Below, piece after piece: positions 1-64,000 of a DNA stretch of 64,000 bases. Location of the stretch: NCBI RefSeq assembly GCF_017483025.1, contig NZ_JAFUMA010000010.1, positions 62,001 to 126,000 of the forward strand, given 5' to 3'. The notes under the pieces were generated by a model. That model was given only the letters and a program-made list of their open reading frames with translations, made no database searches and was not told the origin of the DNA. This DNA comes from Anaerotignum sp. Its GTDB lineage: Bacteria; Bacillota; Clostridia; Lachnospirales; Anaerotignaceae. Each line of letters starts with the position of its first letter. The first letter of the stretch is position 1. A program made the position numbers and the translations under genes.

Positions 1-3
1 AAC

Positions 4-1047
4 ATGAAGGGGAAAGAATGGTCAAAAGAAGAAATCTCATCCTTCTGTCTGGAATTTTCGCTTCTTTTGCAGGCGGGTCTTCCGGGTACGGAATGCTTCT
101 TCATCCTGGCGGAGGAGGAAAAGGACGGGGCGAAAAAGGATGTTTTGCTGGGTTTATATGAAACGACCAGCTATGGCGGTGCTTTGTATGAAGCCATGGA
201 AGAAACGGGCGTTTTCCCTGCATATATGCTGAAAATGGTGCGAATGGGGGAAGAAACGGGTTATCTGGAGTCTGTGTTCCATTCTTTGTCTGTCTATTAT
301 GAGGAACGCTGCAGAACGGAACAGGCGCTGAAAGAAACAGTGGTTTTCCCCATCGTTTTACTGATGATGATGCTGGCGGTGGTGGTGCTTCTGATGACAG
401 AAGTTTTGCCTGTCTTTCAGGATGTCTTCGCCCAGCTGGGGGGCACGCTGTCTCCTGTTGCGCTCTTCTTTTTGAATCTGGGCGTCGCATTGCGCCACGG
501 GAGGGGCGCCTTTGCTGTCATCGGCGTTTTGATCTTTGTCGCCGCGGCCATTATCCTTGTTCATGAACCCACAAGGGCGAAATGGAACGTTTTCTGGAGC
601 AGAAATTTTGCAAAAACAAAGGCAGGCAGACTTTATGAAGAAGCCCACTTTGCTTCTGCCTTATATATGGGCGTATCAGGTGGTTTGAGCATCGACTATG
701 CCCTGGAAATGGCAGGAACCTTTTGCGAAGGAGAGGAAGCCCAAAGAAAAATCAACGCCTGCATGGAGCAGACGGACATAGGCATGCCCTTTGCGGAAGC
801 CATTGGAGAAACTGGGCTGCTGAAGCCCATGTATTGCCGCATGCTTTCCGTAGGTATCAAAACAGGCGCGCTGGATGCGGCTCTGGAAGAAATCAGCCGT
901 CGAAGCCAAGAAGAAGCATCTTCTGCATTGGCGAAGCTGGCGGCGAAAGTGGAGCCTGCGGTGGTCATCCTGCTTTCTGTGGTGGTTGGCGTACTGCTTT
1001 TGAGTGTGATGTTCCCTCTGGTGGGTATCATGAATTCCCTGGGATAA
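4..1047 (+). CDS. pilC: Type IV pilus / type II secretion inner-membrane protein (PilC/GspF family)
   Basis: Inner-membrane platform protein of a type IV pilus assembly machine, expected to work with PilB/PilT ATPases. The 347 residues contain two GspF-like helical cytoplasmic domains (about 5-110 and 210-320). Hydrophobic segments lie near residues 115-135, 150-185 and 320-345, the usual GspF layout. Each half carries the family's LLQAGLP / MGVSGGL-type turn and an ETG/KTG motif. It heads a run of closely spaced genes leading to pilT. The frame is open to the window edge, so the true start could lie upstream; residue 1 here is an ATG at base 4. Family assignment is strong; the exact name (PilC, GspF or ComGB) is inferred from the linked pilT. 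Confidence 0.88.
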   Translation: MKGKEWSKEEISSFCLEFSLLLQAGLPGTECFFILAEEEKDGAKKDVLLGLYETTSYGGALYEAMEETGVFPAYMLKMVRMGEETGYLESVFHSLSVYYEERCRTEQALKETVVFPIVLLMMMLAVVVLLMTEVLPVFQDVFAQLGGTLSPVALFFLNLGVALRHGRGAFAVIGVLIFVAAAIILVHEPTRAKWNVFWSRNFAKTKAGRLYEEAHFASALYMGVSGGLSIDYALEMAGTFCEGEEAQRKINACMEQTDIGMPFAEAIGETGLLKPMYCRMLSVGIKTGALDAALEEISRRSQEEASSALAKLAAKVEPAVVILLSVVVGVLLLSVMFPLVGIMNSLG

Positions 1048-1059
1048 GGGGGGTACAGG

Positions 1060-1380
1060 ATGAAGAAGAAAGAAAACAAATTGGTTGGGTTTCTGGCGGA
1101 ATATGCCATTTCCATCGTGCTTTTTGCGGCGGTGGCGGTGTTCTGCGTTGTTGGTATGAATCATGCAGAAGAAAAACAGCAGGCAGAAGCCCTGCGCATC
1201 GCGGAAGAAAGCATCCTGCGGGGAGCGGTCAGCTGCTATGCGCTGGAGGGATTTTATCCGCCCAGTTATGAATATTTGAAAGAAAATTACGGCATCCGTG
1301 TGGACGAAGAAAAATATATGGTGTTCTATACCGTTTTTGCCTCCAATATGATGCCCGATGTAACAGTTGTTGAGAAATGA
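1060..1380 (+). CDS. Small membrane-anchored pilin-like protein
   Basis: A 106-residue protein with a short basic N-terminus, one hydrophobic helix (about residues 15-33) and a small extracytoplasmic part containing CYALEGFYPPSYEYL. It begins 12 bases after the pilC-like gene, behind an AAGGGGGGT-type ribosome site. N-terminal helix plus small exposed domain is the pseudopilin architecture, but I see no convincing G-F-x3-E prepilin peptidase site. I read it as a pilus-associated or minor pilin-like protein from its position; function is not established. Confidence 0.7.
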   Translation: MKKKENKLVGFLAEYAISIVLFAAVAVFCVVGMNHAEEKQQAEALRIAEESILRGAVSCYALEGFYPPSYEYLKENYGIRVDEEKYMVFYTVFASNMMPDVTVVEK

Positions 1381-1390
1381 GGGGAGAAGG

Positions 1391-1873
1391 ATGGGAAAAC
1401 AGTCCCGTTTGCTGGAAATACTGCCGAATGTTTTGCTGTTTTTCCTGTTCACCTGTTGTATGTTCCTCGTCCTTTTGACGGGAGCAAAAATATATCGTAC
1501 TATTTCCGATGTGATGGAAGAACAGTTCAGTGTCACCACCTGTGTGGGATATGTGACGGCGAAAGTGCGTCATTATGACACAGAGGATGCCGTTTCTGTT
1601 GGTATGCTTGGGAATGTGGAAAGCCTGATCTTAAAAGAGAAAATCAATGGGAAAGAATACCTGACCTATCTTTACTGCGCCGACGGAGACCTGATGGAGC
1701 TTTTCTGCGGGGCGGAGATGGAGGCCGAGCCCGTCGACGGGCAGAGCATCATGCCTTTGGATGGGCTGGATTTTGATTTAGAAGGAAATATTCTTTCCTT
1801 CACCTGTGAAGCAGAGGGAGAGACTGCGGAAGGAGTCGTTGCTCTGCAAAGTGGAAAGGGGGCGGCGGAATGA
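1391..1873 (+). CDS. DUF4860-like pilus-operon membrane protein
   Basis: A 160-residue protein with one N-terminal membrane helix (about 10-30) and a beta-rich extracytoplasmic part. The spacing of VGYVTAKVRHYD followed by LILKEKINGKEY resembles DUF4860 proteins found in clostridial type IV pilus loci (recalled family, not searched). The start ATG at 1391 follows GGGGAGAAGG; an in-frame ATG 24 bases upstream has no ribosome site and overlaps the previous gene. Its end overlaps the next start by four bases (ATGA), so the two are translationally coupled. Probably a minor pilin or pilus assembly factor. Confidence 0.72.
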   Translation: MGKQSRLLEILPNVLLFFLFTCCMFLVLLTGAKIYRTISDVMEEQFSVTTCVGYVTAKVRHYDTEDAVSVGMLGNVESLILKEKINGKEYLTYLYCADGDLMELFCGAEMEAEPVDGQSIMPLDGLDFDLEGNILSFTCEAEGETAEGVVALQSGKGAAE

Positions 1874-2247
1874 AGACACGTTCCAAAACACCTTTGTTTC
1901 TGATGGAGTTTATCATCATGCTGCTGGTGTTTTCCATTTCTGCGGCGGTATGCCTGCAGGTTTTCACAGGGGCGAAACGTATTTCCGCTGAAAGCCAAAG
2001 GCTGGACTTCGCCTGCATGGAAGCCCAGAAGGCGGCGGAATATTGGAAAGCCACTCATGGCGATTTGGCGGAAACGGCGGAACAGATGGGTGCTCTGCCC
2101 GATGAGAACAGTTTTTCTATTTTTTATGAGGAAGAATGGCTCCGAATGGAGTTTGTATGTGAAGAAACAGCGGCGGATATCGCCGTTTTCAGCGGAGAAG
2201 AGGAAATTTTCTCTCTGGAATGTGAGGCGGTGACGGCGGATGGCTAA
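1870..2247 (+). CDS. Minor pilin / pseudopilin-like protein
   Basis: A 125-residue protein starting with a basic tip, then a hydrophobic helix with an embedded glutamate (LFLMEFIIMLLVFSIS, about residues 9-24), and an amphipathic stretch rich in A, Q and E. This is the shape of a type IV pseudopilin N-terminal helix with its conserved Glu, although the expected Gly before the cleavage site is not present. It overlaps its upstream neighbour by four bases and its downstream neighbour by eight. Likely a structural minor pilin; inference from architecture and operon. Confidence 0.68.
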   Translation: MKTRSKTPLFLMEFIIMLLVFSISAAVCLQVFTGAKRISAESQRLDFACMEAQKAAEYWKATHGDLAETAEQMGALPDENSFSIFYEEEWLRMEFVCEETAADIAVFSGEEEIFSLECEAVTADG

Positions 2248-2674
2248 GACACCGAAAATTAGCATCGGCATCACATCCATGGCAGTGATCTTATGCGTTC
2301 TCTGCCTGACGGTCTTTTCCGTTTTGAGCCTATCCACGGCCCTTTCGGAACGGAAGCTTGCTGAAAAACGGGCGGAAGCTGCGGAGGAATATTATGCGGC
2401 GGAACGTACCGCCGCCAAATTGGCAAATGGGCTGATGGCAGCGACGGATGCCGTTGCCTTTGCAGAAGAAAACCATATCGATGTCGTTGAAGAAGGAAAT
2501 ATCTTGATTTTTACATATGAATCTCCCATCGACGAAGGGCAGGCCCTTTCTGTGGCGCTGACCTTGATGGAGGATTGGGAAATGACCCGTTGGCAGGTGG
2601 TCTCCACGGCAGAATGGACGCCGGACGATAGCCTGACCCTTTGGGACGGGGAACTGGAAGAAAAGGAGGAATAG
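2240..2674 (+). CDS. Single-pass membrane protein in pilus operon
   Basis: A 144-residue protein with a hydrophobic helix at about residues 8-32, a charged heptad-rich stretch (about 35-65, possible coiled coil) and an acidic C-terminus ending EELEEKEE. It overlaps the preceding gene by eight bases and is followed one base later by pilT, whose ribosome site AAGGAGGA lies within its last codons. I recognise no domain. Position suggests a pilus assembly accessory protein. Confidence 0.62.
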   Translation: MAKTPKISIGITSMAVILCVLCLTVFSVLSLSTALSERKLAEKRAEAAEEYYAAERTAAKLANGLMAATDAVAFAEENHIDVVEEGNILIFTYESPIDEGQALSVALTLMEDWEMTRWQVVSTAEWTPDDSLTLWDGELEEKEE

Positions 2675-2675
2675 G

Positions 2676-3749
2676 ATGCTTTCATTTTTAGATATGCTGC
2701 GTATTGCCATCGATGCAGGTGCATCAGATGTATTTATCGTGGCTGGTCAGCCCTTGTCCTATAAAAAAGGGAAAAATATCTTCAAGATGGAAGAGGAAAA
2801 GGTGATGCCCAATACTTCCCGTGCATTGGTGGAGGAGGCGTACGCCATTGCCAAAAGAGACCTCACCATTTTGGAGCAGGAGGGGGATGACGACTTCGCC
2901 ATTTCCGTGCCCAATATGGCCCGCCTGCGTATGAGCGCCTTCAAGCAGAGGGGTTCTTTTGCGGCGGTGCTGCGCGTGGTTTCCTTCGGTATTCCCAATT
3001 ATAAAGAGCTGGGCATTCCCGAAGAAGTACTGCAGCTGGCAGATACCCAGAAGGGCATGATTTTGGTGACGGGCACGGCAGGCAGCGGCAAATCTACCAG
3101 CCTGGCCTGCATCATCGACCGCATCAATCATACCAGAAGCGGGCATATCATCACCTTGGAAGATCCCATCGAATATCTCTACCGCAACGATCAATCCATT
3201 GTGACCCAGAGAGAAGTGGGTATCGATACGGCGGATTACGTGACAGGTTTGCGTGCCTGTCTGCGTCAGGCGCCCGATGTCATTCTGGTGGGGGAAATGC
3301 GCGACCATGAGACCATCCGCATCGCCATGACGGGGGCGGAAACAGGACATCTGGTGTTCTCTACATTGCATACCGTGGGCGCAGCCAATACCATTGACCG
3401 AATCATTGATATTTTCCCGCCCAATCAGCAGCAGCAGGTGCGCGTGCAGCTGGCAATGCTCCTGCAAACGGTGGTTTCTCAGCAGTTGGTGCCTTCCGTA
3501 GACGGGGGTGTGGTGCCTGCCTTTGAGATCATGCATGTGAATCCTGCCATCCGAAATATGATCCGCGAATCTAAGGTGCATCAGATCGAGACCACCATGG
3601 GCATGGCGGCAGCAGAGGGCATGGTGACCATGGATAATAGCCTGCTTGCTCTTTTCCAGCAAGGGAAAATTACAGTGGATACGGCTCTGCAGTATGCTCT
3701 GCACCCCGATATCTTGGAAAAACGTATGAAACAGGGAAGGGGACGATGA
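2676..3749 (+). CDS. pilT: Type IV pilus retraction ATPase PilT
   Basis: Hexameric secretion-type ATPase that depolymerises type IV pili and powers twitching. The 357 residues have the PilT order: an N-terminal PAS-like domain (about 1-105), Walker A GTAGSGKST (133-141), the Asp box around LEDPIEY (161-167), Walker B DVILVGEMRD (201-210, the AIRAGE-like loop) and the His box TGHLVFSTLHT (223-233). Length is normal for PilT and short for PilB, and there is no PilB N-terminal domain. Start ATG 2676 sits behind AAGGAGGA. It is the sixth gene of the pilus operon; no extension ATPase is in the window, presumably lying upstream. Confidence 0.93.
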   Translation: MLSFLDMLRIAIDAGASDVFIVAGQPLSYKKGKNIFKMEEEKVMPNTSRALVEEAYAIAKRDLTILEQEGDDDFAISVPNMARLRMSAFKQRGSFAAVLRVVSFGIPNYKELGIPEEVLQLADTQKGMILVTGTAGSGKSTSLACIIDRINHTRSGHIITLEDPIEYLYRNDQSIVTQREVGIDTADYVTGLRACLRQAPDVILVGEMRDHETIRIAMTGAETGHLVFSTLHTVGAANTIDRIIDIFPPNQQQQVRVQLAMLLQTVVSQQLVPSVDGGVVPAFEIMHVNPAIRNMIRESKVHQIETTMGMAAAEGMVTMDNSLLALFQQGKITVDTALQYALHPDILEKRMKQGRGR

Positions 3750-3753
3750 ATGT

Positions 3754-4518
3754 ATGTCTGATAAATTACGCCGCGCCCTGATGTTCGTTCTGGTGTGCGT
3801 ATTCCTGGTTTCCGCAGTTTTTTTTGTAAAATATTTTATGGAATACCGAAAGGGCGACAAGATTTACGAGACTGCCAAGGAATTCGTGGTGGAGGCTGGG
3901 GACGCAACCACCGCGGAAGAGGAAAAAGAAGAACGTGTTATTGATTTCGCCAGCCTGCAGGCGGTGAATGAGGATGTGTTTGGCTGGATCACCATTCCTG
4001 AAACAGGGGTGGATTATCCCCTTTTGGACGGGGAGGACAACAAATATTATCTGAACCGCACCTATGATGGCCAGTGGTCTTCCTACGGCAGTATTTTCCT
4101 GGAATTCCGCAATACAGGCATGGACGACCGCCATGTGGTGCTTTATGGACACAATATGGTGAATAAATCTATGTTTGGCGCATTGATAGATTATAAGGAG
4201 CAGGATTTTGTCGATGCCCATGATACTGTTGAGATCATATTGCCCGACAGAACGCTGATCTATCATGTTTTCTCTGCCTATACGGCTCATGTAGATTCCC
4301 CTACGTACTATATGTCCTTTGCTGATGATGCTGTTTTCCAACAGATGATCGACCATATGAAAGCCAATAGTGTCATTGCTTCGGATATCATACCTACTAC
4401 AGAAGACCAGATTTTGACCCTTTCCACCTGTACCCCTGCGGGGGCGAAGAAATATCGCTTCGTGGTGAATGCAGTCCTTGCGGAGGAGATTCCAAAGGAA
4501 ACGAATATCACAGAGTAA
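3754..4518 (+). CDS. srtB: Class B sortase
   Basis: Membrane-anchored transpeptidase that cleaves sorting signals and links surface proteins to the cell wall. The N-terminus has one membrane helix (about 8-28), then a linker and the sortase fold. The catalytic triad is visible: His133 in LYGHNM, Cys226 in TLSTC and Arg235 in KKYRFVV. The 254-residue length and the extra helices place it with class B. It starts four bases after pilT stops and is closed by a terminator, so it appears co-transcribed with the pilus genes. No LPxTG or NPQTN substrate is visible in the window. Confidence 0.92.
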   Translation: MSDKLRRALMFVLVCVFLVSAVFFVKYFMEYRKGDKIYETAKEFVVEAGDATTAEEEKEERVIDFASLQAVNEDVFGWITIPETGVDYPLLDGEDNKYYLNRTYDGQWSSYGSIFLEFRNTGMDDRHVVLYGHNMVNKSMFGALIDYKEQDFVDAHDTVEIILPDRTLIYHVFSAYTAHVDSPTYYMSFADDAVFQQMIDHMKANSVIASDIIPTTEDQILTLSTCTPAGAKKYRFVVNAVLAEEIPKETNITE

Positions 4519-4521
4519 AAT

Positions 4522-4567
4522 AAAAAAGACCGAGCCTTTGAAAAAAAGCTTCGGTCTTATTTTTTTC
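4522..4567. terminator. Bidirectional terminator between sortase and the 144-aa gene
   Basis: Stem AAGACCGAGC (4526-4535) pairs with GCTTCGGTCTT (4549-4559, one bulge), with an A-run before and a T-run after. It can serve both convergent genes. Confidence 0.85.
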
Positions 4568-5002
4568 TTAATTTGCTTCGGAAAGGGCATTGTCCATTAG
4601 CATCAGAAGCTCCAGCGCGCTGCGGAAGGCAGCGGAGGAACCCTGTTCTGCGTATGTTACCTTTCCCTGCCAGCTGGCATTCTGACGGAAGAGGATCTCC
4701 ACCTCAAAGGTAGCGAGGGGGAATTTTTTGGAAAAATCTACGGAGGTGGTAAAACCAAAGCCGTTTTTTTCTTCCTTCCCATGATCGAATTGACGCAACT
4801 CCATTGCCTTTTGGGGATAGACCAGAGAATCGGAAAGGAATTCCAGGATGGTGATAAACTGCATCACATTTTCGAACACGATATCGGTTTCAAAAAAGGG
4901 ATTGGAGATGGTGCCCTGCAGTGTTTTATTTTCATAGGAATAGACACGCACCAGCGTGGTCTTCATTTCATAGGGAACAAATTTAACGGGAGTGATCGAC
5001 AT
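4568..5002 (-). CDS. Conserved-looking hypothetical protein, 144 aa
   Basis: I do not recognise this protein. It is soluble, with alternating beta-type segments (about 1-90) and a C-terminal helix containing AFRSALELLMLMDNAL. There is no signal peptide or membrane helix. Start ATG 5002 follows GAGGAGG at good spacing, and a TTGAAT-17-TAAAAT promoter lies upstream. It is a monocistronic gene between the pilus operon and a divergent BTAD regulator. Real coding is supported by ribosome site, promoter and terminator; function unknown. Confidence 0.72.
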   Translation of the reverse strand: MSITPVKFVPYEMKTTLVRVYSYENKTLQGTISNPFFETDIVFENVMQFITILEFLSDSLVYPQKAMELRQFDHGKEEKNGFGFTTSVDFSKKFPLATFEVEILFRQNASWQGKVTYAEQGSSAAFRSALELLMLMDNALSEAN

Positions 5003-5036
5003 AATATACCTCCTCTTTTGTAAATATCTTTTTATT

Positions 5037-5065
5037 ATTTTAACACAATAGGGTTACAAATTCAA
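5037..5065 (-). promoter_or_regulatory. Sigma-A-type promoter of the 144-aa gene
   Basis: On the minus strand TTGAAT (5065-5060), a 17-base spacer, TAAAAT (5042-5037); 35 bases upstream of the start codon. Confidence 0.55.
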
Positions 5066-5105
5066 CAAAAGAATCGTTATTATAGAGAGATTTAACATTT
5101 TTAAT

Positions 5106-5134
5106 TTGACAGAATTTATAACTTTTGTTACCAT
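5106..5134 (+). promoter_or_regulatory. Candidate promoter of the BTAD regulator with GTTAC direct repeats
   Basis: TTGACA (5106-5111), 17 bases, TACCAT (5129-5134). GTTAC occurs at 5053, 5127, 5145 and 5157, two of them within the 10-base repeat GTTACAAATT (5053-5062 and 5145-5154). The repeats flank the start region and could be an autoregulatory site; that part is inference. Confidence 0.4.
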
Positions 5135-5198
5135 AAAATAAATAGTTACAAATTTGGTTACATATGATAGGTGAGATGAAAATAAGAGGTTGATGTCC

Positions 5199-6398
5199 AT
5201 GAAATCGAAATATTACGTAAAACTTTTTGGGGAATTTTCCATTTCCGATGGAGAGTTTACCATTACAGACCAGGCGAATCGTTCCAAAAAGGTCTGGACA
5301 TTGTTGGAATATATCCTTGTCCACAGAGACCGTGTGATCTCTCAGAAGGAGCTGACAGATCTCCTTTGGGCGGGCGGAGATACGAAAGACCCTATCAATA
5401 CCCTGAAGGTGCTGATGCACCGCGTACGCACCTTTTTGAAGGAACTGGGAGAGGACGGCGCCCAGCTGATTTTGTATAAAAAAGGGGGCTACGGCTGGAA
5501 TCCCGATGTGAAATGTACCCTGGATACGGAGGAATTTGAAAAAGCCTGCCAAAAGGCGGAGCAAACAGCGGAGGAAAGCGAAAAGCTGGAACATCTCCTG
5601 AAAGCCATCGGGCTATATGAAGGGGAATTTCTGCAAAAAAATGCTTCCGAACCCTGGGTCATGGAGCTGAGCCATAAATATAGCGTGAAATATCTGCAGG
5701 CGGCCACAGAGGCGGCGGAGATTTTGTATGCGTTGGGGCGTTATGATGAGCTGATATCCCTTTGCAGAGAGGTTATCCGCTACCAACCCTATGAAGAAAA
5801 TTTCTATCTCTATCTGTTGAAAGGTCTTATCGAAACGAAGCAGACTATACTGGCCCTGGAAGAATATCACCATGTATCGGAGCTGTTCTTCCGCCAATTC
5901 GGCATAACTCCTTCCGATGAACTGACGGCATTGTATAAGGAAGTGGTGAAGACCACATCCGCAACGGAGCTGAACCTGGAAGTCATTCGGGAAAAACTGG
6001 TGGAAGAGTCTGCCCCTGGCTGTTTCTACTGTGAATTTGAATTTTTCAAGATGATCTATCGGCTGGAAAGCCGCAGTGTTGCCAGAACAGGGCAGTCTGT
6101 TTATATCGGGCTGATGAGCATAATGAATGAAGCGGGGGACGGCGTGCCCAATCAGAAGATCGTGAATCGTACTATGGATGGGCTGAAGACGGTCATTACC
6201 CGCAGTTTGCGCCGTGGGGATGTTTTCACCCGCTATAGCCTGAATCAATACCTTATCATGCTGCCAACAACGACTTTTGAGACCTCCAATATGGTTCTGG
6301 AGCGTATCCAGAAGGCATATCGCAGAGAATTCCCCGGTTCTCCCGTAAAGCTGCAGTACAGCACACTGCCTGTAACGCCCCAGGAATTGGAAAAATAA
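5199..6398 (+). CDS. BTAD-type transcriptional regulator with degenerate GGDEF-like C-terminus
   Basis: A 399-residue regulator with three parts. Residues 1-95 form an OmpR-type winged helix (KKVWTLLEYILVHRDRVISQKELTDLLW). Residues 100-245 form a BTAD/TPR-like helical domain (LDTEEFEKAC, YLKYLQAA-type helices), as in AfsR/DnrI regulators. The last 150 residues resemble a GGDEF fold in which the active loop is replaced: RRGDVFTRYSLNQYLIMLP stands where RxxDxxxRxGGDEFxxLLP would be. Cyclase activity is therefore unlikely; a nucleotide-sensing role is possible. Start ATG 5199 is eight bases after AGAGGT; an ATG at 5193 and TTG at 5190 are too close to it. Targets are unknown. Confidence 0.85.
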   Translation: MKSKYYVKLFGEFSISDGEFTITDQANRSKKVWTLLEYILVHRDRVISQKELTDLLWAGGDTKDPINTLKVLMHRVRTFLKELGEDGAQLILYKKGGYGWNPDVKCTLDTEEFEKACQKAEQTAEESEKLEHLLKAIGLYEGEFLQKNASEPWVMELSHKYSVKYLQAATEAAEILYALGRYDELISLCREVIRYQPYEENFYLYLLKGLIETKQTILALEEYHHVSELFFRQFGITPSDELTALYKEVVKTTSATELNLEVIREKLVEESAPGCFYCEFEFFKMIYRLESRSVARTGQSVYIGLMSIMNEAGDGVPNQKIVNRTMDGLKTVITRSLRRGDVFTRYSLNQYLIMLPTTTFETSNMVLERIQKAYRREFPGSPVKLQYSTLPVTPQELEK

Positions 6399-6405
6399 AA
6401 AAGAA

Positions 6406-6437
6406 AACCCCGAGTTTTGATACTCGGGGTTATTTTT
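6406..6437. terminator. Bidirectional terminator
   Basis: Perfect 10-bp stem AACCCCGAGT (6406-6415) / ACTCGGGGTT (6422-6431) followed by ATTTTTG, between the BTAD gene and the convergent icd operon. Confidence 0.92.
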
Positions 6438-6441
6438 GTGC

Positions 6442-7440
6442 TTATAATTTCGCAATGACAGCGTCAGCAAATTCTTCTGTGCTTGCTGTGCCGCCCATAT
6501 CCTGTGTCAGGGTTTTTCCTTCGGAAATGACTGCGGATACAGCTTTTTCGATGGCTGCAGCAGCCTTTGCTTCGCCCAGGTGGGCCAGCATCAGGGAGGC
6601 GGAGAGGATGCAGGCTGTAGGGTTGATCTTATGCTGCCCAGCGATATCGGGGGCAGAACCATGGATGGGTTCGAAGATGGCACCGTCTACGCCAATGTTT
6701 GCGCTGGGGGTCAGGCCTAGGCCGCCAACCAGACCTGCGCACAGGTCGGAAACGATATCACCATAGAGGTTAGGGCAAACCAGTACATCATAATCTTCAG
6801 GATGCATCACCAGTCTCATACACATAGCGTCAACGATACTGTCGTTGAATTCGATCTGAGGATATTCCTTGGCGATCTGACGGGCAACGTCCAAAAACAG
6901 ACCATCTGTGCATTTCATGATGTTTGCTTTATGTACAGCAGTCACTTTTTTTCTGCCTTCGCGGACAGCATAGTCGAAAGCGTAACGGCAGATGCGTTCA
7001 CAGCCTTTTCTTGTGATGAGCTTGATGCTTTCTGCTGCATCTTCGCCTACCATGTGTTCGATACCTGCATACAGGTCTTCTGTATTTTCTCTTACGATAA
7101 CCAGGTCGATATTTTCAAATCTTGTGATCACACCTGGATATGTTTTGGCAGGGCGTACGTTTGCATAGAGGTCAAAGGTTTTACGCAGGGCAACATTTAC
7201 GCTGCGGAAGCCTGTGCCAACAGGAGTAGTGATGGGGCCCTTCAGGGCAACGCCGTTTTTACGGATGGAATCGATGACATGATCGGGCAGGGGAGTGCCA
7301 TATTTTTCGATCATGGCTGCACCTGCTTCCATTTCGTCCCATTTGATGGCGACGCCTGTGGCTTCTACGACTCTTTTTGCTGCAGCAACGACTTCGGGGC
7401 CGCTGCCATCACCGGGGATCAAAGTTACTTTATATGCCAT
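6442..7440 (-). CDS. icd: NAD-type isocitrate dehydrogenase
   Basis: Oxidatively decarboxylates isocitrate to 2-oxoglutarate. The 332 residues match the short isocitrate/isopropylmalate dehydrogenase family. Substrate-binding segment [19 protein letters not shown] lies at 79-97, ENTEDLY at 118-124, the HKAN catalytic lysine near 172, metal ligands Asp204 and the NLYGDIVSD Asp228/Asp232, and the [10 protein letters not shown] nucleotide loop near 259-268. Length and motifs fit the NAD-linked bacterial type rather than the 45-kDa NADP enzyme. It starts one base after the aconitase stop, at the end of the Re-citrate synthase operon, which supports isocitrate over isopropylmalate or homoisocitrate as substrate. 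Confidence 0.88.
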
Positions 7441-7441
7441 A

Positions 7442-9376
7442 TTATTTACCTTCTTTCGTATAGTTCAGCAGACCGCCTGCCAGCAGGATATCAGCCTGTC
7501 TTGCGGAAATATTCAGTCTTGTTGCAAATTCCTTGCCTGTGCGTACGCATGTAACCATGACTTCCTGACCCTTTACTGCGCCCTTGATCTGGTCAGCTGC
7601 GTATTTGATGACGAATTCGTCGCCCAGCTGGATGCTATCGTAATCCCATTCATTGACAAATACCAGAGGCAGAATACCGTTATTGATGAGGTTTGCCATA
7701 TGGATACGGGCAAAAGATTTTGCGATAACGCCTTTTACGCCCAGCTGCAGAGGAGCCAGTGCCGCATGTTCACGGCTGGAACCCTGACCATAGTTCTGAC
7801 CAGCGATGATGAAACCGCCGCCTGCTGCTTTTGCTCTTGCGGGGAATTCAGGGTCGCAGGGTGTCAGGCAGTAATCTGCCAGATAAGGTACGTTGGAACG
7901 GAAAGGCAGCAGCTTCGCATTGGAGGGCATGATGTGGTCTGTGGTGATATTGTCGTCCACTTTGATCAGTGCGCCGCCTTTGATTTCTTTAGGAACCTTT
8001 GTGTTTTTAGGGAAGGGCTGGATATTGGGGCCTCTTACCACTTTTACGTCCTTGTATTCGGGAGCGGGAGGAATGATCAGGTTATCATTTACCATGAAAT
8101 GCTCAGGCATGGAAACCAAAGGAGCTTCCCCCAAAGCGTGAGGATCTGTCACAACGCCTGCCAGTGCAGATGCAACGGCTGTTTCGGGGGAAACGATATA
8201 TACCTGTGCAGATTTTGTGCCGCTTCTGCCTTCAAAGTTTCTGTTGATGGTACGCAGGGAAACTGCGTTTGTTGCGGGAGCCTGACCCATACCGATGCAA
8301 GGGCCGCAGCCACATTCCAGAATACGTGCACCTGCGGAAATGATATCCGCCAGAGCGCCGTTTGCTGCCAGCATGTTCATAACCTGCTTGGAGCCGGGAG
8401 CAATAACCAGGCTGACATCAGGATGTACGGATTTGCCTTTCAGCAGGGCAGCTACTGTCATCATGTCTGTATAGGAAGAGTTTGTGCAGGAGCCGATGGC
8501 AACCTGATCTACTTTCAGACCCTGGATATCTTTTACCTGTTTGATATTATCGGGGGAGTGAGGGCAAGCCACCAGAGGAGCGATTTCGTCCAGAGCAATT
8601 GTCACTTCTTCATCATAAGTTGCATCTGCGTCAGCGCTCAGTTCGATCCAATCTTCGCCTCGGCCCTGGGCATCCAGGAATGCTTTTGTTACTTCATCAG
8701 AAGGGAATACGGATGTGGTTGCGCCCAGTTCTGCGCCCATGTTTGTAATAGTCGCACGCTGAGGAACGCTCAGGGATTTCACACCTTCACCAGCATATTC
8801 CATAACTTTGCCTACACCGCCTTTAACGGAGAGACGTCTCAGCACTTCCAAAATCACGTCTTTTGCTGTTACCCAGGGGGAAAGCTTGCCTGTCAGGTTG
8901 ACTCTGCAAACCTTGGGCATTGCCAGATAGTACGCACCACCGCCCATGGCTACTGCAACGTCCAGACCGCCTGCGCCGATGGCCAGCATACCGATGCCGC
9001 CGCCTGTGGGAGTATGGCTGTCGGAGCCCAGCAGAGTTTTACCGGGTTTACCAAAACGTTCCAGATGTACCTGATGGCAGATACCATTGCCGGGTTTGGA
9101 GAAGTAGATGCCGTGTTTGCTTGTGACTGTCTGAATATATTTATGATCGTCTGCATTTTCGAAACCTGTCTGCAGAGTGTTGTGATCGATATATGCAACG
9201 GATTTTTCTGTTTTGACACGGGGGATGCCAATGGCTTCAAACTGCAGATATGCCATAGTGCCTGTGGAGTCCTGTGTCAGTGTCTGGTCGATCTTGATAG
9301 CGATTTCCTTACCGGCCACCATTTCGCCGCTTACCAGATGATTTTTGATGAGTTTTTCAGTAATATTCATTCCCAT
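7442..9376 (-). CDS. acn: Aconitate hydratase
   Basis: Fe-S hydratase interconverting citrate and isocitrate. The 644 residues carry the cluster ligands Cys297 (GSCTNSS), Cys357 and Cys360 (ECGCGPC), the [17 protein letters not shown] substrate loop (121-137), and the C-terminal swivel domain with [14 protein letters not shown]. The length corresponds to the compact ~640-residue mitochondrial-like aconitases of clostridia rather than the ~900-residue AcnA. Start ATG 9376 follows TAGGAGGA. It lies 30 bases after the Re-citrate synthase gene and one base before icd, so the three are one operon. Confidence 0.94.
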
Positions 9377-9406
9377 AGTTTGTTCCTCCTAGAGAAAAGA
9401 TTTATC

Positions 9407-10783
9407 TTAAAGTAATTTTGCCAGATCGGGGAGCAGTTTTCTTAATGCGCCTTCCATTTCTTCTTCAGAGATGAAGGTCATACGACCATTGTCATACTGA
9501 TGGTCTACCCATTCTTTCAACACAACAGTGCGGGGGTCGTTTTTGTCGATCTTATCACTGCCTTTCAGTTTCAGGGTCTGATTCAGCCAGTAAGCAACAC
9601 CCGCCAGGCCGGAGTTTTTATTCACTTCTACGCTCAGAGGACGATTCAGCAGTTTGCCTGTGTTGAAGATGTTGTAGATTTCTTCGTCCTTTGCAACGCC
9701 GTCAGCGTGGATGCCTGCGCGGGTTACATTAAAGTCACGGCCTACGAAAGGAGTGCGAGGGGGCACTTTGTAGCCCAGTTCTTTTTCATAGTATTCAGCG
9801 ATCTCAGTGATGACGGTTGTGTCCATACCGTCCAGTGTGCCTCTCAGGGAAGCGTATTCCATGACCATGGCTTCCAGAGGGGTATTACCTGTTCTTTCGC
9901 CAATGCCCAGCAGAGAGCAGTTAACGGCAGAACAGCCATACAGCCATGCTGTAGAAGCATTTACAACTGCCTTATAGAAGTCGTTATGACCATGCCATTC
10001 CAGCAGCTCGGAAGGGATCTGAGCGAAGTGGTTAACACCATAGATGATACCGCCGACAGAACGGGGCAGAGTAGCACCGGGATAAGGAACGCCATAACCC
10101 ATAGTATCACAGAAACGGATCTTTACAGGAACCTGATATTTATCCATCAGTTTTTTCAGCTCTGTTGCAAAGGGAACAACGCAGCCGTAGAAGTCGGCTC
10201 TTGTTACGTCTTCGAAGTGGCAGCGGGGGGTGATGCCCATATCCAGCGCTGCTTCAACGATTTCCAGATAGCCTTTGATGGCTTCTTTTCTTGTTTTATG
10301 TAATTTATTGAAGATGTGATAGTCCGAACAGGAAACCAGGATACCACATTCAGGCATCCCCATTTGTTTTACCAGTTTGAAATCTTCCTTTGTGGCTCTG
10401 ATCCAGCCAGTGATCTCAGGAAATTCAAAACCCATTTCACGGCAGGCTTCGATGGCTCTGCGGTCATTTTCGCTGTAGAGGAAAAATTCGCACTGTCTGA
10501 TCTTGCCATTGGGGCCGCCCAGGCGGTGGATCATTTCGTATAATGTTTTGATCTGCTCTACGGTGTAGGGTGCGCGGGACTGCTGACCGTCACGGAAGGT
10601 AGTATCTGTCAGCCAGATTTCATCGGGCACATTCATGGGAACCTGACGATAGTTGAAGGTTACCTTGGGCACTTCGTCGTAGCTGTAGTTGTCGCGGTAG
10701 AGGTTGGGCTCTGCTACGTCCTGCAGGTTATACTTGTATCGTCTCAGTTCCAGCAGGTTGGTCTTTTCGTTATAAGTGATCAA
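9407..10783 (-). CDS. Re-type citrate synthase (HMGL-family)
   Basis: Condenses acetyl-CoA and oxaloacetate to citrate with Re-face stereochemistry, the clostridial replacement for the ordinary Si-citrate synthase. The 458-residue protein has an N-terminal extension, then the HMGL-like TIM barrel: DTTFRDGQQSR (60-70), CDTMGYGVPYPGA (225-237), the metal-binding WHGHNDFYKAVVNAS (263-277) and GIGERTGNTPLEA (293-305). From memory it is very close to Clostridium kluyveri CKL_0973, the characterised Re-citrate synthase. Linkage to aconitase and IDH supports this. Homocitrate synthase is the alternative, but no lysine or nif genes are near. The start is a TTG at 10783 behind AGAAGGAG; frames extending further upstream would run through the promoter. 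Confidence 0.9.
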   Translation of the reverse strand: MITYNEKTNLLELRRYKYNLQDVAEPNLYRDNYSYDEVPKVTFNYRQVPMNVPDEIWLTDTTFRDGQQSRAPYTVEQIKTLYEMIHRLGGPNGKIRQCEFFLYSENDRRAIEACREMGFEFPEITGWIRATKEDFKLVKQMGMPECGILVSCSDYHIFNKLHKTRKEAIKGYLEIVEAALDMGITPRCHFEDVTRADFYGCVVPFATELKKLMDKYQVPVKIRFCDTMGYGVPYPGATLPRSVGGIIYGVNHFAQIPSELLEWHGHNDFYKAVVNASTAWLYGCSAVNCSLLGIGERTGNTPLEAMVMEYASLRGTLDGMDTTVITEIAEYYEKELGYKVPPRTPFVGRDFNVTRAGIHADGVAKDEEIYNIFNTGKLLNRPLSVEVNKNSGLAGVAYWLNQTLKLKGSDKIDKNDPRTVVLKEWVDHQYDNGRMTFISEEEMEGALRKLLPDLAKLL

Positions 10784-10857
10784 TGCTATCACTCCTTCTA
10801 TTGAAATTTGTTTGTCTGATAGAAACAACTGTTTTTGATCGCTTTTTATATTTATAG

Positions 10858-10886
10858 AATATATCAATAATAGTATTATCTGTCAA
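10858..10886 (-). promoter_or_regulatory. Sigma-A promoter of the citrate synthase operon
   Basis: Minus strand TTGACA (10886-10881), 17-base spacer, TATATT (10863-10858). This predicts a leader of about 65 bases before the TTG start. I see no obvious riboswitch or terminator in the leader. Confidence 0.82.
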
Positions 10887-11122
10887 TAGGAAATGATAAA
10901 AAAATCTAATATATGAAAATTTGTTTTAAAATCAACTAGAAACGTTGATTTATCAATCTTTTTGTGTATTTTGTGTAAATTTTTTTTGTATGAAACCGAT
11001 GCAGAAAAAGAATTTATTAGAAAAATGGAATGGAATCCATAGCTAAAATCGATAGATGAAATGTAACTATAAATCTGTTGCTGAAATCAGAGAAAGAAAA
11101 GAGAGGGTACAGTGGAGACATT
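10887..11122. other. AT-rich intergenic region without a gene
   Basis: Between the divergent citrate synthase promoter and the promoter of the 80-aa gene. It is A/T-rich, with no ORF with a ribosome site, no strong hairpin and no recognised operator. The only repeat noticed is AACGTTGATTTATCAA near 10940, an imperfect TTGAT/ATCAA inverted repeat. Confidence 0.5.
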
Positions 11123-11124
11123 TA

Positions 11125-11133
11125 TGCTATACT
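11125..11133 (+). promoter_or_regulatory. Extended -10 promoter of the 80-aa gene
   Basis: TGCTATACT (11125-11133) matches an extended -10 element; no good -35 is visible. The start codon is 32 bases downstream of it. Confidence 0.45.
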
Positions 11134-11164
11134 TTGGGAAGAAGAAAAAAAGGAGGAGAGCAAC

Positions 11165-11407
11165 ATGGAACAAGAAGAGATGAAACGACTTTTGAAAATC
11201 ACCTTGGAGATCGTAGAAAAGAAAAACGAAGCTGACGTCACAGATATTTACAAGGCGGCGGGCATCACCGCGGTGGAGGCCAATGCCTTCATCGTCCTGG
11301 CGGAGGAGAAAGACCTGGCGGAAGTGGTGGAGATTGATATGTGCTGCGGGGCAGACTATATCATCAAGGGGCTGACGGAAAAAGGGCTGGAACTACTTAA
11401 AGAATAA
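11165..11407 (+). CDS. Small winged-helix-like protein, 80 aa
   Basis: An 80-residue soluble protein starting at ATG 11165 behind AAGGAGGAG. Its pattern of helix (KRLLKITLEIVEKK), helix-turn-helix-like segment (DVTDIYKAAGITAVEANAFIVLAEEK) and beta wing (AEVVEIDMCCGADYIIKGLTEKGLELL) resembles a minimal winged helix with a MarR/PadR-like C-terminal TEKG motif. It contains a Cys-Cys pair near residue 58. It is monocistronic with its own terminator. Function not known; a small DNA-binding or adaptor protein is a reasonable guess. Confidence 0.7.
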   Translation: MEQEEMKRLLKITLEIVEKKNEADVTDIYKAAGITAVEANAFIVLAEEKDLAEVVEIDMCCGADYIIKGLTEKGLELLKE

Positions 11408-11435
11408 AAAAGAGAGTCGAAAGACTCTCTTTTTT
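11406..11435. terminator. Bidirectional terminator
   Basis: AGAGAGTC (11411-11418), GAAA loop, GACTCTCT (11423-11430), flanked by A-run and T-run; serves the 80-aa gene and the convergent diguanylate cyclase gene. Confidence 0.9.
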
Positions 11436-11444
11436 GATTCCTTT

Positions 11445-12374
11445 TTATTCTTCGCCGTAAACACAATAGGCGTTTCGTTTTTGTTTTGCCTGATAGAGGG
11501 CTTTATCCGCCTTCTGGAACAGCTCCTCATAGGTCTTGCCCATATCGGGATACATAGAGATACCGATGCTTTTTGTCACGCCGTAATCATTATCCTGCAG
11601 GCGAAGGATTTCTTCTGCCTTTTGCCTGCCGATCTCGATGCCTGTCACATCCAAGAGGAGCAGAACAAATTCATCCCCGCCGAAGCGCGCCACGATGTCC
11701 TTTTTGCGGACAGCAGAGGAAAGGTGCTGGGAGAAGGAAAGGAGCACTTCATCCCCGGCCATATGGCCATGGGTATCGTTGACCAGCTTGAAATAATCCA
11801 GATCGATGACCATCATGATGCATTTGGAATCCTCTCTGCTTTCCAGCACGCTGCGGCATAGTTCTGCAAAGCGTTTCTTGGAATAGAGCCCGGTGAAAGG
11901 ATCGGTATAAACGGAGTTTTCCAGGAAATCGATGCGTTTTTTCATATGGTGAATATCGGAAACGATGCCAATCATCTTCTGGGGGACCCCATTCGCCAGG
12001 ACAGGCGCTACATCCACCTTGCACCATTTGGCGGAGGTATTGCCGGCCTTCAGCCTTGCCTCAAAGGAAATAGAACGGCCTCCCAGTATGCTGCGGAAGG
12101 CATTTTCCATGGCATAGGCATCCTCCGGATGGGCAAAATAGCCGCTGACTGCATTCCAGTAGGCTTCCGGGGCAAGTTCGCTGAAAGCGTTGATTTCCCA
12201 GATGATATCATCACCTCTTTTTTCGAAGATGCTGTCGGAATTTTCAAAGAATGTAAAAAGTTGTCGTTGCAGATCCACTTCGAAAATGGAGATATCCGCG
12301 ATTTTCAGCGCAATGGAAAGACGATCTTTATAATTTCTGAGATCATCCAGCAGCAATTTTAACTTTTTATCCAT
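11445..12374 (-). CDS. PAS-GGDEF diguanylate cyclase
   Basis: Predicted cytosolic enzyme making cyclic di-GMP from two GTP. The 309-residue protein has a PAS-like domain (about 20-145) followed by a GGDEF domain (150-305). The active motif RFGGDEF is intact (GGDEF at 232-236), and the inhibitory I-site RKKD (223-226) sits exactly five residues before it, so product feedback is expected. No membrane segment is present, so the PAS domain should sense an internal cue. Start ATG 12374 is preferred over an in-frame GTG at 12380 because of spacing from AAAGG. Cyclic di-GMP commonly controls type IV pili in clostridia, and a pilus operon lies 8 kb away; that link is inference. Confidence 0.92.
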   Translation of the reverse strand: MDKKLKLLLDDLRNYKDRLSIALKIADISIFEVDLQRQLFTFFENSDSIFEKRGDDIIWEINAFSELAPEAYWNAVSGYFAHPEDAYAMENAFRSILGGRSISFEARLKAGNTSAKWCKVDVAPVLANGVPQKMIGIVSDIHHMKKRIDFLENSVYTDPFTGLYSKKRFAELCRSVLESREDSKCIMMVIDLDYFKLVNDTHGHMAGDEVLLSFSQHLSSAVRKKDIVARFGGDEFVLLLLDVTGIEIGRQKAEEILRLQDNDYGVTKSIGISMYPDMGKTYEELFQKADKALYQAKQKRNAYCVYGEE

Positions 12375-12409
12375 GATCACCCCGCCTTTCCTGCAATATA
12401 TCTGTTTTT

Positions 12410-12438
12410 ATTATAGCCCCGGATCAGGGCAGTGTAAA
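12410..12438 (-). promoter_or_regulatory. Promoter of the diguanylate cyclase gene
   Basis: Minus strand TTTACA (12438-12433), 17 bases, TATAAT (12415-12410). Confidence 0.75.
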
Positions 12439-12531
12439 GATGAAAAAGTGCTTTTTTGTATTACATGGGATAATAGCCGTCCTCTTCAGGAATATCTTTT
12501 TTCTCGGAAAAAACGAAAAAAGGCTGTTCCC

Positions 12532-12560
12532 TTGCTATTTATTTTTCCTTGTGTTATATT
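12532..12560 (+). promoter_or_regulatory. Promoter of the esterase / ATP-grasp pair
   Basis: TTGCTA (12532-12537), 17 bases, TATATT (12555-12560), with TGT just before the -10 (extended -10). Confidence 0.65.
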
Positions 12561-12614
12561 TAACTGTATCCTTCTTTCCCAAATAGAGGGAAAGAACAGA
12601 TGGGAGAGATGAAA

Positions 12615-13379
12615 ATGACAGAACGTTTTGAGGTGACAGTTCCGGTACCGGGGGGATGCGAGGAACGATTCGCTTATATTTATTTGCCAAGATCCTATTT
12701 CCGCCAGCCGGAAAGGAGATATCCTGTCCTGTATATGTTCGACGGGCATAATGTATTCTTTGACGAGGATGCCACCTACGGCAAAAGCTGGGGCATGGAA
12801 CGCTTTATGAACCGCGCTCATATCCAGATGATCATTGTTGCCGTGGAATGCAGCCACGATCCTGACAACGGCAGACTGAAGGAATATGCTCCCTTCACCT
12901 TCCGTGACGGAGAACTGGGCGAGATCGCAGGCAGAGGGAAGACCACCATGGACTGGTTTGCCTATGAGCTGAAGCCCGCCATTGATGAAAACTTCCGCAC
13001 CCTGCCCGACAGAGATCACACCTTCATCGCAGGCAGCAGCATGGGTGGCCTGATGAGCCTGTATGCGCTGCTGCAGTATAACCACATCTATTCCAGGGCG
13101 GCGGCCTTGTCCCCTTCTCTCTGGACGGATGTGCGAAAGGTGAAGAGCATGATCAATCGGGCAAATATTAACCCTCATACTATTTTGTATATGGACTATG
13201 GCTCCAATGAATTCGGCAACCATAAAGGCATGCGCCGTATCTATGGTGAGATTTCCGCTATGCTCATGCAGAAGGGGGTACTGCTGGACAGCCGCATTGT
13301 GCCCTATGGGGAGCATTGCGAAGCTAGCTGGGAAAGACAGATTCCCATTTTTATGAAGACTTTATTGTACAGGGGATAA
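12615..13379 (+). CDS. Putative esterase, alpha/beta hydrolase fold
   Basis: A 254-residue cytosolic serine hydrolase of the putative esterase (esterase D/Fes-like) group. The nucleophile elbow GSSMGG lies near residues 136-141, an acidic residue follows in YMDYGSNE, and the terminal EHCEASWERQIP supplies the His. The N-terminal YLPRSYFRQPERRYPVLYMFDGHNVFFDE is typical of the family. ATG 12615 follows GGGAGAG by six bases; in-frame ATGs at 12609 and 12600 (the latter behind GAGGG) are possible. The next gene is an ATP-grasp ligase in the same orientation, and I recall the two side by side in other Firmicutes. Substrate unknown. Confidence 0.82.
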   Translation: MTERFEVTVPVPGGCEERFAYIYLPRSYFRQPERRYPVLYMFDGHNVFFDEDATYGKSWGMERFMNRAHIQMIIVAVECSHDPDNGRLKEYAPFTFRDGELGEIAGRGKTTMDWFAYELKPAIDENFRTLPDRDHTFIAGSSMGGLMSLYALLQYNHIYSRAAALSPSLWTDVRKVKSMINRANINPHTILYMDYGSNEFGNHKGMRRIYGEISAMLMQKGVLLDSRIVPYGEHCEASWERQIPIFMKTLLYRG

Positions 13380-13380
13380 A

Positions 13381-13500
13381 AAACAAGAAAACAAAAAGCA
13401 AAAGAAATAAAAAAGAAGATCAAAAAAATAAAAAGCAAAAGAAGAAAAAGAAACAACAGAGAAAAGAAACAGCAAAGAAGTAAAAAGAGAAACACGGAGG
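13381..13500 (+). other. T-depleted A/G-rich leader or spacer
   Basis: About 120 bases composed almost entirely of A with scattered G and C; I count only about four T. It separates the esterase and ATP-grasp genes and cannot form stable hairpins, so transcripts here would be unstructured. No terminator or -10 box is visible, which suggests the two genes are co-transcribed. Confidence 0.6.
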
Positions 13501-13505
13501 CATCT

Positions 13506-14699
13506 ATGAAAAATTTTGTATTTATTTCCCCCAACTTCCCCACAAACTACTGGAAATTCTGCAAGGAACTGAAGGATAACGGCCTGAATGTGCTGGGTAT
13601 CGGCGATCAGCCCTATGATGAATTGAGCCAGGAACTGAAAAACAGCCTGAATGAATATTATAAAGTAAGCAGCCTGGAAAATTACCATGAAGTTTATCGC
13701 GCGGTGGCTTTCTTCATCTTCAAGCATGGCCGTATCGACTGGCTGGAATCTAACAACGAATATTGGCTGGAAAGAGACGCAAAGCTGCGTACGGATTTCA
13801 ACATCACATCTGGCTTCCAGAATGACGATATCCCTCGTATCAAGTATAAATCCAAAATGAAGGAATACTACAAAAAAGCAGGTCTTTCCGTTGCCCGCTA
13901 TCACCTGGTGGATGACATGGAAGGCTACAGAAAATTTGTAAAGGAAGTTGGCTATCCCGTGGTGGCAAAGCCCGATAATGGCGTAGGTGCATCCCATAAC
14001 TTCAAGATCACAACAGATGCAGAGCTGGAAAGCTTCTATGGTCAGAGACATGAAGGCGTGCAGTATATCATGGAGGAATTCGTAAAAGGTCAGGTATGCT
14101 CCTATGATGCCATCATCGATGCTAACGGCGAGCCTATGTTTGAAGCAGGCAATGTGACACCCGCTTCCATCATGGATACGGTAAATAATCTGGATCATTC
14201 CATTTTCTATATCCTGAAGGAACTGCCTGAAGAAACAAGAAAAGCAGGTCGTGATACGGTAAAAGCCTTTGGCGTGAAGAGCCGTTTCGTGCATTTTGAA
14301 TTTTTCCGTCTGATGGAAGACCAGAAGGGCCTGGGCAAGAAGGGCGACATCATGGCGCTGGAAGTAAACATGCGCCCCAGCGGCGGCTTCTCCCCCGATA
14401 TGATGAACTTTGCCTACAGCACAGATGTTTATAAGATCTGGGCTGACATGATTGCCTTCGACGCTTCCACAAAGCCTCTGGGTGAGCATGCTTACTGCGC
14501 ATTTGCGGGCCTGCGTGACGGCAAGCCCAAGGCAATGAACTACGATGACATTATGGCAAAATACGGCGCACAGATGAAGATGGTAGACCGTATCCCTGAT
14601 GCGCTGAGCGGCGCCATGGGCAACCAGATGTATCTGGCAAACTTCCAGACAGAAGAGGAAATGAATGCTTTCTTCGCTGATGTGACAAGAGAAAAGTAA
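13506..14699 (+). CDS. ATP-grasp carboxylate-amine (or thiol) ligase-like protein
   Basis: A 397-residue ATP-grasp enzyme, which would activate a carboxylate as acyl-phosphate and join it to an amine or thiol. It has an N-terminal pre-ATP-grasp domain (about 1-105), the ATP-binding segment VGYPVVAKPDNGVGASHNFKI (about 146-166), YIMEEFVKGQVCSYDAI, and the C-terminal metal site EVNMRPSGGFSPDMMN. Annotation pipelines often call such proteins carbamoyl phosphate synthase-like, but the length and absence of other CarB domains rule that out. Start ATG follows CGGAGG. It follows the esterase gene across an A-rich spacer; a ligase plus a hydrolase suggests a small biosynthetic or salvage unit of unknown product. 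Confidence 0.83.
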   Translation: MKNFVFISPNFPTNYWKFCKELKDNGLNVLGIGDQPYDELSQELKNSLNEYYKVSSLENYHEVYRAVAFFIFKHGRIDWLESNNEYWLERDAKLRTDFNITSGFQNDDIPRIKYKSKMKEYYKKAGLSVARYHLVDDMEGYRKFVKEVGYPVVAKPDNGVGASHNFKITTDAELESFYGQRHEGVQYIMEEFVKGQVCSYDAIIDANGEPMFEAGNVTPASIMDTVNNLDHSIFYILKELPEETRKAGRDTVKAFGVKSRFVHFEFFRLMEDQKGLGKKGDIMALEVNMRPSGGFSPDMMNFAYSTDVYKIWADMIAFDASTKPLGEHAYCAFAGLRDGKPKAMNYDDIMAKYGAQMKMVDRIPDALSGAMGNQMYLANFQTEEEMNAFFADVTREK

Positions 14700-14717
14700 G
14701 AGATACATATATTTAAG

Positions 14718-14745
14718 AAAAAAGGACGGGAAACCGTCCTTTTTT
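14718..14745 (+). terminator. Terminator of the ATP-grasp gene
   Basis: AAAAAAGGACGG (14718-14729), GAAA loop, CCGTCCTTTTTT (14734-14745). Confidence 0.93.
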
Positions 14746-14774
14746 GTTGACTTTTTGCTCCGCGGCAAAACCAT

Positions 14775-14804
14775 GAAAAAACCCCCGAGAAAGCTCGAGG
14801 GTTT
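14775..14804 (-). terminator. Terminator of guaA
   Basis: Read on the minus strand: AAACCC, mismatch, CTCG-type stem with a CTTT loop, then GGGTTTTTT. Arms are 14779-14789 and 14794-14804. Confidence 0.85.
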
Positions 14805-14833
14805 GACGTTCATTATAGAAAGTCCGCTGACGA

Positions 14834-16372
14834 TCATTCCCATTCAATCGTTGCGGGTGGTTTAGAAGTGATATCATATACAATACGGTTCACATGTTTC
14901 ACTTCATTGACGATACGAGTGGAGACCTTATCCAGCACATCGTAGGGGATTCTTGCCCAATCGGCTGTCATGAAGTCTGTTGTTGTTACGCCGCGAAGGG
15001 CGATGGTGTAATCATATGTGCGGAAATCGCCCATAACGCCTACGGAGCGCACGTCTGTGATGACAGCGAAATACTGGTTGATTTCTCTGTCCAGACCGGC
15101 TTTGGCGATTTCTTCTCTGAAAATGGCATCGGCATCCTGCAGGATAGCGACCTTTTCTTCTGTCACCTCGCCGATGACACGCACGCCTAGGCCGGGGCCG
15201 GGGAAGGGCTGTCTCCATACCAGAGATTCAGGCAGGCCCAGTTCCAGGCCCATCTGACGCACTTCATCCTTGAACAACAGGCGCAGGGGCTCGATCAGCT
15301 CCTTGAAATCCACAACGGAGGGAAGTCCCCCTACGTTATGGTGAGATTTGATCACAGCAGAATCGCCCAGGCCACTTTCGATGATATCGGGGTAGATGGT
15401 ACCCTGCACCAGGAAATCTACCTTGCCGATCTTCTTCGCTTCATCTTCAAATACGCGGATGAATTCTTCGCCGATGGTCTTGCGTTTCTGTTCGGGGTCT
15501 GTTACACCTTTCAACTTGCCAAGGAAACGTTCCTGAGCATTAGCTCTGACAAAATGGCAGTCGAAATAGCCGTCGAAGATCTGTTCTACTTCGTCGCCTT
15601 CGTTTTTGCGCATCAGGCCATGGTCAACGAAAACGCAGGTCAGCTGCTTGCCGATGGCTTTGGAAACCAGAGCCGCCACAACGGAGGAATCGACGCCGCC
15701 GGAAAGGGCGCAAAGAGCCTTGCCGTCGCCAACTTTTTCGCGGATGTGTTTGATCTGGTCTTCGATATAGTTTGTCATCGTCCAGTCGCCTTTACATCCG
15801 CAGACTTCATAAAGGAAGTTGCGGATCATTTCGGAGCCCTTGGGTGTATGGTTTACTTCGGGGTGGAACTGCACACCGTAGAAGCCCTTTGCTTCACATT
15901 CGATGGCTGCGGCGGGGCAGGTAGGTGTCGTGCCGATGACACGGAAGCCTTCGGGTAATTCTGTTACATAGTCTGTGTGGCTCATCCAGCAGATCTCGTT
16001 TTCATCGATGCCATTCAGGAGCTTGCTGGTGTTATCGAATTTCACTTCTGCCTTGCCGTATTCGCTCAGCTCTGCGGCATGGCCAACTTTACCGCCCAGG
16101 GTATAGGCCATCAGTTGGCAGCCATAGCAGATGCCCAGCACAGGCACGCCCAGCTCAAACAGGGCAGGGTCTACCTTGGGGGAACCCTCTTCATAAACGC
16201 TGTTGGGGCCGCCGGTGAAGATGATGCCCTTGGGGTTTTTTGCCTTAATCTCATCCAGAGATTTTTTCCAGGGCAAGATCTCGCAGTATACATGGTGTTC
16301 TCTGACACGACGGGCGATCAGCTGGTTATACTGTCCGCCGAAGTCCAGAATGAGGATCATTTCTTGATTCAT
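14834..16372 (-). CDS. guaA: GMP synthase (glutamine-hydrolysing)
   Basis: Converts XMP to GMP using ATP and glutamine-derived ammonia. It has the full two-domain architecture: class I glutamine amidotransferase (catalytic Cys82 in GICYGCQ, His-Glu in VQFHPEV near 170), the ATP pyrophosphatase domain with LSGGVDSSV near 225, and the C-terminal dimerisation domain ending KPPATIEWE. The 512 residues are the usual length. Two adjacent ATGs (16375, 16372) follow GGAGGG; 16372 has the better spacing. It is divergent from a purine permease and has a promoter and leader hairpin of its own. Confidence 0.96.
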
Positions 16373-16410
16373 CATATCCCTCCATTCAATAGTTTTCGAT
16401 TTTGAAAATA

Positions 16411-16437
16411 GTAAAACCGCCGGTCAGGCCGACGGTT
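16411..16437 (-). promoter_or_regulatory. Leader hairpin upstream of guaA, possible attenuator
   Basis: On the minus strand AACCGTCGG pairs with CCGGCGGTT (nine pairs, one G-U) around a five-base loop, followed by TTTACTATTTTC. It lies between the promoter and the start codon, about 40 bases upstream of guaA. The U-tract is interrupted, so attenuation is plausible but unproven. Confidence 0.45.
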
Positions 16438-16462
16438 CGTCTGTCTTGAATCTTCATTTTTT

Positions 16463-16491
16463 ATATTAGCACAGGTACTCTTTCCTGACAA
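16463..16491 (-). promoter_or_regulatory. Promoter of guaA
   Basis: Minus strand TTGTCA (16491-16486), 17 bases, TAATAT (16468-16463) with an upstream TG (extended -10). Confidence 0.8.
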
Positions 16492-16587
16492 GAGAAAACA
16501 AAAGCCCCATGGTATTTTTTCCGAAAAAACAGAGAAATATCGTGAAAAAATTGTAGGCTGCGGGAGGGGGAAATCGGATGAGATATC

Positions 16588-16616
16588 TTGCGGTTTTTTG
16601 TAAAACAATGTATACT
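16588..16616 (+). promoter_or_regulatory. Promoter of the purine permease
   Basis: TTGCGG (16588-16593), 17 bases, TATACT (16611-16616). The leader of about 48 bases is too short for a purine riboswitch. Confidence 0.7.
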
Positions 16617-16670
16617 GGATTTGATTTTTGTTTCTAATCATTCTTTTACCAAAAAAGAGGAGGAAAAGTT

Positions 16671-18008
16671 TTGAGTTTCATCGAAAAATGCTTCAAATTG
16701 AAAGAAAACAACACGACCATGAAGACTGAGGTCATGGCTGGTCTGACTACCTTTATGACCATGGCGTACATCCTGGTAGTCAACCCCAGTATTCTGTCTG
16801 TTACAGGCATGGATTATGGCGCAGTGCTGACAGCCACATGTATTGCTTCTGCTCTGGGTACATTCTTTATGGCACTCTTTGCCAACTATCCTTTCGTATT
16901 GGCTCCTGGTATGGGTCTGAATGCATATTTTGCCTATACGGTAGTTCTGCAGTATGGTTACGGCTGGGAAGTGGCATTGGCTGCAGTATTTGTGGAAGGT
17001 ATCATTTTTATTGTCCTTTCTGCAGTAAATGTCCGTGAAGCCATCTTTAACGCCATTCCCACAAATATGAAAAAAGCGGTAAGCGTTGGTATCGGCATGT
17101 ATATCGCTTTTATCGGTCTGCAGAATGCAGGTGTTGTTATAAATAACGCTTCCACCTGTGTTGGTTTGGGTGATGTTAGAACCGTCCCCGTTGCTTTAGC
17201 ACTGATTGGTACTATCATTACTTTAGTATTGGTTATTAGAAAAGTAAAGGGTGCCCTGCTGGTTGGTATCCTGGTTACATGGTTGCTGGGTATCATCTGT
17301 CAGCTGACAGGACTGTACGTAGTTGATGTGGAAGCAGGCGCGTATTCCCTGATCCCTACAGGCATCATCTCCGCACCTCCCAGCATTATGCCTGTTGCTG
17401 GCAAACTGACTTTCTCCGGTATTTCTATTTTTGACTTTATCGTAGTCATCTTTGCATTCCTGTTTGTTGACCTGTTTGATACACTGGGTACATTGATCGG
17501 TGTCTCCACAAAAGCAGGTTTCCTGGATAAAGATGGCAAACTGCCCAAGATTAAAGGCGCACTGTTCGCTGATGCGGCGGCTACAACTCTGGGCGCTGTT
17601 CTGGGTACATCTACAGTAACAACATTCGTAGAATCTGCTTCCGGCGTTTCCGATGGCGGCAGAACCGGCCTGACAGCATTTACTGCAGGTATCCTGTTCC
17701 TGATCGCACTGCTGTTCAGCCCTCTGCTGACGACCATCCCTTCCTTCGCAACAACACCTGCCTTGGTAGTCGTTGGTCTGATGATGGTAGAAAATGTATC
17801 TGATATTGAATTTGCTGACTATACAGAAGGTTTCCCCGCATTTATGACCATCCTGATGATGGTTGTATGCTACAGTATCTCCGAAGGTCTGGTATTCGGC
17901 GTTATTTCCTATGTATTGCTGAAATTCTTCAGCGGAAGAAAGAGCGAACTGAATCCTGTGATCGTTGTGATCGCGTTCCTCTTCTTCCTGAAGCTGATCC
18001 TTGCCTGA
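16671..18008 (+). CDS. NCS2-family purine permease (AzgA/PbuG group)
   Basis: Proton-coupled uptake of purine bases such as guanine, hypoxanthine or adenine. The 445-residue protein has 12-14 hydrophobic segments and the group's signatures TTFMTMAYILVVNP (26-39) and APGMGLNAYFAYTV (78-91), plus FVDLFDTLGTLIGVS and TSTVTTFVESASGVSDGGRTGLT, as in AzgA/PbuG/PbuO proteins. The start is a TTG at 16671, seven bases after GAGGAGG; no ATG fits. The gene is divergent from guaA, so salvage import and GMP synthesis are adjacent. The precise base specificity cannot be read from sequence. Confidence 0.92.
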   Translation: MSFIEKCFKLKENNTTMKTEVMAGLTTFMTMAYILVVNPSILSVTGMDYGAVLTATCIASALGTFFMALFANYPFVLAPGMGLNAYFAYTVVLQYGYGWEVALAAVFVEGIIFIVLSAVNVREAIFNAIPTNMKKAVSVGIGMYIAFIGLQNAGVVINNASTCVGLGDVRTVPVALALIGTIITLVLVIRKVKGALLVGILVTWLLGIICQLTGLYVVDVEAGAYSLIPTGIISAPPSIMPVAGKLTFSGISIFDFIVVIFAFLFVDLFDTLGTLIGVSTKAGFLDKDGKLPKIKGALFADAAATTLGAVLGTSTVTTFVESASGVSDGGRTGLTAFTAGILFLIALLFSPLLTTIPSFATTPALVVVGLMMVENVSDIEFADYTEGFPAFMTILMMVVCYSISEGLVFGVISYVLLKFFSGRKSELNPVIVVIAFLFFLKLILA

Positions 18009-18017
18009 TTTCGCCAC

Positions 18018-18045
18018 TTGCTTTCGTTGGCAAAAGTGATATAAT
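18018..18045 (+). promoter_or_regulatory. Promoter of pfp
   Basis: TTGCTT (18018-18023), 16 bases, TATAAT (18040-18045). The -35 falls inside a weak CCACTT/AAGTG inverted repeat after the permease gene. Confidence 0.6.
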
Positions 18046-18125
18046 GAGCGTAACGAAAGGAAACGGCTCTGTATTTTTTACAGAAACATAAGAATATCCT
18101 TTTTGGGATAGGAAGGAAGTATACT

Positions 18126-19349
18126 ATGAAAAATCTTTTGGTTGCGCAGTCCGGCGGTCCTTCTGCAGCGATCAATGCTACCCTGGTGGGCGTTGTGGAA
18201 AAAGGTCTTGCTGATCAGAATATCGATAAAATTTATGGCGCGAAAAACGGTATTATGGGCATCCTGACGGATAAGCTCATCGAATTGAACGACAAGCTGG
18301 CAGACCCTGAGACCCTGCAGCTTCTTTGCCAGACCCCTTCTTCTGCCTTGGGCTCCTGCCGCATGAAGCTGTCCCATTGGGAAGAAAGCACCTTTGAATA
18401 CGATAAGATCATTAAGGTCTTCCGTAAATATAATATTGGCTATTTCATCTATATCGGCGGCAACGATTCCATGGATACAGTCAAAAAGCTATCCGGCTTT
18501 TGTGAACGCATGCATATCGATGATATCAAGATCATCGGCGCCCCCAAGACCATCGACAATGACCTGATGGAAACAGATCATTGCCCCGGCTTTGGCTCTG
18601 CGGCAAAATATGTGTCCACCACTATGTCTGAAATTTCCTGCGACTGCAATGTATATGCCCAGCCCTCCATCACCATTGTGGAGATTATGGGCAGAGATGC
18701 AGGCTGGCTGACAGCAGCTTCCGCCTTGGGTAGGCTCAATGGCGATACCGCCCCTGATTTAATTTATCTTTGTGAAAGACCCTTCTTTGTAGACCAGTTT
18801 TTGGATGATGTGCGGGCGAAAATGGAAGAAAAACATTCCATCATCATTGCCGTCAGCGAAGGCATCAAAAATGAAGAGGGCGATTATGTGACGGATACTC
18901 TGAAGGATAGGGCAGTCGATGCCTTTGGTCATAAGATTTTAGCGGGTGCGTCCCGTTATCTGGAGGAGATCTTGCGTTTTGAAATCGGCTGTAAGGTAAG
19001 AAGTATCGAGCTGAATGTGATGCAAAGATGCGCTTCCCATGTGGCTTCTGCTTCTGATATCTATGAATCCAGGCTGATTGGCTCCGCAGCGGCAGATTAT
19101 GCCATCAGCGGCGGCACAGGCAAAATGGCCTGCATCAAGAGAACCTCTACAAAGCCTTATCGTTTTGAGATCGACTTCGTGGATATTGATCAGATTGCAA
19201 ATCAGGTGAAAACAGTGCCTGATGAATGGATCAACCCTGCGGGCAACGATGTGACCCAGGAAATGATCGATTATCTGCTTCCCCTGATCCAGGGAGAATT
19301 GCCCTGTACCTACAAAAACGGGGTTCCTGTGCATCTAAGACTCTATTAA
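18126..19349 (+). CDS. pfp: Pyrophosphate-dependent 6-phosphofructokinase
   Basis: Phosphorylates fructose 6-phosphate reversibly, most likely with PPi. In the donor site the sequence reads GGNDSMDT (109-116), with Asp where ATP-PFKs have Gly, and the catalytic loop reads PKTIDNDL with Lys before TIDND. Both changes mark PPi-dependent enzymes. MGRDAGWL follows (fructose 6-phosphate binding). The 407 residues are longer than ATP-PFK (~320), as expected for this clade. ATG follows GGAAGGAAG. Reversibility would let the enzyme work in gluconeogenesis together with the pyruvate carboxylase and GAPDH genes in the window. Confidence 0.93.
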   Translation: MKNLLVAQSGGPSAAINATLVGVVEKGLADQNIDKIYGAKNGIMGILTDKLIELNDKLADPETLQLLCQTPSSALGSCRMKLSHWEESTFEYDKIIKVFRKYNIGYFIYIGGNDSMDTVKKLSGFCERMHIDDIKIIGAPKTIDNDLMETDHCPGFGSAAKYVSTTMSEISCDCNVYAQPSITIVEIMGRDAGWLTAASALGRLNGDTAPDLIYLCERPFFVDQFLDDVRAKMEEKHSIIIAVSEGIKNEEGDYVTDTLKDRAVDAFGHKILAGASRYLEEILRFEIGCKVRSIELNVMQRCASHVASASDIYESRLIGSAAADYAISGGTGKMACIKRTSTKPYRFEIDFVDIDQIANQVKTVPDEWINPAGNDVTQEMIDYLLPLIQGELPCTYKNGVPVHLRLY

Positions 19350-19360
19350 TCTATAAAAAG

Positions 19361-19391
19361 AAAGAGCTATGCAAGTGCATAGCTCTTCTTT
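19361..19391 (+). terminator. Terminator of pfp
   Basis: AAGAGCTATGC (19362-19372), AAGT loop, GCATAGCTCTT (19377-19387), then CTTTAT; the U-tract is weak. Confidence 0.7.
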
Positions 19392-19397
19392 ATGTTC

Positions 19398-19427
19398 GGA
19401 ATAAATTCAGGAAATTCTGTCCATACT
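19398..19427 (+). promoter_or_regulatory. Sigma-G-like promoter of the BofC-domain gene
   Basis: GGAATA (19398-19403), 18 bases, CATACT (19422-19427), close to the TGAATA-N18-CATACTA consensus of forespore sigma-G. It predicts a very short leader (about 13 bases) ending in the ribosome site. Confidence 0.5.
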
Positions 19428-19446
19428 CCTCCCAAGAGGTGGTACT

Positions 19447-19989
19447 ATGCGAAAAGCAATCGTTGTGGCAGCATTAGCCAGCTTTCTGATCTGTCTCTTT
19501 GCGGGATATTACGTTGCCCTTTGGATGGGAGAAAGAGATAAGCAGATTGCCGCAGGGGCAGAAATCAGGGAAGTGATCCGCACACAGAAGCTCATCAACG
19601 CCCAGACGAAAATGATTTATCAGTATTTTTACACCAGCGACCGGGTAACGAAGGAGCAGATCGAGCTTGCCCCTGATTTCCTGCAGGGGCTGGATCTGGA
19701 ACAACTGAAAAGCATTTATAACGGCTGGCAGATCGTTTTCTTTTCTCCTGAAAAGGTCATCCTCCGCTGCTCCATTGAAGGCATGAGCAGCGAAGCCTAT
19801 ATTCTTGGGGAACAGGACGGCTGTCTGGCGGTATTTTATGAGGATGGGAATAAAGCCATCCATTTGAAGGAGAAGACGGAACTGCCCCTTTCCGCTCTGC
19901 CGGAGGGGGAAGCAAGGCAGATACGGGAAGGGCTAAGGGTAACGGGAGAGGAAAACCTGGCGAAGATATTGGCAGATCTGATGAGTTGA
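19447..19989 (+). CDS. BofC C-terminal-domain protein
   Basis: A 180-residue protein with an N-terminal membrane helix or signal anchor (about 5-27), a basic linker, and a C-terminal part (about 110-175) resembling the BofC C-domain: AYILGEQDGCLAVFYED, then TELPLSALPEGEARQIREGL. In Bacillus subtilis, BofC is made in the forespore under sigma-G and exported to the intermembrane space, where it restrains SpoIVB signalling and so the pro-sigma-K checkpoint. Here a sigma-G-like promoter precedes the gene and sigK is 26 kb away. ATG follows AAGAGGTGG. The N-terminal half is unlike classical BofC, so the exact role is uncertain. Confidence 0.75.
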   Translation: MRKAIVVAALASFLICLFAGYYVALWMGERDKQIAAGAEIREVIRTQKLINAQTKMIYQYFYTSDRVTKEQIELAPDFLQGLDLEQLKSIYNGWQIVFFSPEKVILRCSIEGMSSEAYILGEQDGCLAVFYEDGNKAIHLKEKTELPLSALPEGEARQIREGLRVTGEENLAKILADLMS

Positions 19990-20064
19990 TATAAGCGTAG
20001 AAAATAATAATTAACATAAGATGCTAAGTTGCCATAAGTAATTTTTATTTTTATTAACTTTAAC

Positions 20065-20093
20065 TGGACTTTTTTTGACCCACATGATATACT
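20065..20093 (+). promoter_or_regulatory. Promoter of candidate small RNA
   Basis: TGGACT (20065-20070), 17 bases, TATACT (20088-20093) preceded by TGA (extended -10). Predicted start near G20100, the first base of the first hairpin. Confidence 0.6.
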
Positions 20094-20099
20094 AACTAC

Positions 20100-20218
20100 G
20101 TGAAAACTCCCCAATATTTTCACTATGTACTATGATTTAAATAGTACCGACCCAATAAGAAATACCTTCTCTTTTGAAGAAGAGCGACCATCGGCAGGTC
20201 GCTCTTCTTCATTTTTTA
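20100..20218 (+). ncRNA. Candidate small regulatory RNA, three hairpins
   Basis: A ~118-base transcript predicted from a promoter to a strong terminator. Hairpin 1 is GTGAAAA/TTTTCAC (20100-20106 with 20117-20123) around the C-rich loop CTCCCCAATA. Hairpin 2 is GTACTAT/ATAGTAC (20127-20133 with 20141-20147). Then comes a pyrimidine-rich single strand, and hairpin 3 is a perfect 14-bp terminator stem (20176-20189 with 20197-20210) followed by ATTTTTTA. No ORF with a ribosome site lies inside. The CUCCCC loop is complementary to Shine-Dalgarno-like GGGGAG, a common feature of trans-acting RNAs in Gram-positives. I cannot match it to a named RNA family. Confidence 0.65.
20176..20218 (+). terminator. 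Strong intrinsic terminator ending the small RNA
   Basis: Perfect 14-bp stem GAAGAAGAGCGACC / GGTCGCTCTTCTTC with a 7-base loop and a T-run. Confidence 0.93.
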
Positions 20219-20251
20219 GGGGTAATTTTTATTTTTTTCTAAAAAATGAAG
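20207..20251. repeat. 13-bp inverted repeat overlapping the terminator
   Basis: CTTCATTTTTTAG (20207-20219) and CTAAAAAATGAAG (20239-20251) are exact inverted repeats. The left arm contains the 3' end of the terminator stem and its U-tract, so the two structures are mutually exclusive. Confidence 0.7.
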
Positions 20252-20265
20252 TAGAATCTAATCGA

Positions 20266-20295
20266 TTGACATAGATAATATTTACCCATTATAAT
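20266..20295 (+). promoter_or_regulatory. Promoter of the GH13 gene
   Basis: TTGACA (20266-20271), 18 bases, TATAAT (20290-20295). Confidence 0.8.
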
Positions 20296-20334
20296 AGAAA
20301 AAGTGAATAAATATAAAGTTAAGGTGGTGTAACT

Positions 20335-22383
20335 ATGCCAGAGCAGATCGCATCCGGCTTCAGCCTGACTGCGGATGATTTCCGCATCCAGTCTATATAC
20401 AGCGACGAAACAAAACAATTCCGCTCTCCCGCAGAGCCTTTGTCAACAGACGAGGTGGAGATTTCTATTCGTGTGGGTAAGGGAACTTTTTCCGCCATTT
20501 TCCTATGCACCGATGAAAGGGAATATCTGATGGAGGAAACGGAGGAAGACGGAATCTTTGAATACTATAAGGTGACTTTGCCCCCTACGGAAAAGAAAAC
20601 GACCTATTACTTCCGCCTCCAGCATGGCGAAGAAGTTGGATATTATACAAAATATGGATATTTTGATGAATTCAAAAATGAAGGGCAATTCCAAATCATC
20701 CGCGATTACCAGACCCCAGATTGGGCGAAGGGCGCGGTTATGTATCAGATCTATCCCGACCGTTTCTGTAACGGCGACCCCTCCAATGATGTGAGAACCA
20801 ACGAGTATGTTTACCTGAACCACCTGGTGGAACAGGTAAAAAAATGGGATGCCCTTCCTGCGGCGACGGATGTGAACCATTTCTATGGCGGCGACCTGCA
20901 GGGCGTCATTAATAAGCTGGATTATTTGGCAGATCTGGGCGTAGAGGTCATCTATTTCAACCCCATTTTTGTTTCCCCCAGTAACCATAAATATGATGCC
21001 CAGGATTATCACCATATAGACCCCCATCTGGGCAAAATCGTCCGCGATGGCGGCAGACTGCTGAACAATTGCGCTACAACCAACATCGGCGCAAGCATAT
21101 ATGCCACAAGAACGACCCGCGAAGAAAACCTGACGGCTTCCGACAAGCTTTTTGCCCAGCTGGTGGAAAAAGCCCATGAAAAGGGCATTCGCGTGCTGGT
21201 GGATGGGGTATTCAACCACTGCGGCGCTTTCCATAAATGGATGGACAGAGAAGGCTTTTATAAAGGCGAAGGAAAAGGCGCGTTCCAGTTCAAGGACAGC
21301 CCCTATCGTGATTATTTCTATTGGAAGGAAGACGGCACCTATGAAGGCTGGTGGGGCTATGAAAACCACCCCAAGCTGAATGAAGAGGGCTGCCAGGAGC
21401 TGAAAAATGAGATCCTGGAAATCGGCAAAAAATGGGTGTCTGCTCCTTTTAACGTGGATGGCTGGCGTCTGGACGTTGCTGCCGACCTGGGCAAGACCTC
21501 CGAATTCAACCATCATTTCTGGGCAGAATTCCGTGATACTATCAAAGAGATTTCCCCCGATAAACTGATTCTGGCGGAGCATTACGGCGATGCCACAAGC
21601 TGGCTACAAGGCGACCAGTGGGATTCCATTATGAATTATGACGCCTTTATGGAGCCTGTTACCTGGTTTCTGACGGGCGTTTCCAAGCACAGCACGGAAA
21701 AACGGGACGATATGTATAACGATGCCGATATTTTCTGGAGAACCATGATCTATCAGATGGGTAAGCTGCCTTCTCAGGCTATTGCAACAGCTATGAATGA
21801 GCTTTCCAACCATGACCATTCCCGCTTCCTGACCAGAACCAACCGTTGTGTCGGTAGACTGGAGACAGACAGCAGCGAAGGGGCGGAAAGAGGCACGGAC
21901 AAGGCAGTTCTTCGCGAAGCTGTTCTCTTGCAGATGACCTGGAACGGCGCACCCACGGTCTATTATGGGGACGAAGCAGGCCTTGCAGGCTGGACAGATC
22001 CCGATAACCGCCGCACCTATCCCTGGGGCAAGGAAGATAAGGAACTGATTGCATTCCATAAGAAATCGATTCATTTAAGAAAAGAAAATCCCGTTTTGAG
22101 ACACGGCTGTCTGAAACATCTGGTTGGAGAATACGGCGTGATCGCTTATGGCCGTTTCGACAAGGATAATAAATTTATTGTCGCACTGAATAATACGGAA
22201 GAGAACAAGAATATTTCTGTTCCCGTATGGCAGATCGGCATGTCGAAGGAAAGTACTCTGGAAAACTGCCTGATGACCAGCTGTGAAGGTTTCTCTGATT
22301 TCCATTTCCGGTATCCTGTGAAAAAGGGCGTGGCGGAATTGAACATGCCTCCCAAGAGCGCAATGGTATTGAAGGAAGTGTGA
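20335..22383 (+). CDS. Glycoside hydrolase family 13 (neopullulanase/cyclomaltodextrinase-type)
   Basis: Intracellular alpha-glucan hydrolase, 682 residues. An N-terminal beta domain (about 10-125, CBM34-like) precedes the catalytic barrel (130-580) and a C-terminal beta domain. All GH13 conserved regions are present: I DGVFNHCG (290-297), II DGWRLDVAAD with nucleophile Asp380, III LILAEHYG with acid/base Glu415, and IV ELSNHDHSR with Asp494. The N-terminal domain and MYQIYPDRFCNGDPSND motif are typical of neopullulanase, cyclomaltodextrinase and maltogenic amylase. There is no signal peptide, so it should act on imported maltodextrins or stored glycogen. ATG follows AAGGTGGTG. Confidence 0.91.
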   Translation: MPEQIASGFSLTADDFRIQSIYSDETKQFRSPAEPLSTDEVEISIRVGKGTFSAIFLCTDEREYLMEETEEDGIFEYYKVTLPPTEKKTTYYFRLQHGEEVGYYTKYGYFDEFKNEGQFQIIRDYQTPDWAKGAVMYQIYPDRFCNGDPSNDVRTNEYVYLNHLVEQVKKWDALPAATDVNHFYGGDLQGVINKLDYLADLGVEVIYFNPIFVSPSNHKYDAQDYHHIDPHLGKIVRDGGRLLNNCATTNIGASIYATRTTREENLTASDKLFAQLVEKAHEKGIRVLVDGVFNHCGAFHKWMDREGFYKGEGKGAFQFKDSPYRDYFYWKEDGTYEGWWGYENHPKLNEEGCQELKNEILEIGKKWVSAPFNVDGWRLDVAADLGKTSEFNHHFWAEFRDTIKEISPDKLILAEHYGDATSWLQGDQWDSIMNYDAFMEPVTWFLTGVSKHSTEKRDDMYNDADIFWRTMIYQMGKLPSQAIATAMNELSNHDHSRFLTRTNRCVGRLETDSSEGAERGTDKAVLREAVLLQMTWNGAPTVYYGDEAGLAGWTDPDNRRTYPWGKEDKELIAFHKKSIHLRKENPVLRHGCLKHLVGEYGVIAYGRFDKDNKFIVALNNTEENKNISVPVWQIGMSKESTLENCLMTSCEGFSDFHFRYPVKKGVAELNMPPKSAMVLKEV

Positions 22384-22385
22384 GA

Positions 22386-23057
22386 ATGAATATCCTTTTT
22401 GAAGATGAATATATTCTGGCGGCAGTGAAGCCCCAGGGCATGCCTTCCCAGGCGGATAAAACGGGTGACCCTGATTTGTTATCGGAACTGGAAAACCATA
22501 TAAAACAACCTTTGGGTTTGCTTCATAGACTGGACAGGCCTGTGGGCGGGGTGATGCTTTTTGCGAAAGAGAAGAAAGCTGAAGCCATTCTGTCAAAGGA
22601 CCTACAGGAAAACAGGCTCAATAAACGATATCTGACTGTTCTTTGTGGCAAACTTCCTGCAGAAGAAGGTACATTGAAGGATTATCTTCTAAAAAACGCC
22701 CGCACGAACCTTTCCGAAGTCGTTTCCAAAGATAGAAAGGGCGCAAAAAAAGCGATTTTACATTATAGGAAGATTGCTGAGAAGGAAACAGATATAGGCT
22801 GGCTGACTCTTGCCGAAATCAAACTGGAAACAGGCAGACATCATCAGATTAGAATACAGACCTCCCATGGAGGCTTTCCCATCTGGGGAGATAAAAAATA
22901 TCATAAAAATTTCCCTAAACGGGGCAAAACGGATATCGCCCTCTGGTCTTATAAATTAGAAGGCATCCACCCCAAAACGAAAGAGCCCTTTACCTTCACC
23001 GCAAAGCCCGAAAAAGAGCCTTTTTCCCTTTTTGCAGAGGAATTAAGGGATTTGTAA
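22386..23057 (+). CDS. RluA-family pseudouridine synthase
   Basis: Isomerises specific uridines in rRNA or tRNA to pseudouridine. The 223-residue protein has the RluA catalytic motif LLHRLDRPVGGVMLFAK with nucleophile Asp50, and the downstream KLETGRHHQIRIQ. It lacks an N-terminal S4 domain, as in the short RluA/RluC-like clade. ATG 22386 follows AAGGAAG; a GTG at 22380 overlapping the previous stop is less likely. It abuts the GH13 gene and is probably co-transcribed. The target base is not predictable from this sequence. Confidence 0.9.
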   Translation: MNILFEDEYILAAVKPQGMPSQADKTGDPDLLSELENHIKQPLGLLHRLDRPVGGVMLFAKEKKAEAILSKDLQENRLNKRYLTVLCGKLPAEEGTLKDYLLKNARTNLSEVVSKDRKGAKKAILHYRKIAEKETDIGWLTLAEIKLETGRHHQIRIQTSHGGFPIWGDKKYHKNFPKRGKTDIALWSYKLEGIHPKTKEPFTFTAKPEKEPFSLFAEELRDL

Positions 23058-23078
23058 GAAAACAGGAGAAAGTATCCT

Positions 23079-23107
23079 TTGCATTTTACGGTAAGATGTA
23101 TTATAAT
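23079..23107 (+). promoter_or_regulatory. Promoter of clpC
   Basis: TTGCAT (23079-23084), 17 bases, TATAAT (23102-23107); leader of about 135 bases. Confidence 0.75.
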
Positions 23108-23133
23108 GTGGGATATCCTATAAAAATAAGCGG

Positions 23134-23185
23134 AAATAAAAGAACACGAAGATTTCTAACGAAACCTCCAGTAGTTCTTTTATTT
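23134..23185 (+). promoter_or_regulatory. Leader hairpin of clpC
   Basis: AAATAAAAGAAC (23134-23145) pairs perfectly with GTTCTTTTATTT (23174-23185), an A/U-rich 12-bp stem with a 28-base loop containing ACCTCC (an anti-Shine-Dalgarno-like string). It is not followed by a U-tract, so it is not an obvious terminator. Confidence 0.5.
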
Positions 23186-23196
23186 TCTCACATAAA

Positions 23197-23223
23197 TTAG
23201 CAATCACAACTTTGGATGGCTAA
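23197..23223 (+). promoter_or_regulatory. CIRCE-like element (candidate HrcA operator) upstream of clpC
   Basis: TTAGCAATC (23197-23205), nine bases, GATGGCTAA (23215-23223). It has exactly the CIRCE geometry TTAGCACTC-N9-GAGTGCTAA, with one mismatch to consensus in the left arm and two in the right. It sits just before the clpC ribosome site. Confidence 0.6.
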
Positions 23224-23250
23224 CAAATTGAGTGAGGAAGGTGAAACGAA

Positions 23251-25695
23251 ATGCAAGGCAAATATACGAAAAAAGCGAAAGACGTTCTGGCACGGGCAAA
23301 GGACGCCGCTGCCAAGCTGGGCAATGAATATGTAGGTACAGAGCATATCCTTCTGGGGCTGACCCTGGTACAGGAAAGCGTTGCCGCAAAGGCCCTGGAA
23401 AGCCAGAATGTGACATATCATCAGGTGATGGAACGCATCGCGGAAATGAATAAGGGAAAGACAACATTCTATGTTCCTTCTGATCTGACCCCTCGCGCGA
23501 AGCGTGTGGTAGACTTGAGCCTGCAGGAAGCCCTGCGTATGGGCACCAATTACGTGGGCACAGAGCATATCCTCATCGCCCTTCTCGGGGAAACAGACAC
23601 CCTGGCTGTAAAGCTGCTGACAGGCCTTGGCGTGAATATCCAGCATCTTTATGAAGACATCATGCTGATGCTGGGGGAAAGCGAAGCCCAGCCCGCAGGT
23701 GACATGGGCATGCATCATAACCCCGAAAAAGAGGAAAAATCCGCCACAGAAACACTGGATAAATTCAGCAGAGATCTGACTGCTATGGCAAAACAGGGCA
23801 AATTCGACCCCATTGTTGGCAGAGATAATGAAATCGAACGCATCGTTCAAATCCTGAGCAGACGCACTAAAAACAACCCCTGCCTGACGGGTGACCCTGG
23901 CGTGGGCAAAACTGCCATCGTGGAAGGGCTGGCGCAGAAGATAGCGGAAGGAAATATCCCCGATACCCTGAAACAGAAGAAAATCGTTTCTCTTGACCTG
24001 TCTGCTATGGTAGCAGGCTCCAAATATCGCGGAGAATTTGAGGAACGCATGAAAAAGGCACTGGATGAAGTCCGTGCCGCAGGCAATATCATCCTTTTTG
24101 TGGATGAAATTCACACCATCATCGGCGCAGGTGCAGCGGAGGGCGCCATCGATGCTTCCAATATTCTGAAGCCTGCCATGGCAAGAGGCGAGATCCAGCT
24201 CATTGGCGCAACGACATTGGAAGAATATCGCAAACATATTGAAAAAGATGCGGCCTTCGAACGCCGTTTCCAGCCTGTTCGCGTGGAAGAGCCTACAGAA
24301 GCCGTTGCTGTCCAGATGCTGACGGCTCTGAAAGATAAATATGAAATGCACCACAAGGTAACGATCTCTGCAGAAGCATTGGAAGCAGCTGTGAAGCTGT
24401 CTTCCCGCTATGTTTCCGATCGTTTTCTGCCAGATAAGGCCATCGATCTGATCGATGAAGCTGCATCCCGTCTGCGCCTTTCCGTCTATACGGCCCCTAC
24501 AGCTGTCAAGGAACTGGAACAGCGTATCGCAGAAATGGAAAAAGAAAAGGAATCCGCCATCAAGACAGAAGAATTCGAAAAAGCGGCAGAAGTGAAGAAA
24601 GCACAGGATGCACTGCGCGTTAGCCTGAAAGCAGCAAAGCAGGCATGGGAAACAGGCAACGATACGGAGCCCATCGTAACAAAAGACGATGTGGCAGAAG
24701 TGGTTTCCCGCTGGACAGGTATCCCCGTGCAGAGCATGAAGGAGGAAGAAAGCCAGCGGTTGCTTCGCCTGGAAGAGACACTACATCAGCGTGTCGTTGG
24801 GCAGGAGGAGGCCGTCAAAGCCCTTTCCAAAGCGGTGCGCCGCGGCCGTGTCGGCCTGAAAGATCCTAACAGACCCATCGGCTCCTTCCTGTTCCTGGGG
24901 CCTACGGGCGTGGGTAAAACAGAGCTTTCCAAGGCTTTGGCGGAAGCCCTTTTCGGGGATGAAAACGCCATGGTTCGCATCGATATGTCTGAATATATGG
25001 AAAAGCACAGTGTATCCCGTATGGTAGGTTCTCCTCCGGGCTATGTGGGCTATGAAGAGGGCGGTCAGCTCAGCGAAAAAGTGCGCCGCAATCCTTATTC
25101 CGTTGTCCTGTTCGATGAAATCGAAAAGGCTTCTCCTGAAGTTTTCAACGTCCTGTTGCAGGTGCTGGATGACGGTCACATCACTGATGGTCAGGGCAGA
25201 AAGGTAGACTTCAAGAATACCGTTATCATCATGACCTCCAACGCCGGGGCACGCACCATCGCCGCACCCAAACGTCTGGGCTTTACCAGCGTGGAAACGG
25301 CAGAGCAGAGCTATGAGCACATGAAAAAAGGTGTCATGGATGAAGTGAAAAATATCTTCAAGCCTGAATTCCTGAACCGAATCGATGACATCATTGTTTT
25401 CCATCCTCTGGAAAAGGGCGATATCGTGCAGATCGTGAAGCTGATGACGGATACTCTGGCAAAACGGGTAAAAGAAAATATGGGCATCACTGTTTCCTTT
25501 ACGGAAAAGGCCATAGAAAAAATCGCGGAAGAGGGCTACGATAAGGCCTACGGTGCAAGACCCCTTCGACGGGCCATCCAGTCCAAGATCGAGGATGCCT
25601 TTGCGGAAGAGTATCTGCAGGGCAAGTTCCATGCAGGGGATAAAGTTTCTGTTGGCCTGAAGACAAATGGTTTTAACTTCCGTGTTGTGAAATAA
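23251..25695 (+). CDS. clpC: ClpC-type AAA+ protease ATPase
   Basis: Hexameric unfoldase feeding ClpP, used in heat shock, protein quality control and sporulation. The order is two Clp N repeats (1-145), AAA-1 with Walker A GDPGVGKT (214-221), a UVR-type coiled-coil linker (about 425-460, [15 protein letters not shown]), AAA-2 with Walker [10 protein letters not shown] near 550, and the C-terminal D2-small domain. The UVR segment separates ClpC from ClpB, ClpA and ClpE. In many Firmicutes clpC follows ctsR-mcsA-mcsB; here those genes are absent and a CIRCE-like repeat precedes it. ATG follows GAGGAAGG. No clear terminator follows. Confidence 0.95.
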
Positions 25696-25731
25696 GAACA
25701 GAATTTTATGTAAGAATTAAGAAATTTTGAC

Positions 25732-25760
25732 TATACCAAAAAAATGTTTTGTGGTATAAT
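25732..25760 (+). promoter_or_regulatory. Promoter with overlapping palindrome, upstream of the 137-aa gene
   Basis: Extended -10 TGGTATAAT (25752-25760) lies in the right arm of an imperfect palindrome, TATACCA (25732-25738) / TGGTATA (25752-25758), with AAAA/TTTT inner matches. The layout suggests a repressor operator. Confidence 0.45.
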
Positions 25761-25815
25761 TATATAAATCATATAGCCTGCTGATTTTGGGCTGTATGAG
25801 CGATAATGGCCAAGG

Positions 25816-25849
25816 CGTTTGGGGCAGGATGCATAATCTGCCCCAGGCG
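25816..25849 (+). promoter_or_regulatory. Strong leader hairpin upstream of the 137-aa gene
   Basis: CGTTTGGGGCAG (25816-25827) pairs along its whole length (two G-U) with CTGCCCCAGGCG (25838-25849) around a 10-base loop; no U-tract follows. It sits in a ~120-base leader that I cannot match to a known riboswitch. Confidence 0.5.
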
Positions 25850-25884
25850 AAACACAATAGAGAAGCGAACTGGAGGTACTGAAC

Positions 25885-26298
25885 ATGGCAGTAATCGAAG
25901 AATTGATCAGACAGGAAGACAACGGCACTATCAGCTTCGGCAATCACCTGATGGATGAAAAGAAAAAAGTTCTGGATTTCGAAGTAAACGGCGATCTGTA
26001 TAAAGTGAAAACATTCAAGGAAATCACAAAACTGGAAAAAAACGGCAAAATGCTTCTGGAAGCAGTTCCCGGCGCAACCGTACATAATTTCGAAATGAAC
26101 GAAAAAGGCGCACACTTCACAGTGGAAGGCGATGAAAACGTTCAGATCACAATGGAACTGGAACCTGAAACAGAATACAAGATTTTGATCGACGATGTAA
26201 ACGTTGGCAAAATGAAAACAAACCTGGCAGGTAAAGTAAACTTCAGCGTAGAGCTGGGTAAAAATGCACCTTCTGTTGCAATCGAAAAAATCGGCTGA
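25885..26298 (+). CDS. Conserved-type hypothetical protein, 137 aa
   Basis: A soluble 137-residue protein, mostly beta, with repeated edge-strand patterns (LLEAVPGATVHNFEMNE, ENVQITMELEPETEYKILID, VNFSVELGKNAPSVAIEKI). It begins behind a strong GGAGGT and uses highly biased AAA/GAA/GGC/GTA codons, suggesting high expression. Similar clostridial proteins are, as I remember, labelled endosialidase or endosialidase chaperone, but nothing here supports such activity. It lies between clpC and radA with its own promoter and terminator. Function unknown. Confidence 0.78.
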   Translation: MAVIEELIRQEDNGTISFGNHLMDEKKKVLDFEVNGDLYKVKTFKEITKLEKNGKMLLEAVPGATVHNFEMNEKGAHFTVEGDENVQITMELEPETEYKILIDDVNVGKMKTNLAGKVNFSVELGKNAPSVAIEKIG

Positions 26299-26310
26299 GA
26301 AACACCAACG

Positions 26311-26343
26311 GGACTGTAACCTGATACGTTACAGTCCTTTTTT
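26311..26343 (+). terminator. Terminator after the 137-aa gene
   Basis: Perfect stem GGACTGTAAC (26311-26320) / GTTACAGTCC (26328-26337), then TTTTTT. Confidence 0.93.
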
Positions 26344-26358
26344 CATTGAGGTGGAATT

Positions 26359-27744
26359 ATGAAAGTCAAAACAGTATATAAATGCTCCAATTGTGGGTAT
26401 AAAAGTTCGAAATGGGCAGGAAAATGCCCCGATTGTGGAGAATGGAACACGATGGAAGAAGTGGAAGAAGTGAAAAGTGGCGCAAAAATGGCGAAAGCTG
26501 TGTCGAAACAGCCCATCTCTCGCCTTTCTGATGTGGAAACGGGGAATGATCAGCGTCTTTTGACGGGCATCACGGAATTTGATCGTGTTATGGGCGGCGG
26601 CATCGTCCGCGATTCTGTCACCATCATCACATCTCCCCCCGGCGGCGGCAAATCCACTTTGTCCCTTATGGCGGCTTCCGCTCTGGCGAAGCAGGGCTGT
26701 CGTGTGCTTTATGCATCCGGCGAGGAAAGCGACAGCCAGATCAAAAGCCGCGCCGACCGTATTCTGGAAAATATTGAGCAGAATATCTGGATATTAGCAG
26801 ATACTTCCATGGATAGAGTACTGGAAGCAATTTCTGAAATCGACCCCGACCTTATTATATTGGATAGTATCCAGACCTTCTCTCTGTCGGAATTCCTGCC
26901 TTCCCGGGCGGGCAATCCCACACAGACTATGGAGTGTGCCTCGGCCCTGGTGGCTCAGGCAAAAAATAAGAAGCGTCCCCGTGCTGTTCTGATGATCGGG
27001 CAGATGAACAAAAGTGATGAGATCGCAGGCCTTAGAGCATTGGAGCATCTGGTGGATGCTGTTCTGGTTCTGGAAGGGGAAGGTGCAGATGAGCTGCGCT
27101 GTCTGGTGGCAACAAAGAATCGTTTCGGCAGCACGGGCGAAATGGGCTTTTTCACTATGACAGAAACAGGTCTGGCTTCTATTGATAATCCTTCCGCATA
27201 TTTTGTAACGAAGAGGGGAAAGGGCGATGCGGTTTCCGGCAGTGCCATTGCCGTGCTGAAGGAAGGCTCCCGTCCTGTCATTGCAGAAATTGAAAGTCTG
27301 GTTTCTCCATCTTTTACCCCATATTCCTCTCGCATCAGCGAGACTATGAAAAAGGACACTATGAATACTCTTATTTCCATTCTGGAACAGAGGGGCGGTA
27401 TCAAGCTCTATGACAAAAATGTAGTAGTGAAAACCACTGGTGGCTTACATTTGAAGGAACAAGCGGCGAATCTTGCTGTCCTGATGAGTATTGCTTCTTC
27501 CGTTTACGATAAGCCCATTCCTGCAAGCTGGGCGTTCATTGCGGACGTTGGCCTGACGGGAGAGTTGAAGCGTGTCCCTTCCATGGAGACTCGCGTAAAG
27601 GAGTTGGACAGAATGGGCTTCGAAAAGGTGTTCATTCCTGCAGGCGGCATGAGAGACATCAATTTGGAGAATATCCAGGTGGTTGAGTCAAAATTTTTGT
27701 CACAACTTCTAAACGGTGTCTTTGGTAAAAAGGGAATTGACTGA
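26359..27744 (+). CDS. radA: DNA repair protein RadA (Sms)
   Basis: RecA-like helicase that promotes branch migration during recombination and repair. It has an N-terminal four-Cys zinc finger (Cys9, Cys12, Cys23, Cys26), Walker A PPGGGKST (93-100), the RadA-specific KNRFG motif near 253-257, and a C-terminal Lon-protease-like domain ending in ESKFLSQLLNG. The 461-residue length is normal. ATG follows GAGGTGG. In Firmicutes radA often follows clpC; here a 137-aa gene with its own terminator intervenes. I see no separate radA promoter in the 60-base gap, so some readthrough may be needed. Confidence 0.95.
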   Translation: MKVKTVYKCSNCGYKSSKWAGKCPDCGEWNTMEEVEEVKSGAKMAKAVSKQPISRLSDVETGNDQRLLTGITEFDRVMGGGIVRDSVTIITSPPGGGKSTLSLMAASALAKQGCRVLYASGEESDSQIKSRADRILENIEQNIWILADTSMDRVLEAISEIDPDLIILDSIQTFSLSEFLPSRAGNPTQTMECASALVAQAKNKKRPRAVLMIGQMNKSDEIAGLRALEHLVDAVLVLEGEGADELRCLVATKNRFGSTGEMGFFTMTETGLASIDNPSAYFVTKRGKGDAVSGSAIAVLKEGSRPVIAEIESLVSPSFTPYSSRISETMKKDTMNTLISILEQRGGIKLYDKNVVVKTTGGLHLKEQAANLAVLMSIASSVYDKPIPASWAFIADVGLTGELKRVPSMETRVKELDRMGFEKVFIPAGGMRDINLENIQVVESKFLSQLLNGVFGKKGID

Positions 27745-27813
27745 AAAAATGTTAATTTTGTCTACAGCACATAGACATAAGTATTTCTTATGAGAATTCC
27801 TGAGAAATTTTAG

Positions 27814-27842
27814 TTTACGAATAGGCAATCCTGTATTATAAT
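27814..27842 (+). promoter_or_regulatory. Promoter of pyruvate carboxylase
   Basis: TTTACG (27814-27819), 17 bases, TATAAT (27837-27842), giving a leader of about 90 bases. Confidence 0.75.
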
Positions 27843-27939
27843 AGGGAGAAACTATGATTTGGTAAACTTAGCCAAAATGGTATTTGAAAATAAAGCGTTA
27901 TGTACAAATAACGGAAAGAACGAAAAGGAGGTATTCCCA

Positions 27940-30900
27940 ATGCAGAACGTGAAAATCAAAAGATATAAAAAAGTTCTGGTTGCAAACCGTGGCGAAATCG
28001 CCATTCGTGTTTACCGTGCCCTGAACGAACTGGGCATCCAGACAGTCGGTATTTTCTCCAAGGAAGATAAATACGCGCTGTTCCGTACAAAAACTGACGA
28101 AGCTTATATGCTGAATCCAGAAAAAGGTCCTTTGGACGCTTATCTGGATATCAAAAATATCATTAAAATCGCAAAAGCAAAGGGCGTAGACGCCATCCAT
28201 CCCGGCTATGGCTTCCTGTCGGAAAACCCTGATTTCGTAGAAGCCTGCAAAAAGGAAGGCATCGACTTTATCGGCCCTGATGTAGATGTTATGTACAAAA
28301 TGGGTGATAAGATCTCCTCCAAGAAAATGGCTATCGAATGTGGCGTGCCCATCATCCCCGGTGTTGACTATGCCATCCGTAATCTGGATGAAGTGATGGA
28401 AGTTGCGGAAAAGGTCGGCTATCCCGTTATGCTGAAAGCCTCCAACGGCGGCGGCGGTCGTGGTATGCGTATCGTTAATTCCGCAGAAGAAATGCCCAAG
28501 GAATTTGACGAAGCAAGAAACGAAGCGAAAAAAGCCTTCGGTGATGATAAGATTTTCGTGGAAAAATATCTGCGTGACCCCAAACACATCGAAGTACAGG
28601 TGCTGGGCGATAAATACGGCAACGTTGTTCACCTGTTCGACCGTGACTGTTCCGTACAGCGCCGTCACCAGAAAGTAGTGGAATTTGCGCCCGCTTTCAC
28701 AGTAAGTCAGCCTGTTCGTGAAAAGATCCTGGCAGACGCCGTTCGCCTGTCTAAGCACGTAGGCTATAAAAACGCAGGTACTCTGGAATTCCTGGTAGAT
28801 GCTGATGAAAACTACTACTTCATCGAAATGAACCCCCGTATCCAGGTAGAACATACCGTTACAGAAGAAGTAACAGGTGTTGATATCGTACAGGCGCAGA
28901 TCCTGATCGAAGAAGGCTACCCTCTGTATGCACCTCAGATCGGTCTGGCTTCTCAGGAAGATGTACAGTGCAACGCATACTCCATCCAGCTGAGAATCAC
29001 AACAGAAGACCCTTCCAATAACTTCATGCCAGATACAGGCAAGATCAGTGTATATCGTTCCCCCGCAGGCAACGGTATCCGTCTGGACGGCGCTGCTGCC
29101 CATGCAGGCGCTGAGATCACACCTTACTACGATTCCCTGCTGGTTAAGATCATCGCCCGTGACAGAACTTTCCGCGGCGTAACAAATAAAGCCATCCGTG
29201 CCATCAAGGAAACTCGTATCCGTGGCGTAAAAACAAATATTCCTTTCCTCATCAACGTGCTGCAGAGCAAAACATGGAGAGAGGGCAAATGCACTACAAC
29301 ATTCATTGAAAATACACCCGATCTGTTCCATTTCGTTCCCGGTCAGGACAGAGCAAGTAAGATCGCTGAATTCATCGGCAACCAGATCGTAAATGAATCC
29401 AAGGGCAACAAGCCTCAGTTCGATCCCATTATTGTTCCTTCCTTCGGCAAGGCAGAAAATGGTACAACGATTAATGTACCCGGCGCAAGAGATAAATTCC
29501 TGGCAATGGGCGCAAAGGACTTCACCCAGTCCATCCTGCAGGAAAAACGCCTGCTGGTAACAGATACGACTATGCGTGACGCCCATCAGTCTCTGATGGC
29601 AACAAGACTGCGTACCAATGACCTGGTGGCTGCAGCTCCCGCAACCAATATGGCGATGGCCAATGCCTTCTCCGTAGAAGCATGGGGCGGCGCAACCTTT
29701 GACGTTGCCTATCGTTTCCTGAAGGAATCCCCCTGGGTTCGTCTGCAGCAGCTGCGCGAAGCAATGCCAAACACTCTGATCCAGATGTTGCTGCGTGCTT
29801 CCAATGCCGTTGGCTATGCAAACTATCCCGATAACGTGGTTCGCGAATTCATCAAGGTTTCTGCAGAACGCGGCATCGATGTGTTCCGTATCTTCGACTC
29901 CCTGAACTGGGTGGAAAACATGAAGATGCCCATCGAAGAAGCTCTGAAAACAGGCAAGATCGTTGAAGGTGCCATCTGCTACACAGGCGATATTATGGAC
30001 CCCAACGAAACAAAATACACACTGGACTACTATGTAAGAAAAGCGAAAGAACTGGAAGAACTGGGCTGCCACATTTTTGCTATCAAAGACATGGCAGGTC
30101 TGCTGAAGCCCTATGCAGCTAAGAAGCTGTTCAGCACCCTGAAAGAAGAACTGAACATTCCTCTGCACTTGCATACTCATGATACAACAGGCAATGGTGT
30201 AAGTACGGTTCTGATGGCTGCGGAAGCAGGTGTGGATATTGCTGACCTGGCGATCCAGTCCATGTCCTCTCTGACAAGCCAGCCCTCCATGAATGCTGTT
30301 GTGGAAGCACTGAAGGGCACAGACAGAGACACAGGCCTGGATGTGGACCAGCTGACAGAGCTGAGCCACTATTACCAGGGCGTTCGTCAGATCTTCACAG
30401 GCTTCGAATCTGAAATGAAGACACCCAACACAGAAATCTATAAATATGAGATCCCCGGCGGTCAGTATTCCAACCTGCTGGCTCAGGTAAAAGCCATGGG
30501 CTCCGCTGACCAGTTCGAAGAGATCAAACATCTGTACAAAGATGCTAACGACCTGCTGGGCAACATCGTTAAAGTAACACCTTCTTCTAAAGTAGTCGGT
30601 GATATGGCGATCTTCATGTCTAAAAACGGTCTGACAAAGGATAATATCCTGACAGAAGGCGCAGAGCTGTCTTATCCCGATTCCGTAGTGGATTACTTCC
30701 TGGGTAATATCGGTCAGCCCGAAGGCGGCTTCCCCGAAGACCTGCAGAAGATCGTTCTGAAAGGTCAGAAACCCATCGAGGGCAGAGCAGGTGCGCTGTT
30801 GCCTCCTGCAGACTGGGATGCCATTGCGAAGCATCTGGTAAATAATCACGAATGGAAAAATCCCAACTCCAGAAATGTCATCTCCTATGCCCTGTATCCT

Positions 30901-31404
30901 AAGGTATACGATGACTACACAGATCACTGGGAATACTATACAGACGTATCCAAACTGAGCAGTGATGTATACTTCTTCGGTCTGGCGAAGGGCGAAGAAA
31001 CTTCCATCGAAATTGGCGAAGGTAAAGAGATCATCATCAAATATGTTGATATGACAGAACCCAACGCGGAAGGCTTCCGCTCCCTGACCTTTGAAATCAA
31101 TGGCGTAATGCGTGAGATCAAGGTTCTGGATAAGCATCTGGAAGTTAAGAGCGATGGTAAACTGAAAGCAGATAAGAACAATCCTTTCCACCTGGGCTCT
31201 TCCATCCCCGGTACAGTATCCAAAGTACTGGTAAAAGAGGGCGAAGAAGTGAAGAAGAACCAGCCTCTGCTGACAGTAGAAGCAATGAAGATGGAAACAT
31301 CCATCGTTGCCAACCAGGACGGCGTGATCGACAAGATCTACGCAAAGGAAGGCGAAAAAGTAAACCAGGGCGACCTGCTGGTTTCCTTCGTACAGGAAGG
31401 CTAA
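27940..31404 (+). CDS. pyc: Pyruvate carboxylase
   Basis: Biotin enzyme converting pyruvate, bicarbonate and ATP to oxaloacetate. The single 1154-residue chain has biotin carboxylase (about 10-455, with KASNGGGGRGMRIV and EMNPRIQVEHTVTEE), the HMGL-like carboxyltransferase (about 535-810, TTMRDAHQSLMATR and HLHTHDTTGN metal site), the allosteric linker, and a biotinyl domain with EAMKMET, biotin on Lys1117. ATG 27940 follows AAGGAGG; the frame is open for 81 bases upstream but without a ribosome site. It would supply oxaloacetate for the Re-citrate synthase operon. Confidence 0.96.
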   Translation: MQNVKIKRYKKVLVANRGEIAIRVYRALNELGIQTVGIFSKEDKYALFRTKTDEAYMLNPEKGPLDAYLDIKNIIKIAKAKGVDAIHPGYGFLSENPDFVEACKKEGIDFIGPDVDVMYKMGDKISSKKMAIECGVPIIPGVDYAIRNLDEVMEVAEKVGYPVMLKASNGGGGRGMRIVNSAEEMPKEFDEARNEAKKAFGDDKIFVEKYLRDPKHIEVQVLGDKYGNVVHLFDRDCSVQRRHQKVVEFAPAFTVSQPVREKILADAVRLSKHVGYKNAGTLEFLVDADENYYFIEMNPRIQVEHTVTEEVTGVDIVQAQILIEEGYPLYAPQIGLASQEDVQCNAYSIQLRITTEDPSNNFMPDTGKISVYRSPAGNGIRLDGAAAHAGAEITPYYDSLLVKIIARDRTFRGVTNKAIRAIKETRIRGVKTNIPFLINVLQSKTWREGKCTTTFIENTPDLFHFVPGQDRASKIAEFIGNQIVNESKGNKPQFDPIIVPSFGKAENGTTINVPGARDKFLAMGAKDFTQSILQEKRLLVTDTTMRDAHQSLMATRLRTNDLVAAAPATNMAMANAFSVEAWGGATFDVAYRFLKESPWVRLQQLREAMPNTLIQMLLRASNAVGYANYPDNVVREFIKVSAERGIDVFRIFDSLNWVENMKMPIEEALKTGKIVEGAICYTGDIMDPNETKYTLDYYVRKAKELEELGCHIFAIKDMAGLLKPYAAKKLFSTLKEELNIPLHLHTHDTTGNGVSTVLMAAEAGVDIADLAIQSMSSLTSQPSMNAVVEALKGTDRDTGLDVDQLTELSHYYQGVRQIFTGFESEMKTPNTEIYKYEIPGGQYSNLLAQVKAMGSADQFEEIKHLYKDANDLLGNIVKVTPSSKVVGDMAIFMSKNGLTKDNILTEGAELSYPDSVVDYFLGNIGQPEGGFPEDLQKIVLKGQKPIEGRAGALLPPADWDAIAKHLVNNHEWKNPNSRNVISYALYPKVYDDYTDHWEYYTDVSKLSSDVYFFGLAKGEETSIEIGEGKEIIIKYVDMTEPNAEGFRSLTFEINGVMREIKVLDKHLEVKSDGKLKADKNNPFHLGSSIPGTVSKVLVKEGEEVKKNQPLLTVEAMKMETSIVANQDGVIDKIYAKEGEKVNQGDLLVSFVQEG

Positions 31405-31423
31405 TCATATTAACTCAAAATCA

Positions 31424-31455
31424 AAGGCACACTCCAATGGGGGTGTGCTTTTTTT
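31424..31455 (+). terminator. Terminator of pyc
   Basis: GCACACTCC (31427-31435), AATG loop, GGGGTGTGC (31440-31448), then seven T. Confidence 0.9.
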
Positions 31456-31549
31456 GTCGTGCACACGCTTCCTCTGATTGTCCTACATGAAAAAATATGG
31501 TATGCTGAAGGCGTGATTTGACGAACTTTAAAAAAGGAGGATGTATCAA

Positions 31550-32851
31550 ATGAATTGGAAAGAAAAATTTAGCGGAAAAATTCTAACTGCTGATGAAGCA
31601 GTTCTTCATATCAAATCGGGAGATACCATCTCCATTGCCCATGTGGGCTCCGAGCCCTATGCTCTGGTGGATGCCCTGGCCAGAAATGCGGAAGCTTTTG
31701 AAAATGTGGATATGCACCTGATGCTTTCCCTACGGAAGGAAGAGCCTCCTCTGGCGCCGGGGATGGAAAAACACCTGCGTTTCTTCGGTTATTTCCTGGG
31801 CGGCAGTACAAGAGGGGCCGTAGCCGATGGCCGTGGGGAATATCTTCCCTGTTTTTTCCATATGTATCCCCGTATGCTGACGGAAAGGGGTGGGCTGGAT
31901 GTACTGCTACTTTCCATTTCCGAGCCGGACGAGCATGGCTATTGCTCCATGGGCCTTGGCATCGATCATCTGCCCTGGGCAAAGGATAACGCCAAGTTGA
32001 TCATCGCTCAGATGAATAAAAACATGCCCCGTGTCATGGGGGATTCCTTCATTCATTTGCGCGATATCGATATCATCGTGGAAGAGGATACAGCATTGCC
32101 TATCCTGAATCCTCCCGTAATCACTGATGTGGAACGGAAAATAGGGGAATACTGCGCTTCTCTGGTAAAGGACGGTGATACCCTACAGTTGGGTATCGGA
32201 GGTATCCCTGATGCAGTGGTGACCTTCCTGAAGGATAAAAAAGACCTGGGCCTTCATACAGAAATGGCGGCAGAGGGCATCGTTGACCTGATCGAAAGCG
32301 GCGTCATCAACAATAAACGAAAGACCATCAATAAGGGTAAGAGCATCGCTACCTTCGCTGCAGGCACCCAGAAATTGTATGATTTTCTGGATAACAACCC
32401 CTGCTTCGAGCTGCGGGGCGTAGATTACGTCAATGACCCTTACGTGATCGCCCAGAATGATAATATGGTATCCATCAATTCCGCCATTCAGGTAGACCTG
32501 ATGGGGCAGATCAACGCAGAAGTGGTAAAGGGCATGCAATTCAGCGGTGTAGGTGGTCAGGTGGACTTCATCCGTGGCGCCACCATGAGTAAGGGCGGCA
32601 GAGCTATCATCGCACTGCCTTCCACGGCGGCAGGCGGAAAGATCTCTAAAATCGTGCCTTTCATCGACCATGGCGCTGTTGTAACGACGCCCCGTACGGA
32701 GATCAATTACGTAGTAACAGAATATGGCATCGCCCAACTTTGGGGCAGAAGCCTGAAGGAAAGGGCAAAAGCCCTCATCGCCATCGCCCATCCTGATTTC
32801 AGAGAAGGGTTGGCAGAGGAATACGAAAGACGTTTTCACGAAAAATTGTAA
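31550..32851 (+). CDS. Acyl-CoA:acetate CoA-transferase (4-hydroxybutyrate CoA-transferase type)
   Basis: Moves CoA between acyl-CoA and acetate, conserving thioester energy in fermentation. The 433-residue protein belongs to the acetyl-CoA hydrolase/transferase family. HTEMAAEGIVDL places the catalytic glutamate at residue 238, the number reported for Clostridium aminobutyricum 4-hydroxybutyrate CoA-transferase as I recall. GIGGIPDAV (about 213-221) and the C-terminal GVGGQVDFIRGA and EYGIAQLWGRSLKERAKALI are family hallmarks. ATG 31550 is nine bases after AAGGAGG; the ATG at 31541 abuts it. The natural acyl group (butyryl, propionyl, 4-hydroxybutyryl) cannot be read; no pathway partners are adjacent. 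Confidence 0.87.
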   Translation: MNWKEKFSGKILTADEAVLHIKSGDTISIAHVGSEPYALVDALARNAEAFENVDMHLMLSLRKEEPPLAPGMEKHLRFFGYFLGGSTRGAVADGRGEYLPCFFHMYPRMLTERGGLDVLLLSISEPDEHGYCSMGLGIDHLPWAKDNAKLIIAQMNKNMPRVMGDSFIHLRDIDIIVEEDTALPILNPPVITDVERKIGEYCASLVKDGDTLQLGIGGIPDAVVTFLKDKKDLGLHTEMAAEGIVDLIESGVINNKRKTINKGKSIATFAAGTQKLYDFLDNNPCFELRGVDYVNDPYVIAQNDNMVSINSAIQVDLMGQINAEVVKGMQFSGVGGQVDFIRGATMSKGGRAIIALPSTAAGGKISKIVPFIDHGAVVTTPRTEINYVVTEYGIAQLWGRSLKERAKALIAIAHPDFREGLAEEYERRFHEKL

Positions 32852-32853
32852 AC

Positions 32854-32883
32854 AAAAAAGCACCTCATTTGAGGTGCTTTTCG
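32854..32883. terminator. Bidirectional terminator
   Basis: AAAAGCACCTC (32856-32866), ATTT loop, GAGGTGCTTTT (32871-32881), between convergent genes. Confidence 0.9.
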
Positions 32884-32895
32884 TTTTTCGAGAAC

Positions 32896-33480
32896 TTATC
32901 TGCCGATAGAGCGTCTATATGCTTCCACTTCTTCGTCTGTCAGGGGTTCCAGTTCCTTGGGGTCCATCCATCTTACCCAGATACGATCCTGCATTGCAGC
33001 AACATCCAGAGGTGTATCGAAAGCATCGGGGTCGATGGGGATTACTGTATCATTGTCGCCATTGAACATGATCTGGAAGGGTTTGTATACGCCGTCTTCA
33101 AATACGATCATATCAGAAGAGTAAATGTTCAGCGCGCCGCCTTCGCTCAGCAGATGTTTTTCCAGAGATTCCTTGTCGGGGAAGGTAACGATCATCCAGT
33201 CGCCCTTCATATCGGAATAATCGAACAGCTGCAGGCCGTGGAAATCGATTTCTTCATCGCCTGTCATGCCCTTATTATCATCTGCCTTACCTTTCATTGC
33301 AACAGGAGCGCCGTTTTTACCATCCTTCAAAATCTCAGTACCGGGGATGAAAGCGTTTGCAAAGCCATTGATCTCGTTTGTTCTGAACTGAGAACGGATC
33401 TGTGCGATCATACCGTAATCACTGCTGTCATAGCAGATCTCAGCAACTTCTGTCCAGAATTCTCTTAATGTTTTGATCAT
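32896..33480 (-). CDS. Hypothetical protein, 194 aa
   Basis: I do not recognise this soluble, acidic 194-residue protein. It begins MIKTLREFWTEVAEI, has a central mixed region (HGLQLFDYSDMKGDWMIVTFPD) and a helical tail (LEPLTDEEVEAYRRSIGR). ATG 33480 follows ATGGAGGT at good spacing; an in-frame ATG 15 bases upstream lies inside the ribosome site. Its own TTGACA promoter overlaps the end of yunB. It is transcribed away from yunB in the same direction. No signal peptide or membrane segment. Confidence 0.72.
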   Translation of the reverse strand: MIKTLREFWTEVAEICYDSSDYGMIAQIRSQFRTNEINGFANAFIPGTEILKDGKNGAPVAMKGKADDNKGMTGDEEIDFHGLQLFDYSDMKGDWMIVTFPDKESLEKHLLSEGGALNIYSSDMIVFEDGVYKPFQIMFNGDNDTVIPIDPDAFDTPLDVAAMQDRIWVRWMDPKELEPLTDEEVEAYRRSIGR

Positions 33481-33519
33481 ATCTATTACCTCCATATCAA
33501 ATCAAACTCATTACCTATT

Positions 33520-33549
33520 ATCATACTAGCATTTTGTTCATTCTGTCAA
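33520..33549 (-). promoter_or_regulatory. Promoter of the 194-aa gene, overlapping the 3' end of yunB
   Basis: Minus strand TTGACA (33549-33544) lies within the last yunB codons; 18 bases; TATGAT (33525-33520). Confidence 0.65.
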
Positions 33550-34188
33550 TAGATATTCGCGTGGTTGTGTCATTTGAAAGTAATGTTCAGGGATCTTTCC
33601 GCCGAAGATCAGGTCTGCCAGCATGATCTTTCTTTCCAGTGTCAAGGCTTCCTGATACAGAGGGTTCACGATCTTCAGCTCTATAGATACATCCAGCCAT
33701 ATTTTATAGTTGATCTGATTGATGCCAACAGAAGAAAAATCCGTTTCATAATCCACTTTTGTTGACCCCATGGGAACCAGCGTGAAGGAGACAGCAGGCC
33801 CCCTGTTGGCAAAAAAACTCCATTTTGTCGCCGCGCCTATGGGAATTTGTATCACTTCGTCGGGTAATTCATTCAGTCCCTTTGTTACATCCCGGCTGAG
33901 GAGGGCGCAAAACCGATTGACCAGAGCCGTATTGGCTGTGTAGCTTTCCCCATCCTCGCTGCGCAGCAAAAGGGAAGAGGCGGAAAAGTCCCCATCTGAA
34001 AGGATCTCCGTCGTGGCTTCATCAATGATCTGATTTGCCAAAGCTCTGCATTGCATATGAGAAATTTCCTGCAAAGGCGGCAGAAAGCGGCTTTCCAGAA
34101 AAGAAAACAGCAGAAAAGAAAGCAGGAAAACCCCTAAAAAAAGAATCAGTAAATGATGATTTTTCCATTTTCGTTGTTTTTTTCGCAT
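33538..34188 (-). CDS. yunB: Sporulation protein YunB
   Basis: A 216-residue protein with one N-terminal membrane helix (about 12-32) and the conserved YunB body: ANQIIDEATTEIL, then GPAVSFTLVPMGSTKVDYETDFSSVGINQ and the C-terminal ELKIVNPL segment. In Bacillus subtilis yunB is sigma-E controlled and contributes to spore formation; biochemical function is unknown. The ATG follows GGGAGGG. I could not find a convincing sigma-E promoter in the 270 bases upstream. It belongs with the other sporulation genes in this window but is not clustered with them. Confidence 0.85.
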   Translation of the reverse strand: MRKKQRKWKNHHLLILFLGVFLLSFLLFSFLESRFLPPLQEISHMQCRALANQIIDEATTEILSDGDFSASSLLLRSEDGESYTANTALVNRFCALLSRDVTKGLNELPDEVIQIPIGAATKWSFFANRGPAVSFTLVPMGSTKVDYETDFSSVGINQINYKIWLDVSIELKIVNPLYQEALTLERKIMLADLIFGGKIPEHYFQMTQPREYLLTE

Positions 34189-34341
34189 AGGTCAGCCCTC
34201 CCTTTTTATGATATGAAAAATAAGGTGGCCTCATGTTTTTTTCAGCGGTGTGGCAGGCTGCTTTTCGGCTTTTTTCGGCGGCTGGAAGAAAAAATTAACA
34301 AAGCACAGCAACACAACACTTGATAAATTTGTGAAAATGTC
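34189..34341. other. Intergenic region between yunB and the PBP gene
   Basis: No ORF with a ribosome site. It holds a G/C-rich repetitive stretch (GCTTTTCGGCTTTTTTCGGCGGCTGG near 34258-34283) and otherwise A/T-rich sequence; no recognised element. Confidence 0.4.
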
Positions 34342-34370
34342 TTCCTTTTGCCGAAAAAATTTGTTATAAT
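34342..34370 (+). promoter_or_regulatory. Weak promoter of the class A PBP gene
   Basis: TTCCTT (34342-34347), 17 bases, TATAAT (34365-34370); a second TATAAT follows at 34378. The -35 is poor. Confidence 0.4.
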
Positions 34371-34461
34371 CATAAAGTATAATGTTTGTAAAATGGCGGA
34401 ATATGGATTTTATCCAGACCGTTTCGGCTTAACTTATGGACACAAACAGGAGGCTTAAAAT

Positions 34462-37173
34462 ATGAGTGAATCCCAACACAGGAGGAGTTCCTCGAATCGT
34501 TCCGGCAGCAGAACAGGCGCTGAAGCAAGACGCTCTTCTGGCTCTTCCAGAAGCACTTCTCAGCGAACCAAACGAACATCTTCCTCAAATACATCAAGCA
34601 AAAAACGCAGAAAGCGCAGAAAGAAACGTACCGTAAATGGTAAGATCGGGAAAGTATTGCTGGTCGTTGCTGTGGTGATCGGCTTTGCCGTTGCCGGCGC
34701 TGTTCTGGGCACTGTTTTCGGCATCCTGCAGAGCACGGATATGCTCAACACATCCGATGTTATGCCTGATTCCTACACCTCTGTCATCTATGATGCGGAT
34801 GGGGAAGCAGTAGATAAGCTGCATGGCTCGGAAAACCGAGAATATGTGAAGCTTTCTGCTATCACCACGAATATGCAGAATGCAGTCGTTGCCATCGAGG
34901 ACAAGCGTTTCTACGAACATAATGGTATTGACATGCGAGGCATCATGCGTGCTATGCTCGAAAACGTAAAGACGATGAGCTTCTCTCAGGGTGCAAGTAC
35001 CATCACCCAGCAGGTCATCAAAAATGAAGTGCTGACCAATGAAAAGAGCATCACCAGAAAAGTGAAGGAACAGTATCTGGCAGTCTCTCTGGAAAATGCC
35101 CTGGAAAAACAGCTGGGCTCCAAGGAGGACGCAAAGAAATACATTCTGGAACTGTATCTGAATACGATCGCTCTGCATCATGGTCTCCATGGTGTAGAAG
35201 CAGCATCCCAGTATTATTTTGGAAAACATGCCAGCGAACTGACTCTGGCGGAGTCTGCATGTATTGCAGGTATCACAAAGCATCCCAGTAAATATGCGCC
35301 TGACGTAAACGAAGAAGAAAGCCGCAAGCGTATGCTGACCGTTCTGGATAAAATGCTGGATCTGGATATGATCACGCAGGCAGAGCATGACGCAGCTGTG
35401 GCAGAGGATGTTTACGGACATCTGATCTGCAAGGAAGCATCTGAAGAAGAGGGCAATGCAAAACACAACTGGTTCGTAGAAGCAGCTGTGGAACAGATCA
35501 AAAAGGATTTGGTAGAAAAGAAAAACATGACAGAAGCCCAGGCTTCCAATCTGATTTACAGCGGCGGTCTGCAGATCCATACCACTATGGATACCGATAT
35601 GCAGGCAACGGCGGAAGCAGCCATGAAGAACGATAATCTCTTCCCTGCAGGGGATGGTTCCATGGATGTAACCTATCTGATTTCTGTATTGGACACGGAA
35701 AATCCTGATGAAAGCAGCAATCAGTCCCATTATGAAAAGAATACAACTGTGACCAGCCAGGAAGAAGTAGATGCCTTTGTGGAATCCGTAAAAAAAGAAC
35801 TGCTGGATGAGACTCATACACTGGTTCTGGATAAACTGACTGTTTCCAAATCCCTGCAGGCGGCCATGGTCATCATGGACCAGTCTAATGGCGAAGTAAA
35901 GGCGCTGGTAGGCGGCCGCGGCGAAAAGCCCGGCGATTCCGTCTTCAACCGCGCCACACAGGCACTGCGTCAGCAGGGTTCCACAATGAAGCCTCTGGCG
36001 GCTTATGCACCTGCCATCGATACAGGCCTTCTGATGCCCGGTTCCATCATCATCGATGAACCCGTTACCTATGGCAGCTGGTCTCCCAAAAACTGGGACG
36101 GCAAATATATCGGCCCTACAACAGTCCGTCAGGGTATCTGGCACTCCATGAACGTGCTGGCAGTCAAGACCTTCACTATGGTCGGCGCTGATACAGCCTA
36201 TGAATATCTGCTGGACTTCGGCTTCACCACTATCGATGAAAGAGATAAGGCAGCCACAACAGCACTGGGCGGTCTGACCCAGGGTGTTTCCGTTCTGGAG
36301 GAAACAGCGGCATATGCATCCATCGCCAATGGCGGTACCTATTACGAACCCATGTTCTACACTGTGGTATATGACCATGATGGCAACGTGCTGCTGGATA
36401 ACGAAGATCAGGAAAGCCACAGAGTTCTGAAAGAAACAACAGCATTCCTGCTGACAGATATGATGCGTGACGTTATCACCAAGGGTACCGGCGGTCAGGC
36501 CGGCATCAGCGGCATGAACGTGGCAGGTAAGACAGGTACGACCAATGACACCATCGACCTGACCTTCTATGGCTATACCCCCTATTATACTGCAGGTATC
36601 TGGATGGGTTACGATACCCAGAAAGAGATCAAAAATGCAGGCAATGCCCATTTGCGTATCTGGAAATCTGTCATGACGGATATCCATTACGATCAGGGCC
36701 TGAAAAATAAAGAATTCGAAAAACCTGACGGTTTGACGACACGTTCCTATTGCTCTGCAAGCGGTTTGACCCCTACAGAACTGTGTAACAGCGATTACTA
36801 TGGCTATGGCACCCACAGCGACTATGTGACCACCGATTTCAAGGGTGACAGCAGCGGCACATGCACTATGCATAAATCCTATATCATCTGTAAGGAAAGC
36901 GGCAAAATCGCTTCTCCCAACTGTCCGACAGAAAGCACAGAGCAGGTGGTACTTGCAGTGGATGCTAGCGGCAATATCGAAGGCAAGCCTTCCGAAATTC
37001 CAGAAGGCAAGCTGGATATTAACGTGAGCGAGGTCTGCGATGCGGCCCATACAGGCGCAGCAATCATACTCGATCCTTCTGTTCCCACAGACTCTGGCGC
37101 ATCCGATCCTGGCTACAGCGATCAGATCCCCGATGACGATATGTGGAGCAGCAATGACTTCGGTATCCAGTAA
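34462..37173 (+). CDS. Class A penicillin-binding protein (PBP1A-like)
   Basis: Bifunctional peptidoglycan synthase, 903 residues. A Ser/Arg/Lys-rich cytoplasmic tail (1-60) and a membrane helix (about 65-90) lead to a GT51 glycosyltransferase domain with catalytic EDKRFYEHNG (Glu146) and GASTITQQV. The transpeptidase domain carries STMK (Ser507), the SMN triad in IWHSMN and KTGT (Lys690). The C-terminal ~150 residues, with CSASGLTPTELC and paired cysteines, are an extracellular extension. ATG follows AGGAGG. The downstream parvulin gene 28 bases later may be co-transcribed. Confidence 0.95.
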   Translation: MSESQHRRSSSNRSGSRTGAEARRSSGSSRSTSQRTKRTSSSNTSSKKRRKRRKKRTVNGKIGKVLLVVAVVIGFAVAGAVLGTVFGILQSTDMLNTSDVMPDSYTSVIYDADGEAVDKLHGSENREYVKLSAITTNMQNAVVAIEDKRFYEHNGIDMRGIMRAMLENVKTMSFSQGASTITQQVIKNEVLTNEKSITRKVKEQYLAVSLENALEKQLGSKEDAKKYILELYLNTIALHHGLHGVEAASQYYFGKHASELTLAESACIAGITKHPSKYAPDVNEEESRKRMLTVLDKMLDLDMITQAEHDAAVAEDVYGHLICKEASEEEGNAKHNWFVEAAVEQIKKDLVEKKNMTEAQASNLIYSGGLQIHTTMDTDMQATAEAAMKNDNLFPAGDGSMDVTYLISVLDTENPDESSNQSHYEKNTTVTSQEEVDAFVESVKKELLDETHTLVLDKLTVSKSLQAAMVIMDQSNGEVKALVGGRGEKPGDSVFNRATQALRQQGSTMKPLAAYAPAIDTGLLMPGSIIIDEPVTYGSWSPKNWDGKYIGPTTVRQGIWHSMNVLAVKTFTMVGADTAYEYLLDFGFTTIDERDKAATTALGGLTQGVSVLEETAAYASIANGGTYYEPMFYTVVYDHDGNVLLDNEDQESHRVLKETTAFLLTDMMRDVITKGTGGQAGISGMNVAGKTGTTNDTIDLTFYGYTPYYTAGIWMGYDTQKEIKNAGNAHLRIWKSVMTDIHYDQGLKNKEFEKPDGLTTRSYCSASGLTPTELCNSDYYGYGTHSDYVTTDFKGDSSGTCTMHKSYIICKESGKIASPNCPTESTEQVVLAVDASGNIEGKPSEIPEGKLDINVSEVCDAAHTGAAIILDPSVPTDSGASDPGYSDQIPDDDMWSSNDFGIQ

Positions 37174-37201
37174 GAAAGAAAAGAATTTAAGGAGAAACAA
37201 C

Positions 37202-37942
37202 ATGAGCGAACAGAATATTTTAGCCACCATCGATGGTGTGAATATCACAGATGCGGAGGTTGATGCATATATCGCAAATCTGCCTCAGGAACAGAAGATC
37301 TATGCGGCAAATCCTCAGTTCAGAGAACATTGCCTGAAACAGATCCTTGCTATGCACTTGTATGCAAAAATGGCAGTGGAAGAAAAAATGGATGAAACAG
37401 AAGAATTCAAATCCATGATGGCAACAGCCAAAAGAGATATTCTTGCCCAGCTGGCGGTGAATAAAGTCCTGAAGGATGTAGATGTGACAGAGGAAGAGGA
37501 AAGGGCATTCTATGAAGCAAATCCTCAGCACTTCACAAAGGGCGAAACTGTACACGCAAAGCACATCCTGGTGGATGATGAAGAAAAATGCAATGAGATC
37601 ATGGCAGCCATCGCAGAAGGCGGTGTTTCCTTTGAAGATGCTGCAATGAAGTATTCTTCCTGTCCCTCCAATGCCCAGGGCGGCGATTTGGGTGAATTCG
37701 GCAGAGGCCAGATGGTTCCCGAATTCGATCAGGCTGCCTTCGCGGCAGAAGTTGGTCAGGTAGTGGGCCCTGTAAAAACACAGTTTGGTTATCATCTGAT
37801 CAAGGTGGAAGATAAGAAAGAGGCATCTGTTGCTCCCTTTGAGGAAGTAAAAGACCATATTCACAACAGTCTCTTCCAGCAGAAACAGAATCAGGTCTAC
37901 ACAGAAAAATATAAAGAACTGCACGAAAAATATATGAAATAA
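37202..37942 (+). CDS. Parvulin-type peptidylprolyl isomerase
   Basis: Peptidyl-prolyl cis/trans isomerase, 246 residues. An N-terminal helical SurA/PrsA-like chaperone region (1-110) is followed by a PpiC/rotamase domain (about 118-215): VHAKHILVDDEEKC, GGDLGEFGRGQMVPEFDQAAF and FGYHLIKVED. No signal peptide or lipobox is present, so unlike PrsA it appears cytosolic. ATG 37202 follows AAGGAGAAAC; the open frame upstream overlaps the PBP gene without a ribosome site. Confidence 0.9.
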   Translation: MSEQNILATIDGVNITDAEVDAYIANLPQEQKIYAANPQFREHCLKQILAMHLYAKMAVEEKMDETEEFKSMMATAKRDILAQLAVNKVLKDVDVTEEEERAFYEANPQHFTKGETVHAKHILVDDEEKCNEIMAAIAEGGVSFEDAAMKYSSCPSNAQGGDLGEFGRGQMVPEFDQAAFAAEVGQVVGPVKTQFGYHLIKVEDKKEASVAPFEEVKDHIHNSLFQQKQNQVYTEKYKELHEKYMK

Positions 37943-37948
37943 AACAAA

Positions 37949-37983
37949 GAAAGGAGCTGTTCCTATAGATCAGCTCCTTTTTG
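37949..37983 (+). terminator. Terminator after the parvulin gene
   Basis: AAAGGAGCTG (37950-37959) / CAGCTCCTTT (37971-37980) followed by T. Confidence 0.88.
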
Positions 37984-37987
37984 ATTG

Positions 37988-38020
37988 CAAAAAGAACCCC
38001 TCGCTGCTTTGCGAGGGGAA
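37988..38020 (-). terminator. Terminator of the folC operon
   Basis: CCCCTCGC (37997-38004) / GCGAGGGG (38011-38018); on the minus strand the stem is followed by TTCTTTTT. Confidence 0.85.
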
Positions 38021-38024
38021 TTTC

Positions 38025-39422
38025 TTATTCTTTATTCAATTGATCCAGCGCATTTCTTACATTGCTGATCTGGTTGGAATCAGGGAATTCGCTGATGATC
38101 TTATTATAATATTTCTTTGCATTTTCTGCATCGCCATCTTCTTCTGCGATCTTCGCCAGGTAATAGATGGCATCATCCACGAAGTTTTCATTGCTGGTGT
38201 AATTCAGGGCTGTTTCCAGATATGTTTTTGCTTCTGTAAAATTGTTGCTCAAGAATTGGCTCTTGCCTTTTGTATAGTAGGAATCTGCCGCCTTGGGGTA
38301 GGCTGTCGTCTTCACGGAATTATATTTTGCCAGATCCTCTTCGCTGAAGCTTACGGTATCGATGGAATCTAATGTCGTTACGCAGGCTTCATAATCGCCG
38401 TCTGTCATCTGCGCCACGGCTGTTTCCAGCAGCTCCAGGTTCGCCTGTTTATTTTCTTCGCTGCGCAGCAGCTTGTTTTCTTCCTGCAGCTTTGTCAGTT
38501 CTGTACGCATGGCAAGAACCTCTTCCGGTGTCATATCCGTTTCGCCGGCATAGTTTTCCACAGCCGTTTCCAGCTCCTTAATCTTCGTATTCTTACCTTC
38601 ATTGATGGCAGGAACGATCAGAACCAGGATCACGATAGCCGCCACCGCAATACCTGCCAGGAAAGCCAAGAGATCGCGTTTTTCCAATACGCTGTTGGTC
38701 TTTTCTCTTCGTTTATAACGGGGGATAGGGGGATTGCTGTCAGTCTTCTTCACGCTGATGGCGGACTTTGCTGCCTTAGGCTTATCCTGTACCTTCAGGG
38801 CAGAAGGGGCAGGGGAATTGCCGATCAGCTGGGCATAATGCAGGGCAAGGGGATTGTGAATATCTCGTTTCAGCACGATATCGTTGAAGTGTTGGGCACG
38901 CTTGATATTCTTATCCTCGATGCAGCAAAGGGTCATCAGGTTATAGGCATCCAGAAAATCTGGATTATTGTCAAGAGATTTTTTCAGCTGGATGATGGCA
39001 AGGTCATCGCTGCCCTGTTTCAGGTATGTGATGGCCTGGTTATACATACGCACAGCGTCGTTACATTTTTCCATTTCTCTGCCGTTTTTCTGCAGAAAAT
39101 CGATATAGCCTGCGGCAGCGTTGCCTTCGGGCAGGATGGAAGTGCTGACGATCCAATGTTTCAGGGCATCACCAATACGGCCTGTTTCGCAATAGATCAG
39201 ACCCAGCAGGTTTCTTGCCTGTACGTTATTTTTATCAAAAAGAAGGCTCTGTTCCAGATTCGCCGCTGCACCGGAAAGGTCTCTTTCCTCCGCCAGTTTG
39301 ATAGACTCATTATACAGGCGGATGGACGCGTTGCGCGCCTTACGGAACACATATACATCGACCCCACAGTCGGGACAATGGCAGCCCTCAAAAAATTCAA
39401 AACCGCAATTCGGGCATTTCAT
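38025..39422 (-). CDS. Zinc-ribbon, TPR membrane protein
   Basis: A 465-residue protein with an N-terminal zinc ribbon (Cys3, Cys6, Cys16, Cys19), a block of TPR-like repeats (about 30-205), a basic linker, one membrane helix (about 255-275), a coiled coil (280-330) and further TPR repeats (about 330-465, e.g. YYTKGKSQFLSNNFTEAKTYLETALNY). This puts one TPR block in the cytosol and one outside. ATG follows AAGGAGCG. It lies 18 bases after the 50-aa gene and downstream of folC. Its function is unknown; a scaffold at the envelope is plausible. Confidence 0.82.
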   Translation of the reverse strand: MKCPNCGFEFFEGCHCPDCGVDVYVFRKARNASIRLYNESIKLAEERDLSGAAANLEQSLLFDKNNVQARNLLGLIYCETGRIGDALKHWIVSTSILPEGNAAAGYIDFLQKNGREMEKCNDAVRMYNQAITYLKQGSDDLAIIQLKKSLDNNPDFLDAYNLMTLCCIEDKNIKRAQHFNDIVLKRDIHNPLALHYAQLIGNSPAPSALKVQDKPKAAKSAISVKKTDSNPPIPRYKRREKTNSVLEKRDLLAFLAGIAVAAIVILVLIVPAINEGKNTKIKELETAVENYAGETDMTPEEVLAMRTELTKLQEENKLLRSEENKQANLELLETAVAQMTDGDYEACVTTLDSIDTVSFSEEDLAKYNSVKTTAYPKAADSYYTKGKSQFLSNNFTEAKTYLETALNYTSNENFVDDAIYYLAKIAEEDGDAENAKKYYNKIISEFPDSNQISNVRNALDQLNKE

Positions 39423-39440
39423 GACATTCGCTCCTTTGTC

Positions 39441-39593
39441 TTAATCCTGTGTGGGTGTCTGTTTTTTCTCTTTCGCAATATGCTGCAAAATATCTAGTAA
39501 GTCCTGCATCTGGGAAGGGTGCAGGGATTCTTCGATCTGGTCGATCTCCATGATAGGCTGATATCTGCTCAATTCATCTTTAAAATTAAACAC
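39441..39593 (-). CDS. Small protein, 50 aa, in folC operon
   Basis: A 50-residue ORF starting at GTG 39593, eight bases after CGGAGG, which overlaps the end of folC. The protein begins MFNFKDELSRYQPIMEIDQI, continues with a helix rich in E, Q and D (SQMQDLLDILQHIAKEKK), and has no membrane segment. It is 16 bases from folC and 18 from the TPR gene, so operon membership and a good ribosome site argue that it is real. It is short enough to be missed by automated calls. Function unknown. Confidence 0.68.
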   Translation of the reverse strand: MFNFKDELSRYQPIMEIDQIEESLHPSQMQDLLDILQHIAKEKKQTPTQD

Positions 39594-39609
39594 GGGACAT
39601 TCCTCCGTT

Positions 39610-40908
39610 TCATCTGCTTCTGTTGGTGATATAGGTTCGCATGGCGCCGATCATATAAAGAGATCCGCAGCAGAGGATGATGCCCTCTGCAGGGGTGAGG
39701 GAGAGTGCTTTTTCGTAAGCATCCTCGATTTCTTTTTCCGTATAGATGGTGCCGTTGTGATTGGAAATGGAACGGGCCAGAGTAAATACATCCAGCTTTC
39801 GTTCACTGTGGGGTTCTGTCAGAATGACAGAATCCGCATGGGGGAGGATATGCTCCGCCATTTTGTGATATTCCTTGTCTCCCAGAACGCCAAGGATCAG
39901 GGTGACTTTTTTGTCCCTGAAATAAACGGAAAGGGACTTTGCCAGCTGATGGATACCATCTTCGTTATGGGCGCCATCTAGAATTACCAGAGGCTCTTTT
40001 CTGCAAATCTCCATTCTGCCTGCCCAGTGAGCATTTTTCAGACCTCTGCGGACAGCTTCCTCAGAAAGCTGCAATCCTCTTTTCTTGAGGACTCTGCAGG
40101 CTTCCAGAACGGTCACGCAGTTGCTGATTTGATAAGAACCCAACAAAGGCAGTTCCACTTTTTCCAAAGACATCGATTTATTTTTGACAGAGAAAACAGA
40201 CCCTTCCAGTGTTTGCGAAGCGACATCGATCTCTGCGTCATTCAAACAATAGAATGGAGCATCCATTCGGTCTGCTGCATCCTTCACCATATTATATACT
40301 ATTTCATCCTGGGAATACAACACCACAGGGCAATTTTTCTTAATGATACCTGCTTTTTCCGCGGCAATTTTCTCAATGGAATCTCCTAAGAAATCCGTAT
40401 GGTCGATGCTGATGGACATGATGAGGGAAAGGAGGGGTTCCGCCACTATGTTCGTGGCATCATATCTGCCCCCAAGACCTACCTCCAGGATCAGTACATC
40501 CACCTTTTGCTCCGCAAAATAATGGAAGGCGACTCCTGTGACGATCTCGAAAAGGGTAGGCACCGCCTTGCCTTCCGCCGCCAGTTCTTCGCAGATATTC
40601 TTCATCAGGGTAATTTCCCTCGTAAAATCTTCATCAGAAATTTCTTTGCCGTTGATAAGGAAACGCTCGTTGTATTTTTCCAGATGGGGAGAGGTATATG
40701 TCCCGACACGGTATCCTGCTTCTTTCAGGATGGAAGAAAGCATGGCAACAGCAGAACCTTTCCCATTCGTCCCTGCAATATGGATAACGGAAAGCTTCTG
40801 TTGTGGGTTCCCAAGCCTTTCACAAAGACATTTTATGCGTTCCAGCCCTGGTACAGAACCAAAGCCAACTTCTTCCTCTAAATAATGAATACACTCTTGA
40901 TAATTCAC
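39610..40908 (-). CDS. folC: Folylpolyglutamate / dihydrofolate synthase
   Basis: Mur-ligase-type enzyme adding glutamate to dihydropteroate or folate. The P-loop is AGTNGKGSA (45-53), followed by TSPHLEKYNERF, the metal and substrate segment LEVGLGGRYDATN, the ISIDHTDFLG loop and LDGAHNEDGIHQL in the C-terminal domain. The 432 residues are the standard length. Its promoter is an extended -10 at 40941. It heads an operon with the 50-aa protein and the TPR protein. Confidence 0.95.
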   Translation of the reverse strand: MNYQECIHYLEEEVGFGSVPGLERIKCLCERLGNPQQKLSVIHIAGTNGKGSAVAMLSSILKEAGYRVGTYTSPHLEKYNERFLINGKEISDEDFTREITLMKNICEELAAEGKAVPTLFEIVTGVAFHYFAEQKVDVLILEVGLGGRYDATNIVAEPLLSLIMSISIDHTDFLGDSIEKIAAEKAGIIKKNCPVVLYSQDEIVYNMVKDAADRMDAPFYCLNDAEIDVASQTLEGSVFSVKNKSMSLEKVELPLLGSYQISNCVTVLEACRVLKKRGLQLSEEAVRRGLKNAHWAGRMEICRKEPLVILDGAHNEDGIHQLAKSLSVYFRDKKVTLILGVLGDKEYHKMAEHILPHADSVILTEPHSERKLDVFTLARSISNHNGTIYTEKEIEDAYEKALSLTPAEGIILCCGSLYMIGAMRTYITNRSR

Positions 40909-40940
40909 GGAAGTTCTCCTCTCGTTTTTAATGCTTTTTT

Positions 40941-40949
40941 ATTATAGCA
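40941..40949 (-). promoter_or_regulatory. Extended -10 promoter of the folC operon
   Basis: Minus strand TGCTATAAT (40949-40941); -35 not evident. Confidence 0.5.
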
Positions 40950-41047
40950 TAAAAAAGATACAAAAACTTCACTTTTCCTCTGTTTCCAAAAAACTTAAAG
41001 ATTTCGAAAAATATTCGTCATAATTCTTTGATAGAGAGAAGAAAAGG

Positions 41048-41076
41048 TTGTCTGCAAAGGGAGAAAACTGTATAAT
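41048..41076 (+). promoter_or_regulatory. Promoter of mltG-trmR-trhP
   Basis: TTGTCT (41048-41053), 17 bases, TATAAT (41071-41076). Confidence 0.75.
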
Positions 41077-41108
41077 AATATGATGGAATAAAGAAAGGAG
41101 CATCATTT

Positions 41109-42524
41109 ATGGATGATAGATTTGATAGAGAAAACGAATATTCCGATACAAGATATCCTCGCAGGGAAAGCTCCTCAATAGATGGGAATACCAGATATCC
41201 CGTCAGGGAAGAACGTCGTCCTCTGCGCAGTTCTCATCAGGAGCAGACATGCATCCCCAAAAAAGAAGAATTTGTAACGGGGCAGAACAGCTTTGCGGAA
41301 TATGAACAGCGGGCAGCCGCAAGACGGGCGGAATTTACCCAGGATACCCCCTATGGGGAGGAGCCCCGCAGAGCGGAGCGTGCCATGAGAGCGGAACGCC
41401 CCGAAAGAGAAACAAGAAGCAGCAGAAACCACGCCTCTGCATCTCATGGAAAAAATCACGGAAAGGGCAAGCACCGCAAAAAACGCCATCTGACAGGCTT
41501 TGCAAAGGGTCTGATCGTGCTGGTGGTGGCTTTGGTGATTGGTATCCTGTCCTTTACCTTTATGAATCACCTGATGAATCCCCCTACAGAGGAATTGGAG
41601 ATGAGCGGACAGACTGTAACTATCACCATCCCTGAAGGCGCAGGCACAGAGGATATCGCCAAAATTCTGAAAGAAAACAAACTGATCGGCAGTGTATTCG
41701 GCTTCAAGCTGACTAGTAAGCTGGAGGGCTTTGACGGCACCTATAAACAGGGTACTTACGAAGTGGATACAGGCCTGACGAAGCGCCAGATCATGGAGCT
41801 TTTGCAGAGTGGCAAGGTGGCGGCTGATCTGAAGATCACCATCCCCGAAGGCTATACCGTAAAACAAATCGCAGAAAAGGCGGCGGAAACAGGTATTTGC
41901 ACCGCTGAGGAATTTATCAGCGAATGTAACAACGGCACTTTTGATTATGATTTTCTGAAAGACCTGCCCGACAGAGAATATAAATTGGAAGGCTACCTCT
42001 TCCCTGATACTTATTTCCTGCATGAAAGCATGACAGCCCATGATATTATCGATGCCATGCTGGCTCGTTTCGACCAGATGTATACAGACGAATATCAGAA
42101 AGCCGTGGAAAAGAGCGGCCATACCCTGGATGAGATCGTGACCGTGGCTTCCATGGTGGAAAAAGAGATCAAGCTGCCCGAAGAAAGAGCCACAGCAGCA
42201 GGTGTTATGTATAACCGCCTGAGAGATGGTATCACACTGGGCATCGACGCTACAGTGCTTTACGCAGTGGGCAAAACAAGCGGAGAATTGACACAGGACG
42301 ACCTGAATATCGATTCCCCTTACAATACCCGCAAAAACTACGGTCTGCCTCTGGGTCCCATTTCTAACCCCGGGGAATCTTCCTTCAAGGCAGCCCTTTA
42401 CCCTGAAGAACATAACTACCTGTATTATGTCGTGGAAGCAGTGGGCAAGGATAACCACGTTTATTGCGAAACCTACGATGAATTCCTGAATGCAAAGGCA
42501 GCATATAACGCCAGCGCACAGTAA
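41109..42524 (+). CDS. mltG: Endolytic transglycosylase MltG
   Basis: Membrane-bound lytic transglycosylase that cuts nascent glycan strands and limits their length. A long charged, Arg/Glu-rich cytoplasmic region (1-130) precedes a membrane helix (about 135-157), a LysM-like segment (TITIPEGAGTEDIAKILKE) and the YceG catalytic domain, with the catalytic glutamate in VASMVEKEI (near residue 350) and the C-terminal SPYNTRKNYGLPLGPISNPG. The cytoplasmic extension is unusually long. ATG follows AAAGGAGC. The mltG-trmR-trhP order matches Bacillus yrrL-yrrM-yrrN/O. Confidence 0.93.
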   Translation: MDDRFDRENEYSDTRYPRRESSSIDGNTRYPVREERRPLRSSHQEQTCIPKKEEFVTGQNSFAEYEQRAAARRAEFTQDTPYGEEPRRAERAMRAERPERETRSSRNHASASHGKNHGKGKHRKKRHLTGFAKGLIVLVVALVIGILSFTFMNHLMNPPTEELEMSGQTVTITIPEGAGTEDIAKILKENKLIGSVFGFKLTSKLEGFDGTYKQGTYEVDTGLTKRQIMELLQSGKVAADLKITIPEGYTVKQIAEKAAETGICTAEEFISECNNGTFDYDFLKDLPDREYKLEGYLFPDTYFLHESMTAHDIIDAMLARFDQMYTDEYQKAVEKSGHTLDEIVTVASMVEKEIKLPEERATAAGVMYNRLRDGITLGIDATVLYAVGKTSGELTQDDLNIDSPYNTRKNYGLPLGPISNPGESSFKAALYPEEHNYLYYVVEAVGKDNHVYCETYDEFLNAKAAYNASAQ

Positions 42525-42542
42525 GAAATAGGAGAGAAGAAA

Positions 42543-43244
42543 ATGAATTACGTAACTGATGATACAATGAATGCCTATCTGCGTACGGTACAGCCTATGT
42601 ATGACGGCGTTCTGGGTGAAATTCAGAAGGAAGCCATTGCGGCGGAGGTGCCTATCGTGCCTCCTGAAGTGGCCCGCCTGCTGAGTGTTCTGCTGACCAT
42701 GCAGAAGCCCAAAAATATTCTGGAAATTGGCACAGCCGTTGCTTTTTCCGCAGGGCTCATGTGCCGTTATCTGCCCGAAGAAGGCACAGTGACCACTATA
42801 GACCGCTATGAAGTGATGCTGAAGGATGCTCGTGTGAATATTAAGCGCATGGGCCTGGAGGATAAGATCAAAATCCTGGAAGGGGACGCGGCGGATATCC
42901 TGCCTACCTTGGAAGGCACCTATGATGTGATTTTCATGGATGCGGCGAAGGGCCAGTATCAGGCTTTCCTGCCTCACTGCCTGCGCCTTTTACCTGTTGG
43001 CGGTCTCTTGATCGTGGATGATGTTCTGCAGGGCGGAACCATCGCCCAGACACGCTTCAGTGTGCCCCGCAGACAGCGCACTATCCACAAAAGACTGAGA
43101 AACTTCCTGTGGGAAATTACCCACAACGATGCACTGGAAACCTCTATCGTCCCTATCGGTGATGGCGTTGCCCTGTGCTATAAAAAGAAAGAAATCGAGT
43201 TCAAAGAACCCGAAGCAGAAGGAGATACTGACGATGCAGAATAA
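42543..43244 (+). CDS. trmR: tRNA 5-hydroxyuridine methyltransferase, O-methyltransferase family
   Basis: SAM-dependent O-methyltransferase, 233 residues, with SAM motif ILEIGTAVAFSAGLM (about 59-73), TIDRYEVML and the metal-binding FMDAAKGQY and IVDDVLQGG segments. It resembles Bacillus TrmR (YrrM), which methylates 5-hydroxyuridine at tRNA position 34 to 5-methoxyuridine. The assignment rests on family plus the neighbouring TrhP homologue, which makes the hydroxyuridine. The next gene starts inside its last 11 bases. Confidence 0.87.
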   Translation: MNYVTDDTMNAYLRTVQPMYDGVLGEIQKEAIAAEVPIVPPEVARLLSVLLTMQKPKNILEIGTAVAFSAGLMCRYLPEEGTVTTIDRYEVMLKDARVNIKRMGLEDKIKILEGDAADILPTLEGTYDVIFMDAAKGQYQAFLPHCLRLLPVGGLLIVDDVLQGGTIAQTRFSVPRRQRTIHKRLRNFLWEITHNDALETSIVPIGDGVALCYKKKEIEFKEPEAEGDTDDAE

Positions 43245-44484
43245 GAAAAGACTGGAATTGCTGGCACCTGCAGGCGATCTGGAAAAGCTGAAGATTGCTG
43301 TGCTTTATGGTGCGGATGCGGTATATATCGGTGGGGAGGCCTATGGTCTGCGCGCCAAAGCGAAGAATTTCGATATCGACACCATGGCGGAGGGGGTCAA
43401 GTTTGCCCATGAACATGGTGTAAAGGTATATGTAACAGCAAATATTTTCGCACATAATAACGATTTCGAAGGCATGGCGGAATATTTCAAAGCAGTGGAA
43501 TCCATTGGCGTAGATGCGCTGATCATTTCCGACCTGGGCGTGTTCTCCATTGCAAAGGAAGCTGTTCCCAATATGGAAATCCACGTTTCTACCCAGGCAA
43601 ACAACACAAACTACAAATCCGCGCAGATGTGGCATAAACTGGGCGCGCAGCGTGTTGTTGTTGCCCGCGAGCTTTCCATGCAGGAAATCAGAGAAGTGCG
43701 TGATAATATCCCTGAAGATATGGAAATCGAAGCCTTTGTACACGGTGCTATGTGCATTTCCTATTCCGGCAGATGCCTCTTAAGCAATTACCTGACAGGC
43801 AGAGATTCCAATAAGGGCGAATGTGCCCATCCCTGCAGATGGAAATATCATCTAGTGGAAGAGACCAGACCCGGCGTATATATTCCCATCGAAGAAAACG
43901 AAAGGGGCACCTATATCTACAATTCCAAAGATCTTTGTATGATCGAACATATTCCCGATATCGAAAAGGCGGGTATCTACAGCCTGAAGATCGAAGGACG
44001 CATCAAAACTCCTTTCTATGTTGGTACGGTCGTAAAAGCCTACAGACAGGCCATTGACGATTATTACACAGACCCCAAGCTGTACGAAGAACGTCTGCCT
44101 TATTATCTGGCAGAGGTTTCCAAGGCAAGCCATAGGGAATACACAACAGCCTTCTACTATGGCAAACCCGACGGCAACCAGCAGGTATATACAAACAATT
44201 CCTACATTCGTGAATATGATTTCATCGGCATGGTGCAGGAGGACTGGGATGAAGCAACAGGTTTTGCCGTTGTGGAACAGAGAAATAAATTCTCTGTTGG
44301 AGAGGAAATCGAGGTAATGCCTGCAAAGGGCGATTCCTATGCCATGGTAGTGACAGAAATCGTAAATATGAACGGCGAAAACGTGGAGTCTGCACCTCAT
44401 CCCCAGGAAATTCTGAAAGTGAAATTCGACAAGCCTGTTAAAAAGTTTGATATGCTCCGCAAAATTCCCACGGATGTAAAATAA
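43234..44484 (+). CDS. trhP: U32-family protein, tRNA hydroxylation (TrhP-like)
   Basis: A 416-residue peptidase U32 family member, labelled peptidase or collagenase-like in databases, but the subgroup next to trmR is needed for tRNA uridine-34 hydroxylation (TrhP). It begins LELLAPAGDLEKLKIAVLYGADAVY and has the family signature FVHGAMCISYSGRCLLS with downstream GECAHPCRWKY; these cysteines are the likely Fe-S or metal ligands. ATG 43234 follows GAAGGAG and overlaps trmR by 11 bases, indicating coupling. A prephenate-dependent reaction is known for this family but cannot be tested here. Confidence 0.88.
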   Translation: MQNKKRLELLAPAGDLEKLKIAVLYGADAVYIGGEAYGLRAKAKNFDIDTMAEGVKFAHEHGVKVYVTANIFAHNNDFEGMAEYFKAVESIGVDALIISDLGVFSIAKEAVPNMEIHVSTQANNTNYKSAQMWHKLGAQRVVVARELSMQEIREVRDNIPEDMEIEAFVHGAMCISYSGRCLLSNYLTGRDSNKGECAHPCRWKYHLVEETRPGVYIPIEENERGTYIYNSKDLCMIEHIPDIEKAGIYSLKIEGRIKTPFYVGTVVKAYRQAIDDYYTDPKLYEERLPYYLAEVSKASHREYTTAFYYGKPDGNQQVYTNNSYIREYDFIGMVQEDWDEATGFAVVEQRNKFSVGEEIEVMPAKGDSYAMVVTEIVNMNGENVESAPHPQEILKVKFDKPVKKFDMLRKIPTDVK

Positions 44485-44490
44485 AAAAAC

Positions 44491-44519
44491 TTGATTTTCT
44501 GTCGAAATAAAGATATTCT
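44491..44519 (+). promoter_or_regulatory. Promoter of the MarR gene
   Basis: TTGATT (44491-44496), 17 bases, TATTCT (44514-44519). An AGATA/TATCT inverted repeat starts at 44511 over the -10 and could be an autoregulatory site. Confidence 0.5.
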
Positions 44520-44553
44520 AATAGTATCTAAACGAAGGACAAGGTAAGATTTT

Positions 44554-44979
44554 ATGGAATTAACACAATGTATCAACTATTTATTGACAACTTCACAACA
44601 TACTGTTTTCCAGTATTTGAGCGGAAAACTTTCTGAATATGATCTGACACCTTCTCAGTATGGCGTGCTGAGCTGCCTGTGGCAAAGGGAATTTGCAACA
44701 CCGAAGCAGATTTCCGAGATTCTTTGCCTGGAAACCTCTACGATCTCCGGTGTTCTGGACAGAATGCAGAAAAAAGGGCTCATCGATCGTGTCATCAACA
44801 GAGAAGATAGAAGAGAAGTTCGCGTTGTGCCTACAGAAAAAGGCCAGCAGCTGCAGGAACCTATCACAAAGATCATTGATGAAGTAAATGAGGAAGTTTT
44901 GAAATGCTTCACGGAAGAGGAAGTTACATCGCTGAAAAATGCATTGCGCGTCATTGCGGACGGCAGCCATTTTAAATAA
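44554..44979 (+). CDS. MarR-family transcriptional regulator
   Basis: A 141-residue winged-helix dimeric regulator. Dimerisation helices are at both ends; the DNA-binding segment TPKQISEILCLETSTISGVLDRMQKKGLI and the wing REDRREVRVVPTEKGQQL (about 50-105) are canonical. It is a single gene between its own promoter and terminator, with no divergent transporter next to it, so its ligand and targets are not suggested by context. Confidence 0.92.
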   Translation: MELTQCINYLLTTSQHTVFQYLSGKLSEYDLTPSQYGVLSCLWQREFATPKQISEILCLETSTISGVLDRMQKKGLIDRVINREDRREVRVVPTEKGQQLQEPITKIIDEVNEEVLKCFTEEEVTSLKNALRVIADGSHFK

Positions 44980-44987
44980 AGAAGAAA

Positions 44988-45016
44988 CGGGTCTGGTTTA
45001 TCGCCAGGCCTTTTTT
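44988..45016 (+). terminator. Terminator of the MarR gene
   Basis: GGTCTGG (44990-44996) / CCAGGCC (45004-45010), one G-U, followed by TTTTTT. Confidence 0.88.
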
Positions 45017-45059
45017 AATGAAAAAAAGAAGGGTGATATGTAGCAGGGCAAAGCCCTGT

Positions 45060-45740
45060 TTATTCACTTAATGCGGCATTGAGCTTTTTCAATGCCTTTT
45101 TTTCGATGCGGGAAACATAGGAACGGGAGATACCCAACCGTTCCGCGATCTCCTGCTGGGTCAGCTCATCTCTATTCCAAAGCCCATAGCGCAGGATGAC
45201 GACGATACGCTCCCGTTCGGAAAGCCTTTCCTGCACAGCCCGGAGCATTTTTTGGGATTCAATGGAAAAATCCAGTTGGTCAGCAAAATCAGGCGTGTTG
45301 CTGTTTATTACATCTAACATGACAATCTCGTTGCCGTCCCGGTCTGTGCCGATGGGCTCATGGAGGGAGATGTCATTCTGAAATTTCTTGGAAAACCGCA
45401 GAGACATCAAAATTTCATTTTCAATACATCTGGAAGCATACGTGGCTAAACGTATGCTTTTTTCATTGTCATAGGAAAGGATCGCCTTGATAAGCCCTAC
45501 GATGCCGATGGAAATCAGCTCTTCCGGATCTCGCTGGGGATTATGATATTTTTTTGCAATATGGGCCACCAGCCGCAGGTTATGCATAATCAGCTCCTGC
45601 TTGGCGGCTTCTTTTTCTTCGTCGATACTGTTTTTGAACTGCAAAAGCAATCGCTGCTCCTCTTCCTTCGACAGGGGCCTGGGGAAGGAGCCTGAGGAAG
45701 AAAAGGCACACAAGAGGGGGATGCAGATAATCAGAAACAC
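45060..45740 (-). CDS. sigK: Sporulation sigma factor K (with pro-sequence)
   Basis: Late mother-cell RNA polymerase sigma factor. The 226-residue protein starts with a hydrophobic pro-sequence (MFLIICIPLLCAFSSSGSF, about 1-19) that would be removed by SpoIVFB, then FPRPLSKEEE (as in Bacillus SigK), region 2 (NLRLVAHIAKKYHN through TYASRCIENEILMSLR) and region 4 (TQQEIAERLGISRSYVSRIEKKAL). The reading frame is continuous, so there is no skin-type insertion. A GTG start at 45740, eight bases after GGAGG, is preferred to an in-frame GTG within the ribosome site. It is divergent from the spoIIA operon. Confidence 0.9.
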   Translation of the reverse strand: MFLIICIPLLCAFSSSGSFPRPLSKEEEQRLLLQFKNSIDEEKEAAKQELIMHNLRLVAHIAKKYHNPQRDPEELISIGIVGLIKAILSYDNEKSIRLATYASRCIENEILMSLRFSKKFQNDISLHEPIGTDRDGNEIVMLDVINSNTPDFADQLDFSIESQKMLRAVQERLSERERIVVILRYGLWNRDELTQQEIAERLGISRSYVSRIEKKALKKLNAALSE

Positions 45741-45840
45741 GAAGCACACCTCCGTTTCAGGGGATATTTTATCTTATGGGGAAGATGTGTTGTCTGTGCG
45801 TGTCTGAATGGAAGTTTTCCTGTCCCAATTTTGCAGGGCT

Positions 45841-45847
45841 TGTCGAA
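45841..45847 (+). promoter_or_regulatory. Candidate Spo0A box upstream of spoIIAA
   Basis: TGTCGAA exactly matches the 0A-box core, 78 bases before spoIIAA. AGGAAA (45853-45858) just downstream could be part of a sigma-H -35, but no clear -10 pairs with it. The 7-mer alone is common by chance; the context makes it credible. Confidence 0.45.
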
Positions 45848-45924
45848 GGGAAAGGAAAGTTGCGGCGAAAAGAGAAAAAAAAGAGCATCGAATCAGCTAT
45901 CATTTTGGAAAAGGAGGAATTTTT

Positions 45925-46284
45925 ATGGAATTGAAATTCAAACGGAAAAACAAAACACTTATCATACTGATCGCAGGGGAGATCGATCACCATACCTCTC
46001 AGGAGCTTCGTCGACAGACGGAAAGCGCCCTGGAGCAGATGGGCGGAAAAAACATTATCGTTGGCTTTCAGGAGGTCACTTTTATGGATAGCTCAGGCAT
46101 CGGGGTGATGATCGGACGATATAAGCAGATACAGTCTTTGGGCGGGCGCATCGCCATTTCCTGTCCCAATAAAAAGATCGAAGAAATCATTCACCTTTCA
46201 GGATTGTCCCGCTTATTGCCGTCCTTCCCATCCCTGAACGAAGCTATTGCCTATACGGAAGGGAGGGAAAGTGATGCAGTTTGA
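45925..46284 (+). CDS. spoIIAA: Anti-sigma-F factor antagonist SpoIIAA
   Basis: STAS-domain protein that, when unphosphorylated, removes SpoIIAB from sigma-F in the forespore. The 119 residues carry the phosphorylation loop TFMDSSGIGVM (53-61, phospho-acceptor Ser57 by alignment with Bacillus Ser58). ATG 45925 follows AAAAGGAGG; a longer open frame upstream has no ribosome site and covers the promoter. It is the first gene of spoIIAA-AB-sigF and overlaps spoIIAB by 11 bases. Confidence 0.95.
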   Translation: MELKFKRKNKTLIILIAGEIDHHTSQELRRQTESALEQMGGKNIIVGFQEVTFMDSSGIGVMIGRYKQIQSLGGRIAISCPNKKIEEIIHLSGLSRLLPSFPSLNEAIAYTEGRESDAV

Positions 46285-46702
46285 TAACAAAGCACAGGTC
46301 TTTTTCAGTGCAAAGTCGGAAAATGAATCTTTTGCCCGTCTCTTTGCCGCAGGCTTCCTAACACAGCTTGACCCGACCATCTCCGAGATGACGGACATCA
46401 AAACCGCCGTTTCCGAAGCAGTCACGAATGCCATCATTCATGGATATGAAACCCGGGAAGGAATGGTAGAACTCTTCTGCGGCTATGTGGGCAGGCACAT
46501 CTACATAGAGGTAGCGGATAAAGGAAAGGGCATCGAAAACGTAGCACAGGCACGGGAACCTCTCTATACCTCCAAACCTGAAATGGAACGTTCCGGCATG
46601 GGCTTTACCATCATGGAAACCTTCATGGAACGTGTCCGCGTCGAAAGTAGGGTGGGCGAAGGTACCCGTATCTTTATGGAAAAAACTCTGGCAAAGGAGT
46701 GA
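46274..46702 (+). CDS. spoIIAB: Anti-sigma-F factor and SpoIIAA kinase SpoIIAB
   Basis: GHKL-type protein kinase that binds and inhibits sigma-F and phosphorylates SpoIIAA. The 142 residues show the N box AVSEAVTNAIIHGY (about 41-54), the G1 box IEVADKGKGI (about 72-81) and the G2 region ERSGMGFTIMETFMERV. ATG 46274 follows GGGAGGG and lies inside spoIIAA. The stop is four bases before the sigF start. Confidence 0.95.
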   Translation: MQFDNKAQVFFSAKSENESFARLFAAGFLTQLDPTISEMTDIKTAVSEAVTNAIIHGYETREGMVELFCGYVGRHIYIEVADKGKGIENVAQAREPLYTSKPEMERSGMGFTIMETFMERVRVESRVGEGTRIFMEKTLAKE

Positions 46703-46706
46703 TCCC

Positions 46707-47420
46707 ATGGAGCATACCTATGCGTGCATCAGAAGGGCACAGGCGGGCGATGCCGCCGCGAAGGATCAATTGCTGCAGGAAAACAGCGGCCTCATCTGGA
46801 GCGTTGTACGGCGTTTCCAAGGGCGGAGTGAAGCAGAGGATCTGTATCAGATCGGCGCCATTGGGCTTTTGAAATGTATCGAAAAATTCGATTTTAGCTA
46901 TGATGTGAAATTTTCCACTTATGCCGTTCCCATGATTATGGGAGAGATCAAACGATTCCTGCGAGATGATGGGACAGTGAAGGTCAGCCGCAGCCTGAAG
47001 GAGCTTTCCTATCGTGCAAAGAAGCTGCAGGAAAAAGCCCTGCAGGAGGAAAACAGAGAATTGACTCTGCAGGAAATGGCAGCCCTTTTAGAAGTAGAAA
47101 AGGAAGAACTGCTTTTAGCTCTGGAATCTGGCAGGGAAGTGGAAAGCCTTTATGCATCTCAGGGCGGAAACGGCAACAATGCACCCCTGCAGCTGATAGA
47201 TAAACTGGCAGATACGACAGAAAATGATAAAATGTTGGAGCGGCTTTCTTTAATGGAAGCCCTGGAGCATCTGGACGCAAAGGAACGGCAGATCATCACC
47301 ATGCGGTATTTTCAAGACAGGACACAGTCCGACGTGGCGAAGTATATCGGCATTTCTCAGGTGCAGGTCTCTCGTATCGAAAAGCGGGTCTTATCCCGAA
47401 TGCAGGAAAGTCTGAAATGA
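46707..47420 (+). CDS. sigF: Sporulation sigma factor F
   Basis: First forespore-specific sigma factor. The 237-residue protein has region 2 (LIWSVVRRFQGRSEAEDLYQIGAIGLLKCIEKFDF, then FSTYAVPMIMGEIKRFLRDDG), region 3 (VSRSLKELSYRAKKLQEKA) and region 4 (RTQSDVAKYIGISQVQVSRIEKRVL). IKRFLRDDGTVKVSRSLKE is characteristic of SigF/SigG, and the gene order fixes it as SigF. ATG 46707 follows AAAGGAG. Confidence 0.95.
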   Translation: MEHTYACIRRAQAGDAAAKDQLLQENSGLIWSVVRRFQGRSEAEDLYQIGAIGLLKCIEKFDFSYDVKFSTYAVPMIMGEIKRFLRDDGTVKVSRSLKELSYRAKKLQEKALQEENRELTLQEMAALLEVEKEELLLALESGREVESLYASQGGNGNNAPLQLIDKLADTTENDKMLERLSLMEALEHLDAKERQIITMRYFQDRTQSDVAKYIGISQVQVSRIEKRVLSRMQESLK

Positions 47421-47421
47421 A

Positions 47422-47458
47422 AAAAGCAGGAACCCTCCAGAGTTCCTGCTTAATTTTT
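47422..47458. terminator. Bidirectional terminator after sigF
   Basis: AAGCAGGAAC (47424-47433) / GTTCCTGCTT (47442-47451) followed by AATTTTTA; shared with the convergent zinc-ribbon gene. Confidence 0.85.
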
Positions 47459-47461
47459 ATA

Positions 47462-47833
47462 TTAGAGCTTTCTGCCACATTTCGGGCAGTATTCATATTC
47501 AGGGGTAAGCAGATAGCCACAATCGGGGCAATTATTTGTTCTGCTGGTATCCATCCCAACGATGGTCAGATCTTCCTCTCGCAAAGTCACATTTTCACCA
47601 TGCTCGATAGCTTTGCCCAGCTCCTGATCGATGGAATAGACTGTATTGCAGCAATTGGAAACGGCATAATACTTTTTGCCCCACTTGAAAAGAGGAATAA
47701 AAAAGAAGCTAAAGTAGGTATAGACCATAAAAACAGAAATACTGCTGTAGCGTCCGCATTTTTTGCAAATCATGGTTTGTCTGAAGAAATCAAAATCCTT
47801 TCTGCCCTGGGCGATCCCGCCGATAAATATCAT
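47462..47833 (-). CDS. Zinc-ribbon protein with hydrophobic segment
   Basis: A 123-residue protein starting MIFIGGIAQGRKDFDF, with a first metal-type pair CKKC (about 23-26) and a CC (about 61), a hydrophobic stretch FMVYTYFSFFFIPLF (about 35-49), and a C-terminal zinc ribbon CPDCGYLLTPEYEYCPKCGRKL. I recall clostridial zinc-ribbon proteins of this layout beginning with FIGGI, function unknown. The ribosome site is weak. It converges on sigF and shares its terminator. Confidence 0.75.
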   Translation of the reverse strand: MIFIGGIAQGRKDFDFFRQTMICKKCGRYSSISVFMVYTYFSFFFIPLFKWGKKYYAVSNCCNTVYSIDQELGKAIEHGENVTLREEDLTIVGMDTSRTNNCPDCGYLLTPEYEYCPKCGRKL

Positions 47834-47868
47834 AAAAACACATCCTGTCGTTTTTTTAAAGAATTCAT

Positions 47869-47897
47869 TTTACAAGTTCTGGTTAACATGATAAAAT
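47869..47897 (+). promoter_or_regulatory. Promoter of the 33-aa membrane peptide
   Basis: TTTACA (47869-47874), 17 bases, TAAAAT (47892-47897), with TGA before the -10 (extended). Confidence 0.7.
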
Positions 47898-47940
47898 AAT
47901 TCCAGATGAAATGCAACTATTTTCCAAAGGAGGGGAGAGC

Positions 47941-48042
47941 ATGAAAATTTCTCGTTTGGTTGTAAGCGCAGTATCTCTGGCTGTTTCTGCAGCACTGCTG
48001 ACTCTGAGCATCATTGATCTGATCCGCAATGATGAATATTAA
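47941..48042 (+). CDS. Small membrane peptide, 33 aa
   Basis: A 33-residue ORF with ATG behind a strong AAAGGAGGGG and its own promoter 44 bases upstream. The peptide is MKISRLVV, then one hydrophobic helix SAVSLAVSAALLTLSIIDLI (about 9-28), and an RNDEY tail: a single-pass membrane miniprotein, or possibly an exported peptide. It lies between the zinc-ribbon gene and gap. I see no clear terminator directly after it and no antisense RNA of a type I toxin-antitoxin unit. Function unknown; coding is well supported by signals. Confidence 0.68.
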   Translation: MKISRLVVSAVSLAVSAALLTLSIIDLIRNDEY

Positions 48043-48202
48043 TTTTTGAATAAAATTTGAAAAATAGGAAAAACTGTTGGTAGTTATTCCGGAAAAAGCA
48101 GGTATTTGGCGGGGGAAAAGCAGCATTTTGCATTAATTTCTTTCGCCAAAACTTTTGTCTATGTATTTTTTCGGAAAATAGACAGTTTTTTCTATTTTTT
48201 TG

Positions 48203-48230
48203 TTGTGAAAAAAAATTTTTGTGGTATACT
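48203..48230 (+). promoter_or_regulatory. Promoter of the first gap gene
   Basis: TTGTGA (48203-48208), 16 bases, TATACT (48225-48230), with TGG before the -10. Confidence 0.6.
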
Positions 48231-48240
48231 ATGGGTGATA

Positions 48241-49317
<1,077 letters not shown>

Positions 49318-49343
49318 GTAAAGTAGGTATTAAGAAAAATATA

Positions 49344-49379
49344 GCCCTAAACTCTCTGAGTTTAGGGCATTTTCTTTTT
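49344..49379 (+). terminator. Terminator of the first gap gene
   Basis: Perfect stem GCCCTAAACTC (49344-49354) / GAGTTTAGGGC (49358-49368), then ATTTTCTTTTT. Confidence 0.92.
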
Positions 49380-49405
49380 GTCAAGAAAAAGTAAGAAAGA
49401 AAAAT

Positions 49406-49463
49406 AGGACAAAAAATGTCCCACTTTTTTGTCCAGATTTACGAAAGGGACATTTTGTGTCCC
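49406..49463 (+). promoter_or_regulatory. Tandem GGGACA/TGTCCC operator-like repeats upstream of the second gap gene
   Basis: AGGACA-N5-TGTCCC (49406-49422), a further half-site TTTTTTGTCC (49425-49434, also pairing with GGACAAAAAA at 49407-49416), and GGGACA-N5-TGTCCC (49447-49463). The two N5 palindromes are about 41 bases apart centre to centre. This resembles the repeated GGGAC/GTCCC architecture of CggR operators. Confidence 0.65.
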
Positions 49464-49558
49464 ACAAAAATGACCAGTTTGTATAAATCCTATCACATCT
49501 AACCAATCTTTTCCTGTATAGACTTCTGAAAAAAAATTATTTACAAATTTTGCAAGAA

Positions 49559-49587
49559 TTTTCATGATAAAAGTGTTAGAATAATAC
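49559..49587 (+). promoter_or_regulatory. Possible promoter of the second gap gene
   Basis: TTTTCA (49559-49564), 17 bases, TAATAC (49582-49587). Weak; other -10 options exist nearby. The rest of the 322-base gap between the gap genes holds the operator repeats and A/T-rich sequence without an ORF. Confidence 0.3.
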
Positions 49588-49639
49588 AGTAAATGTAACT
49601 AGTCATTCCTATTTTTATATATGAGAGGGGAAGAATCCA

Positions 49640-50659
49640 ATGGCAATTAAAGTTGGCATCAATGGTTTTGGTCGTATCGGCAGAGTTGTATTCAGAGTTC
49701 TGATGCAGCGTCAGGATCAGTTTGAACTTTGTGGTATCAACCTGAGAAATGCAGAACTGGATTATATGGTATATCAGCTGAAATATGACTCCATCTTCGG
49801 TCGTTTTGATGGCGATATCGAAATCGGCGAAAACTGTATTATCGTAAATGGTCATAAAATCCACGTATTCAGCGAAAGCGATGCTTCCCTGATCAACTGG
49901 AAAGAATGCGGCGCAGAATACATCGTTGAATCCACAGGCGCATTCAATACAATGGAAAAAGCAGCTCTGCATAAAGTCGGCGGTGCAAAGAAAGTTGTTC
50001 TGACAGCACCTTCTAAAGACGAAATCATGCCTACATTCGTTATGGGTGTAAATCATGAAACATACACAAAGGATATGGATATCGTATCCAACGCATCCTG
50101 TACAACAAACTGCCTGGCACCCCTGGTTAAGATCGTACAGGATAACTTCGGCATCGAACAGGGGCTGATGAGCACCATCCACTCTGCAACAGCAAAACAG
50201 AAAGCAGTTGACGCTCGTGCCGGCCGTGACTGGAGAACAGGCCGTTCCGTATTCAACAACATTATTCCTTCCACAACAGGTGCAGCAAAGGCTGTAGGTC
50301 GTGTTATCCCTGAACTGAAAGGCAAAATGACAGGTATGTCCTTCCGTGTTCCTACAAATGACGTATCCGTAGTTGACCTGACAGCAAGACTGAAAACACC
50401 CGCTACATACGAAGAAATCTGTGCAAAAGTAAAAGAAGCTTCCGAAACATACATGAAAGGTATCGTAAGCTATATTGATGATGAAGTAGTATCCTCAGAT
50501 ATGCTGGGTGACTACCATACATGTATCTTTGACGCAACAGCAGGTATCATCTTGGATGACAACTTCGTAAAACTGATTGCTTGGTACGACAACGAATGGG
50601 GTTATTCCAACAAAGTTGTTGACCTGATTGCTCACATGTACGAAGTAGACAACAAATAA
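49640..50659 (+). CDS. gap: Second glyceraldehyde-3-phosphate dehydrogenase, altered cofactor site
   Basis: A 339-residue paralogue with [10 protein letters not shown] (6-15) and catalytic Cys154 in [12 protein letters not shown]. At the NAD-selecting position it reads GINLRNAE instead of NDPFID: Leu35 and Arg36 replace the usual Asp-Pro. Loss of that Asp and a nearby Arg are features of NADP-tolerant GapB-type enzymes, so a biosynthetic or NADPH-linked role is likely (inference). ATG follows GAGGGGAAG. It has its own upstream repeats and terminator, so it is separately controlled from the first gap gene. Confidence 0.93.
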   Translation: MAIKVGINGFGRIGRVVFRVLMQRQDQFELCGINLRNAELDYMVYQLKYDSIFGRFDGDIEIGENCIIVNGHKIHVFSESDASLINWKECGAEYIVESTGAFNTMEKAALHKVGGAKKVVLTAPSKDEIMPTFVMGVNHETYTKDMDIVSNASCTTNCLAPLVKIVQDNFGIEQGLMSTIHSATAKQKAVDARAGRDWRTGRSVFNNIIPSTTGAAKAVGRVIPELKGKMTGMSFRVPTNDVSVVDLTARLKTPATYEEICAKVKEASETYMKGIVSYIDDEVVSSDMLGDYHTCIFDATAGIILDDNFVKLIAWYDNEWGYSNKVVDLIAHMYEVDNK

Positions 50660-50678
50660 TTTTTAGATATAAAGACAC

Positions 50679-50708
50679 AAAAAAGAGTCCAATTCGGACT
50701 CTTTTTTA
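50679..50708. terminator. Bidirectional terminator after the second gap gene
   Basis: AAAAAGAGTCC / GGACTCTTTTTT around an AATTC loop; shared with the convergent response regulator. Confidence 0.92.
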
Positions 50709-50719
50709 TTTTGCTCTAT

Positions 50720-51421
50720 TTAAGGTTCATCTACCATACGATAGCCGATGCCGACTTCCGTGAAGATATACTCGGGGGAAGCGGGGTTCTTTTCCAGCTT
50801 TCTGCGGATATTTGCCATATTTACACGAAGGATCTGATTATCCTTCACGGCATAAGGTCCCCACAGTTCTGTAATAATGAAATCATATGTCAGCACACGG
50901 CCAGCGCTTTTTGCCAGCAGGGAAACGATCTTGAATTCGATCTGTGTCAGATGTACATCCTTGCCATCCACAGTCACCTGGCGCTTGCCAAAATCTATGG
51001 TCAGGCCCTTTGTGGAGAAAACATCACTGGCAGCAACACCATTACTGTTTTTGGCACTGTGGCGCAGAGCTGTACGGATACGCGCCAGCAGTTCAGAGGT
51101 GCCGAAAGGCTTGGAAATATAATCATCTGCGCCCAGATCTAGTGCTTCTACCTTATCGGATTCTTCCCCGCGGGCAGAAACAACGATCACAGGGATAGAA
51201 GACCATTCTCTGATCTTCTTCAAAATATCAATACCATCCATATCGGGCAGACCCAAATCCAGCAGGATCAAATCAGGACAATGGGAAGGAATCATAGAGA
51301 GTGCCTCGCTGCCTGTTCTTGCCAACAGGGACGCATAGGAATTTGCTTTTAATGTAGTTGCAATAAAGTTGCTGATTGCATCTTCGTCTTCAATGATCAT
51401 TACTTTAATTTTATTAGGCAT
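50720..51421 (-). CDS. OmpR-family response regulator, KdpE-like
   Basis: A 233-residue two-component regulator. The receiver domain (5-120) has acidic pocket Glu11-Asp12, phospho-acceptor Asp55 in LLDLGLPDMDG, and KPFGTSELLARI. The C-terminal winged helix (about 135-230) has TQIEFKIVSLLAKSAGRVLTYDFI and RVNMANIRRKLE. It resembles KdpE, and its start overlaps the kinase gene by eight bases (ATGCCTAA). No kdpFABC potassium pump genes are adjacent. Confidence 0.9.
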   Translation of the reverse strand: MPNKIKVMIIEDEDAISNFIATTLKANSYASLLARTGSEALSMIPSHCPDLILLDLGLPDMDGIDILKKIREWSSIPVIVVSARGEESDKVEALDLGADDYISKPFGTSELLARIRTALRHSAKNSNGVAASDVFSTKGLTIDFGKRQVTVDGKDVHLTQIEFKIVSLLAKSAGRVLTYDFIITELWGPYAVKDNQILRVNMANIRRKLEKNPASPEYIFTEVGIGYRMVDEP

Positions 51422-52970
51422 AGTCTGAATCTCCTTTCATGGGCAGTACAAAGGTGAAGCTTGCGCCGCCGTTCGTATTATTTTTTGCAAAAATCCTGCC
51501 GTCATGGGCAGTGATAATAGATTTACAGATCGAAAGTCCAATACCGATCCCTCTGGTGGAATCACTGGAGCCTTTATTGGGTTTCCCATCAAAAATATCA
51601 GGAATACGGGCAGGATCAAGGCCCTTCCCCTGATCGGAAATCGTAAAGACTGCACCGCTTTTCTTTATAGAAACTCTCAGCCAGATAGGGAGATGCGTTC
51701 CGGAATGACGAATTGCATTTTCCATCAGATTGATCAGTACCTGTTCGATCAGCGTTGCATCCATGGGAATGATCAGCAACTCATCAGGCACCGACACTTC
51801 TACCTTAGAATGGGGGAAGCGCTTGCAAATACGGGCAACTGCTTCGCCAACGACCTCTTCCACGATCTCATCCTGCTTTTTCAGATTTGTTGCACCGCCG
51901 GTGATCCTGGTAACAGAAAGCAGATTTTCCACCATATGGATCAACCATTCAGCATCCTGTTGAATATCTGTCAGCATTTTTGTGCTTGCCTCTTCGCCAA
52001 TCTCAGAGCCATTTTCCAACAATGTTGTGGCAGAACCGATAATACCTGTCAAAGGGGTGCGAAGATCATGGGAAACAGCCCGCAGCAGATTGCTTCGCAT
52101 TTTTTCCTTTTCTGTTTCCAAAAGAACTTCCTGAGCTTTTTCATTCGCCTGCTGTCTTTGCAACGCTAGGATCGTCTGAGAGATCATAACATTGATGAAG
52201 CTGAATGTATCATCCATGATCAGCTTTTTATCATCAAACAATAGACCGACAACACCATATTTTTTATCCCCGGTAGAGATAGGAAAGTATGTACCTTTAC
52301 AATTCTGCGTCGTATTTTCAATTTCTGCCCCAACCGGACGATTTTCCAAGTATGCTTTTTGCGCGACCTGTCTTTCCAAAATGCTGTTAAAGATATTTTC
52401 GTCACCATCGGTGAGTACTTTCATCGCCTGTTTTTGGATCTCTATAGGAGAACCTAAATATACGACTACACTACATTGATTTGTTTCTGCAAAGTATTCC
52501 GCAGACATTTTTGTAATGGTATCCTGATCGCTGGCGGTCAGGATGGCTTTGCTCATTTCTGTCAGTGTTTCCGCACGCTTTTTGGCCGCTACAGAAAGGA
52601 TAGCTGCTTTTTTTACCTTTGCAGTCAGAAAGCTGGCCAAAATAGACATCAGCAGCATCAGGGAAAATGTCACAGGATAGCCGGTAATAGAGAAATTCAG
52701 TGCAAAATAGGGGAAGGTGAAAAAAAAGTTTACACCAACGACTCCACCGATGGAAGCAAGAACGCCCCAAAGATAGCCGCTTGTCATAAAAGAGATAATA
52801 GCGACAGCCAGCATATATACACCAAAAATATTATCATTCATTACGGCGGCTTCATTCAGACACAAAGCTGCACAGGTCGCGATGAGATAAACGATCATCG
52901 TTCTCATGAGATCCATGAACAAAGTAGATATATTAAAATTATTCAGAGTTCTTATCAGTTTCTTTTTCAT
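51414..52970 (-). CDS. Sensor histidine kinase, KdpD C-terminal type
   Basis: A 518-residue membrane kinase. Four membrane helices of the DUF4118 type (about 20-120) lead to a GAF-like sensor region (about 150-270), the H box AVSHDLRTPLTGIIGSA (His301), the N box NLMENAIRHS, and the G1 and G2 boxes DQGKGLD and GIGIGLSICKSI. It lacks the N-terminal KdpD/universal stress domains of full KdpD, so it is a truncated-architecture KdpD-like sensor. ATG 52970 is seven bases after GGAG; the frame upstream holds no better start. It forms an operon with the response regulator. Confidence 0.9.
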   Translation of the reverse strand: MKKKLIRTLNNFNISTLFMDLMRTMIVYLIATCAALCLNEAAVMNDNIFGVYMLAVAIISFMTSGYLWGVLASIGGVVGVNFFFTFPYFALNFSITGYPVTFSLMLLMSILASFLTAKVKKAAILSVAAKKRAETLTEMSKAILTASDQDTITKMSAEYFAETNQCSVVVYLGSPIEIQKQAMKVLTDGDENIFNSILERQVAQKAYLENRPVGAEIENTTQNCKGTYFPISTGDKKYGVVGLLFDDKKLIMDDTFSFINVMISQTILALQRQQANEKAQEVLLETEKEKMRSNLLRAVSHDLRTPLTGIIGSATTLLENGSEIGEEASTKMLTDIQQDAEWLIHMVENLLSVTRITGGATNLKKQDEIVEEVVGEAVARICKRFPHSKVEVSVPDELLIIPMDATLIEQVLINLMENAIRHSGTHLPIWLRVSIKKSGAVFTISDQGKGLDPARIPDIFDGKPNKGSSDSTRGIGIGLSICKSIITAHDGRIFAKNNTNGGASFTFVLPMKGDSDYA

Positions 52971-53003
52971 GTGCATTCTCCAGTATATAAATATTATTTT
53001 AAT

Positions 53004-53032
53004 ATTATACAACATCTTTATGAGAAAAGGAA
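53004..53032 (-). promoter_or_regulatory. Promoter of the kinase-regulator pair
   Basis: Minus strand TTCCTT (53032-53027), 17 bases, TATAAT (53009-53004); -35 weak. Confidence 0.45.
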
Positions 53033-53105
53033 TGAAGAAGTTCTAAAGATTAGAAATCCTTCCTGACTCTTAAGGAAAAAGTGTCGAAAAAGGCAGATTC
53101 CCGCA

Positions 53106-53134
53106 TTGCAAAGGTGAAGACCCTTTGTTATAAT
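53106..53134 (+). promoter_or_regulatory. Promoter of diaminopimelate decarboxylase
   Basis: TTGCAA (53106-53111), 17 bases, TATAAT (53129-53134). Confidence 0.75.
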
Positions 53135-53176
53135 TGAAGCAATATTGATATTTTTAGGAAAAGGAGATATACGCAA

Positions 53177-54433
53177 ATGAAAAAACCTTTCGTGACATTA
53201 GAACAGGCAAAAAAAATTATCGAACAGTATCCCACACCTTTCCATCTGTATGATGAAAAAGGCATCCGCGAAAATGCAAGAAAAGTGAATAAAGCATTTT
53301 CCTGGAACAAGGGTTTTAGAGAATATTTTGCAGTAAAAGCAACACCTACTCCCGGTATCCTGCAGGTGCTGAAGGAAGAAGGCTGCGGCGCAGACTGCTC
53401 CTCCTATACAGAGCTGCTCATGTCCGAAGCTGTTGGCTTCAAGGGCCACGATATCATGTTCTCTTCCAACGTAACACCTGCGGAGGATTTCGTGAAAGCG
53501 GCAGAACTGGGTGCCATCATCAACTTTGACGATATCACACATATTCCTTTCTTCGAAAAACTGGCCACCATCCCTGAGACTGTATCCTGCCGCTACAATC
53601 CCGGCGGTGTGTTCCAGGTAAGCAACGGCATCATGGATAATCCCGGAGATGCAAAATACGGCATGACAAAGGCACAGATGAAGGAAGCTTTCAAAATGCT
53701 GAAAGAAAAGGGTGCAAAGCACTTCGGTATCCATTCTTTCCTGGCAAGCAACACAAAATCCAATGACTATTATCCCCTGCTGGCAAAGGTCATTTTCGAA
53801 CTGGCAGTGGAACTGAAAAAAGAGCTGGATATCCATATCGCATTTATCAATCTTTCCGGCGGTGTTGGTGTTCCCTACGAACCCGGCGAATTTGAATGTG
53901 ACATCATAGCAATCGGTGAAGGTGTGAAAAAGGTTTATGAAGAAATTTTGGTACCCGAAGGTATGGATGATGTATCCATCTATACAGAAATGGGCCGCTT
54001 CATGCTGGCTCCTTACGGCGCGCTGATCGCTGAAGCGATTCACGAAAAACATACACATAAAGAATATATTGGTCTGGATGCCTGTGCAGCAAACCTGATG
54101 CGTCCTGCAATCTATGGCTCTTACCACCATATCACAGTGCTGGGCAAGGAAGACGCAGCATGCGACCATAAATATGACGTAACAGGTGGTCTTTGTGAAA
54201 ACAACGATAAATTTGCCATCGACCGTATGCTGCCTGAAATCGAAATCGGCGACATCATCTATATCCATGATACAGGTGCTCACGGCCATGCCATGGGCTA
54301 TAACTACAACGGCAAACTGCGTTCCGCAGAGCTGCTGCTGAAAGAAGACGGCAGTGTGGAAATGATCCGCAGAGCGGAAACACCTGCTGATTATTTCGCA
54401 ACACTGGATTTCACAGGTCTGCTCAACAAATAA
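53177..54433 (+). CDS. lysA: Diaminopimelate decarboxylase (PLP, alanine-racemase fold)
   Basis: Decarboxylates meso-diaminopimelate to lysine. The 418-residue fold-III enzyme has PLP Lys54 in EYFAVKATP, GIHSFLASN and INLSGGVGVPYEPGE (phosphate-binding glycines), and the LysA-type C-terminus: NLMRPAIYGSYHHI, LCENNDKFAIDR and IHDTGAHGHAMGYNYNGKLRSAELLL. ATG follows AAAAGGAGAT. Ornithine/arginine decarboxylases and NspC share the fold, but the RPAIY motif and the GAHG(H)AM...NYN pattern favour LysA. It is monocistronic; no other lysine genes are adjacent. Confidence 0.85.
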   Translation: MKKPFVTLEQAKKIIEQYPTPFHLYDEKGIRENARKVNKAFSWNKGFREYFAVKATPTPGILQVLKEEGCGADCSSYTELLMSEAVGFKGHDIMFSSNVTPAEDFVKAAELGAIINFDDITHIPFFEKLATIPETVSCRYNPGGVFQVSNGIMDNPGDAKYGMTKAQMKEAFKMLKEKGAKHFGIHSFLASNTKSNDYYPLLAKVIFELAVELKKELDIHIAFINLSGGVGVPYEPGEFECDIIAIGEGVKKVYEEILVPEGMDDVSIYTEMGRFMLAPYGALIAEAIHEKHTHKEYIGLDACAANLMRPAIYGSYHHITVLGKEDAACDHKYDVTGGLCENNDKFAIDRMLPEIEIGDIIYIHDTGAHGHAMGYNYNGKLRSAELLLKEDGSVEMIRRAETPADYFATLDFTGLLNK

Positions 54434-54447
54434 TTGCATAAAAAAGA

Positions 54448-54475
54448 AAGGAGTTGGAAATCCAACTCCTTTTTT
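54448..54475. terminator. Bidirectional terminator
   Basis: GGAGTTGG (54450-54457) / CCAACTCC (54462-54469), with A- and T-runs, between lysA and the convergent dsdA. Confidence 0.9.
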
Positions 54476-54487
54476 GATGCTTATTTC

Positions 54488-55819
54488 TTATTTCAGGTAT
54501 GTGTTTTTGTATTCTTCACGAATATCTTCGGGAACTAAGCTGCCGCCTGTTGCCCAAGGGATGTGTGTAGCGTTTGCCATCTTGTCTTCCAGACCCATTT
54601 TCTTGATATAAGCCTGAACCTTTTCGTCTTTCAGCATGATAGGACCCCAGAAGGAAGCACATGCAGAGGGTTCGATGAAGATATCTTCTGTAGCCACCAG
54701 ATCTCTCATCAGGTCGTAAATGTGGTAGTCTTCCAGAGACATTTCGCCAGCCAGCAGGTTGTTCATTACACCTCCAACGAAACCGGAAGGACGACCAACT
54801 GCCAGACCATCAGCGTGTGTCAGACCGGACAGACCGAAGTCTTTTACACATACTTCATTCTGCAAACCGGAAGCCATACCAACCAGCATACAAGGGGCTT
54901 CAGTAGGTTCTGTAAAGAAGATATGTACATTATCACCGAACAGCTTCTTGAAACCGAAAGCAACACCGCCAGGGGCGCCGCCTACGCCACAGGGAATATA
55001 AACAAACAGAGGATGGTCTGCATCCACAACGATACCTTTTTCTTCAAACTGTTTTACAATACGTTTTGCCGCTACTGCATAGCCCAGGAACAGTGTTACG
55101 GAGTTTTCATCATCTACGAAATAGCTTGTAGGATCAGCATCGGAATTTTTACGACCAACTTCTACGGCTTTGCTGTAGTCATCTGCATATTCTACAACAT
55201 CTGCGCCTCTCTGACGCAGCAGGTCTTTTTTCCACTGCTTTGCATCTGCAGACATATGAACGATTACATGGAAGCCCAAAGCCGCACTCATAATACCAAT
55301 GGACATGCCCAGGTTACCAGTGGAGCCAACTTGGATTTTGAATTTGCTGAAGAATTCTCTGAATTCATCGGAAGCGAATACGCTGTAATCGTCGCCTTCC
55401 TTCAGCATGCCGTGTTCCAAAGCCAGATCTTCTGCATGCTTCAACACTTCATAGATACCGCCGCGAGCCTTGATGGAACCGGAAATTGCCAGATGGCTGT
55501 CCTGTTTCAGATACATTTTGCCAGGAATGGAAGTGCCATAGTTTTCTTCCAGCTTTTTCTGCATATTGGGGATATATGTCAGAGGGGATTCGATCAGACC
55601 GTTTGTAGGTACTGTTTCAGGGAATTTCTTCATCAGGAAAGGAGCAAAACGCGCCAGTCTTGCTTCTGCATCGTCAATATCTGCCATTGTGATATCGATC
55701 TTTGCCATGGCGTCTTCTGTTTTTTCCAGATTTTCATTGATCCATACAACCTCTTTGCCTTCTGCCACCTGTTTCAGCAGGTCAGCATTTTTGCATCTTG
55801 CTAAAAGTTCCTGATTCAT
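54488..55819 (-). CDS. dsdA: D-serine ammonia-lyase
   Basis: PLP enzyme converting D-serine to pyruvate and ammonia. The 443 residues align by motif with DsdA: SPLTYIPNMQKKLE, PLP Lys117 in AISGSIKARGG, GSTGNLGMSIGIMSA (phosphate loop), IPCGVGGAPGGVAFG and LAVGRPSGFVG. ATG 55819 follows AAGGAGG; an in-frame ATG 27 bases upstream lies before the ribosome site. It is convergent with lysA and has its own promoter; no dsdC or dsdX neighbours. Likely role: D-serine detoxification or use as carbon and nitrogen source. Confidence 0.94.
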   Translation of the reverse strand: MNQELLARCKNADLLKQVAEGKEVVWINENLEKTEDAMAKIDITMADIDDAEARLARFAPFLMKKFPETVPTNGLIESPLTYIPNMQKKLEENYGTSIPGKMYLKQDSHLAISGSIKARGGIYEVLKHAEDLALEHGMLKEGDDYSVFASDEFREFFSKFKIQVGSTGNLGMSIGIMSAALGFHVIVHMSADAKQWKKDLLRQRGADVVEYADDYSKAVEVGRKNSDADPTSYFVDDENSVTLFLGYAVAAKRIVKQFEEKGIVVDADHPLFVYIPCGVGGAPGGVAFGFKKLFGDNVHIFFTEPTEAPCMLVGMASGLQNEVCVKDFGLSGLTHADGLAVGRPSGFVGGVMNNLLAGEMSLEDYHIYDLMRDLVATEDIFIEPSACASFWGPIMLKDEKVQAYIKKMGLEDKMANATHIPWATGGSLVPEDIREEYKNTYLK

Positions 55820-55869
55820 TAAAAAGCCTCCTTTTATATAAAACATTGCGTTTATTTCCTACCTTTTTT

Positions 55870-55898
55870 ATATTAACACAATGAATACTAGGCCGCAA
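55870..55898 (-). promoter_or_regulatory. Promoter of dsdA
   Basis: Minus strand TTGCGG (55898-55893), 17 bases, TAATAT (55875-55870). Confidence 0.72.
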
Positions 55899-55940
55899 GG
55901 TAAATGTATAAATCTGGAAACATATTGATTTTTTCAAGGA

Positions 55941-55969
55941 TTGACAGAAAAAGTCGAAGCCTGTAAAAT
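55941..55969 (+). promoter_or_regulatory. Promoter of the formate/nitrite-type transporter gene
   Basis: TTGACA (55941-55946), 17 bases, TAAAAT (55964-55969). Confidence 0.82.
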
Positions 55970-56017
55970 GAAAGAACAGATGAAAAGTTTTTTACAACTA
56001 AATAAGGAGGTCTTTTT

Positions 56018-56641
56018 ATGGAAAGAGTAAGGCAATTTTTTTCTGCGATCCTGGCGGGTATGCTGATCGGTATGGGTGGTACCGTGTTTCTTTCCCAGTC
56101 CAATCCGGTAGTGGGTAGTTTCCTGTTCGCCATCGGTCTGTTTACGATCGTAGTGTTCCAGCTGCATCTGTTTACGGGGAAGGTAGGGTATACACCCTTT
56201 AACAAACCCGTATATCTCATTGAGCTTGCCATCACATGGTTGGGGAACCTTGTGGGTACATGGATCACAGCAACAATGGTGAAAAACAGCCGCATTTATG
56301 AGGGGATGGCTGAAAGAGTAGCTGGCATTGCCGAAGTCAAACTGACAGATAATTTCCTCAGCATTTTCCTGCTGGCAGTTTTCTGCGGCATGCTGATGTT
56401 TATTGCTGTTGATTCCTTCCGCAATGTACAGGGTTCTACGCTGCGTTTTATCGGTGTTTTTATTCCTGTTATGGTCTTTATCCTCAGTGGCTTTGAACAC
56501 GTAATCGCAAACATGTTCTATTTTAGCCTTGCTGGTGTATGGAGTGCCCATTGTCTCGCATCTATTATTGTAATGACATTGGGCAATGCCGTTGGTGGTA
56601 TGCTAATTCCAATTTATTTGAAAGTATTTAAACAAAGATAA
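56018..56641 (+). CDS. Formate/nitrite transporter (FNT) family protein, short
   Basis: A 207-residue protein with about six membrane helices. FNT-like elements are GMLIGMGGTVFLS near the first helix, VVFQLHLFTGKVGY (the FNT loop after helix 2), WLGNLVGTW and SGFEHVIANMFYF, with the expected VGGM near the end. FNT proteins are usually 250-280 residues; this one is short but seems complete from start to stop. It probably moves a small monovalent anion (formate, nitrite or similar). ATG follows AAGGAGG. It is monocistronic, so substrate is not indicated. Confidence 0.82.
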   Translation: MERVRQFFSAILAGMLIGMGGTVFLSQSNPVVGSFLFAIGLFTIVVFQLHLFTGKVGYTPFNKPVYLIELAITWLGNLVGTWITATMVKNSRIYEGMAERVAGIAEVKLTDNFLSIFLLAVFCGMLMFIAVDSFRNVQGSTLRFIGVFIPVMVFILSGFEHVIANMFYFSLAGVWSAHCLASIIVMTLGNAVGGMLIPIYLKVFKQR

Positions 56642-56648
56642 GAAAAAA

Positions 56649-56702
56649 GGGAGAGTCGAAGTTCGGTCGAAAAGTCCGCAGCTTCAGAATCTCCCATTTC
56701 TT
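56649..56702 (+). terminator. Composite hairpin after the FNT gene, probable terminator
   Basis: Outer stem GGGAGA (56649-56654) / TCTCCC (56690-56695) with an inner GAAG/CTTC and CGG/CCG stack; U-tract ATTTCTTTT is weak. Confidence 0.6.
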
Positions 56703-56716
56703 TTGAAAGGTGAAAT

Positions 56717-57763
56717 ATGGAAAGATTGAAAAATATCGTGGAACCTTTGGTTCAGTGGTATCAGAAAAATAAAAGAGATCTGCCCTGGCGGCGGACGAAA
56801 GACCCATATCATATCTGGGTTTCAGAAATCATGCTGCAGCAAACCAGAGTAGAAGCTGTGAAGCCTTACTATGAGCGCTTTTTACAGACTTTGCCTACAG
56901 TAAAAGACCTTGCGGAAGCGGATGAGGAAACCATCTTGAAATTATGGGAAGGTTTAGGATATTACAGCCGCGTAAGAAATATGCAGAAGGCCGCCATACA
57001 GGTTATGGAGGAATACGGTGGCCAATTTCCCGCCGACCAGAAAGCTCTGTTGAAGTTGAAAGGTATCGGGCCTTATACAGCCGGGGCAGTGGGTTCTATC
57101 GCCTTTGGACTTCCAATTCCTGCAGTGGACGGGAATGTTCTTCGTGTTATTTCCAGAATTACGGCTGACGCATCGGATATTTCCCTGCAGGCAACAAAAA
57201 AAGAATGGGAAGAACGGCTGACAGAGATCATGCCTGTAGATTTTCCCGGGGATCTGAATCAGGCATTGATGGAACTGGGTGCAACGGTCTGCCTACCCAA
57301 TGGTACACCAAAATGCGGCATTTGCCCTGTACGAAAATATTGCGAAGCCTATCAAAAGAACCAGACTACATTGTATCCTGTAAAGGCAGAAAAGAAAGCC
57401 CGTACTCAGGAATATTTAAATGTCTTTTTCTGCGTCGATGGGAGCAAAATCGCTATTGGCAAACGTCCGAAGAAAGGCTTGCTTTCCGGACTGTGGGAGC
57501 TGCCCAATGGAAATAGGGAGATGGCTCCCCCTGCGATTTTGCAGGAAATGGGTATCTTAAAAGCGGAGCTGATTCCCATGAAAGGGCAGAAGCATATTTT
57601 TACCCATGTGGAATGGCACATGGATTGTTATTTTGTAAAGGTATCCGAACGGACAGATTCTAATTTGCTCTGGCTGACGAAGGAAGAAGCCGAAGCGAAT
57701 TATGCGTTGCCCTCTGCCTTCAAAAAGATCTGGCAGGAAGGATTCAAATGTATGGAACCGTGA
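56717..57763 (+). CDS. mutY: Adenine DNA glycosylase MutY
   Basis: Removes adenine mispaired with 8-oxoguanine. The 348-residue protein shows catalytic Glu37 in SEIMLQQTRV, the helix-hairpin-helix LKGIGPYTAGAV (114-125), catalytic Asp138 in VDGNVLR, the 4Fe-4S ligands Cys192, Cys200, Cys203 and Cys209 (CLPNGTPKCGICPVRKYC), and a C-terminal NUDIX-like domain (about 230-345) that reads 8-oxoG. ATG follows GAAAGG. It stands alone between the FNT and GNAT genes. Confidence 0.95.
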   Translation: MERLKNIVEPLVQWYQKNKRDLPWRRTKDPYHIWVSEIMLQQTRVEAVKPYYERFLQTLPTVKDLAEADEETILKLWEGLGYYSRVRNMQKAAIQVMEEYGGQFPADQKALLKLKGIGPYTAGAVGSIAFGLPIPAVDGNVLRVISRITADASDISLQATKKEWEERLTEIMPVDFPGDLNQALMELGATVCLPNGTPKCGICPVRKYCEAYQKNQTTLYPVKAEKKARTQEYLNVFFCVDGSKIAIGKRPKKGLLSGLWELPNGNREMAPPAILQEMGILKAELIPMKGQKHIFTHVEWHMDCYFVKVSERTDSNLLWLTKEEAEANYALPSAFKKIWQEGFKCMEP

Positions 57764-57824
57764 GATTTCGTCACAGTATACAAAAATATTTTTAAAAACG
57801 TTGTTAAATAAGAATAATTATCGA

Positions 57825-57853
57825 TTGTTTTTTATTCCAAATCGGGGTATAAT
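57825..57853 (+). promoter_or_regulatory. Promoter of the GNAT-DUF2156 pair
   Basis: TTGTTT (57825-57830), 17 bases, TATAAT (57848-57853). Confidence 0.72.
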
Positions 57854-57894
57854 AGATAAGTCATAGAGAAAAGATAGGATAAGGAGGGACATGC

Positions 57895-58995
57895 ATGGCT
57901 TCTGTCAGAGTGGCAAAAATAGAACATAAAGCGGATTTTTACAGACTGTGGAAGGTCTGCTTTGGCGACAGCGATGCTTTCTGTGATTGGTTTTTCGAAA
58001 ACCGCTTTGCACCCGATTATTCTGTCGTTCTGGAAACAGACGGGGAGATTGCCAGCTGTATGCAGGCATTCCCTTATACATTGCGCATCCGAGGAAAGGA
58101 AATTCCCGGAGCTATGCTCTGCGGTGTTTCCACCCATCCTAGTCATAGAAAGAAGGGCTTTATGGGTCAGATCTTCAGTTACGAAATGAATCACCTGAGA
58201 GAAATGGGTTGTGTCGTTGCGCCTCATACACCTGCCGTTTTGCCCAGCTATTTTTCCTTTGGGCATTTGCCTGTGGCTGATGCAAAATATCTGGAGTGCG
58301 ATTGTATTTCTGACTACGAAACATCTGTAGAGTTGGTTTCTGTGGAAGAAATGGAGTGGAACAAACTGTTTCCTTTGTATACCCGCTTTGCGGTGAAATA
58401 CAGCGGCATTATTCAGCGTACTGAAGCGGATTTCCTTCGGAAAGCAGCAGATTATGCTGCGGACGGCGGGAAATGTGCTGCATATATTAAAAATGGGGAG
58501 TGGAAGGGATATGCCTTTTATTACCAGACGGAAGATACGCTCCTTTGTGTGGAAGCCGTTGCGGAAGAGGGCTATTATCATTATCTAATGGAAGGTTTGT
58601 TCGCTATAGGAAAAGGACTTGCTTTTTCTGCAAAGCTTCCCCCTGAGTTGTATCTTTCCTATCCATTTGCAAAGCTAACCAGAAAGCAAAAAGGCGTTAT
58701 GGGCCTGTGTAAAGCTTCTGCATTGCTGAAAGCTCTGGAATTGGATATCCCTTATGGTATCAAAATAAATGATCATGTGGTTCCTGAAAATAACGGCACT
58801 TTTGATTTTAAAGGAAACATCTACGCCTCTGAACCTGTGTTTGAGATTTCCGCAGGGCATCTTCTGCAGGTTTTAGTAGGATATCATACCCTGAATGAAC
58901 TAAGAAAAGAAATTGTGATCTTTGACGAAGAGAAATTCGAAGTGATCGACACTCTTCTGCCAAAGCAAAACTGTTATATCATAGATGAATATTAA
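57895..58995 (+). CDS. Eis-like GNAT N-acetyltransferase
   Basis: A 366-residue acetyl-CoA-dependent transferase. The first GNAT domain has the acetyl-CoA loop VSTHPSHRKKGFMGQIF (about 82-98). A second, divergent GNAT-like region (about 150-270) and a C-terminal sterol-carrier-like tail give the Eis/enhanced intracellular survival layout. ATG 57895 follows AAGGAGGG. The next gene, 18 bases on, encodes a DUF2156 protein that is itself a double-GNAT fold, so two acyltransferase-like proteins are coupled. The acceptor is unknown; an amine or a peptide lysine is plausible. Confidence 0.83.
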   Translation: MASVRVAKIEHKADFYRLWKVCFGDSDAFCDWFFENRFAPDYSVVLETDGEIASCMQAFPYTLRIRGKEIPGAMLCGVSTHPSHRKKGFMGQIFSYEMNHLREMGCVVAPHTPAVLPSYFSFGHLPVADAKYLECDCISDYETSVELVSVEEMEWNKLFPLYTRFAVKYSGIIQRTEADFLRKAADYAADGGKCAAYIKNGEWKGYAFYYQTEDTLLCVEAVAEEGYYHYLMEGLFAIGKGLAFSAKLPPELYLSYPFAKLTRKQKGVMGLCKASALLKALELDIPYGIKINDHVVPENNGTFDFKGNIYASEPVFEISAGHLLQVLVGYHTLNELRKEIVIFDEEKFEVIDTLLPKQNCYIIDEY

Positions 58996-59013
58996 AAAAT
59001 GGAGGCAATCACT

Positions 59014-60006
59014 ATGCCAAATTGTTGCGAATGTGAAAATAAAATAGAAACCAAAACAACAGAACTGATCTTCAAACCCATCACGCTGGATACAAAACAG
59101 CTGATCGATTCCTATACAAAACCCTGGAATCTGGAATGTTCCGATCTTTCCTTTGCAAACCTCTTCATTTGGGGCGCAGATGGCAAGATGGAATATGCAG
59201 AAAAAGATCATGTGCTTTATATCAAGCTGGATTTTGAAGGTGTACCCGTGTTCCTTTGGGCGCCTGTTCCCATGTATGGTGTGGAAGTAGATTATCGTAA
59301 AGCGATCTGCGATGGTATCGCATACATGAAAAGTATCGGCGCAGAACCTACCTTCCGCTCCGTATGGACACCTTTCCGGGACAAAATGCTGGAAACATGC
59401 CCTGAGCTGTTCTCTATGCCTACAGATATCGCCTGGGACTATGTCTATTCCAGAGAAAGTCTGGCAACCCTGAAGGGCAAAAAGCTCCACGGCAAACGGA
59501 ATCATATCAATAAATTCCTGTCTAAATATCCAGAGTATGAATACAGAAAGCTGGATAAAACCATGATCAATGACTGTATCGCTTTATATGATCAGTGGGT
59601 TGGCGAAAAGGATGAAAAAACAGCGCAATCCATGGAGGATGAAAAGAAATCTGTTCTGCTGGCACTGAACAATATGGATGAACTGAGCCTTACGGGCGGC
59701 ACTATCTTTATCGATGGCAAGCTTTGCGCTTTCACCGTAGGCGAACGCCTGCATCCCCATGTACAGCTGATCCATATCGAAAAGGCCAATACGGAATATG
59801 ATGGTATTTTTCCCATGATCAACCAGCAGTATGTACTCCATGAATGTGAGGACGTAGAGCTCATCAACAGGGAAGAGGATATGGGCATCGAAGGGATGCG
59901 AAAAGCAAAACGCTCCTATAATCCCCTGAAAATGATCGAAAAATATCTCATCAGCACAAGAGACCTGACCGATGCGAAGGGTATCTGGGGTGAGGAAGAG
60001 GAATAA
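59014..60006 (+). CDS. DUF2156 protein, aminoacyltransferase-like
   Basis: A 330-residue soluble protein of the DUF2156 group, whose fold is shared with the catalytic domain of lysyl-phosphatidylglycerol synthase and with Fem-type aminoacyl-tRNA transferases. Recognisable stretches are FANLFIWG, KLHGKRNHINKFL and IHIEKANTEYDGIFPMINQQY. The N-terminus has a Cys cluster (CCEC, residues 4-7) that is unusual. It lacks membrane helices, unlike MprF. ATG 59014 follows TGGAGG and is preferred to an ATG 15 bases upstream that lies before the ribosome site. Co-transcribed with the GNAT gene; substrate unknown. Confidence 0.8.
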   Translation: MPNCCECENKIETKTTELIFKPITLDTKQLIDSYTKPWNLECSDLSFANLFIWGADGKMEYAEKDHVLYIKLDFEGVPVFLWAPVPMYGVEVDYRKAICDGIAYMKSIGAEPTFRSVWTPFRDKMLETCPELFSMPTDIAWDYVYSRESLATLKGKKLHGKRNHINKFLSKYPEYEYRKLDKTMINDCIALYDQWVGEKDEKTAQSMEDEKKSVLLALNNMDELSLTGGTIFIDGKLCAFTVGERLHPHVQLIHIEKANTEYDGIFPMINQQYVLHECEDVELINREEDMGIEGMRKAKRSYNPLKMIEKYLISTRDLTDAKGIWGEEEE

Positions 60007-60011
60007 TAGAA

Positions 60012-60050
60012 AGAAAACAGGCAGGACTGTATCCTGCCTGTTTCATTTTT
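60012..60050 (+). terminator. Terminator after the DUF2156 gene
   Basis: Perfect 12-bp stem AAACAGGCAGGA (60015-60026) / TCCTGCCTGTTT (60032-60043), then CATTTTTT. Confidence 0.92.
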
Positions 60051-60109
60051 TGCAAAAGAGCACATAGATAATTCAAAATAAAATTCCTAGTTTTTTTATC
60101 ATATTTCTA

Positions 60110-60138
60110 TTGACAAAATAGATTTTCTAATTTATAAT
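60110..60138 (+). promoter_or_regulatory. Consensus sigma-A promoter of rubrerythrin
   Basis: TTGACA (60110-60115), exactly 17 bases, TATAAT (60133-60138): a perfect consensus promoter, which usually implies repression. Confidence 0.88.
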
Positions 60139-60146
60139 GATTATTA
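60132..60146 (+). promoter_or_regulatory. PerR-type operator overlapping the rubrerythrin -10
   Basis: TTATAATGATTATTA differs from the PerR box TTATAATNATTATAA at one position and covers the -10, the expected place for peroxide-relieved repression. Confidence 0.72.
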
Positions 60147-60206
60147 GATAAGATAATTTATCAAATTTAAAAATAGAGTAGAGAGAGTTTTAAGGAGGAA
60201 AAAGTT

Positions 60207-60752
60207 ATGAAAAAATTTGTATGTTCTGTATGTGGTTATGTTCATGTTGGTGATTCTGCTCCTGCAGAATGTCCCGTTTGTCATGTTGGCGCCGATAAAT
60301 TCGTTGAACAGAAGGAAGGCGAAATGGAATGGGCTTGTGAACACGTAATTGGTGTTGCACAGGGTTCTCCTGAGGATATCATGATGGATCTGAGAGCAAA
60401 CTTCGAAGGCGAATGCACAGAAGTTGGTATGTATCTGGCAATGGCTAGAGTTGCTCATAGAGAAGGTTATCCCGAAATCGGTCTGTATTGGGAAAAAGCG
60501 GCTTGGGAAGAAGCTGAACACGCTGCTAAATTCGCTGAACTGCTGGGCGAAGTAGTAACAGACTCTACAAAGAAAAATCTGGAACTGAGAATCGATGCTG
60601 AAAACGGCGCAACAGCTGGTAAATTTGATCTGGCTAAGAGAGCGAAAGAATATAATCTGGATGCAATCCATGACACAGTACATGAAATGGCAAAAGACGA
60701 AGCTAGACACGGCAAAGCATTCCTGGGTCTGTACAACAGATACTTCAAATAA
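60207..60752 (+). CDS. Reverse rubrerythrin
   Basis: NADH-linked peroxide reductase system protein. The order is reversed from classical rubrerythrin: an N-terminal rubredoxin domain (Cys6, Cys9, Cys22, Cys25) followed by a ferritin-like diiron domain with Glu68 in EGECTE, EEAEH (101-105) and the second half Glu160 and DEARH (164-168). The 181 residues fit reverse rubrerythrins of anaerobes such as Clostridium acetobutylicum. ATG follows AAGGAGG. Monocistronic, under a perfect promoter with a PerR-like box, so strong induction by peroxide or oxygen is predicted. Confidence 0.94.
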
Positions 60753-60766
60753 TTATAAGGAAGTCC

Positions 60767-60795
60767 AAAGGGCGGGAGAACATCCCGTCCTTTTT
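60767..60795 (+). terminator. Terminator of rubrerythrin
   Basis: AAAGGGCGGGA (60767-60777) / TCCCGTCC (60783-60790), one G-U, followed by TTTTT. Confidence 0.85.
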
Positions 60796-60796
60796 G

Positions 60797-60805
60797 TGTT
60801 ATAAT
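60797..60805 (+). promoter_or_regulatory. Extended -10 of the M16C protease gene
   Basis: TGTTATAAT at 60797-60805; no good -35, and it directly follows the rubrerythrin terminator. Confidence 0.4.
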
Positions 60806-60841
60806 AACATCATAAACATATTCCAATGAAGGAGGTATTAT

Positions 60842-63760
60842 ATGGCTGAATTTGACCTTAATCAGACCTATCATGGTTTTACATTAGAAAAAATTGAAGA
60901 CATCAGCGACGTCCACAGCACTGCATATCTTTTTTTTCATGTGCAGAGCGGGGCACGCTTATTATATCTGAAAAACAGCGATAACAACAAAGTTTTCAAT
61001 GTGGCATTCAAAACACCACCCGCCGATGATTGCGGCACACCCCATATTCTGGAACATTCCGTTCTTTGCGGCTCCAGAAAATATGAAGCAAAAGACCCTT
61101 TCAACGAACTGGCGAAGGGCTCTCTGAATACGTTCCTGAACGCTATGACCTATGCAGACAAGACCATGTATCCCATTGCCAGCTGCAATGAAAAGGACTT
61201 CCATAACCTGATGGATGTCTATATGGATGCAGTCTTTTTTCCGAAAATTTATGAAAAAAAGGAAATTTTCCAGCAGGAAGGCTGGCGCTATCTCCTGAAG
61301 GATATAGATGCTCCTCTAGAAGTGACGGGTGTTGTATACAATGAAATGAAAGGGGCGCTTTCTGACCCCGAAAGTCTGCTGAGCGGAGCTATTTCCCGTT
61401 CCGTTTTCGGAAAAACAACGTACGGCTTTGAATCCGGCGGTGACCCTGCCGCCATCCCTAACTTAACATATGAAAAATTCCTGGATTTTCACAGGAAATA
61501 TTATCATCCCTCCAACGCCTATTTCTATCTTTATGGCGATATGGAGCCTTTAGCATGCCTGCAGCATATCCATGAAAGGTATCTGGATGGATTTACGCGG
61601 AGTTTTGCTCTGCCTACGATTGGTGAAACAGAATGTCTGAAAAAGGGCAAGATCATCCATGAAACCTACCCTGTAGGTGAAGAAGGCGATGAAGGCAGTT
61701 CTTATCTTGCATATAATATAAAAGTAGGAAAATGTATTGACCGTGAACGCATTACAGCGATTCAGATTTTATCTTATGTTCTGCTGGAAACAAACGGTTC
61801 TCCCATCAAAAATGCATTGATGGAGGCAGGAATTTGTCAGGAAACAGAAGGCTGGTTCGATTCTTCCGCCTACGAAATGGTATTTAGTATCGTTGCAAAA
61901 GACGCTGCAGCAGAAAATGCAAATGCATTTATTCGTATTGTTGAAGAAGAATGCAGACGCCTTGTTGCCGAGGGCCTCCCCAAAGATTTACTGCGAGGGG
62001 CTTTGCGAAAATATGAATTCCTGCTGAAGGAAGCCGATTATGGTACAACACCAAAAGGCCTTGTTTATTGCTCAGCTATGATGAAAAACTGGCTTCATGG
62101 GGAAGACCCCTGCGATGGTCTGCGTTTCCTTGAAACCATTGAAAAACTGAAGAAGGGCAGTGGGGAAGGGTACTTTGAAAAACTGATCGAAGAAGTATTC
62201 TTAAATAACGAAGATAAAACCTATGTTGTTTTCACTCCCGAAAAAGGCAAAGCCCAGAAGGAAGCTGAAGTCTTTGCTTTACGTATGGCAGAGCGCAAAG
62301 CTGCTATGACAGAAGCAGATTTTGCAGGGATCAAAGCAGACACGGAACGACTGGAACTCTTCCAGAAACAGGAGGATTCCCCTGAAATTCTGGAACAAAT
62401 CCCTCTGCTGGAAATCTCTGAAATCGATGAAAAGCCAAACCTGGTAAAATATCAGCAGGATACATTAAAACAGGGAAATCCTTTGCTCTTTGTACCTGTG
62501 GAAAGCAATGGCATCCTGTATCTGAAGCTGATGTTCGATACTTCCGCTGTTCCTCAGGAATTGCTGCCATATGCAGGCATTCTGACCGATTTATTAGGAA
62601 AACTGGATACAGACAAATATTCCTATCATGAACTACCTACCGTAAAAAATCAGGTGTTCGGCAGTTTCTCCCTGCATAATAACATCTATAATAAGGATGC
62701 TTCTGCGTATCGCTCCTTCGTAACAATCAAGGAAAAACTCTTGAAAGAAGATCTGGATACAGCCATTGCGCTGACAGAAGAAATTCTGCTCCATACAAAA
62801 TTCGACTGCGTAGAAAATATGAAGAAAATCGTCAAATCTGCGAAGATCAAAGGGGAAAATGAACTGCTGAACAATTCCCATTATTTTGCCATTTTCTACA
62901 GCGGCAGCAATTTATTTCCCGGACAGCGTATCGAAGATATTACCAGCGGTATCCGCTATTATCGTTTCCTATGCGAAATCGATGCCAAACTGGAAAAAGA
63001 CCCTGCGCCCGTTATCGAAAAATTAAAAGAAACAGTAGCGATCCTTTTTACACAGCAGAATATGGATGCGGCCTTGGGCAGTGAAAAAGAGGATTTTGAC
63101 AGAACGAAAAATGAACTGAATATGTTTCTGAATAAACTTCCCTCCAGAGAGCAGGAAAAAGCAGTATACCATTTTGATACCCAGCCCGAAAAGGTCGCTT
63201 TCACCAATTCCGGTGGTGTGTTATATAATGTTACTTCTTTCGACTATCAGAAGAACGGTCTGGTTTACCATGGTAAATATCAAGTGCTGAAAACCATCAT
63301 TAACCTGGAATATCTTTGGAATAAAGTCCGTGTACAGGGCGGGGCCTATGGCTGTGGCTGCAAATTTATGAGAAGCGGTTTCAGTTATTTCTATTCCTAT
63401 CGAGATCCCAATCTGAAAGAAACCTATAATATTTACCAGAGCCTTACTGAAGATATCCAGAACTTCATGGCGGATGAACGGGAAATGACAAAGTATATCC
63501 TGGGCACCGTCAATGGACTGGACCAGCCAAAGACAAGTATGGATCAGCTGAATGAAGCTATCAGCAAATTCTATAAAGATATCACAGATGCAGATCTGAT
63601 TCGGGAACGACTGGAGATCCTGCGAACAACGGCTGATGATATCCGCGGCTGCAAAAATCTGCTGGCATACATTGACTGTACAAATATCTGCAGTATTGGC
63701 AATGAACAGAAAATCAAAGACAACACAGATATATTTACAAAAATCGAGTCTCTGATTTGA
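60842..63760 (+). CDS. M16C metalloprotease (presequence-protease type)
   Basis: A 972-residue zinc peptidase of the insulinase family, subfamily M16C, which degrades peptides within a closed chamber made from two halves. The inverted zinc motif HILEH (His68, Glu71, His72) and the distal Glu168 in VYNEMKG are intact. The N-terminal half continues to about 450; the C-terminal half has GAYGCGCKFMRSGFSYFYSYRDPN, the Arg/Tyr substrate-anchoring region. The length matches the fused M16C type. No signal peptide, so it should be cytosolic. ATG follows GAAGGAGG. Confidence 0.93.
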   Translation: MAEFDLNQTYHGFTLEKIEDISDVHSTAYLFFHVQSGARLLYLKNSDNNKVFNVAFKTPPADDCGTPHILEHSVLCGSRKYEAKDPFNELAKGSLNTFLNAMTYADKTMYPIASCNEKDFHNLMDVYMDAVFFPKIYEKKEIFQQEGWRYLLKDIDAPLEVTGVVYNEMKGALSDPESLLSGAISRSVFGKTTYGFESGGDPAAIPNLTYEKFLDFHRKYYHPSNAYFYLYGDMEPLACLQHIHERYLDGFTRSFALPTIGETECLKKGKIIHETYPVGEEGDEGSSYLAYNIKVGKCIDRERITAIQILSYVLLETNGSPIKNALMEAGICQETEGWFDSSAYEMVFSIVAKDAAAENANAFIRIVEEECRRLVAEGLPKDLLRGALRKYEFLLKEADYGTTPKGLVYCSAMMKNWLHGEDPCDGLRFLETIEKLKKGSGEGYFEKLIEEVFLNNEDKTYVVFTPEKGKAQKEAEVFALRMAERKAAMTEADFAGIKADTERLELFQKQEDSPEILEQIPLLEISEIDEKPNLVKYQQDTLKQGNPLLFVPVESNGILYLKLMFDTSAVPQELLPYAGILTDLLGKLDTDKYSYHELPTVKNQVFGSFSLHNNIYNKDASAYRSFVTIKEKLLKEDLDTAIALTEEILLHTKFDCVENMKKIVKSAKIKGENELLNNSHYFAIFYSGSNLFPGQRIEDITSGIRYYRFLCEIDAKLEKDPAPVIEKLKETVAILFTQQNMDAALGSEKEDFDRTKNELNMFLNKLPSREQEKAVYHFDTQPEKVAFTNSGGVLYNVTSFDYQKNGLVYHGKYQVLKTIINLEYLWNKVRVQGGAYGCGCKFMRSGFSYFYSYRDPNLKETYNIYQSLTEDIQNFMADEREMTKYILGTVNGLDQPKTSMDQLNEAISKFYKDITDADLIRERLEILRTTADDIRGCKNLLAYIDCTNICSIGNEQKIKDNTDIFTKIESLI

Positions 63761-63790
63761 TACTATGAAATAAAGAAAAAGAAATAAAGA

Positions 63791-63823
63791 AAAGTGTTTG
63801 AGAAAAACTCAAACACTTTTTCT
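63791..63823 (+). terminator. Terminator of the M16C protease gene
   Basis: AAAGTGTTTGAG (63791-63802), AAAAA loop, CTCAAACACTTT (63808-63819), then TTCTAT. Confidence 0.9.
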
Positions 63824-63843
63824 ATATTTGTAAAATCAGATAG

Positions 63844-63986
63844 TGCTATAGCAAAATATCTTCAAAATGAGAAATTTGGCAACCATCCAAAGTTATTCTC
63901 CCTGAAAAGGGGATACACAAATTTATTCGCAAAACGATACTTTTACGAAATTATACACATAGAACGATAAACTGATTGCTATAGCA
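63844..63986. repeat. Two copies of palindrome TGCTATAGCA at the right edge
   Basis: TGCTATAGCA occurs at 63844-63853 and 63977-63986, the second extended to the 14-base palindrome ATTGCTATAGCAAT (63975-63988) and followed by an AT repeat. The region 63824-64000 has no gene; it probably belongs to the control region of a gene beyond the window. Confidence 0.55.
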
Positions 63987-64000
63987 ATTATATATATATT

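Follow-up and report, generated by a model that had tools for sequence, protein, structure and literature searches.

RoxS/RsaE, a small RNA of Bacillus and Staphylococcus, possesses several conserved C-rich regions that are able to pair with Shine-Dalgarno sequences, shows no major effect of Hfq and is conserved across genera; RsaE has been described as the only trans-acting small RNA besides 6S RNA that is common to S. aureus and B. subtilis (PMC4409812). IsrR, the iron-sparing small RNA of Staphylococcus, has three C-rich regions, the first of which (CRR1) varies in length between four and seven C residues, and acts without Hfq (PMC9410917). Trans-acting small RNAs that are conserved beyond a single genus are rare in Firmicutes, and for Blautia, Roseburia, Butyrivibrio, Enterocloster and the relatives of Anaerotignum we found almost no literature on small RNAs at all.

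The locus described here lies in a 64,000-nucleotide stretch of the genome of Anaerotignum sp. (the window; all positions refer to it and all features are on its forward strand). We favor, with reasonable rather than high confidence, the view that it encodes a stand-alone small RNA of approximately 117 nt, transcribed from a sigma-A-type promoter, that occurs throughout the Lachnospirales and acts in trans without Hfq by means of C-rich motifs pairing with Shine-Dalgarno regions. The RNA is predicted to extend from position 20100 to 20216 (117 to 118 nt), the end being derived from the terminator. It would start with hairpin 1 (20100-20123), in which GTGAAAA (20100-20106) and TTTTCAC (20117-20123) form 7 bp and the loop CTCCCCAATA, i.e., CUCCCCAAUA (20107-20116), carries the first C-rich motif. 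Hairpin 2 (20127-20147) also comprises 7 bp, GTACTAT (20127-20133) and ATAGTAC (20141-20147), and is variable in sequence, with covarying sides. A pyrimidine-rich linker contains the second C-rich motif, CCCAATAAGAA (CCCCATAAGAA in Lachnospiraceae), at 20151-20161 and a third motif, ATACCTTCTC, at 20162-20171, which resembles the anti-Shine-Dalgarno tail of 16S rRNA and may form a weak AGAA/UUCU hairpin. The intrinsic terminator (20175-20217) consists of a perfect 15-bp stem (20175-20189 and 20197-20211), the loop ATCGGCA and six T residues (20212-20217). Upon rechecking, the preliminary description proved right almost to the base for promoter, predicted start, hairpins and linker; it had also recognized the terminator stem as perfect and counted one base pair too few (14). 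The region from 20065 to 20251 folds with -48.5 kcal/mol compared with -27.7 +/- 3.8 kcal/mol for dinucleotide-shuffled sequences (z = -5.47), and none of 200 shuffles folded as well. The genome contains a single copy of the RNA.

The promoter (20065-20093) is composed of the -35 element TGGACT (20065-20070), a 17-nt spacer with the TG of an extended -10 region (20085-20086) and the -10 element TATACT (20088-20093), such that the predicted start at about 20100 lies 7 nt past the -10 element. By itself, a match of this quality is not significant (10 were found in 5 kb where 7.8 +/- 2.9 are expected), and the case therefore rests on conservation in homologues. Indeed, TAGACA or TGGACA, a 17-nt spacer and TATAAT are present at the same place in the homologues from Anaerotignaceae, and the promoter reads TTTGTGCACACTT...TGnTATAAT in many other families of the order. 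A near-palindromic element, AAGTTTGTGCACACTT, overlaps the -35 region in many families (e.g., at loci L096, L118, L287 and L290). When the promoter element TTTRTGCACACTT was used in a search for a regulon, it was encountered about once per genome, mostly at the small-RNA promoter, and additional sites were near chance level; the element thus marks the promoter of the small RNA rather than a regulon. A Fur box was not recognized on reading the upstream sequences.

A DNA search among 60 relatives retrieved homologues from many Anaerotignaceae genomes, mostly with 71-80% identity. In 19 sequences from this family, promoter, hairpin 1, linker and terminator are arranged in identical order, and the loop AUCGGCA of the terminator is kept within the family. 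Compensatory substitutions in homologues, on which the preliminary description had staked its case in advance, are present in hairpin 2 and in the terminator: among these 19 sequences, five of the six modelled pairs of hairpin 2 have changed on both sides with pairing retained, as have 11 of the 13 modelled pairs of the terminator, and compensatory changes affect 16 of 26 pairs overall. Pairing is realized in 94.7% of the alignment cells, whereas shuffled alignments give 84.4% and slid controls about 50%. The covariation score is 0.458 as compared with 0.237, and none of 500 shuffles attained it. Hairpin 1 is nearly invariant across the 19 homologues, and within Anaerotignaceae its pairing is therefore neither supported nor contradicted by covariation.

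The wider distribution was examined with two models. R1, built from the 19 Anaerotignaceae copies, matches 43 of 58 genomes of this family and, in the Lachnospirales as a whole, 152 of 295; a class-wide sample yielded no match outside the order at E <= 1e-4. R2, built from Lachnospiraceae copies, matches all 19 Lachnospiraceae genomes in the class-wide sample and 91 of the 295 Lachnospirales genomes; it recovers many R1 loci in families f4, f6, f7, f8, f12, f21 and f22 as well as one locus in Anaerotignaceae. The two models, although derived from different families, thus converge on shared loci, of which a genome usually has one. The sole R2 match outside the order (L282) is weak (34.7 bits), devoid of the C-rich motifs and probably a spurious one. 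Among Lachnospiraceae, carriers include Butyrivibrio, Blautia, Roseburia, Enterocloster, Eisenbergiella, Kineothrix and Hominisplanchenecus. In this family, the RNA begins with GUAA(A...)CCCC(C)AAUACAUUA, continues with a hairpin of the type UAUAG...CUAUA, for which compensatory variants occur (UAUAGCC/GGCUAUA in L154, UACCG/CGGUA in L117), and ends with ACCCCAUAAGAA...AUACCUUCUC and the terminator. The copy number is almost always one per genome, an exception being genus g84 with two dispersed copies. At locus L138 (3844-4135), two RNA copies are arranged in tandem at a distance of about 260 nt, and each of them has a promoter. A 45.5-kb viral contig starts with this RNA (L292, 1-524), followed by phage-like genes, which suggests that a prophage has integrated immediately downstream of the RNA, with the 3' flank of the RNA as a possible attachment site. 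Taken across homologues, the promoter, the three motifs and the terminator are kept in the same order, in line with the earlier proposal of a non-coding RNA gene equipped with its own promoter and terminator.

The three motifs, CCCCAAUA, CCCMAUAARAA and AUACCUUCUC, are nearly fixed across the order, and the stems vary freely. In 104 sequences, the mean predicted probability of being unpaired is 0.96 for motif 1, 0.88 for the first four bases of motif 2 and 0.57 for motif 3, which is thus partly paired in the fold. Since the 5' domain contains few G residues, internal pairing partners for the C residues are scarce. In Lachnospiraceae, the first C-run ranges from five to ten residues. In family f12 (L072 and L074), an enlarged loop of hairpin 2 holds an additional C-rich stretch (UUCCCCAAUA or AUCCCCCAAUC), a possible fourth pairing site.

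Judging from these features, the RNA probably acts by binding to ribosome-binding sites on the mRNAs of other genes. Motif CCCCAAUA, exposed in a loop or in a 5' tail, and the linker motifs CCCMAUAARAA and AUACCUUCUC would pair with the G-rich Shine-Dalgarno regions of several mRNAs, and this pairing would block translation or alter mRNA decay. Protection of the RNA ends would fall to the 5' hairpin and the terminator. For the C-rich loop in particular, the pairing with Shine-Dalgarno sequences proposed in the preliminary description is plausible. Action in trans would have to proceed without Hfq. Searches for Hfq (PF17209), for which Escherichia coli and B. subtilis served as positive controls, did not detect the protein in any of 36 Anaerotignaceae (including the genome studied here), 19 Lachnospiraceae, five f12 and two f17 genomes, and the RNA can therefore not depend on Hfq in its main host families; an Hfq-dependent small RNA calls for a host that encodes Hfq, and in Anaerotignaceae and Lachnospiraceae no such gene was found. 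By contrast, all four f22 genomes searched and one of two f5 genomes do encode Hfq, a pattern pointing to loss within the Lachnospirales.

Candidate targets were sought with exact seeds. Neither the scan for ATTGGGGAG...ATG in 15 Anaerotignaceae genomes nor that for GTATTGGGG...ATG in 19 Lachnospiraceae genomes revealed an orthologous target that recurs beyond one genus, and the similarity of the seeds to a Shine-Dalgarno pattern is sufficient to account for the excess of hits over a control with reversed patterns. This outcome keeps alive a second explanation, namely that the repeated single-stranded CCCCAAUA and CCCCAUAA elements titrate an RNA-binding protein, in the way in which CsrB-type RNAs titrate CsrA. 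Two or three similar C-rich motifs per molecule, with a further copy in the loop of the f12 representatives, their extreme conservation and their lack of internal partners would all suit such a decoy. To our knowledge, however, no binding protein for these elements has been described, and a C-run that varies between five and ten residues is better suited to pairing with G-runs than to a fixed protein site. Moreover, C-rich RNAs pairing with Shine-Dalgarno sequences are an established kind in Firmicutes (PMC4409812, PMC9410917). We therefore consider titration of a protein unlikely, albeit worth keeping in mind. Equally speculative is a reading in which a core, Hfq-free RNA of the Lachnospirales, with conserved CCCCAAUA and CCCCAUAA repeats that titrate a novel C-rich-binding RNA chaperone or are delivered by it, would occupy the center of a network of post-transcriptional control in commensals that dominate the human gut; we would not expect this to hold.

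The genetic environment bears on a third explanation. The gene that is kept next to the RNA across the order encodes a GH13 glycosidase resembling maltodextrin glucosidase or cyclomaltodextrinase. In the window, it is located directly downstream and outside the RNA (20335-22383). Of 108 Lachnospiraceae loci, 81 have it within 1 kb downstream in the same orientation, and most of the Anaerotignaceae have it as well. Being conserved, this linkage leaves room for a role in cis, and the RNA could be the leader of the GH13 gene, an attenuator at whose terminator transcripts end unless a signal permits read-through. In about nine loci, the GH13 start is indeed less than 40 nt away from the terminator, which leaves little room for a promoter, and read-through may supply GH13 there. 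However, the gap between terminator and GH13 has a median length of 104 nt and usually contains a promoter-like site, which in the window is a separate promoter matching the consensus in 12 of 12 positions (TTGACA-18-TATAAT, 20266-20295) and probably belongs to the GH13 gene. A leader should have the gene that it regulates behind it, in the same orientation, at every locus, whereas the RNA persists beside unrelated genes, or beside convergent genes on the opposite strand, where GH13 is absent; this argues for a stand-alone gene rather than an obligate leader. Furthermore, the consensus folds did not reveal any conserved alternative pairing that would break the terminator, and in complementarity to the RNA the start regions of GH13 genes do not surpass those of other genes (duplex energies, p = 0.22). 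An attenuator of GH13 expression consequently appears quite improbable to us.

The preliminary description had pointed to the upstream neighbor, a BofC-domain sporulation gene. The product of this gene (19447-19989), which also lies outside the RNA, matches the BofC_C domain marginally (21.1 bits at a cut-off of 21), and the gene accompanies the RNA only in Anaerotignaceae and f12. The interpretation as a regulatory RNA is thus retained as far as a conserved non-coding gene is concerned, and the bofC-like neighbor offers no supported hint to function. Further upstream, between the bofC-like gene and a phosphofructokinase gene, a hairpin with T-rich tails on both strands (19361-19388) looks like a bidirectional terminator. 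The phosphofructokinase itself (18126-19349) fits the diphosphate-dependent subfamily NF010675 (508 bits, cut-off 273).

Two further explanations can be set aside quickly. Translation of the 5' region would give V-K-T-P-Q-Y in the RNA of Anaerotignaceae and in part of the Lachnospiraceae variants, but the length of the C-run changes in steps that are not multiples of three, so that no reading frame is conserved; together with a predicted start that leaves no room for a Shine-Dalgarno sequence and a freely varying hairpin 2, this largely refutes a peptide-coding or dual-function RNA, to which we attach next to no credence. Nor do we give any real weight to a mere terminator of the bofC-like gene combined with a chance promoter: the interval between bofC and the RNA in the window did not yield another terminator, and bofC transcripts may therefore also end at the RNA terminator, but conservation is far stronger in the promoter and in the 70 nt that precede the terminator than in the terminator, even where no bofC-like gene was detected.

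The small RNA acting on ribosome-binding sites in trans thus remains our preferred reading, and it can be set against what has been described elsewhere. No Rfam family reached its gathering score in the window, nor did any small-RNA family at 20 homologous loci, where only tRNAs and a c-di-GMP riboswitch were found elsewhere in the loci; the matches obtained with permissive settings were of a terminator-like, chance nature. RoxS/RsaE was absent from the Rfam matches up to E = 10, and LhrC (RF00616) attained 14.5 bits (E = 9) compared with a gathering score of 110. We found no report of this RNA in the literature, in which subscription journals were thinly covered, such that a single member may have been listed before; the main text of comparative surveys of non-coding RNAs did not mention the Lachnospiraceae genera looked for. 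A non-coding transcription unit has been reported near cphy2658, a glycoside hydrolase gene of Clostridium phytofermentans (PMC5171806). This unit is similar in that it is non-coding, belongs to a species of Lachnospiraceae and neighbors a gene for a glycoside hydrolase, and differs in its location downstream of the hydrolase gene; it is a candidate only for being identical with the RNA described here. The libraries behind the transcription start sites of that study left out fragments shorter than 200 bp.

The RNA is present in all Lachnospiraceae genomes of the class-wide sample as well as in further families of the order, has no entry in Rfam and resides mostly in Hfq-less lineages. It thereby opens post-transcriptional control to testing in Blautia, Roseburia, Butyrivibrio, Enterocloster and the relatives of Anaerotignum. 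Its features are those of the C-rich small RNAs: a stand-alone gene with its own promoter and intrinsic terminator, and several conserved single-stranded C-rich regions (clearly so for motifs 1 and 2, partly for motif 3). LhrC of Listeria, a small RNA in which loops and single-stranded segments bear several C-rich sites, resembles it in this respect, with a score far below that required for membership. RoxS/RsaE is of similar size and has its own terminator; it shares the C-rich regions and the conservation across genera, and it differs in its motifs and hairpins and in the bacterial order in which it occurs. With IsrR, the RNA has in common a first C-run of variable length, five to ten residues in Lachnospiraceae compared with four to seven in CRR1, and no homology is indicated. 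The three motifs can be mutated singly, an approach already taken with IsrR. On the basis of these comparisons, the best reading is that the RNA represents a new family within a known kind, the C-rich trans-acting small RNAs, similar to RoxS/RsaE and IsrR in anatomy and, as far as tested, not homologous to them.
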